From an uncultured Opitutia bacterium (GTDB lineage: Bacteria > Verrucomicrobiota > Verrucomicrobiia > Opitutales > UBA953): DNA of 32,667 bases. The stretch spans positions 1-32,667 of the forward strand of contig CAIKRN010000056.1 of NCBI GenBank assembly GCA_903829855.1. The letters run 5' to 3'. Below, one piece after another: positions 1 through 32,667 of the stretch; positions within the stretch are counted from its first letter, which is position 1, and each line of letters begins with the position of its first letter. A program made the position numbers and the translations under genes. A model generated the notes under the pieces. The model did not search any database and had not been told where the DNA came from. It saw only the letters and a list, made by a program, of their open reading frames with translations.

Positions 1-50
1 CTCGCCTGGATTGTCTCCGCGCTCTTATATCAGACAGTCATCCGCCTCTC

Positions 51-200
51 ATGAACCTCGAAGCCATCATTGTTGGAGCCGTAGTCGGCGCGGCCGCGGG
101 CTGGTTAGTCCGCCGATGGATCGTCGCCGCTCAGCGACGCAAAGAGGGAGGTTGCGCGGGCGACTGCGGTTGCGCGACCAAACTGAAGCCGAAGAAGTGA
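51..200 (+). CDS. Small FeoB-associated-type Cys-rich membrane protein (49 aa)
   Basis: Manual translation: MNLEAIIVGAVVGAAAGWLVRRWIVAAQRRKEGGCAGDCGCATKLKPKK*. One N-terminal TM helix followed by a GGCxGDCGC Cys cluster, the usual layout of FeoB-associated Cys-rich membrane proteins. Below the ORF track size cutoff; the listed 65 aa ORF is another frame. Confidence 0.7.
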   Translation: MNLEAIIVGAVVGAAAGWLVRRWIVAAQRRKEGGCAGDCGCATKLKPKK

Positions 201-203
201 ACG

Positions 204-228
204 GGTAGGGGCGCGACGGCGTCGCGTC
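204..228 (+). repeat. GGTAGGG + hairpin dispersed repeat, copy 1
   Basis: GGTAGGGGCGCGACGGCGTCGCGTC; hairpin CGCGAC-GGC-GTCGCG. 22/25 identical to 13919-13943. Confidence 0.6.
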
Positions 229-251
229 TGCTCAGCATCAATTATTCCGCC

Positions 252-1277
252 TTACGCCGGCTGTTGCTGGCTGAGGCAGTGCAGCGCGCCGCCTTCAATG
301 AGTAGCAAGCGGCAGTCGATGCCGACGATATTGCGTCCGGGGAAGCAATCGCCAACGATGCCCATGGCGACTTTATCGGAGTCCTGTCCGTAGAGCGGCA
401 CGAGGACGCCGCCGTTCACGATGAGGAAGTTCGCGTGGCTTGGGGGTAGGTCGCGACCGGCGAGGCGAATGGCTTTAGGTAAAGGGAGTTCGAGGATGTC
501 GAGACGCTGGCCGCGCGGGCGCATCTCGCGCAGGCGCCGCAGGTTTTCCTGCATGGGGGCATAATTGGGCGAGGCCTTATCGGCTTCGCTGACGGCGAGG
601 ATCGTGCGCGGCGCGATGAAGCGGGCGAGGTTGTCGATGTGGCCATCCGTGTCGTCGTTGGCAAGGCCTTCACCAATCCAGAGGAGTTCGTCGATCGCCA
701 GGCCATCGCGGATTGCCGCGTGGAACGCGGCATCATCGCGACCGTCGGCGCGATTCGGATTATTCTGCACGGCTTCGGTGGTGAGGAGTAGGCCGTCGCC
801 GGAGACTTCGATGCCGCCGCCTTCGAGCTCGAAGGGGTAGCTGAATTTTTTCAGCCCGAGTCGCTGGGCGATTTTCCCGGGGACTTGATTATCGAGGGAG
901 GCTTCGAATTTACCACCCCAACCGTGGAATTCCCAGTCGGTGAGGGCGAGCTCTTTGGACTGATCGTTCTTGATGAAGATGGGGCCGTGATCGCGGCACC
1001 ACACATCGTCGGTGGCGATGTCCGTGAGTTCGATCACGGAGAGATCCGCCTTGGCTGCTTTCAGTTCGCGTTCGGCCTCGCTGCGTAGCTTACCCGCGGC
1101 GTTGATTTTCACCGGTTGGAATTTTGAAATCGCGGCGGCGAACTCGGCGAACTTGGCGGGCACCAAATCGTAATGCCCCGGCCAGAGCGTCGGGTTAGAC
1201 GGCCAAGAGAGCCAAGTCGCAGACTGGGTTTCCCATTCCGCTGGCATGCGGAAACCGAGGGAGCGTGGCGTGGACAT
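252..1277 (-). CDS. aguA: Agmatine deiminase (porphyromonas-type peptidyl-arginine deiminase family)
   Basis: 341 aa; MPAEWETQSATWLSWP, DDVWCRDHGPIF, EGGGIEVSGDGLLLTTE, NDDTDGHIDNLARF and C-terminal GGALHCLSQQQP motifs. Confidence 0.93.
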   Translation of the reverse strand: MSTPRSLGFRMPAEWETQSATWLSWPSNPTLWPGHYDLVPAKFAEFAAAISKFQPVKINAAGKLRSEAERELKAAKADLSVIELTDIATDDVWCRDHGPIFIKNDQSKELALTDWEFHGWGGKFEASLDNQVPGKIAQRLGLKKFSYPFELEGGGIEVSGDGLLLTTEAVQNNPNRADGRDDAAFHAAIRDGLAIDELLWIGEGLANDDTDGHIDNLARFIAPRTILAVSEADKASPNYAPMQENLRRLREMRPRGQRLDILELPLPKAIRLAGRDLPPSHANFLIVNGGVLVPLYGQDSDKVAMGIVGDCFPGRNIVGIDCRLLLIEGGALHCLSQQQPA

Positions 1278-1285
1278 GCGGAAGG

Positions 1286-2155
1286 TCAGTCGCGCAAGCG
1301 GCGAGTCAGGTCCGTGTACGCGTCGATGCGGCGGTCACGGAAAAACGGCCAGATTCGGCGGAACTCGCGCTGCTTCACCAAGTCGCAATCGGCGAGAAGC
1401 ACTTCCTCTTTGTCGATGGAGGCCCGGGCGACAATTTCACCGTAGGGGTCGGAGACGAAACTCTGGCCCCAGAATTGGGTCCGGCCCTCGGTGCCGACCC
1501 GATTGGTCGCGGCGACATAGCAACCATTGGCGACGCCGTGACCACGCTGGACGGTTTCCCAGGCGTTATGTTGAGCCTGGCCGAGTGCGGCCTTTTCTTC
1601 GGGCAGCCAGCCGATCGCTGTTGGGTAGAAGAGAATTTGAGCACCACCGAGCGCGGTGAGGCGGGCGGCTTCAGGGTACCATTGGTCCCAGCAGATCAAG
1701 ACGCCGATATCGCCGTGGGCCGTCTTCCAGGTGCGGAAGCCGAGATCACCTGGCGTGAAGTAGAATTTCTCCTCAAACCCGGGGTCCTGCGGGATGTGCA
1801 TCTTGCGGTACTTACCGAGCACGGTGCCATCGGCGTCGATGACGGCAGCAGTGTTGTGGTAGACTTCGCTGCCGCGCGCTTCGAAGAGTGGCGCGATAAT
1901 GACGACGCCGAGACGCTGTGCGACCTTGGCGAGTTCGGTGACCGACGGGCCCGTCTCGATGGGCTCAGCGAGGTCGAAGTTCTTCGGGTCCTGATTGATG
2001 CAGAAATACTTCGTCGTGAACATCTCCTGCAGGCCGATGATTTTGGCGCCCTTCGCCGCTGCCTCTTCAATACGCGGAATCGTCCTCCGGACATTGGCCG
2101 CCGGGGTGTCCTCGGCGGTGAGCTGGATGAGACCGACGCGGACGGAGTCAGCCAT
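1286..2155 (-). CDS. aguB: N-carbamoylputrescine amidase (nitrilase superfamily)
   Basis: Start set at MADSVRVGLIQLTAED; nitrilase motifs LQEMFTTKYFC, GKYRKMHIPQDPGFEEKFYFTPGDLGF, GVLICWDQWYPEAAR. The 447 aa ORF in the track is an N-terminal over-extension. Confidence 0.93.
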   Translation of the reverse strand: MADSVRVGLIQLTAEDTPAANVRRTIPRIEEAAAKGAKIIGLQEMFTTKYFCINQDPKNFDLAEPIETGPSVTELAKVAQRLGVVIIAPLFEARGSEVYHNTAAVIDADGTVLGKYRKMHIPQDPGFEEKFYFTPGDLGFRTWKTAHGDIGVLICWDQWYPEAARLTALGGAQILFYPTAIGWLPEEKAALGQAQHNAWETVQRGHGVANGCYVAATNRVGTEGRTQFWGQSFVSDPYGEIVARASIDKEEVLLADCDLVKQREFRRIWPFFRDRRIDAYTDLTRRLRD

Positions 2156-2166
2156 GGCGCGGGTCG

Positions 2167-3051
2167 TCAGTAGACGAGCTTGTTGATCGGATACTCCACG
2201 ATGCCTTCGGCGCCGGAAGCCTTGAGCGTCGGGATAAACTCGCGGGCCTGGCGGGCATCGATGATCGTCTCCACGGCAATCCAAGCAGGATTGCTGAGGG
2301 GCGAGACGGTCGGATTCCGCAGGGAGGGAAGGGCGGCGGCTACTTTTTCGAGCGCGTCCTTCGGGAGATTGAATTTCAGCCCGACCATATGCTGGGCGGC
2401 GAGGGCGCCTTGGAGCATCAGGACAATCTGCTCGATTTTGGCACGCTTGGCAGGATTCGCCCATGCAGCCTTGTTCGCCACGAGCACCGTGGTGGTCTCC
2501 ATTAACTGGGCGACGATGCGGAGCTTGTTGGCCTTGATGGAGGAGCCGGTTTCCGTGATGTCGACAATCGCATCGGCGAGCTCGGGGACTTTTACCTCGG
2601 TCGCACCCCAGGAGAATTCGACTTCGCATTCGACGCCTTGTGCTTTGAACCAGCGACGGGTGGTTTCGACGAGTTCGGTGGCCACGCGTTTGCCGGCCAA
2701 GTCCTTGGCGGTCTGGACAGGAGAAGCTTCCGGGACGCAGAGGACCCAGCGGGATTTCTGGGCCGAGGCGCGACTGTAGATAAGTTCGCAGACCTGGACG
2801 ACGTCGGCGTTATTTTCCTGGACCCAATCTTGGCCCGTTAGGCCGCAGTCGAAGAAGCCGTGCTCGACATAACGGGCGACTTCTTGGGCGCGGATGAAGC
2901 GGCCATCGAGGGCGGGGTCATCGAAAGATGGGCGGTACGAGCGGCTACTCTTGGTCACCGGGAACCCGGCACGGGCGAACAGCTGGAGGGTTGCCTCCTC
3001 TAGGCTACCCTTGGGTAGACCGAGCATCAGTTTGGCGGCTTCCTGACTCAT
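2167..3051 (-). CDS. hisG: ATP phosphoribosyltransferase, long form with C-terminal regulatory domain
   Basis: Start likely at MSQEAAKLMLGLPKGSLEEATLQLF; GLTGQDWVQEN; DIVDITETGSSIKANKLRI; HisG_C-like GLKFNLPKDALEKVAAALPSLRNPTVSPL. Confidence 0.93.
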   Translation of the reverse strand: MSQEAAKLMLGLPKGSLEEATLQLFARAGFPVTKSSRSYRPSFDDPALDGRFIRAQEVARYVEHGFFDCGLTGQDWVQENNADVVQVCELIYSRASAQKSRWVLCVPEASPVQTAKDLAGKRVATELVETTRRWFKAQGVECEVEFSWGATEVKVPELADAIVDITETGSSIKANKLRIVAQLMETTTVLVANKAAWANPAKRAKIEQIVLMLQGALAAQHMVGLKFNLPKDALEKVAAALPSLRNPTVSPLSNPAWIAVETIIDARQAREFIPTLKASGAEGIVEYPINKLVY

Positions 3052-3146
3052 AGGACACTTGAGGAAGCCCACCCTACGGCCCTCCGCAAGCATTAAGGGG
3101 TTGACTAGGGTGGGGTGCGAAAAGACCCTAATATTACCCAAATCCT

Positions 3147-3533
3147 ATGCAGCGCCCTCTGCTTCTCCTCGCCGTTTCCGCCTTTCTCGTCGCTTGCGAA
3201 ACGACCAATAATTCTTCGGCCAACGCCGACGCGGGCCCGCGTTTTTCGTGGCAGAAGGATGTTCCTGCCGCCCCAGTCGCCGTCGATAACACCCGCACTT
3301 CCATTGTCGCCGTGAACAAGGAATTCAGCCTGCTCGAGCTCTCTCGGGCTGAGAAGGCTGAGCCGAAGTCCCGCCTGCAGCTTTCGAAGGCTGGCAAGCA
3401 AGTCATCGTCGAAGTGATCAAGGCTGACGAGAAGACCACCATTGTTGGCATCGTCGCCGGTCAGTCGGGTGTTCCCGAATTTAAGGTCGGAGACAACGTC
3501 CCGGTTGCCGTCGTCGCTGCCCCTGCCCAGTAA
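3147..3533 (+). CDS. Small predicted lipoprotein of unknown function
   Basis: MQRPLLLLAVSAFLVACETT: signal peptide with lipobox LVAC; followed by an intrinsic terminator. Confidence 0.75.
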   Translation: MQRPLLLLAVSAFLVACETTNNSSANADAGPRFSWQKDVPAAPVAVDNTRTSIVAVNKEFSLLELSRAEKAEPKSRLQLSKAGKQVIVEVIKADEKTTIVGIVAGQSGVPEFKVGDNVPVAVVAAPAQ

Positions 3534-3562
3534 GGGTGGGAGTCACACCCCCGTGACAGAAG

Positions 3563-3593
3563 GACCCGCTGGCTCAGGCCGCGGGTCTTTTTT
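3563..3593 (+). terminator. Rho-independent terminator after the lipoprotein gene
   Basis: GACCCGC-N11-GCGGGTC followed by TTTTTT. Confidence 0.8.
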
Positions 3594-3687
3594 GTCTACG
3601 GATACCTCGATAAATGCCATTTTTAAGGGCTTTTCCCGTCCGCCATTGACCCTTGTGGATGGCATGCCTACTGCTCGATTTTAAACC

Positions 3688-4476
3688 GTGTCGATGAACC
3701 TTGATCCATCCATGCCCCGAAGGGGCGGAGCGCTGCGCAAGTTGCTCACGATGCTTTGCGGGATTACCCTCTTTGTGGTCGTGGTGGCGGTCTTGGGGGT
3801 CTGGGCCATCGGACGATTCGCGCCCAAACTCCTCGACGCCACCCTCGCCTCTAAGACCGGCGCCCACCTGGCGGTCGATTCCAATGATTCGAACCTATTC
3901 CTTGGTCGCCTCGACTTCGGGGGCGTGGTCATCACCAACCCTTCCCGCTGGACGGAATCGGAGTTTCTCCGGGTAAAGCGACTCTCTCTGGATGTCGACA
4001 CGCTGTCGTTTCTCGAAGGGGGAAGTCGGACCGTGCACGACGCCGAACTCGATATCGACCGACTAGTGATTGTCGGGAAAGCTAATTTTCTCACCGACAA
4101 CAATGCGAAGGACATCGGTAACGGCCTCAAGTCGGCCGACAAGCCAGGCGCGCCATCCGCTGGTCCGGCATCGACCCCGCCGTCCGCTGGTCGCGCCCAA
4201 CCTTTCCATATCCAGCATCTTCGCGTTCGGGTTAATCGCATCACGGTCATCGCTGGCGATGGCACCCCGCAGCGCCGCATCGTGATTGATCGGGAATTTA
4301 ATTATGTCTTCGAAGCGCGGGATATCACCGACCATAACTTTGACGACAAGGTTTCCAAGCCGATGGGCAAACTGGCCCTGCAGTCGGCCGTGGAACAGCA
4401 GCCCGAGTTGCTGATGGATCTTGCGCGCGAGCGCCTCCGTAAATCCATCACCGAAAAGTTGCGCGAAGGAAAATAA
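3688..4476 (+). CDS. Membrane-anchored AsmA/DUF748-like protein
   Basis: N-terminal TM (LCGITLFVVVVAVLGVWAIGRF), then a region resembling AsmA-like proteins (LDFGGVVITNPSRWTESEFLRVKRLSLDVDTLS). GTG start. Confidence 0.6.
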   Translation: MSMNLDPSMPRRGGALRKLLTMLCGITLFVVVVAVLGVWAIGRFAPKLLDATLASKTGAHLAVDSNDSNLFLGRLDFGGVVITNPSRWTESEFLRVKRLSLDVDTLSFLEGGSRTVHDAELDIDRLVIVGKANFLTDNNAKDIGNGLKSADKPGAPSAGPASTPPSAGRAQPFHIQHLRVRVNRITVIAGDGTPQRRIVIDREFNYVFEARDITDHNFDDKVSKPMGKLALQSAVEQQPELLMDLARERLRKSITEKLREGK

Positions 4477-4481
4477 CTCTC

Positions 4482-4988
4482 ATGACCGACCTCCATTCAT
4501 CCTCTGAACAGCCACCCCTCGACGTCGCCACGCGCATCGCCGAGCTGGAAGGCCAGATTGCCTTGCTCAAGGACACCGTCCTGCGCAGCAATGCCGACCA
4601 ACAGAATCAGCAGCGACGCCATCAGCGCGAGCGCGAGGAACTCCGCAAGTTCGCTACGGCCGGGCTGGTCGAAGACCTCCTCCCGGCGCTAGATTCCTTG
4701 AACCTAGGGCTTGAGTCCGCCACGAAACAGACGGATGGCCGAGCCGTCGGTGAAGGCTTCCGCATGGCGGTCGGACAGCTCCGCTCAATTCTTTCCTCCC
4801 AAGGCCTCGCCGAAGTAAATCCGCTGGGCCAGCCTTTCGATCCGTCTCGGCATGAAGCTGTCGGCCAAGAGCCAAGCACCAGCACCCCGGAGGGTTCCGT
4901 GTGCCGCGTCGCGCGCTCCGGCTGGTTGCTGCATGACCGCGTCATTCGCCCTGCCGCGGTCTTTGTTTCTTCCGGCGTCGCCAAGTAA
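4482..4988 (+). CDS. grpE: Nucleotide exchange factor GrpE
   Basis: Coiled-coil N-terminus; LVEDLLPALDSLNLGLE, GFRMAVGQLRSILSSQGLAEVNPLGQPFDPSRHEAV; directly upstream of dnaJ. Confidence 0.93.
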   Translation: MTDLHSSSEQPPLDVATRIAELEGQIALLKDTVLRSNADQQNQQRRHQREREELRKFATAGLVEDLLPALDSLNLGLESATKQTDGRAVGEGFRMAVGQLRSILSSQGLAEVNPLGQPFDPSRHEAVGQEPSTSTPEGSVCRVARSGWLLHDRVIRPAAVFVSSGVAK

Positions 4989-4997
4989 CTTCCTCCG

Positions 4998-6140
4998 ATG
5001 GCTGACGAATATTACACCTTACTCGGCGTCGCGAAGTCCGCGACTGCCGACGACCTCAAAAAGGCCTATCGCAAGAAGGCGATGGAGTTCCACCCCGACC
5101 GGAATCCGGGCAACAAGGAAGCTGAGGAAAAATTCAAGAAGGTCTCCCGCGCCTATGAGGTGCTCGGCGATGACGCGAAGCGGAAGCTTTATGATCAACA
5201 CGGCGAAGCAGCTTTTGATCCCAGCATGGGCGGAGGCCCTGGACGCGGTTCGGCGGGCGGTGGCTTCCGGGGCGCCGATCCCCGCGATATTTTTGAGCAG
5301 ATGTTCGGCGGCGGCGGCGGAAACTTCTCGGATATGTTCGGCGGTGGCGGTGGCGCGGCGAATGATAATGCGGGCGAAGACCTGCGCGTAGATTTAAAGA
5401 TTACCCTCGAAGAAGCGGCCGAAGGCGTGGAACGAAAGATTCCCTATCGCAAGCATGTCGCCTGCACCAAGTGCTCTGGCTCTGGCGCGGAGCCGGGCGC
5501 CAAGAAAACCCGTTGCCCTACCTGTCATGGTCATGGGCAGGTGGTTCGTTCGCAGGGGTTCTTTTCGATGAAGCAGACCTGCCCTGCTTGCGGGGGCGAA
5601 GGTGAGCGCATCGATAAGCCCTGTCGCCCGTGCGCCGGTGAAGGCCGGGTAATCGCGGAATCCCATGTCACGGTGCGCATCCCGCCAGGCGTGGATACCG
5701 GCACCAAACTCCGTTCTTCTAATAACGGCTCCGCCGGCCGCCGTGGCGCCGCCGCAGGTGATTTATATGTCTATATCACCGTCCAAGAACACGAACTTTT
5801 TGAACGCGATGATGACGACCTCGCCTGCAGCGTCCCCGTGAAATTCTCCGTGGCGGCCTTGGGCGGGAAAATTACCGTCCCGAAGCTTAAAGGTAAGACG
5901 GTACTCAGCGTGCCCGCAGGGACGCAGGGCGGGACGGTTTTCCGGCTGCGCGGCGAGGGTATGCCACACCTCCGCGGTGGAGCGCATGGCGACTTACTCG
6001 TCCGCGTTGATATCGACGTGCCGAAGAAGATGAATGACACCGAGAAGAAGGCCTTGAAGGCCTATGCCGATGCCTGCGGTGATGAGGCCGCTCCGGTGTC
6101 CGAATCCTGGCGGACAAAGTTCAAGAAATTCTTCCCTTAA
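4998..6140 (+). CDS. dnaJ: Molecular chaperone DnaJ
   Basis: J-domain with HPD (FHPDRNPGN), G/F-rich region, four CxxCxGxG zinc motifs ([32 protein letters not shown]). Confidence 0.97.
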
Positions 6141-6151
6141 GCCCCTTGCTC

Positions 6152-6171
6152 GCGGGGCTCGCCCCGCCCTA
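6152..6171 (-). repeat. GTAGGG + hairpin dispersed repeat (minus orientation)
   Basis: Plus strand GCGGGGC-TC-GCCCCGC-CCTAC; shares GCCCCGCCCTAC with the 14016-14042 copy. Confidence 0.5.
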
Positions 6172-6181
6172 CAGTCAGCCT

Positions 6182-7108
6182 ATGCCACGTGACCCGGGAC
6201 AGACCGAACGCCTCGTGCGTCGCCTCCGCTGGGAGGAGTTGGACGCGGCCTGGTTGCGAGCGTTTGTCGAACTCGCCCGCGCGGAAGATTTAGCCGGCGC
6301 CGGCTTGGCGCGGCGGCCATTGCGACCTGGTGATCCCTCGGCCGATTTGCTGGGAGGCACGGCCCGGGCGCGGGCGCGCATTGTCACCCGCCGTCCCGCT
6401 GTGATTGCCGGCCTCGGACTCCTGGAAATCGTCTTCGCGGCGTATGGCCACCGCTGTCATGCGAAGCCGCTCGCCTATGATGGGCAATTCGTCCCAGCCG
6501 ATACCGCGGTGGCCGAAGTCGAAGGCCCCGCCGCCGATTTACTTTCCGCCGAACGGATTCTGCTCAACTTCCTCCAACGCCTTTGTGGCGTCGCTACGCG
6601 CACGCGGGAGCACGTCCTTGCGCTCGGTTCCTCGCCAACCAAACTGCTCGATACGCGGAAGACGACGCCGGGCTTCCGGATGCTGGAGAAATATGCGGTC
6701 GGCCAAGGCGGCGGGTATAATCACCGACTCGGCCTTTTTGACCGTATCATGGTGAAGGATAATCACCTGGCCGCCGGCTCCGCCGGGGCCGCCAAGCGGC
6801 TGACGGCTTTTGTCGAACGCGCCCGCGCGAGTCGCCCGGACTTGATTGTGGAAGTTGAAGTCGATCGTCTCGACCAAATCAAACCCGTGGTCACCGCGGG
6901 GGCTGATATCGTCTTGCTCGACAACTTTTCCATCGCGGATTTACGCGAGGCTATCCCCATGCTCCGAGGCAAGGCTTGGTCGGAGGTGAGCGGTGGCGTG
7001 AATATTGAAACATTGGGGGCGATTGGCACGCTGTCGCCCGACTTCGTTTCGTGTGGCGGCATCACTCACTCGGCTCCGTGGTGCGACCTTGGAATGGATT
7101 GGAGCTAA
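6182..7108 (+). CDS. nadC: Nicotinate-nucleotide pyrophosphorylase (carboxylating)
   Basis: ERILLNFLQRLCGVATRT, LLDTRKTTPGFRMLEKYAVGQGGGYNHRLGLFDRIMVKDNH, IEVEVDR-like, VSGGVNIETLGAIG. Start chosen at MPRDPGQTERLV. Confidence 0.95.
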   Translation: MPRDPGQTERLVRRLRWEELDAAWLRAFVELARAEDLAGAGLARRPLRPGDPSADLLGGTARARARIVTRRPAVIAGLGLLEIVFAAYGHRCHAKPLAYDGQFVPADTAVAEVEGPAADLLSAERILLNFLQRLCGVATRTREHVLALGSSPTKLLDTRKTTPGFRMLEKYAVGQGGGYNHRLGLFDRIMVKDNHLAAGSAGAAKRLTAFVERARASRPDLIVEVEVDRLDQIKPVVTAGADIVLLDNFSIADLREAIPMLRGKAWSEVSGGVNIETLGAIGTLSPDFVSCGGITHSAPWCDLGMDWS

Positions 7109-7110
7109 AC

Positions 7111-8100
7111 ATGTCAGCCCTCGACAGCAGTATCCTGCGGGCATTTTTGGAGGCCGATGGTGAGCCTGTCAGTGGCGACCGGTTGGCGAAAGAGTTGGGC
7201 GTTTCCCGGGTGGCCATCTGGAGTCGCCTGGAGCGCCTGCGGGCCGCGGGCTTTTCTTTTAAGGCATCAACTCGCAAGGGCTATCAATTGAAGTCGGTGC
7301 CGCGCGAATTAAACGCCGCCTTGCTTGATGCGCACTTGCGTCGGCTTAAGGTACAGACCGTGGTGGATTTTCTGGATGAGGTCGACAGCACGAACTCGGA
7401 GGCTGAGCGCCGGTTGGCTGTCGGCCAGGAAGCACCTTTCGGTGTGCTCGCTCGCGGCCAGCGGGCTGGTCGCGGCCGGCTTGGCCGGAAGTGGCATAGC
7501 ACGCAGGCCGGTAATCTTTATCTATCGTTAGCGTTCCGCCCCTTCATCCCCCCGGATCGGCTCAAGCCTTTCACGCTCTGGATGGGCTTGGCCTTGTGCG
7601 CACATATTCAGCAAGCCCACGGGCTTAAACTTGGCCTTAAGTGGCCAAACGATTTGCAGTCAGCCGATGGGCGTAAGGTCGCCGGTATGCTCACGGAGGC
7701 GCGCCTTGATGCCGACTCCGTGCGTGAATTAGTCTTCGGCTTAGGCCTGAACCTTACCGGGACCCCGAAAGATTTCCCGGCGGAAATCCGGACCACGGCG
7801 GGATCACTCGAATATGCCTTGGGCAGGCCGCTGGATGTCAATGCCGCGGCCGCGGATGTCATCGCCGCTTTATTCCGGGCATGGGAACAATTCGAAGAAG
7901 GCACCTGGTCTCGGTCCTTCAATAAACTTTGGCTAGCCCATGATGTCTTGGCGGGCAAGTCCGTCCGGGTGACCTTGCGTGGCGAACCTGTCGCCGGGGT
8001 GGTGGATGGCATTGATGCGGAGGGGTCTTTAATTCTTCGCACGGGCGGCGGCCGGCGGACGATGGTTTCTTCGGGTGAAGTCACCTTGCGCAAGCCGTGA
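7111..8100 (+). CDS. birA: Biotin-[acetyl-CoA-carboxylase] ligase with N-terminal HTH
   Basis: wHTH LAKELGVSRVAIWSRLERLRAAGF; EVDSTNSEAERR; GQRAGRGRLGRKWHS; LKWPNDLQ; KVAGMLTE. Confidence 0.94.
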   Translation: MSALDSSILRAFLEADGEPVSGDRLAKELGVSRVAIWSRLERLRAAGFSFKASTRKGYQLKSVPRELNAALLDAHLRRLKVQTVVDFLDEVDSTNSEAERRLAVGQEAPFGVLARGQRAGRGRLGRKWHSTQAGNLYLSLAFRPFIPPDRLKPFTLWMGLALCAHIQQAHGLKLGLKWPNDLQSADGRKVAGMLTEARLDADSVRELVFGLGLNLTGTPKDFPAEIRTTAGSLEYALGRPLDVNAAAADVIAALFRAWEQFEEGTWSRSFNKLWLAHDVLAGKSVRVTLRGEPVAGVVDGIDAEGSLILRTGGGRRTMVSSGEVTLRKP

Positions 8101-8144
8101 TCGACCAGCCTTGCTCCCCCCGCTCTTCTCGCTAGGTTTCCGCT

Positions 8145-8897
8145 GTGTCCATCTTCTGCCTCGATGTCGGCAATACGCACGCTCACTGGGGCGTGGTTGA
8201 AGGTCGCCGGGTTTTGGCCCATGGCGAGATCGCCACGCAGGCGTTGGATACGGCGGCCTTAACGGGCTTGCTGGCGGCGCAGTCACCTGCTGGTATCGCT
8301 CTAGCGAGCGTCGTCCCTAGAGTCACGGCGGTGATTCAGCCGGTCTTGATGAGCAGTGGGCGGCCTTTTTATCACTTACAACACGACACGGTTAAAGGGC
8401 TCGGGTTTGATTATCCCAAGCCTGCTGAAGTGGGCCAGGATCGGCTGGCGGATTGCGTCGGAGCTCAATTGGTCGCGGGTTCACCTGCGGTCATCATTGG
8501 GATGGGGACCGCTACAACGGTCGATATCCTTACGGAACGTGGCTATGCGGGCGGTATCATCGCCCCGGGGCTTGGCGTGATGACTCAATACTTGCATGAG
8601 CGGACGGCCTTGTTGCCTGCGCTGGATCCCGCTGCGCTCTTAGGTGGACCCGCGATTGGTAAGTCGACCATCGACGCCATGCGCGCGGGTTGTGCCCTCG
8701 GCTTCGCGGGGATGATGGGTGCGCTCCTCGATGGGGTCTGCGCCGAACTCATCCGTCAGGGTCAGTCCATGCCTAAGGTCATTGTGACGGGCGGGGCGGC
8801 GATTTACCTGCCGGCGGCTTGGCGGGATCGCGTCACCCATGAGCCACATTTAACCCTAATTGGCCTAGCCGAGGCTCACCGCCGCCAATTTTCATGA
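8145..8897 (+). CDS. coaX: Type III pantothenate kinase
   Basis: FCLDVGNTHAHWGVV, GLGFDYPKPAEVGQDRLADCVGA, IIGMGTATTVDIL, YAGGIIAPGLGVM, VIVTGGAA. GTG start. Confidence 0.94.
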   Translation: MSIFCLDVGNTHAHWGVVEGRRVLAHGEIATQALDTAALTGLLAAQSPAGIALASVVPRVTAVIQPVLMSSGRPFYHLQHDTVKGLGFDYPKPAEVGQDRLADCVGAQLVAGSPAVIIGMGTATTVDILTERGYAGGIIAPGLGVMTQYLHERTALLPALDPAALLGGPAIGKSTIDAMRAGCALGFAGMMGALLDGVCAELIRQGQSMPKVIVTGGAAIYLPAAWRDRVTHEPHLTLIGLAEAHRRQFS

Positions 8898-9100
8898 GTA
8901 AGACCGACCTCAGCCGGAAGCTTCGGTGGCTGGTGCCCCTCTTAGGGCTCGCCGTGATTATCCAGGCCGGCTTCTTTATTTACGCTCTCTTAGCCCACAA
9001 GCTGCCGCCGGTCTGGCCCATGCTGGCCGGGGACCTAGTCTTCTCGGCCTTGGTTTTGGGCGTTCTTTGGCGGACACTGGGTCGCCGAAGTAAGGGCTAA
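8894..9100 (+). CDS. Small membrane protein (68 aa), two predicted TM segments
   Basis: ATGA overlap with coaX; hydrophobic segments LVPLLGLAVIIQAGFFIYALL and WPMLAGDLVFSALVLGVLW. Confidence 0.65.
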   Translation: MSKTDLSRKLRWLVPLLGLAVIIQAGFFIYALLAHKLPPVWPMLAGDLVFSALVLGVLWRTLGRRSKG

Positions 9101-10041
9101 GCCTTGATGAGCTTGAGGAGTTCCTTGCGGCGGGACCGGATTTCCCGGCACCCAGCCTTTGCTAGGCGATCCGTCGAAAAGGCTTCCACGGTGAGGCTGG
9201 CGACGGCGGTGCCGTAAACCATGGCTTGCTTGAGTGTGGCGAAGTCAGTCGCGCCCACGGAAGCGAGGTAGCCAAGCATGGCGCCGGCGAAGCTGTCGCC
9301 CGCACCCGTCGGGTCGCGCAGTTCGGTGACGGGGTAGGCGGGTAGGGCAAACATGCCCTCTTCATGGAAGAGCACGGCACCGTGTTCGCCCTTCTTAATG
9401 ATGACCGTCTTGCAGCCATGGGCACGCAGTTGGCGACCAGCGATGATCACATTGGCTTCACCGGTGAGCTTCGCAGACTCCGTGTCATTGACAACGAGCA
9501 GATCGGCCCGGCGCATGACCTCACCCAGTTTTTCACGCTGGGTTTCAATCCAGATATCGATGGTGTCGGCCAAGACGAAGCGCGGGCCAGCTAGCTGGTC
9601 GAGCACGTTGAGCTGCAGGTCTGGTCGGATATTACCCAGCATCACGTAAGGCGTCGAGCGGTGGGCCTCTGGGAGCTTCGGCTTGAAGTGCTCAAAGACA
9701 TTCAACTGCAGATCCTCGGTGTCGCGGCGGTTATAGTTTTCGTGATAACGACCGCGCCAGAAAAAAGTGCGCCCGGAGGAATCCGTCAGAAGACCGTTAA
9801 GATCGATACCGCGTTTCTCGAGCTTCTTGCGATCGCGGTCGCGGAAGTCATGTCCAACCACGCCGACGATGCGGGGTGGGGCAAAATAACTCGCGGCGAG
9901 GCACGCATAGGAAGCGCTGCCGCCGAGGATGCGCTCACCCTTATCATGGGGTGTGACGATGCTGTCGTAGGCGACCGAACCGACGACGAGGACGGGGTCG
10001 GCCTCGCGGCCTTTGTTTTTAATGCGGGTGGGAGTGGTCAT
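9097..10041 (-). CDS. PfkB-family carbohydrate/nucleoside kinase
   Basis: VVGSVAYDSIVTPHDKGERILGGSASYACLAASYF; DPTGAGDSFAGAMLGYLA (PfkB C-terminal signature). Confidence 0.92.
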   Translation of the reverse strand: MTTPTRIKNKGREADPVLVVGSVAYDSIVTPHDKGERILGGSASYACLAASYFAPPRIVGVVGHDFRDRDRKKLEKRGIDLNGLLTDSSGRTFFWRGRYHENYNRRDTEDLQLNVFEHFKPKLPEAHRSTPYVMLGNIRPDLQLNVLDQLAGPRFVLADTIDIWIETQREKLGEVMRRADLLVVNDTESAKLTGEANVIIAGRQLRAHGCKTVIIKKGEHGAVLFHEEGMFALPAYPVTELRDPTGAGDSFAGAMLGYLASVGATDFATLKQAMVYGTAVASLTVEAFSTDRLAKAGCREIRSRRKELLKLIKA

Positions 10042-10595
10042 GTAAATAGATCAGGTCGGGCATCGCGTAGGCGGTAGAGCGCTAGTAGTGCCAGCGAATG
10101 TTGGGCGGGTTCGGCGAGGGCGGTGGTTAGCGCATCTTTCGGCTTAAGGCAGAGCACCTGAATTTCCTCATGCTCATCTGGAGCCCGCTGGCCGTGGGGT
10201 TGGACGCCTTCGAGTAGAACGAAATGGCATCGATTGGATTGGATGGCGGGGTTGGGTGCACAGGTTCCGATCAGCCGCGCGCGGCCACCCGTGAAGCCCG
10301 TCTCTTCCTCGGTTTCGCGGACGGCGGCCAGGACGGGGTCTTCGCCGGACTCGACGATGCCTCCGGGACTTTCCGTTGAGAGCTGGCGCGTGCCGAAGCG
10401 ATATTGTCGGACCATCACCAACCGCCCGTCATCCGTGATGGGAAGTGCCAGGACCCAATCGCCGGAGCGTAGCACAAAAAAATCACCCTCTCGTTTGTCG
10501 AGAGGGTGATGACAGTGTTCCTTATAAACTCGGAAAACTCGGCAGTCGGCGTGGAGCGCTTCATGCTGGACGGACCAGCGTGCGGGCGCCGACAT
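10038..10595 (-). CDS. NUDIX hydrolase (ADP-ribose pyrophosphatase-like)
   Basis: NUDIX box GGIVESGEDPVLAAVRETEEETGFTGG; LVMVRQYRFGTRQLSTESPGG. ATGA overlap with the downstream pfkB-family gene. Confidence 0.92.
   Translation of the reverse strand: MSAPARWSVQHEALHADCRVFRVYKEHCHHPLDKREGDFFVLRSGDWVLALPITDDGRLVMVRQYRFGTRQLSTESPGGIVESGEDPVLAAVRETEEETGFTGGRARLIGTCAPNPAIQSNRCHFVLLEGVQPHGQRAPDEHEEIQVLCLKPKDALTTALAEPAQHSLALLALYRLRDARPDLFT
10476..10510 (-). terminator. Perfect intrinsic-terminator-like hairpin located inside the NUDIX coding region
   Basis: Minus strand ATCACCCTCTCG-ACAAA-CGAGAGGGTGAT followed by T-run (TTTTTTT counting the last stem base): 12-bp perfect stem, 5-nt loop. Confidence 0.8.
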
Positions 10596-10604
10596 GCGCG
10601 GAGC

Positions 10605-11117
10605 TTACTTAGTTTTCAGCTTCTGGCCGATGCGGAGCTTATTCGAATCGACGCCAGGATTGAGGTCAGAGAGAGCCTTCAGGGTAATGCCAACTTTCTT
10701 GGCGATTTTACCGAGGTTGTCGCCAGCGACCACAGAGTATTCGCCAGGTCCGGCAGCAGCAGCGGTCTTGCCACCCTTTTCACCAGCAGGAGCGGAAGCC
10801 TTCTTGGTGGCAGCAGCCTGGAGTTCAGAAATCGCTTTTTGAGTGAGCTCTACGTTCTGCTTGGCGCGGTCATCAGCGGCCTGGACGGCGGCACCGAGGG
10901 CGTCGAGCTCGACCTTAGTGGCCTTGCTTTTGACAGCTTCTTCAATCGCAGCGACCTGCTGGGCGGCCCCGGCGGCAGCAGCGTTGGCGCTGGCGGCTTC
11001 TCCTTTGGCTTTGTAGCCGAGCACGAGGGCGGCGGCGCCGAGGGCGAAGCCAGCAATGCCCAAAATGAGCGGAAGCTTGGATTCAGAAGAGGAGGAGGAG
11101 ATGCTGTCGTTTTCCAT
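10605..11117 (-). CDS. LysM domain membrane-anchored protein
   Basis: TM LILGIAGFALGAAALVLGY, Ala-rich coiled coil, C-terminal LysM: GEYSVVAGDNLGKIAKKVGITLKALSDLNPGVDSNKLRIGQKLKTK. Confidence 0.9.
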   Translation of the reverse strand: MENDSISSSSSESKLPLILGIAGFALGAAALVLGYKAKGEAASANAAAAGAAQQVAAIEEAVKSKATKVELDALGAAVQAADDRAKQNVELTQKAISELQAAATKKASAPAGEKGGKTAAAAGPGEYSVVAGDNLGKIAKKVGITLKALSDLNPGVDSNKLRIGQKLKTK

Positions 11118-11161
11118 AGTGGGAGGAGTTTTTCGGGTTGGAACGTTTTGAGACTAGCGGA

Positions 11162-11191
11162 TTGACAGGGACGGCAACACAAAATCATTAT
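11162..11191 (+). promoter_or_regulatory. Sigma70-type promoter for tRNA-Pro
   Basis: TTGACA (11162-11167), 18-nt spacer, CATTAT (11186-11191), 13 nt before the tRNA 5' end. Confidence 0.55.
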
Positions 11192-11204
11192 GTTTTTCGG
11201 GTAC

Positions 11205-11280
11205 CGGGCAGTATCTCAATTGGTAGAGTCCCTGCTTTGGGAGCAGGGTGTTGCAGGTTCAAGTCCTGTCTGCCCGACCA
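11205..11280 (+). tRNA. tRNA-Pro(TGG), CCA encoded
   Basis: Acceptor CGGGCAG/CTGCCCG, anticodon stem CCTGC/GCAGG with loop TTTGGGA (anticodon TGG), T-arm GCAGGTTCAAGTCCTG, 3' ACCA. Confidence 0.93.
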
Positions 11281-11313
11281 CCCGACCCTTAGGTTTTACG
11301 CTGAATTCACCAA

Positions 11314-12522
11314 TCAGGCGTAAGCTAAGGCCTGTCCGTCTTTAATCACGGTGACGTGATTGGAGTCGTCTGGCTGGGCTGAAGCTTCGGTTCGGCCGAT
11401 CACTTGGGCGGCCAATCCGAGGCTGGCGGCAATCTGGAGGGCGACCGGGACGTCTGCGGGCGCAAGGAAGACTTCCAAGCGATGCCCCATATTATAGACT
11501 TGGTGCATTTCCTTGGCATCCGTGCCACTTACCTTAGCAATTTCAGCGAAAATAGGGGGGGTCGGGAAAAGATTATCTTTAATAAAATGGACGTTGGTCC
11601 CGAAGCGGCGGCACTTCGTCTGGCCGCCTCCGGAGCAATGAACTAGGCCTTTAACGCGTTGAGGACCGAGTGCCTGAAGCAGTCGAAGGGCGTAGGGGGC
11701 GTAAGTCCGAGTCGGAGAGAGGAGGGCCTGGCCCACCGTCAGCGCGGAGCCGGGGAGGGGGTCCTGGAGGCGATGGGGTCCGCAGTAGGCCAGTTCGGCG
11801 GGGGTCGCCTTGTCGTAGGTCTCTGGATACTTTTCGGCGTAGTACTTGGAAAGTAGTTCGTGGCGGGCGCTGGTCAGGCCATTGGAGCCGATTCCACTGT
11901 TCTCTCCCTTTTCATAAGAGCAGGTGCCGCCGGAGGCGATGCCCACGATGGCCAAGCCCGGCCCGACGTTCGCTGCGTCCACGACATCTTTGCGGGCGAG
12001 GATTGCCGTGGCTGTCGAATCGACGGTGAGCGTGGGCGTCAGGTCGCCGACGTCGGCCGTCTCGCCGCCGCCGGAAGTGATCCCAAAGCCTTGGGCACGC
12101 AACATCGCAAGGACGTCTTCGGTGCCATTGATGAGTTCGGCGAGAATCGCACCCGGGATAGCCTTGGCGTTGCGATTGATCGTCGAGGAGAGGATAACGC
12201 CTTTCGTTACGCCGACGCACAGCAAGTCATCAATGTTCATGATGATGCTGTCTTGAGCAATGCCGCGGAAGACGGAGGCGTCGCCGGTTTCTTTCCACCA
12301 GAGATAAGCGAGGAGTGCCTTAGTGCCCGAGCCATCGGAGTGGGTGACGACGCAATGGTCGGGGTTTCCTGTTAGGTTATCGGCGACAATCTTGCAGAAA
12401 GCCGAAGGGTAGAGGCCGCGGTCAAGGCGATCCACGGCGGCGTGGACTTCGCTTTTCGAGGCGGAAACCCCCCGCGCCGCATATCGGCCAGAATCAGAGG
12501 AGGGCTTGCTTTCGTGCACCAT
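11314..12522 (-). CDS. purM: AIR synthase / phosphoribosylformylglycinamidine cyclo-ligase-like (PurM superfamily, form resembling Bacteroidetes-type proteins)
   Basis: [121 protein letters not shown]. Confidence 0.85.
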
Positions 12523-12579
12523 GGCTCTTGCGTGCTTATCTCCGACCGCACTATTGGGTCAACGACCTTTCTCTTCCGC

Positions 12580-13029
12580 GTGGTTTCATCCATCCTCCAG
12601 CACCCTTGGTTCCGACGGATTTTCGCCGCCGTACTCGGCCTGTTGCTCGGGCTCTTCTTGGTGGCGTTCGGCGGATGGCTTAATCAGCAGTCTCTGCACA
12701 GCCTGGCCGAAGACTTGCGGCGGGCGTACGCCGACCATGATGCCCGCGCCATGGAGCAGCTCTATTGCTGGGAGGGAGTGGATGCCGGCACGAAGGCACG
12801 CGTGCGCTTGGTCATTCTGCAGGAATTCGAGTTGCCGGTGGCGGCGGTAGTCGTGAGGCCGCTCGCACGTATCGACCGTTTAGACCACCCGGGGCTCCGC
12901 CCGAATTTGCCGGCCGCCGCCAACATCGAGGTGACGTATGACACCGCGGACCATCTTTCCTCGGCCTTTCTGGCCGGGCGCGACGGCTGGTTCCATCATC
13001 GGCTCGTGGTGATGATTCCGGCGAATTGA
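12580..13029 (+). CDS. Membrane-anchored hypothetical protein
   Basis: Possible GTG start VVSSILQHPWFRRIFAAVLGLLLGLFLVAFGGWL (TM), then soluble domain; the upstream extension to 12442 overlaps purM. Start uncertain. Confidence 0.5.
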   Translation: MVSSILQHPWFRRIFAAVLGLLLGLFLVAFGGWLNQQSLHSLAEDLRRAYADHDARAMEQLYCWEGVDAGTKARVRLVILQEFELPVAAVVVRPLARIDRLDHPGLRPNLPAAANIEVTYDTADHLSSAFLAGRDGWFHHRLVVMIPAN

Positions 13030-13076
13030 CGGGCATTCTTGACAGCGACCCGCCCGCCCGCACTTAATTCCTGACT

Positions 13077-13310
13077 ATGGCTGATAAGAACGACAAGCGT
13101 CCCGAAAGCGCCCCCGGCAAGTTCTACGTGGATTCGCAGTGCATCGACTGCGATCTCTGCCGCGAGACCGCCCCGAAATCCTTCACTCGCCAGGATGATG
13201 GCGGCTATTCCTACGTCTTCGCCCAGCCAACCGACCAGGAAGGTATCGATAAGTGCATGGAAGCCCTCGAGGGCTGCCCGGTCGACGCCATCGGTAAGGA
13301 CGGCGAATAA
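13077..13310 (+). CDS. Ferredoxin, single [4Fe-4S] type
   Basis: 77 aa; CIDCDLCRETAPKSF ... CMEALEGCPVDAI. Confidence 0.9.
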   Translation: MADKNDKRPESAPGKFYVDSQCIDCDLCRETAPKSFTRQDDGGYSYVFAQPTDQEGIDKCMEALEGCPVDAIGKDGE

Positions 13311-13329
13311 TCGCTTCAGCGATTTTCTC

Positions 13330-13356
13330 AAAAGCCCCGGATCTCCGGGGCTTTTT
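13330..13356. terminator. Terminator after ferredoxin (structure could work in both directions)
   Basis: AAAAGCCCCGG-ATCT-CCGGGGCTTTTT; 11-bp stem. Confidence 0.85.
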
Positions 13357-13393
13357 GTTTGGGTCCTTCCGACGCGGCGCCTACATTCATCCC

Positions 13394-13801
13394 ATGGGCG
13401 TTAAAATCTCCTGCGAATACCTCGGTGATCTACGCGTGCGCGCCACCCACGGTCCATCGGGTACCATCCTCCACACCGATGCGCCCGTGGATAATCACGG
13501 CAAGGGTGAGTCGTTCTCCCCGACCGACCTCACGGCGACTTCGCTCGCAACGTGCATCATGACGATTCTCGGCATCCAGGCCAAAGGGCTGGAACTCGAC
13601 TTTCGTGGCCTGCGCGTTGAGGTTGAGAAACACATGACCGCTCAGCCTCCGCGTCGCATCGCGAAGCTCGAGGCGACGGTCTATATGCCCGCCGGTATTG
13701 CCGAAGATTTACGCGACCGCCTGATCCGCGCGGCGAATGCTTGCCCCGTAAAACAGTCACTCCACCCCGACGTCGAGATTGTGCTGACCTGGGTGTGGTA
13801 G
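13394..13801 (+). CDS. OsmC-family peroxiredoxin-like protein
   Basis: MGVKISCEYLGDLRVRATHGPSGT; GESFSPTDLTATSLATCIMTILG; ANACPVKQSLHPDVEI (two conserved Cys). Confidence 0.9.
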   Translation: MGVKISCEYLGDLRVRATHGPSGTILHTDAPVDNHGKGESFSPTDLTATSLATCIMTILGIQAKGLELDFRGLRVEVEKHMTAQPPRRIAKLEATVYMPAGIAEDLRDRLIRAANACPVKQSLHPDVEIVLTWVW

Positions 13802-13809
13802 GAAGAATG

Positions 13810-13851
13810 GAGGACTGAATCGAGGGCAGCGCTGAGGACTGTATCGAGGGC
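13810..13851. repeat. Two imperfect tandem copies, 24-nt period
   Basis: GAGGACTGAATCGAGGGC (13810-13827) and GAGGACTGTATCGAGGGC (13834-13851), 17/18 identical. Confidence 0.5.
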
Positions 13852-13918
13852 TGAGTAGATGAGCTGCAAAAGGGTAGGGTCTGGACCGCGTCACGACCTG
13901 GCCTGTATCTGCCACTTA

Positions 13919-13943
13919 GGTAGGGACGCGTCGGCGACGCGTC
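13919..13943 (+). repeat. GGTAGGG + hairpin dispersed repeat, copy 2
   Basis: GGTAGGGACGCGTCGGCGACGCGTC; hairpin ACGCGTC-GGC-GACGCGT. Confidence 0.6.
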
Positions 13944-14015
13944 CGTTCGCCTGCGGGCGTGCGATAACAACGAGGCTAGCTAAGACCCGACGACTACCCA
14001 CCCTCGGTCTCCAAC

Positions 14016-14042
14016 GGCGGGCTCGGAGAGCCCCGCCCTACC
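14016..14042 (-). repeat. GGTAGGG + hairpin dispersed repeat (minus orientation)
   Basis: Reverse complement reads GGTAGGGCGGGGCTCTCCGAGCCCGCC; inverted relative to 13919-13943. Confidence 0.55.
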
Positions 14043-14071
14043 TCCAAGCGGCGCTTACGACGCGCATCGCG

Positions 14072-15382
14072 CTACCACTCCCGCTTCTTGTGGCCGATGG
14101 TCGCGTAGTACAAGAGGTACAGGTAGCACGGCAGGATAATCCAATAGGCGTTCTGGACACCGAAGCGGTCTGCGATCCAGCCGTAACCAAGGGGAATGAT
14201 CGCGTTGCCGCAAAGCCCCATGATCATCACGGAAGCGCCTATCTTGGTGAACCGGCCGAGGCCGTCGAGGGCTAGCGGCCAGACGCCAGCCCAGGTGAGT
14301 GAATTCGCAAAACCCAGGAGCACGACGAACCAGAGGGAGAGGTCAGCTTGGTGGCTCAGGAATTGTACCGGTAGGTGCACGCAGACAATGAGCAGGGAGA
14401 GGATGACACCGAGCGCCGTACATAGCCGGAGCGCAGTGACCTGGCTGATGAAACGCGGGATAAGGGCGATGCCCAGCAGGTAGCCGGTGATCATGGCGGC
14501 CAGCGTATACGAGGGGAAGACCTTCGCTTCCAGCAAGGTCAGCCCCATCGATTGTGCGTACGGGATGATGGTGTCGACGGCGATCACGGACGCCCCCACA
14601 TGCAGAAAGATGCCCACCGCTCCGAGGATGAGGTGGGGAAATTGCCAGATGCTCGTCTTGTCGGCGTTGGCCTCCGCGACTTCTTCCGACTCATGTTCGG
14701 TATCGATTTCTGGCAACGGGGAGACGCGCACCAAGAAGCCGAGCACCATGAGTACCGTGCCGACGCAAGCATACGGGACAATCACCCGGCGGATTAGCTC
14801 ATCGAGCACCACCGCTTTTTCCCCGGCGGCCATCGTGGCCAATCGGTTGAAGAGGTCCGTGTCCGTCACGCGGAACACCGCCGCGGCAAATAATAGTGGA
14901 GCGAGAATTCCAGCCCCCTTATTACAGATGCCCATGATGCTGATGCGACGGGCGGCGGTCTCCTTGGGGCCGAGGACGGTGATGTAGGGATTGGCGGCCG
15001 TCTGCAGAATCGCCAGGCCGGCTCCGAGCGTGAATAGTCCGCCCAGAAAAATTCCGTAGGTGCGGGTCATCGCCGCCGGAATGAAGATAAAGGCGCCGAG
15101 TGCCATCACCCAGAAGCCGATCATCATCCCTTGCTTAAATCCCGTGCGATTCAGTAGGTGTGCGGCCGGCAGGGAGAAGAGTAGGTAGGAGATATAAAAA
15201 GCGAAAGTGACCAGGTACGCTTCGAAGTACGTGAGCTCGCAGCCGATTTTGAAGTAAGGAATCAGGATGGCATTGGCCCATGACACGAAACCAAAGATGA
15301 AGAACAGTACGCCGATGATGGCGATGGAGATGGCGGTCTGCCGTGGCGTTAGGTCGAGCGCATGCACGGTGTCGGTACTCAT
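14072..15382 (-). CDS. FucP-type sugar MFS transporter (L-fucose:H+ symporter family)
   Basis: Start at MSTDTVHALDLTPRQTAISIAIIGVLFFIFGFVSWANAILIPYFK; AGLAILQTAANPYITVLGP typical of FucP family; multiple TM helices. Confidence 0.9.
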   Translation of the reverse strand: MSTDTVHALDLTPRQTAISIAIIGVLFFIFGFVSWANAILIPYFKIGCELTYFEAYLVTFAFYISYLLFSLPAAHLLNRTGFKQGMMIGFWVMALGAFIFIPAAMTRTYGIFLGGLFTLGAGLAILQTAANPYITVLGPKETAARRISIMGICNKGAGILAPLLFAAAVFRVTDTDLFNRLATMAAGEKAVVLDELIRRVIVPYACVGTVLMVLGFLVRVSPLPEIDTEHESEEVAEANADKTSIWQFPHLILGAVGIFLHVGASVIAVDTIIPYAQSMGLTLLEAKVFPSYTLAAMITGYLLGIALIPRFISQVTALRLCTALGVILSLLIVCVHLPVQFLSHQADLSLWFVVLLGFANSLTWAGVWPLALDGLGRFTKIGASVMIMGLCGNAIIPLGYGWIADRFGVQNAYWIILPCYLYLLYYATIGHKKREW

Positions 15383-15424
15383 GGGCGGGGTGCCGTCAGC
15401 CTGCCGGCTCGCCGAGCATGGGCA

Positions 15425-15453
15425 ATAAAAAGACCCCGGAGGTCCGGGGTCTT
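15425..15453 (-). terminator. Intrinsic terminator for the SlyD-like gene
   Basis: Plus-strand AAAAAGACCCCGGA-GG-TCCGGGGTCTT; on the minus strand an 11-bp stem followed by TTTTT. Confidence 0.75.
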
Positions 15454-15476
15454 GATTCAGGCAATGAAGCGCTGAG

Positions 15477-16136
15477 TTAGGCCGAGCAACCGCAACCGCC
15501 AGAACCGCAGCCACCTTGCTTCTGGGCGACGGGTTGTTCGGTGGAGCAACAGCCACCCGCCGAGGCGCCTTCTTCCGAAGAGCAGCAACCGCCTTCAGAA
15601 GCTTCACCCGTGGAGCAACAGCCACCTTCGGAGCCTTCGCTCGAGCCGCAGCCACCCCCACCACAGCAACCGCCAGACTGGTGCGGATGACCATGGGCGA
15701 GTTCGGTGAGTTCGGCGGCGCGGACGGCGACGACCTTGATGTCAAAATGAAGGGTCTTGCCGGCGAGCTCGTGATTGCCATCGAGCGTCACTTCTTCGCC
15801 TTCGATCTGCTTGATCGTGAGGACGCGCATACCGAGATTAGTTTCGGCGTGGAAGCGCATACCGAGCTGCGGGGTGTTGGCGCCGAAGGCATTGAGCGGG
15901 ACGCGCTGGAGAAGCTTGTCGCTGTATTCACCGTAGCCGAGCTGCGGCGGCACCGAGATGGATTTGGTGGCGCCGACTTCGAGGCCTTCGACACCCTGCT
16001 CGAGTCCGGGAATGATGTTCTGGGCACCGTGGAGATATTCCATCGGGCCACGATCACCGGAGGCGTCGATGACGTTACCCTGGTCGTCCTTCAGGGTGTA
16101 TTCGATGCTGACGACAGTTTCTTTAGCTACGCGCAT
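15477..16136 (-). CDS. FKBP-type peptidyl-prolyl isomerase, SlyD-like, with Cys-rich repeat C-terminus
   Basis: MRVAKETVVSIEYTLKDDQGNVIDAS, GPMEYLHGAQNIIPGLEQGVEGLEVG, DGNHELAGKTLHFDIKVV; tail GGCCGGGGCG...GGCCST...GGCCSS...GGCCST...GGCGSGGCGCSA. Confidence 0.93.
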   Translation of the reverse strand: MRVAKETVVSIEYTLKDDQGNVIDASGDRGPMEYLHGAQNIIPGLEQGVEGLEVGATKSISVPPQLGYGEYSDKLLQRVPLNAFGANTPQLGMRFHAETNLGMRVLTIKQIEGEEVTLDGNHELAGKTLHFDIKVVAVRAAELTELAHGHPHQSGGCCGGGGCGSSEGSEGGCCSTGEASEGGCCSSEEGASAGGCCSTEQPVAQKQGGCGSGGCGCSA

Positions 16137-16246
16137 AGTCATTGGGATGGTCGAAATTACGGGGTTCCCAGCCGCTGGCAAGTCACCATGCCATCTAAAC
16201 CTTGACCGCCCAGCGGGGGCGGGGTTGCCTTACCTTCCTGCTGTTT

Positions 16247-16322
16247 GGGGCCGTAGCTCAGTTGGTAGAGCGCGTCGTTCGCAATGACGAGGCCGTGAGT
16301 TCGAACCTCATCGGCTCCACCA
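16247..16322 (+). tRNA. tRNA-Ala(CGC), CCA encoded
   Basis: Acceptor GGGGCCG/CGGCTCC with G3-U70, D-arm GCTCAGTTGGTAGAGC, anticodon loop TTCGCAA, T-arm GTTCGAACC, 3' ACCA. Confidence 0.93.
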
Positions 16323-16334
16323 GCAGGATCCCGG

Positions 16335-17666
16335 TCAGGGGGTGGGCGGAGACTCTTCCGAGGTCTCTTCGGGAGCATCTTCTTCGTTATCCGGCGCGTC
16401 CATGCGGAGGATGGACTCGGCTTCACTGGCCGGCAGCTCCTGCACCTTCTTCATCTTATTGGTGATTTTAGTGTGCCGGGAAGTCGCTTCGATGACTACG
16501 TTGCTGGCCTCTTCGAGCTTTTTGTTCACCTTATCAAGCAACGCCCCGAAGGTGCCGAAGTCTTGTTTGATCGCACCAAGTAACTTGCCAATCTCCGCCG
16601 ATTTTTTCTGCACGACGAGGGTCTGGAAGCCCACGCGGAGCGAGTTGATAATCGCAAGCATCGTCGACGGGCCGGCGACCAGTACCTTCTTTTCTTTCAA
16701 CGCCTTCTCGATGCCCGCGTTGCGCAGCACTTCGGCGTAGAGGCCTTCCGTTGGCAGGAAAAGGATGGCAAAGTCGGTCGTCCGTGGGGCGTTGATGTAT
16801 TTACTCACGTCAGTGGCGAAGCCGAGCACCGTCGCTGCCAGCGCTTTCTGCGCGGATTGCAGGGCCTCAACGTTCCCCTGTTCGGATGCGAGGACGATAC
16901 GTTCGTAATCTTCGCGGGGAAATTTGGCGTCCACCGGTAGGTAGACGGATTCGCCGTCCTGACCTGGCATCACAATCGCGAACTCCACCACATCGCCGCC
17001 ACGTTCGCGCGGCTTGAAATTCTTGACGAATTGTTGGCCGGGTACGAGGGACTCGCTGAGTAGGCTTTCGAGGAACGTTTCACCCCAGATTCCTCGAGTC
17101 TTCACGTTGCCCATGACGCGTTTAAGGTCGTTGATGTTGCCTTGGATCTGCTGGACTTCCGCCATGTGCTTCGTGACCGCGTCCAGCCTTTCCGAGACCT
17201 GCCGGAAGCTCTCGCCGAGCCGGGCCTCCAAGGTCTTCTGGAGCTTTTCGCCGACGACCTCTCGCATTTCATTCAACCGTCGCTCGTTGTCGGCGCGCAT
17301 ATTTTCCAGCGCCGTCTCGACATTTTTCTGAAGCTCCTTGGTCTTCTCGGCCGTCTCGGCGGAGAAGTCGGCCACGGACTTGGCGGATTCGCGACGGGTG
17401 TCGGCCAAGGAGCCCATAATCTCGGTTCGGGATTCCCGAAGTCCGTCCGTCAGCTCTTTGCGCAACTCCACGGCTTGTTGGGACTGCGCTGAACGTAGGC
17501 GTTCAGTTTCTTTGCCGATGTCTTCACGTACGGTGCGGGCGACGGCTTCGGCCAGGCGAGCCTGATCATCGGAGGTTTGGCTAGCCGAGCGCTGGCTGGA
17601 TTTGATGAGGTAGGTCGTCCAGAGGGCCAAGCCGATGGCCGCCGCGCAGATGATGAGTGTATCCAT
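16335..17666 (-). CDS. rmuC: DNA recombination protein RmuC
   Basis: N-terminal TM, long coiled coil, RmuC domain: LKRVMGNVKTRGIWGETFLESLLSE, YLPVDAKFPREDYERI, APRTTDFAILFLPTEGLYAEVLR, GPSTMLAIINSLRVGFQTL. Confidence 0.94.
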   Translation of the reverse strand: MDTLIICAAAIGLALWTTYLIKSSQRSASQTSDDQARLAEAVARTVREDIGKETERLRSAQSQQAVELRKELTDGLRESRTEIMGSLADTRRESAKSVADFSAETAEKTKELQKNVETALENMRADNERRLNEMREVVGEKLQKTLEARLGESFRQVSERLDAVTKHMAEVQQIQGNINDLKRVMGNVKTRGIWGETFLESLLSESLVPGQQFVKNFKPRERGGDVVEFAIVMPGQDGESVYLPVDAKFPREDYERIVLASEQGNVEALQSAQKALAATVLGFATDVSKYINAPRTTDFAILFLPTEGLYAEVLRNAGIEKALKEKKVLVAGPSTMLAIINSLRVGFQTLVVQKKSAEIGKLLGAIKQDFGTFGALLDKVNKKLEEASNVVIEATSRHTKITNKMKKVQELPASEAESILRMDAPDNEEDAPEETSEESPPTP

Positions 17667-17714
17667 AAAAGATTTCTTGCGCCACACTCTGCCCGCCGCG
17701 GACTATTCCGCAAC

Positions 17715-18254
17715 CTATCCCCGGGGGTCGGCTTCGATGGCGATGGCGTTGCCGAGTTCCCAAGCGGCTTCGTAGGCTGCGACATAGTCTGGCGAGGACC
17801 AGGCGGGCGATGCGGGCTCTCCGCCCAATCCGGCGATGAAGCCGTAACGGATACCATGCGAAATCCGGCGCCGACGGGGGTTCTCGCGGGCATTACTCCA
17901 ATCGAGTGCCGAGGTGAAGCCCGCGTCCGGAATCGGTTGCACGACCGAACGCCCGACCTGCCAGGCGACGACGCCCGCATGATCGAGGTCGCTGACCCGG
18001 CGACCCAGCGCGAGGGATAGTGGGACGGGGCCGTTTTGCCGCCCGGCTTCGATTTGGGCACGGATTTGTAACTGCAAGGCCACCCGCCAGCGTTCGTCCA
18101 CCGTGAGGAGTCCGAAGTCAAAATCGGGGTCATCCGCGGCGGTGTCTCTTAATTCCGTCCGGGCGTATTGCCGCCATTTGCTCAGCCATGTGTCCCATTG
18201 TTCGGTGCCTCGAAGGGGTGGCTTGCCCAGCCAGTCAGGTAGATCTTCTCGCAT
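17715..18254 (-). CDS. Hypothetical protein (179 aa)
   Basis: Uninterrupted ORF upstream of rmuC on the same strand; no family recognised. Confidence 0.6.
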   Translation of the reverse strand: MREDLPDWLGKPPLRGTEQWDTWLSKWRQYARTELRDTAADDPDFDFGLLTVDERWRVALQLQIRAQIEAGRQNGPVPLSLALGRRVSDLDHAGVVAWQVGRSVVQPIPDAGFTSALDWSNARENPRRRRISHGIRYGFIAGLGGEPASPAWSSPDYVAAYEAAWELGNAIAIEADPRG

Positions 18255-18348
18255 GAAATAGGGGGATTTAGTGCGATATATGTGTCGAAAAGAGGGATTC
18301 GCAAGATAAAGGTGAAATAATGTTCACTTAAAAGAGGCCAAGTCCTTC

Positions 18349-20532
18349 ATGATGGTCGACATGCCGAGCGTAAAAAAACCTCAAATAAGCGGATTTCTAA
18401 TCGAACTTATCCTGAAGATTGGTGTTATCCAACCATACCCTACTCCAGTGATTAGCTCTATTACGTCCCCGCGCGAACGCCGGGCTCATCTCCCTCTTGT
18501 TTGCCTAATGCTTGCAGGTGCTTTCGCGCCCGTAGAGTTTTTCGGCCAAGCCGCCCCTGCAGCCGCCCCCGCGGCCGTAGTCTCGGCTACCGCCGCCGCT
18601 GTCCCGGTGCCCGAGCTTGCCGGCTCCGATAAGGTCGGCCCAGTGATCCTGCGCGACGAAACGGTCGCCCAAGTGCTCGACCTGATGCAGCGCTGGACGG
18701 GCAAATCCATTCTCCGCCCGCAGGCCTTACCCGCCAGCCTCTACACGCTCTCCTTGCCGGCCTCCGTGACGCGCGATGAGGCACTGCTGGCGATCGAAAC
18801 CTTGCTCAACCTGAACGGCATCGCGGTCATTCAGCAGGGCGACAAGTTCCTCAAGGTTATCCCAAACCTCGTCGCCAAGGGCGAGTCGCCCGCGCTCATC
18901 GCGGATAGCACGCTGAAGATGCCCCCCAGCGGCCGCATCGCTTCCAAGATTTTCACCCTGAAGCACGCAAACGCTCAGGAGTTTGCGACGCAGATCGTAG
19001 GCATCTTGAATACCACGCTGGCGGCCCCGCCCGTATTCTTCGGTCGCAATAACGCCCTGCTGATCACGGATTCAATCACCAATCTGCAGAAGATTGAAAA
19101 CCTGATGCTGCAGCTCGACAAGCCACAGCTCGATGTCATCGCCACCAAGGCCTACATACTCAAGAGCGCGATGGCTACGGACATCGTTACCAAGCTGACA
19201 ACCATGCTGCGCACGCCCCAGGCCGCTTCCGGGGCTGCTCCGTTCCGCCTCAGCACGGGCACGACCTTCTTGGCCGACGAACGCACCAACCGCGTGCTGC
19301 TCCTCGGCTCTGCCGATCAGCATGATTTCTTCGACAAGCTCATCGAGACGCTCGACCAGAAGTCCAATCCCAACACCAAGACTGATGTGATCTTCCTCCG
19401 CCACGCGGATGCGAAAGCCGTCGCCGATGTCGTCACCTCGCTGGTGACTGGGCAGAATACCGCGACGACCCGCACGAACGGGGCCGCCAAGACGACCACG
19501 CTCAACCGCACGCCCGCCCCCGCCGCCGCCCCTGGTGCGCCCTCCGGCCCACAGAATGGCGCCGATGAATTCAGCAGCATGGTCACGGTGATTCCGGATA
19601 TCCGCAGCAACTCCGTCGTCGTCTCAGGCACGACCGACGACCTTCGCCTCCTGCATGATTTGATCGACAAGGTGGACATCGTCCTCCCGCAAGTCCGTGT
19701 CGAGGTTGTCATCGCTGAAGTGACCCTAACGGATAACGACCAGAATGGCATCAGTGCGCTTGGACTCAGTGTGACAGCCGGGAAGCTGACGGGTGTCAAT
19801 GGCACGGTCGCTGGCGGCACGGTCGGGGCAAATGTCAATGGCACGGGTATCGCTACCCTCGCGCCGAATGGCTCGCTCACCGGCGCCATCGGTCTCAGCA
19901 CGACCGACCGCTTGAATAATTACCGCGTGCTTTCCGTTCCTTCGGTGACGACCACCCACAACAAGGAAGCCACGATCTTCGTCGGCGAATCAGATCCGGT
20001 CATTACCGGAACGACTACTTCCACGGTCACCGCGGGCACCTCTACTTCGACGGTCACGATGCGCGACATCGGCATCAACCTCAAGATCCTGCCCCTCATT
20101 GGCAAAGACGGTGCCGTGCAGATGCAGGTTTCGCAGTCCGTCGAAGACATTATCCGCACCACGGTCGTCGACGGAAACGACCAACCGATCATCGGCCGCC
20201 GCACCATGGATTCATATGTCAGTGCGATGAGCGGTGAAATTATCGTCATGGGCGGCCTGCAGCGGACTACGAAGAAAAAGGTTACGACGCGCCTTGGTCC
20301 GATTCCCATCATTGGCGACTTCTTGGGCTCCACGACCGATGTCGAAGTGCGCCAAGAGCTGGTGATTTTCATGCGTCCTTACGTCTTGAATGCTTCCGCC
20401 GTCGATAATCTCGACGCCCTCAGCCGCATCGATGCATCGTCCGTCGGCCCCGATGTGCGCAAGTTTATCGACCGTGCTCCAGGCAAGCCCCTGCCGGTTG
20501 AAGGTAAGCCCGCCGCGCCTGCCGCCAAGTAA
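18349..20532 (+). CDS. gspD: Type II secretion system secretin GspD (start uncertain; GTG at 18448 is an alternative)
   Basis: N0/N1-type domains (GPVILRDETVAQVLDLMQRWTGKSILRPQ; KIFTLKHANAQEFATQIVGIL), secretin core with RLGPIPIIGDFLGSTTDVEVRQELVIFMRPYVL. Confidence 0.93.
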   Translation: MMVDMPSVKKPQISGFLIELILKIGVIQPYPTPVISSITSPRERRAHLPLVCLMLAGAFAPVEFFGQAAPAAAPAAVVSATAAAVPVPELAGSDKVGPVILRDETVAQVLDLMQRWTGKSILRPQALPASLYTLSLPASVTRDEALLAIETLLNLNGIAVIQQGDKFLKVIPNLVAKGESPALIADSTLKMPPSGRIASKIFTLKHANAQEFATQIVGILNTTLAAPPVFFGRNNALLITDSITNLQKIENLMLQLDKPQLDVIATKAYILKSAMATDIVTKLTTMLRTPQAASGAAPFRLSTGTTFLADERTNRVLLLGSADQHDFFDKLIETLDQKSNPNTKTDVIFLRHADAKAVADVVTSLVTGQNTATTRTNGAAKTTTLNRTPAPAAAPGAPSGPQNGADEFSSMVTVIPDIRSNSVVVSGTTDDLRLLHDLIDKVDIVLPQVRVEVVIAEVTLTDNDQNGISALGLSVTAGKLTGVNGTVAGGTVGANVNGTGIATLAPNGSLTGAIGLSTTDRLNNYRVLSVPSVTTTHNKEATIFVGESDPVITGTTTSTVTAGTSTSTVTMRDIGINLKILPLIGKDGAVQMQVSQSVEDIIRTTVVDGNDQPIIGRRTMDSYVSAMSGEIIVMGGLQRTTKKKVTTRLGPIPIIGDFLGSTTDVEVRQELVIFMRPYVLNASAVDNLDALSRIDASSVGPDVRKFIDRAPGKPLPVEGKPAAPAAK

Positions 20533-20533
20533 T

Positions 20534-22219
20534 ATGCGGACAGTTAACCGGAACGGACTTCCTCCGGCGATAGCCGAGAGACTCAGCGATGAAGCCCGGG
20601 CTTCCTTTGCCGAGACTCCGCGTGAGGCCCGCTTCAAGTTTCTCGCTCAAGCCTTGGGCCTCGATGAAGCTGCCTTGCTGGCCGAACTGTCGAAACTCAC
20701 GGGCCTTGAGGTGCTCGAAGAGCCCGCGATTGATCCGGATGGGTTGAAGATTCTGCCCGCGCGCATTGCCTCCGAAGCCCAAGTTGTTCCGACGCTGATG
20801 CCTGGCGGCGAAGTGGGTCGGCTGCATCTCGTCACCTCGCTCCCTCCCGACCACGACACCGCCCACTGGGTCGCGACCTTTGCCGCCCGCCGCCCGAAAT
20901 GGTATTTGGCTCCGCCCGAACGCGTGGCCCAACTGATTACCGAAAATTACGGCGTCGGCTCTGGTAGCCTTGACGATGAAGCCGATGGGCTGGACGAATA
21001 TGAAGCCGCCCCTTCGGATGTGGAAGCCGACCAAGATGCGGCTGTAGTCCGTTTCGTTACCGACGTCCTGACGCAGGCGGTCGCCGAAGGCGCCACGGAC
21101 GTTCACTTCGAGCCGCAAGAGACCAACCTCCGTATTCGTTACCGCGTCGACGGCGTGCTCATCGCGGTCCCTTTGCCGGAAAACTTGGCCCGCTTCCAAG
21201 ATGCTATTATTTCCCGCCTGAAGATTATGGCGCGGCTGAATATCTCCGAGCGCCGCCTCCCGCAGGACGGACGCATCAATTTCCGTGATGGCAAGACGGT
21301 GCTCGATATTCGCGTCTCGACGATTCCGACCATCTACGCCGAATCCGTTTCCCTGCGTCTGCTCAACCAGCGCAAGGAAGCTTACAACATGGACCGCATC
21401 GGCATGGACGCCGAGGAGCAGGCCGCGGTGCGCAAGGTGCTGGATTACCCACACGGGATCATTCTCGTGACCGGCCCGACCGGCTCAGGTAAGTCCACCA
21501 CGCTCAATGCCTTCCTTCAGGCCATCAACTCGCCCGAGCTGCGCATCGTCACGATTGAAGATCCGATCGAGTATGAAGTGCCCGGCGCCAATCAGGTCCA
21601 GACCCGCGCTGAAATCGGCCTCACTTTCGCGAGCGCTCTCCGGAGTACACTGCGACAGGACCCCGACGTCATCATGGTCGGGGAAATCCGTGACCTCGAG
21701 ACCGCCGAGATTTCCATCCGCGCCTCGCTGACGGGTCACCTGGTCTTCTCGACCCTCCACACCAATGACGCCCCCGGCGCCATTACCCGCTTGGTCGATA
21801 TGGGCGTGGAGCCTTTCCTCGTTGGTTCAGCCGTGGAGCTGGTCATTGCCCAACGTCTCGTCCGTCGCCTCTGCGCCGATTGTGCCAAGACCGTTCCGGT
21901 AGATCGGGCCAAACTTCTGCCCGCGCTCGAGGCGCTGGGAATGGATGAAAGTTTCCTGAAAGGCGTGACGTCACTCCGCGAGGCCGTGGGTTGCCGGAAG
22001 TGCCGCAGCACGGGCTACCGTGGGCGCGTGGGCGTCTTCGAAATTTTCCACCCCAAGCCCTTGCATGATCTGGTCGTCGGACGCGTCAGTAACCGCGAGC
22101 TCACTGAAAAAGCCATCGCGCAGGGCATGCGCCCACTCGCCAAGTCCGGCTGGCTTAAGGTCGTCGCTGGTAACACCACGATTGACGAGCTCGTCCGTAA
22201 CCTGAGCTCGAACGAGTAA
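20534..22219 (+). CDS. gspE: Type II secretion ATPase GspE
   Basis: Walker A GPTGSGKSTTL, Asp/His boxes, Walker B-type DPDVIMVGEIRDLETAEI, CxxC zinc motifs CADC and CRKC. Confidence 0.95.
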   Translation: MRTVNRNGLPPAIAERLSDEARASFAETPREARFKFLAQALGLDEAALLAELSKLTGLEVLEEPAIDPDGLKILPARIASEAQVVPTLMPGGEVGRLHLVTSLPPDHDTAHWVATFAARRPKWYLAPPERVAQLITENYGVGSGSLDDEADGLDEYEAAPSDVEADQDAAVVRFVTDVLTQAVAEGATDVHFEPQETNLRIRYRVDGVLIAVPLPENLARFQDAIISRLKIMARLNISERRLPQDGRINFRDGKTVLDIRVSTIPTIYAESVSLRLLNQRKEAYNMDRIGMDAEEQAAVRKVLDYPHGIILVTGPTGSGKSTTLNAFLQAINSPELRIVTIEDPIEYEVPGANQVQTRAEIGLTFASALRSTLRQDPDVIMVGEIRDLETAEISIRASLTGHLVFSTLHTNDAPGAITRLVDMGVEPFLVGSAVELVIAQRLVRRLCADCAKTVPVDRAKLLPALEALGMDESFLKGVTSLREAVGCRKCRSTGYRGRVGVFEIFHPKPLHDLVVGRVSNRELTEKAIAQGMRPLAKSGWLKVVAGNTTIDELVRNLSSNE

Positions 22220-22226
22220 CGGAGCG

Positions 22227-23459
22227 ATGCCCGTATTTAATTACAGTGCCCGCGACGGTGGCGGCAACGTGACCGACGGCACCGTAGATGCACCCAATCG
22301 TCGGGAAGCCCTTCGGCGCCTGCAGGCTCGTGGGTTAAAGCCCAGCAAGGTGGAAGAGTCTGGTGCAGCGATTCGCGCGAAGGAGTCCGCTAAAGAAGGC
22401 GGCGTGGCCGACAAGGATCTGCAGCCGACGAGTGCGGACTGCCTGCCGTTTCTTGAATCCATGGCGGACTTAGTCCGCAGCGGCATGTCGGCGGGTGAGT
22501 CCTTGCGACTCTTGGCCCTGCGCCTGCAGAAATCTCGCCTTCGCACTTTGTGTGCCGGCCTCTGGGCACGCCTGGGCGAAGGGCAAAGCCTCTCTGTCGC
22601 GATGGGTGCTTACCCCAAGGTCTTTGACGGGCAGACGCTCAACCTCATCGCCGCGGGCGAAGCCACGGGGAATCTCCGCGATGTCATCGAACGCCTCATC
22701 TCGCACTTCACCGAGCAGCGGGAATTTCGCCGCAAGCTCGTCTCGGCACTCTCTTACCCTGTCTTCATTTGTTTTGTCGCGGTGGGCGTGATCATTTTCT
22801 TCGTCCTCTTTCTGCTTCCGCGATTGGAGACGCTCCTCAAGTCCCTGGGCGGCGAGATGCCGCTGGCCACGAAGATGCTCATCTGGTTTGCGAACACGCT
22901 TCTCTGGGTCGGGCCAATCTTCGCGATCATCCTGATTGTGGGCGCGATCTTCATTCACGAGTGGCGTAAAAAGGAGGCGGGGATGCTCGCTTCGGATGGC
23001 CTCCTGCTGAAGCTGCCGCTGGCTGGCACTTTCGTGATGCGTGTCTCGGTGCTCAACTTTTGCCACACCTTGGCCGTGTTGCTGGAGAACGGGATTACGA
23101 CCGCCGAGGCCTTGCGTCTCGCCGAAAAGACCGCTCCGAATCGCGCGCTGCGCCAGCAGCTTCGGGAGGCCACCAATCGCGTGTTGGAAGGAGACAGCCT
23201 TTCCAAGGCCTTGGGTCGTACGGGCTATTTCCCGCGCTTGCTCCTCGATCGCGTGGCCGTCGCCGAACAGACGGGCAACCTCGCGCCCGGCTTGCGGGAT
23301 ATTTCGCGCTCTTACCGGGCTGACCTCGATCGCTGGCTCAACACCGTTTCACAGACGATTTCCGCGTCGGTGCTCATCACCGCCTTCTCGTTTGTCGCCT
23401 TTATCGCCTTTGCGATTGTGTCCGCGGTTTTCAAGGTCAGCCAGAGCTTCAGCTTCTGA
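22227..23459 (+). CDS. gspF: Type II secretion inner-membrane platform protein GspF
   Basis: MPVFNYSARDGGGNVTDGTVDAPNRREALRRLQARGL; repeated T2SSF domains with TM segments; LVSALSYPVFICFVAVGVIIFFVLFLLPRLE. Confidence 0.94.
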   Translation: MPVFNYSARDGGGNVTDGTVDAPNRREALRRLQARGLKPSKVEESGAAIRAKESAKEGGVADKDLQPTSADCLPFLESMADLVRSGMSAGESLRLLALRLQKSRLRTLCAGLWARLGEGQSLSVAMGAYPKVFDGQTLNLIAAGEATGNLRDVIERLISHFTEQREFRRKLVSALSYPVFICFVAVGVIIFFVLFLLPRLETLLKSLGGEMPLATKMLIWFANTLLWVGPIFAIILIVGAIFIHEWRKKEAGMLASDGLLLKLPLAGTFVMRVSVLNFCHTLAVLLENGITTAEALRLAEKTAPNRALRQQLREATNRVLEGDSLSKALGRTGYFPRLLLDRVAVAEQTGNLAPGLRDISRSYRADLDRWLNTVSQTISASVLITAFSFVAFIAFAIVSAVFKVSQSFSF

Positions 23460-23475
23460 CCGAACTCTCCGGCGG

Positions 23476-24117
23476 TTACTTCGTGGCCGGGGCTGGCGTC
23501 GGTGCGGGCACCGGAGTCAGGGCTGTCCCGGGCGTGGGCGTCTGGGCTGGGCCGGGGATGGGGTCTCCGGGTGCCTTCACTGCTGGCGTAACTTCACCTA
23601 GTAATTCTAAGGCGGTGACTTGGACTTTTAAGGTCACGGTGCCGCCGGCGCCACGGTCCGCCTGCATGGAAAGTTGGGCGATGGCTAGGTAAGGGGCGCG
23701 CACCTTGACGCTTTCGTAGAAGCGCAGGACGCTGGCGATGTCTGCTTTACGGCAGGACATCTGGAGCGAATGAATCGCAAACTTGCCGGCTTTCTGGGGC
23801 GACTTGGGCGATTCGGTGCTGGGGTTGAGCCCCGCTTCGCGCGCAGCATTGACGGCTTCGGCGACGAGCTTGGCTTCATCGTAGCCGTGTCCGGCGTCGA
23901 GCCCTTGAATCGTTCTATCTGCGGCCATCCGAATCTCTTTCTCGCGAGTGGACCAGGATTTTTGGACAGCGACCTCCTCGTCCTTTAATTGCAAGTCATC
24001 CCAGCCTTCGCGGCCGCGGCCGAGGACGTTGGCGCACCAGAAGCCCGCGAGAATCACAAAGAGCCCGAGCGCCATGATGCGCTCGCTGGGCTTTAGGCCG
24101 AAAAATAAATGTTTCAT
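23476..24117 (-). CDS. GspM-like type II secretion protein
   Basis: N-terminal MKHLFFGLKPSERIMALGLFVILAGFW TM anchor, position at the end of the G-to-L operon, Pro-rich tail. Sequence evidence for the family is weak; position supports it. Confidence 0.6.
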   Translation of the reverse strand: MKHLFFGLKPSERIMALGLFVILAGFWCANVLGRGREGWDDLQLKDEEVAVQKSWSTREKEIRMAADRTIQGLDAGHGYDEAKLVAEAVNAAREAGLNPSTESPKSPQKAGKFAIHSLQMSCRKADIASVLRFYESVKVRAPYLAIAQLSMQADRGAGGTVTLKVQVTALELLGEVTPAVKAPGDPIPGPAQTPTPGTALTPVPAPTPAPATK

Positions 24118-25268
24118 TGTTTGGTGGCTTCGGCGGTCTTGAGAAGGTCAGCCTGTTTGAAGACTACTTCGAGGCGGAAGGTCGTCGCGGTGTCACGCAC
24201 CTTGGGTTCGCTGTTGGTGGCGCTTTCGACTTCCGGGATGGCTTTCACGGCCTTCAGGAGGTCGGAGATGTCGCCCGCATTGGGGGTCTTCGCGTCGATC
24301 GTGATGGTCGGCTTGGTGAGCACGCTCGCCTTTTGTTTTTTGGCTTCGCACGTGATGTTGGTGAACTCGACGGTGGCTGGGCGCTTTTCGTTCACGAGGG
24401 CCAGCATTTCTAAAGGAAGTAGGCGCTTGATCCCCAGGTCCGCTAGTCGCGTCGAGATGCCATCGAGCTCTTTAATCTCTTCGATGTTTGGCCGGGCTTT
24501 TTCGATTTGCGCCTCGAGCGAATTGGCGCGTCCCCGGATGAACGCCGTACCGACTTCAGCCACGACGCAGATGACCAGCACGGCCGCGCAGGCTTGGGCG
24601 ACCGTCCACATAATCAAGTTGGCACGCTCTTTCTTTCGACGCGCAGCGAGGAAGTCACTATCCCGGATGTCGGCATCGTCCAGTTGAGCTTTGGAGACCG
24701 TAAAAGTTTCATGGTCTTTAGCGGTGAGGGCTAGGGCGCCCTCGACCATCTGACCCGTTAACAGCCCACTGATGATTTCAACCGCGCAATCGGCAGGGAG
24801 TTCAGCAAGGGCGGCGGCTTCCCGCGCGATGCCTACTTCGTCATGGTCAGCCCGGTCGGTGACGACCACCGCAGTGGGGAGGGAGTCGCCAGCCTTCCAG
24901 GCGAGGGCGGTCAGCCGTTCTTCACCTTGGTGCACCACCACGCCGCCTTCAGCGAGGCGATGGCCGCAGAGGGCAAGAAACTCTGGGATAACCGGGCAGT
25001 TTTCAGGCCAAGCAAAGCTTTCTTCCGGCGTGAAGCGCCGACGGTGGGCGGAGTAGGCGAGGACTTGCTTACCATCGGCGGTAATCACATGGCCGACGAG
25101 CATTTGCTCGAGAGGAAAGGGAGAGAGCGCTTCAAGCTGGAGGTTGACCTGGCTAGTGACATCTGCCCCCTCCACAGCGAAACGGCGGACGAAGAAGCGG
25201 TTGCCTGGAAGCAAAGCAGCTTCACCGTGTGAGTCACTTTTAAGGCTGGGTAGGAAAGCGGGGCTCAT
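24114..25268 (-). CDS. GspL/PilM-PilN-like type II secretion protein
   Basis: Actin-like N-terminal half, single TM LIMWTVAQACAAVLVICVVAEVG, C-terminal PilN/GspL-like periplasmic part; operon position. Confidence 0.65.
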   Translation of the reverse strand: MSPAFLPSLKSDSHGEAALLPGNRFFVRRFAVEGADVTSQVNLQLEALSPFPLEQMLVGHVITADGKQVLAYSAHRRRFTPEESFAWPENCPVIPEFLALCGHRLAEGGVVVHQGEERLTALAWKAGDSLPTAVVVTDRADHDEVGIAREAAALAELPADCAVEIISGLLTGQMVEGALALTAKDHETFTVSKAQLDDADIRDSDFLAARRKKERANLIMWTVAQACAAVLVICVVAEVGTAFIRGRANSLEAQIEKARPNIEEIKELDGISTRLADLGIKRLLPLEMLALVNEKRPATVEFTNITCEAKKQKASVLTKPTITIDAKTPNAGDISDLLKAVKAIPEVESATNSEPKVRDTATTFRLEVVFKQADLLKTAEATKQ

Positions 25269-26509
25269 TTTTTGAGGTTCTGCCTGGCGGCGGGTGTTTC
25301 GGAATGGGTGGGGGCGGGTGGGGCTCCGTTATCTTCCTCCCAGGCGAGAATCTGGAAGGGGTAGTTGATCGTGTTGCTAGCAACTCGGCCACTCATGGTT
25401 GAGGTGCCCAGGGTGGCGGGAGCCTCGATGCCGGGGGTCAGATAGGGAGAGGGCTTGGTAGTAGTCGACCCCGCGGAGGCTGTCGAGGTTCCCGTTGTTC
25501 TTGGAATAGTCGGGGCCCTGATGCTAGTCCGGGATTGGCCGATGCTGGTATCGGTATCCGGGTTGGGGGTGGCCGAGGGGTAGGCCACATCCTGCCGCAC
25601 GGCCACGAGGGCGCTAACCCGACACTTAGAAAGCCCCTCTTTAACGGTGACCCTCACCCACATCAGGATGACTTCATCATCGAACATGCGTAAGGGGGCA
25701 TTGCCCCCGATGAGGAGGCGGACTTCATCCGTCACGCGGAAATAGGGAGGGGTGCCGACGGATTTCCGGCTGATTTCTTTCTGGCGGTCACGGATTTGGC
25801 CGAGCTGGGTCTCGTCGAGACCTTGGGAGAGTAACACGGCGTCTGAGGCGGTGTTAATGTTGGATTGGGGGAAGGTGTAGAGGCTCACGCATGACTTGAA
25901 CGCATCAAAGAGGGGCGTTGAGTGGCCGAGCTCATCGAAGAAGAAATCCTTGGCGACGCCGACGGAACGGAACTCCTCGAAGGTGCGAAATGGTCGTCGG
26001 GCCGGGCGATAAGAAAGGGTGGAGCGCTGGTACGCGGCGTCGGTGGCGGCCTCCTCGATGGATTCATAGGACTTACTTTGCCAGGCGACGAGCGCGTCGG
26101 CCACCTTCTCGGCATCACGTTGCTCCTGGCCGAGCGAGTAGAGTAGTTGGATGAGGTCATTCTTCGTCAGCACGCTCAGTGGCAACTTGGCGGTTTCATC
26201 CTCGTAGGCGAAAGTTACCTCTAGGCCGTCGCGGGCGGGGAAGTGGGCGTAGGCATGGGGATCTTCATAGCCCTGGGATGGTGCGTGGATTTTATTAAGG
26301 TCGATGGCGCGGATTTCGGCGATGACAGCGAGGGCGAGCTCCAGCTCGCTCTGCGCATCCGCCCGCAACCGTTGGCGATCCGCCGCCTGGGTCGACATTT
26401 GGAGCTCCAGCGAATTGTCCTCCATGAAGCGGCCGAGCGATAGCGAGGCCAGGGTGATCAGCACCAGCACGATGATAATGACCGATCCGCGGCGATGACG
26501 CTTCTTCAT
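25265..26509 (-). CDS. gspK: GspK-like minor pseudopilin
   Basis: RRGSVIIIVLVLITLASLSLGRFMEDNSLELQMSTQAADRQRLRADAQSELELAL; NINTASDAVLLSQGLDE (helix-hairpin-helix-like). Confidence 0.85.
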   Translation of the reverse strand: MKKRHRRGSVIIIVLVLITLASLSLGRFMEDNSLELQMSTQAADRQRLRADAQSELELALAVIAEIRAIDLNKIHAPSQGYEDPHAYAHFPARDGLEVTFAYEDETAKLPLSVLTKNDLIQLLYSLGQEQRDAEKVADALVAWQSKSYESIEEAATDAAYQRSTLSYRPARRPFRTFEEFRSVGVAKDFFFDELGHSTPLFDAFKSCVSLYTFPQSNINTASDAVLLSQGLDETQLGQIRDRQKEISRKSVGTPPYFRVTDEVRLLIGGNAPLRMFDDEVILMWVRVTVKEGLSKCRVSALVAVRQDVAYPSATPNPDTDTSIGQSRTSIRAPTIPRTTGTSTASAGSTTTKPSPYLTPGIEAPATLGTSTMSGRVASNTINYPFQILAWEEDNGAPPAPTHSETPAARQNLKK

Positions 26510-27189
26510 GGCGTGGAAGCGCCCGAGCGCTTGATGGGAATGTTGATAACGACTTCAGGGTCTACGGGCACCGCGTCCGGGTTCTTCGGCGTGGATTTTA
26601 GTTCGGGGAACTTGAAGATCAGATGGAGGCGCGCCGGCTTGAGCCAAGCCGTGCCCCCGTCGTCATGCTTGGGTTCATCTTCGGTTTTCCACTCCTTGAG
26701 CGTCGCATCGTAATACTCGTAGTGAAGCGCTTTGACGAAGGGGCTGATGACGGTTTCGTGCAAATCAGTTTTCTCGCGCTGTAACTCTAGCCGCGATTGC
26801 CATTGGAAAATCAGACCGCGGTCCGGATCGACAAATACATTGAAATCTACGTCAGGTAGGGGGCCTTCAGGCCAGTCCGCTAATCGCCCAGCGTCCGCGA
26901 GCATGAACGTGAGTCGCGGCTCGGTGGTGCCACTACCGTTGTCGATGTCTTGCAGGCTGACGCCGCTGGCGCCCGGCCCGTAGGTTGCGGATTCGAAGGT
27001 GCGTCGCACCATTTCCGCGACCGCGCGTGAGTGTTGGTCAAAGAGTCGCTGGTCGCGCCCCTTGCCCCAGAGCTCGCCCATGGAGAAAAGAAAAGTGTTC
27101 AGTGAGACCATCAGTGCGCCCAAGAGGGCAAGCGCCACCAGCATTTCGAGCATGGTGAAGCCGCGGCGATTTAGGCGGAGGTGGCTCAT
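26506..27189 (-). CDS. gspJ: GspJ-like minor pseudopilin
   Basis: Prepilin motif RRGFTMLEMLVALALLGALMVSL; operon position. Confidence 0.8.
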   Translation of the reverse strand: MSHLRLNRRGFTMLEMLVALALLGALMVSLNTFLFSMGELWGKGRDQRLFDQHSRAVAEMVRRTFESATYGPGASGVSLQDIDNGSGTTEPRLTFMLADAGRLADWPEGPLPDVDFNVFVDPDRGLIFQWQSRLELQREKTDLHETVISPFVKALHYEYYDATLKEWKTEDEPKHDDGGTAWLKPARLHLIFKFPELKSTPKNPDAVPVDPEVVINIPIKRSGASTP

Positions 27190-27818
27190 TGCTTGCCGGC
27201 ACCTTTGGGCGCGGGGGGTGGAGCTTTACCGCCGCCCGTGGCGCCACCTGGCTGGGTTGGTCCGCCCTTCTTTGGGGTGGGCGGCGTGCCGCTGGGATTC
27301 GCCGCCGTGGGCGGCACGAGTTTCTTTCCAGTGGTTTTGGTGCTCCGGAAGGTGGAATTCCCCAGGGCTTCATCATAGCCACGTTCTTTCAGGAGGCGCT
27401 CTTTCACTTCGTCGCGAATCTTTTGGCGATCCGAAGGAATCGACCAAGTCGGCCTCAGGAGCATGCGTGCTTCGGTGCGCTCAGGGCCGAACTCACCATT
27501 CTCAGTGGCTTGAAACTCGGCGGTCAGCACGACGGCAAAAAGGTCGCTCACCGAAGTGGGCTCGATCTTGCCCTTCCAGCGTGCGGTGCGGTTACCCGGC
27601 AGATGAATTTCGCCACCGGTTTCGACATCGTCGAAGCCCGGGGTCTCTAGCAAGGCCGCCCGACAACGCGCCATATCGTCGAGTGCCTGAAAATCTTGCT
27701 TCATCGCAATGCGGCTCATCAACACGTTGACATAGGCGCCGCCTAGGCTCGCCGCCGCCAAGGCGAAGATGGCGAGGCTGACGAGTACCTCGATCAGGGT
27801 GAAGCCGCGACGTTTCAT
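27186..27818 (-). CDS. gspI: GspI-like minor pseudopilin
   Basis: Prepilin motif MKRRGFTLIEVLVSLAIFALAAASLGGAYVN; operon position; long Pro/Gly/Lys-rich tail. Confidence 0.8.
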   Translation of the reverse strand: MKRRGFTLIEVLVSLAIFALAAASLGGAYVNVLMSRIAMKQDFQALDDMARCRAALLETPGFDDVETGGEIHLPGNRTARWKGKIEPTSVSDLFAVVLTAEFQATENGEFGPERTEARMLLRPTWSIPSDRQKIRDEVKERLLKERGYDEALGNSTFRSTKTTGKKLVPPTAANPSGTPPTPKKGGPTQPGGATGGGKAPPPAPKGAGKQ

Positions 27819-28357
27819 TTGGCGGGCACGGCCGGTAACGGCGCGCAGGTGAGGGGGTCGACCATCCGAATTTGGCGTTCGCCCTTGAAGGTGATTTCAA
27901 GGCGTACGCGGTCGCAGGTGCCATCCGGAAAGAAGCGCATGCGCGTCAGGGATTTCTCCGAGGCGACGCCGCCGAGTAAGATTGCCCCGGCTGATTCCGG
28001 CGGGAGAATCTTGACGGTCTTGTCCTCCATTTTGGGCAGGGTTTCCTCGTGGCGGGGCGTTTCGTCGATGGGGACTTCGTCGCCCCATGTGAAATCTGGG
28101 CTATTGTCATCGGTCGCTCCCGTGGGCGTTAGTTCGATGATGCGGCCGTGGAGCACCGCATTACGCCGTACATTTTGGAGGAGCGCTAGTAAGGCGGTCT
28201 CTGGGTCGGCATCGGTGGCGTTCTTGAGGAGCGCCGATGAGCCGCCGATGAGTACCGCCGCAATCATGGTCATCAGCCCAATCGCCAGCAGCGTCTCCAA
28301 AAGGGTGAAGCCGCCGCGCGCCTTAAGCCCGGTTGGATGCTGCCACGCCGTGTTCAC
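27815..28357 (-). CDS. gspH: GspH-like pseudopilin
   Basis: Prepilin motif ARGGFTLLETLLAIGLMTMIAAVLIGG; operon position. Confidence 0.78.
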   Translation of the reverse strand: MNTAWQHPTGLKARGGFTLLETLLAIGLMTMIAAVLIGGSSALLKNATDADPETALLALLQNVRRNAVLHGRIIELTPTGATDDNSPDFTWGDEVPIDETPRHEETLPKMEDKTVKILPPESAGAILLGGVASEKSLTRMRFFPDGTCDRVRLEITFKGERQIRMVDPLTCAPLPAVPAK

Positions 28358-28800
28358 CAGTTTCCGATATCGTCTGCCGTGTCTGGCTGCTTATCCCGGC
28401 CCATGGAGAACAAGTCGTAACTGTCGGTGTTATGCGTTCCAGGATAGCGATACTGATAAGGGGTGCCCCACGGATCATTGGGTGCGTTGCCGCCCGGGAC
28501 TTTAATGTACGGGCCCTTCCACTGGTCGGCCTTGCCATCCGGCGCCTTGATGAGCGCTTTGATGCCTTCTTCCGTCGAGGGATAGTCGCCCATGTCGCGG
28601 CGATAACTGAGCAACGGCGCTTCCAGCGAATTGCGCACAAAGATTTTGGCCGCGCCTTCTTGGCCCTGACCGAAGAACTTATCGAGGTTCTGCACGACGA
28701 CGCCCACGAGGAGCGCCATGATGGCGATCGTAATCAGGATTTCGAGCAGCGTGAAGCCCTTGCGGAGTCGACGGGCCGGGTTTTTCTGGAGTGAGGTCAT
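28354..28800 (-). CDS. gspG: Major pseudopilin GspG
   Basis: RKGFTLLEILITIAIMALLVGVVVQNL; DMGDYPSTEEGIKALI; WKGPYIK; DPWGTPYQYRYPG; DLFSMGRDKQPDTADDIGNW. Confidence 0.95.
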   Translation of the reverse strand: MTSLQKNPARRLRKGFTLLEILITIAIMALLVGVVVQNLDKFFGQGQEGAAKIFVRNSLEAPLLSYRRDMGDYPSTEEGIKALIKAPDGKADQWKGPYIKVPGGNAPNDPWGTPYQYRYPGTHNTDSYDLFSMGRDKQPDTADDIGNW

Positions 28801-28838
28801 GTCGGAAATATTCGAGCCAGCGTTTTATGGTCGCAAGA

Positions 28839-29486
28839 TTATCGCCGGGTTTTGCCCGTGGTCGGGGCAGCGGCACCCGTCCCGTCCCCGCCACGATTTT
28901 TGGCGACGACGCCTTCACCGGCGGCGGCTCCCCCTGGGCCGCCTTGGCCGCCGCGACCGAAACGGTCGCGCATCGACTGACGGAAGGCTTCGATTTGTTC
29001 AGGCGTAAGATTGGCCATATTAATACCGCCGGGAGCACCGGGAGCGCCGCCTTGCGTCGCGGCAATGCCGTTGGTCACGGTGGTCATGGGCACGGCCGCA
29101 GGGCCCGCATACTTCACGACGATCGCCTGATGGAGCTCCATCCGCTGGGGCTGCCCAGCGTTGTCGACGAGGAGCGCCTCGTTGGCGGCATCGAAGCCCT
29201 TGATGACGACCGGCACGTTGACGGAAGCAGCCTCCCCTTCGGCGACCCAGCTCGACTGCTTGGTCTGAAGATTATAAATGCTGTAATAGGAAACGCCGCG
29301 GTCGACATACATGCCGCGGAATTCGAGGGTGCCAGGGGCAGCATTGGCCAGCCCGCCCGCTGCCGCGGCGCCGAAGGGGGAGTTTTTAACCAAGCCCTCA
29401 AGGTCTATGGCTGAAGCGGATCCCATCATGCCTAGAAGGGTGGCGGCAACGAGGGAACTGGCGGTAAGTCTGTGCAGGGTAAACAT
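28839..29486 (-). CDS. Candidate GspC-like/T2SS-associated periplasmic protein
   Basis: First gene of the minus-strand T2SS arm; MFTLHRLTASSLVAATLLGMMGSASA signal, then LEFRGMYVDRGVSYYSIYNLQTKQSSWVAEGEAASVNVPVVIKGFDAANEALLVDNAGQPQRMEL, similar in pattern to a GspC HR domain; Gly-rich tail. Confidence 0.5.
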   Translation of the reverse strand: MFTLHRLTASSLVAATLLGMMGSASAIDLEGLVKNSPFGAAAAGGLANAAPGTLEFRGMYVDRGVSYYSIYNLQTKQSSWVAEGEAASVNVPVVIKGFDAANEALLVDNAGQPQRMELHQAIVVKYAGPAAVPMTTVTNGIAATQGGAPGAPGGINMANLTPEQIEAFRQSMRDRFGRGGQGGPGGAAAGEGVVAKNRGGDGTGAAAPTTGKTRR

Positions 29487-29590
29487 CTTCGGAAAGGGGA
29501 GGGGGTAACTCTCAAACACCAAGCGATGGCTTAGGTTTCTAACTTCCTCCGGCATCTTGGTACTCGTGCCCCTTTAATCGAGGACTTTTG

Positions 29591-29612
29591 CCATAAAACA
29601 GCAGTTTTATGG
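29591..29612. promoter_or_regulatory. 22-bp perfect inverted repeat in the divergent intergenic region, possible operator
   Basis: CCATAAAAC-AGCA-GTTTTATGG, 9-bp perfect arms, in AT-rich sequence. Confidence 0.4.
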
Positions 29613-29768
29613 CGGAATCGATGAAGCGTTTAAGGCAAAACACCAGATTTTTTGATGTAAAACATTGAACACCAAGAGTATACTGATTTTAGCAGTTATT
29701 TTACATAATTTCGACTAATCGGGCCTTTGGTTTGCAACCTTACGCCACAGGTTTTGTCTTTGTGTTGA

Positions 29769-32081
29769 ATGCCACGAACCACCCCACGCGCTCTCGGGTT
29801 CGCAGCCCTTGGCATCTTTGCCGGGTTGGCTAGGGGCACTCCTCTGTCGGCGCAGGATTTCCAGAAGGACGTTGCCCCTTTCTTGAGCAAGTACTGCTAC
29901 GAATGCCACGGGGGCGAAAAGACCAAGGGCGATCTTGATCTTAAGGCCGTTAAAAATGCCGACCGCTTTTTCCAGGAACAGCGCACCTGGCGGGAGCTCC
30001 TGAACCAAGTGGTCACCGGCGAGATGCCGCCCGCGAAGAAAACGGTGCGTCCGAGCGAGGCCGAAATCGCCTCGCTCGAAATCAATGTCCGTAAGCTGCT
30101 CACCCAGGCTACCGCCCAGGCCAAGGTGGACCCGGGCAGCGTTACCCTCCGGCGGCTGAATCGCGCAGAGTTCAATAACACGATCCGCGACCTCTGCTTC
30201 GTCGAAGGAAATTTCTCCGTCGATTTTCCAGCCGATGATACGGGCTACGGCTTTGATAATATCGGCGATGTGCTCTCGTTCTCGCCCGTGCACCTCGAGC
30301 GCTTTATCGCTGGCGCCCAGATGGTTGCCGGTAAGGCGATGCCGCTCACGCCACCCGAGCCTGATGGCGCCGGCCTAGCGATGATGGACATGATTCCCCG
30401 CGGAAAGACTTTTGAGCAGACGCGCTACTTCAATCCCACGCCTTCAATGTCCGGCACGATTGAAGTCCCCGTCGATGGGGAATATTTCATCACGACCCGG
30501 CTACAGGCCAAGGGCGATAAGACCGATGCGCCGCCGCGCATCTCGTTCCTTGTGGATGGCGCCGAGGTGGGGGTTTACGCCTTCAAGTCGCCGTCGAAGT
30601 CGGAGAACGCCGAGGTGAAGGTCCGGCTCCCGAAGGGGCCGCATAACTTCACGATGACGTGGCTGAACCCGCCGGCCAATCTAGCCAGCACCACCCGCAC
30701 GCTTTCCGGCGTCCGCTTCGTCCTCCGCGGCCCGCTCGATACGCGTACGGACTTGCAGCGCCGTTTAACCGCTCTCGCTGGTACTCAAGTGGGCGAACCG
30801 CGTGCGCGGACTATCGCCAATTGGTTTGTGAGCCGAGCTTTCCGCCGCCCTGCCACTACGGGCGAAATCGCTCGTTACGCTAAGGTTTTCACCACGGCCG
30901 AACAAACGGCCGGCACCTGGGAGGCGGGCGCCCAGGCCATGATGAGTGTCGTGCTTTCGTCGCCCAAATTTATTTTTCGGGCCGAGCAAGACGAGCAACC
31001 CGCCGCGTCCGAGGCCCATGCTGTCGGCGAATTTGCCCTGGCCTCGCGACTGAGTTACTTCCTGTGGGGTTCGATGCCCGACGAAGAACTCTTCGCGCTC
31101 GCCTCCGCGAAGAAGCTTTCCGGCAGCCTTGAGGGCCAGGTGCAACGCATGATGAAGGACCCGCGTTCGCAGTATCTCGTCACGGGCTTCGGTCTGCAGT
31201 GGCTGCAACTCCGCCGCCTCTCTACGGTGTCGGTCGACATCGGGTTATTCCCTGATTTCAACGAGGGCATCCGCACGGCGATGGTTAAGGAAACCGAACT
31301 TTTCCTGGGCGAGATTGTCAGCCAGAATCGGAGCGTGCTGGATATCATTGATGCAGATTTCACCTATGTGAACCGGCCGCTCGCACAGTTCTACCGCCTC
31401 CCCACCGCGGCCTTTAAGGGCAAGCGCACCCAGACGGAGTTCATGCGGGTGACGTTGCCGCCCGGGGATCGCGGCGGCGTGCTCACGCAGGCCAGTATCC
31501 TGACGGCGACTTCCAATCCCACCCGCACTTCCCCGGTTAAACGCGGGAAGTGGATTCTGGAGCAAATCCTCGGCACGCCGCCGCCGCCCGCCCCCGCCGA
31601 AGTCCCGGCACTTGAGTCGCAACATCAACTCACGGGCACCTTGCGCCAACGGATGGAGCAGCATCGCCAGAATCCGTCGTGCGCTTCCTGCCATGCGCGC
31701 ATGGATGCGCTCGGCTTTGCTTTCGAAAAGTTCGACGCCGTCGGTCAGCTTCGTCAGGTCGATGAAGGTAAGCCCATCGACCCATCCGGTAAGTTGACGG
31801 ACGGGCGAGTGTTCAGTGGCGCCACCCAGCTCAAGGGAATCCTGAAGGCCGACGAGGCGAAGTTTGTCCGGAATTTGTCGTCCAAGCTATTGATTTACGC
31901 CTTGGGCCGAGGCGTCGAATATTATGACGAACCCGCCATCGATAAAATCGCCGCGGGGGCTAAAAAGGGTGAAAACCGCTTTTCCGCGCTCGTTGCGGCG
32001 GTCGTCGTGAGCGATCCATTCCGTCTTCGGCGGGGAACATCGCAGGTTGAAAGCGTGTCGAATAAGCCTAAGACCAAGTGA
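29769..32081 (+). CDS. Planctomycete-type cytochrome c domain protein with DUF1587/DUF1592/DUF1588/DUF1585-type modules
   Basis: Haem motif YCYECHGGEKTKGDLDL (CxxCH), LRRLNRAEFNNTIRDL, SRLSYFLWGSMPDEELFALA, second CxxCH NPSCASCHARMDALGFAFEKFDAVG. Confidence 0.9.
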   Translation: MPRTTPRALGFAALGIFAGLARGTPLSAQDFQKDVAPFLSKYCYECHGGEKTKGDLDLKAVKNADRFFQEQRTWRELLNQVVTGEMPPAKKTVRPSEAEIASLEINVRKLLTQATAQAKVDPGSVTLRRLNRAEFNNTIRDLCFVEGNFSVDFPADDTGYGFDNIGDVLSFSPVHLERFIAGAQMVAGKAMPLTPPEPDGAGLAMMDMIPRGKTFEQTRYFNPTPSMSGTIEVPVDGEYFITTRLQAKGDKTDAPPRISFLVDGAEVGVYAFKSPSKSENAEVKVRLPKGPHNFTMTWLNPPANLASTTRTLSGVRFVLRGPLDTRTDLQRRLTALAGTQVGEPRARTIANWFVSRAFRRPATTGEIARYAKVFTTAEQTAGTWEAGAQAMMSVVLSSPKFIFRAEQDEQPAASEAHAVGEFALASRLSYFLWGSMPDEELFALASAKKLSGSLEGQVQRMMKDPRSQYLVTGFGLQWLQLRRLSTVSVDIGLFPDFNEGIRTAMVKETELFLGEIVSQNRSVLDIIDADFTYVNRPLAQFYRLPTAAFKGKRTQTEFMRVTLPPGDRGGVLTQASILTATSNPTRTSPVKRGKWILEQILGTPPPPAPAEVPALESQHQLTGTLRQRMEQHRQNPSCASCHARMDALGFAFEKFDAVGQLRQVDEGKPIDPSGKLTDGRVFSGATQLKGILKADEAKFVRNLSSKLLIYALGRGVEYYDEPAIDKIAAGAKKGENRFSALVAAVVVSDPFRLRRGTSQVESVSNKPKTK

Positions 32082-32088
32082 ACCCCGC

Positions 32089-32667
32089 ATGAAATCCGAC
32101 CATCTCAACCGCCGCACGATCCTTAAAGGCATGGGCGCAGCCTTGGCCTTGCCTTGGCTCGAGGCGATGGGTGTGCAGAAATCTTGGGCGGGCGGCAACA
32201 CGCCGGTCTCCCAGGCGGCCCCGAATCGGATGGCCTTCATTTACGTTCCTAACGGCGTGAATATGGATGGCTGGCGCGGTGGCCGGAATCCCATCGCCGA
32301 AGGCGCATTGCCCACGAAACTCCCCGCCATCCTTGAGCCGTTGGCGAATGTCCGGAATGACTTCTCCCTTTTGACCGGACTCACGGCCGACAAGGCGCGT
32401 GCAAATGGCGACGGTGGTGGCGACCACGCCCGGGCGATGAGCGCCTTCCTGACGGGAGCCCAGCCTCGCAAGACCGATGGTGCCAATATCCGTGCCGGCA
32501 TCTCGGCCGACCAGGTGGCCGCCGCTCGGGTTGGTGATCGGACGCGACTGCCCTCCTTGGAAGTCGGTGCCGATGCCAGCAAACTCGCCGGTGGTTGCGA
32601 TTCCGGCTACAGCTGCATTTACGAATCTAATCTCTCTTGGCGCTCCGCGACTCAGCCGATGCCCAAA
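32089..32667 (+). CDS. DUF1552 family protein with twin-arginine signal, truncated by window end
   Basis: MKSDHLNRRTILKGMGAALALPWLEAMG; RMAFIYVPNGVNMDGWRG; LTGLTADKARANGDGGGDHARAMSAFLTG. Open to the window edge, so absent from the ORF track. Confidence 0.88.
   Translation, partial: MKSDHLNRRTILKGMGAALALPWLEAMGVQKSWAGGNTPVSQAAPNRMAFIYVPNGVNMDGWRGGRNPIAEGALPTKLPAILEPLANVRNDFSLLTGLTADKARANGDGGGDHARAMSAFLTGAQPRKTDGANIRAGISADQVAAARVGDRTRLPSLEVGADASKLAGGCDSGYSCIYESNLSWRSATQPMPK

Follow-up and report, generated by a model that had tools for sequence, protein, structure and literature searches.

SlyD is mostly regarded as a metallochaperone for nickel whose tail is rich in His. In the stretch of DNA analysed here (the window, 32,667 nucleotides), whose source genome belongs to Opitutae known mainly from metagenome-assembled genomes with lake-like sample names, a reverse-strand open reading frame for a SlyD-like protein ends in ...TELAHGHPHQSGGCCGGGGCGSSEGSEGGCCSTGEASEGGCCSSEEGASAGGCCSTEQPVAQKQGGCGSGGCGCSA*. 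What is a tail of this kind, in which cysteines stand in pairs, there for, and which metal, if any, would it hold? Among the metals known to be bound by SlyD tails, which differ in how long they are and in what they are made of, are Ni, Zn and Co (PMC7055735, PMC10653786), and the tail of E. coli SlyD serves [NiFe]-hydrogenase (PMC7055735, PMC10653786).

Judged by family models, sequence matches and predicted fold, the gene codes for the SlyD of this organism, a protein of the cytoplasm that is both a prolyl isomerase and a holdase chaperone. This bears out the assignment made in an earlier note on this DNA. The protein matches Pfam FKBP_C (PF00254) over the cut-off (E 2.7e-13) and the NCBIfam model PRK10737/SlyD with E 9.7e-41 and 139.8 bits. 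Because this score does not reach the PRK10737 equivalog cut-off of 174 bits, the protein is by sequence a SlyD of the wider family rather than of the narrow E. coli type. The best sequence relatives in the PDB are the SlyD proteins from E. coli (2k8i, E 1.8e-35) and Thermus thermophilus (3cgm), and Foldseek places the T. thermophilus protein on top (E 7.7e-19, TM by target length 0.88). In the AlphaFold model of the protein (A1), residues 1–150 mostly have pLDDT values of 85–97 and form a body of FKBP and insert-in-flap domains. The insert-in-flap domain is evident from the end-to-end alignment to SlyD structures, about 154 columns in the Foldseek match, and the FKBP catalytic domain from Y68 and F131, which are invariant in A1. 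Across residues 155–219, which contain 12 Cys besides acidic residues, the pLDDT is below 50, and this part is predicted to be disordered, as expected for the metal-ligand-rich tail of a SlyD. One further FKBP_C match is found elsewhere in the window's genome. The features of the locus are the following:

15477..16136, minus strand: slyD, 219 amino acids plus stop codon (family models, PDB sequence matches, start codon from relatives)
15696..16136, minus strand: folded part, with FKBP prolyl-isomerase domain and insert-in-flap chaperone domain (predicted; AlphaFold, Foldseek)
15681..15695, minus strand: HGHPH metal-site motif, residues 148–152 (alignment of homologues)
15480..15680, minus strand: Cys-rich tail, QSGGCC...GGCGCSA, predicted disordered, with 12 Cys, an acidic linker and no His (pLDDT and codon changes)
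15660..15671, minus strand: first GGCC unit, directly after HGHPH, in the nearly invariant frame (Cys columns of the alignment)
15546..15626 (approximate limits), minus strand: variable middle block, GGCC modules 2–4 in an acidic Ser/Glu linker (number of CC modules differs among relatives)
15486..15515, minus strand: terminal GGCGSGGCGC block, in the nearly invariant frame (Cys columns of the alignment)
15430..15453, minus strand: putative intrinsic terminator, a 10-pair stem followed by TTTTATT, about 24 nt past the slyD stop codon

Translation likely starts at the ATG at 16136 (MRVAKE...), since the candidate in-frame ATG upstream at 16142, which would add MT to the N-terminus, is part of an MTM site that lacks the ATG in most relatives. 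With a tRNA-Ala(CGC) gene divergent from it and a strong terminator-like hairpin downstream, slyD looks monocistronic from its sequence context. In the gap between the two genes (16143–16246) a segment GGTCAAGGTTTAGAT ... CCTTGC is conserved across much of the genus; it may be part of the promoter of the divergent tRNA-Ala gene. Upstream of slyD the alignment of relatives shows no clear metal box, and no metal genes are found as neighbours at the locus, where slyD stands alone. An OsmC-like protein is encoded on the opposite strand at 13355–13801 (plus strand) and recurs near slyD in 43 of 97 fetched loci (a redundant count); a conserved neighbour of 179 amino acids without a Pfam match (17715–18254, minus strand) does so in 48 of the 97 (likewise redundant). 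Farther away, at 18349–28800, several genes in a row resemble those of type II secretion systems or type IV pili (secretin-like, GspE/F-like and several pseudopilin-like open reading frames), called by eye from the translations.

The reverse-strand reading frame confirms the 12 Cys, in four GGCC units plus Cys-Gly ends, that had been noticed in the tail. The regular spacing of 12–14 residues does not hold, the steps from one CC to the next being 16, 11 and 12 residues. That His has been almost completely replaced by Cys is correct insofar as there is no His past HGHPH; three His persist, all of them within this motif, and a direction from His to Cys is only one possible polarity of the change. 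At a background Cys frequency of 0.8–1.5%, the chance of finding at least 12 Cys in 64 residues is 1e-13 to 2e-10. A recent tandem DNA duplication was considered as the origin of the tail and rejected, because Tandem Repeats Finder, run at score 30, detects no array and because the synonymous codons are not the same from module to module. A search of the window's genome for a second protein with a similar tail gave none at E values up to 10.

The cysteines are under selection. In 341 pairwise comparisons dN/dS is 0.129 for the tail versus 0.108 for the core, and Cys is kept in 97.5% of the aligned comparisons, although it should be noted that the MAFFT alignment of the CC modules favours the matching of Cys, a bias that the ungapped control described below reduces and does not remove. 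The share of codon differences that are synonymous is 90% for Cys, 45% for Ser, 33% for Glu and 19% for Ala in the same 341 pairs; these codon counts are descriptive and not tests, since pairwise comparisons are not independent. In the ungapped sets, from which sequences out of register were excluded, the picture is similar: in the eight distinct sequences closest to that of the window both TGC and TGT are seen in 9 of the 12 Cys columns with zero replacements (96 synonymous versus 0 replacement comparisons), and a second set of seven sequences shows a single change, from Cys to Gly. In the nearest relatives the Ser, Ala and Thr residues of the linker drift while the Cys stay. Within the nearest ungapped sets Glu is as well conserved as Cys, so acidity probably matters too, and part of the selection may concern disorder and charge and not Cys alone. 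Among the 55 homologues from the window's genus and its sister genus g5, HGHPH is invariant (55/55), the two Cys of the first GGCC are found in 54 (alignment column 10) and in all 55 (column 11), and the Cys of the terminal block are invariant wherever the column is present, the final one in 55/55. Random variation of the tail without conserved Cys pairs, the outcome that the earlier note had set against its own proposal, is thus not what is seen: the Cys positions are kept and the linkers vary. That the tail is conserved, thiol-rich and presumably metal-binding is well supported.

How far does such a tail extend? The slyD gene is present in 71 of 79 genomes of the window's family. A survey of SlyD homologues for GGCC repeats had been suggested; in the window's genus the frame HGHPH..GGCC...GGCGC is nearly invariant, and every complete homologue read from the genus has a Cys tail. 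Within the genus the number of GGCC modules in the middle block expands and shrinks, giving tails with 4 Cys (L126) to 14 Cys (L119). The proteins of L126 (204–707) and L073 have a natural minimal tail, HGHPHSSGGCCSGGGCGCSH, with only 4 Cys, and would be ready proteins for comparison. Tails of the sister genus g5 have 9–12 Cys plus some His, those of the sister genus g4 (L144–L149, L151) are acidic CxC tails such as CGGDCDCGC, and those of genus g2 are His-rich. In most of these g4 proteins HGHxH is altered (KHPET, KRPAA). In family f11 of the same order (L193–L217) CC repeats recur with another linker of the NDEPKAEGE type (GGCCNDEPKAEGECCSSEEPK); many genomes of this family also carry Ni-SOD and/or urease. 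On a tree of the core only, the CC-repeat label requires at least five changes forced by starred branches, the number of CC-repeat origins and the question of which changes are gains being uncertain owing to a short alignment and a tree with many open forks. Many homologues elsewhere in the phylum stop right after the FKBP domain. The best 30 gammaproteobacterial matches have an HGHxH-type motif with 0–4 His and at most one Cys in short tails such as HGHVHGPGGHHH; these 30 understate the long E. coli-type tails, none of which is among them. Across the order a trade-off between His and Cys is not significant (Spearman −0.16, p 0.10).

If the tail binds metal, nickel comes to mind: like that of E. 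coli SlyD, the tail could keep Ni(II) in reserve or deliver it to an enzyme that depends on it, urease or another one. Thiolates are able to bind Ni, and family f11, which is also CC-tailed, often has Ni-SOD. The window's own genome contains a urease cluster (L292, G000:C206) with ureA, ureB, ureC, ureE, ureF, ureG and ureD-like genes, identified from translations of the open reading frames and not by family scans; ABC transporter genes of the urea-uptake type adjoin the operon, and nickel is thus relevant to this organism. The orthologous protein, moreover, has a known role with Ni (PMC7055735). Urease is, however, found in only 5 of 30 sampled genomes of the window's genus, the window's own included, and for [NiFe]-hydrogenase and Ni-SOD there was no match in this genus within the sample of the order. 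In 26 of 31 genomes of the same family whose SlyD tail has at least 8 Cys, none of the three enzymes was detected, where it has to be considered that the survey of nickel enzymes covered these three families and that metagenome-assembled genomes are incomplete. Over 99 genomes of the order Cys-richness is not associated with the three enzyme families, a weak test because the tree gives just 4–7 independent pairs. In the window's genus, SlyD does not have the His-rich stretch found in the E. coli protein. Because the tail is present where no nickel enzyme is detected, storage of nickel, one of the options named at the outset, has become less likely, and we consider a nickel tail improbable.

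The Cys pairs could also be a redox switch or a sink for oxidants, disulfides altering the activity of the chaperone or oligomerizing it. OsmC-like proteins belong to a family with thiol peroxidases among its members, and in many relatives a gene for such a protein stands near slyD, as listed above, but on the opposite strand; adjacent CC pairs make poor reversible disulfides, and the fact that HGHxH is retained and that relatives have CxC variants points to metal. Thus, even though H. pylori SlyD multimerizes via its tail Cys under non-reducing conditions (PMC7840056), a redox function appears rather improbable to us. A role in handling Fe-S clusters or selenium, which the earlier note had also offered, would be in line with the contacts of E. 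coli and H. pylori SlyD to Fe-S assembly proteins (PMC10653786); it finds no support in the tail, which lacks a set of CxxC-type Fe-S motifs and resembles no chain of a solved protein in the PDB, or in the neighbourhood of slyD, where no Fe-S or Se gene was recognized, and we give it hardly any chance. Drift of a low-complexity segment without function would account for the variation in the Gly/Ser/Ala linkers and in the number of modules. It is contradicted by the codon data, which indicate strong selection on the Cys codons and the terminal frame, and by the recurrence of CC-repeat tails in other lineages, and is in our opinion very improbable.

The reading that we prefer, and hold to be probable, is a SlyD with a thiolate tail that buffers or stores soft metals, most likely Cu(I) and Zn(II). 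That the tail is kept in relatives without a detected nickel enzyme suggests such metals over nickel. The choice of Cu(I) and Zn(II), which we infer from general thiolate chemistry and from the poor fit to nickel enzymes, is the weakest step. The tail would be a thiolate appendage, with GGCC modules set in an acidic Gly/Ser/Glu linker between HGHPH and the terminal GGCG.GGCGC block, whose vicinal Cys would bind soft d10 metals in multi-thiolate clusters, Cu(I) and Zn(II) first and Cd or Hg incidentally. Metals would thus be buffered or stored beside the chaperone and may be handed to client proteins. Ni damps the isomerase activity of known SlyDs (PMC7840056), and the metal load may have the same effect here.

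How does this protein compare with known systems? With E. coli SlyD it shares the orthologous domain order, the HGHxH site and a disordered tail of metal ligands; the 13 His and 6 Cys in the tail of the E. coli protein (PMC10653786) contrast with 12 Cys, no His after HGHPH and repeated GGCC modules in that of the window. T. thermophilus SlyD, in which HGHxaaH is seen as a Ni/Zn site (PMC7055735), has the closest solved fold and the same HGHxH site but is without an extended tail (PMC7055735). The SlyD of Helicobacter pylori also has several Cys in its tail and binds Ni and Zn (PMC7055735); it differs in having 5 Cys and 5 His (PMC7840056) and in belonging to a nickel-centred organism. H. pylori HspA, a GroES with a His/Cys-rich extension, likewise joins a chaperone to a C-terminal extension, which in HspA sequesters metal (PMC7840056), but its fold is another one and its extension is mixed in His and Cys and linked to nickel. 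The label "metallothionein-like" stands as a working analogy, since the Cys are dense and soft-metal thiolate clusters would be expected in both cases; homology to bacterial metallothionein (PF02069), which is a small protein in its own right and has a fold of its own, does not stand. No sequence relation of the latter to the SlyD tail was found, and membership is rejected because the tail has no Pfam match; PF02069 also has none in the window's genome and is found in only 1 of 276 genomes of the order.

Metal-binding SlyD tails that contain Cys are already known, and their variability has been noted in reviews (PMC7055735). New is a nearly pure-Cys modular tail that is genus-wide and recurs in other lineages, of which we found no description in the literature searched. 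It is conceivable, though we regard it as doubtful, that the Opitutales SlyD tail is a modular, chaperone-tethered analogue of metallothionein, re-evolved several times with different linkers, which would serve a nickel-independent Cu/Zn homeostasis and replace the free metallothionein that nearly all of these genomes lack. A lineage that keeps a chaperone with a tail of Cys-pair modules, mostly without detected nickel enzymes, is a natural experiment on what such a tail is for, and the graded series from 4 to 14 Cys bears on how the type and number of ligands set the choice of metal.
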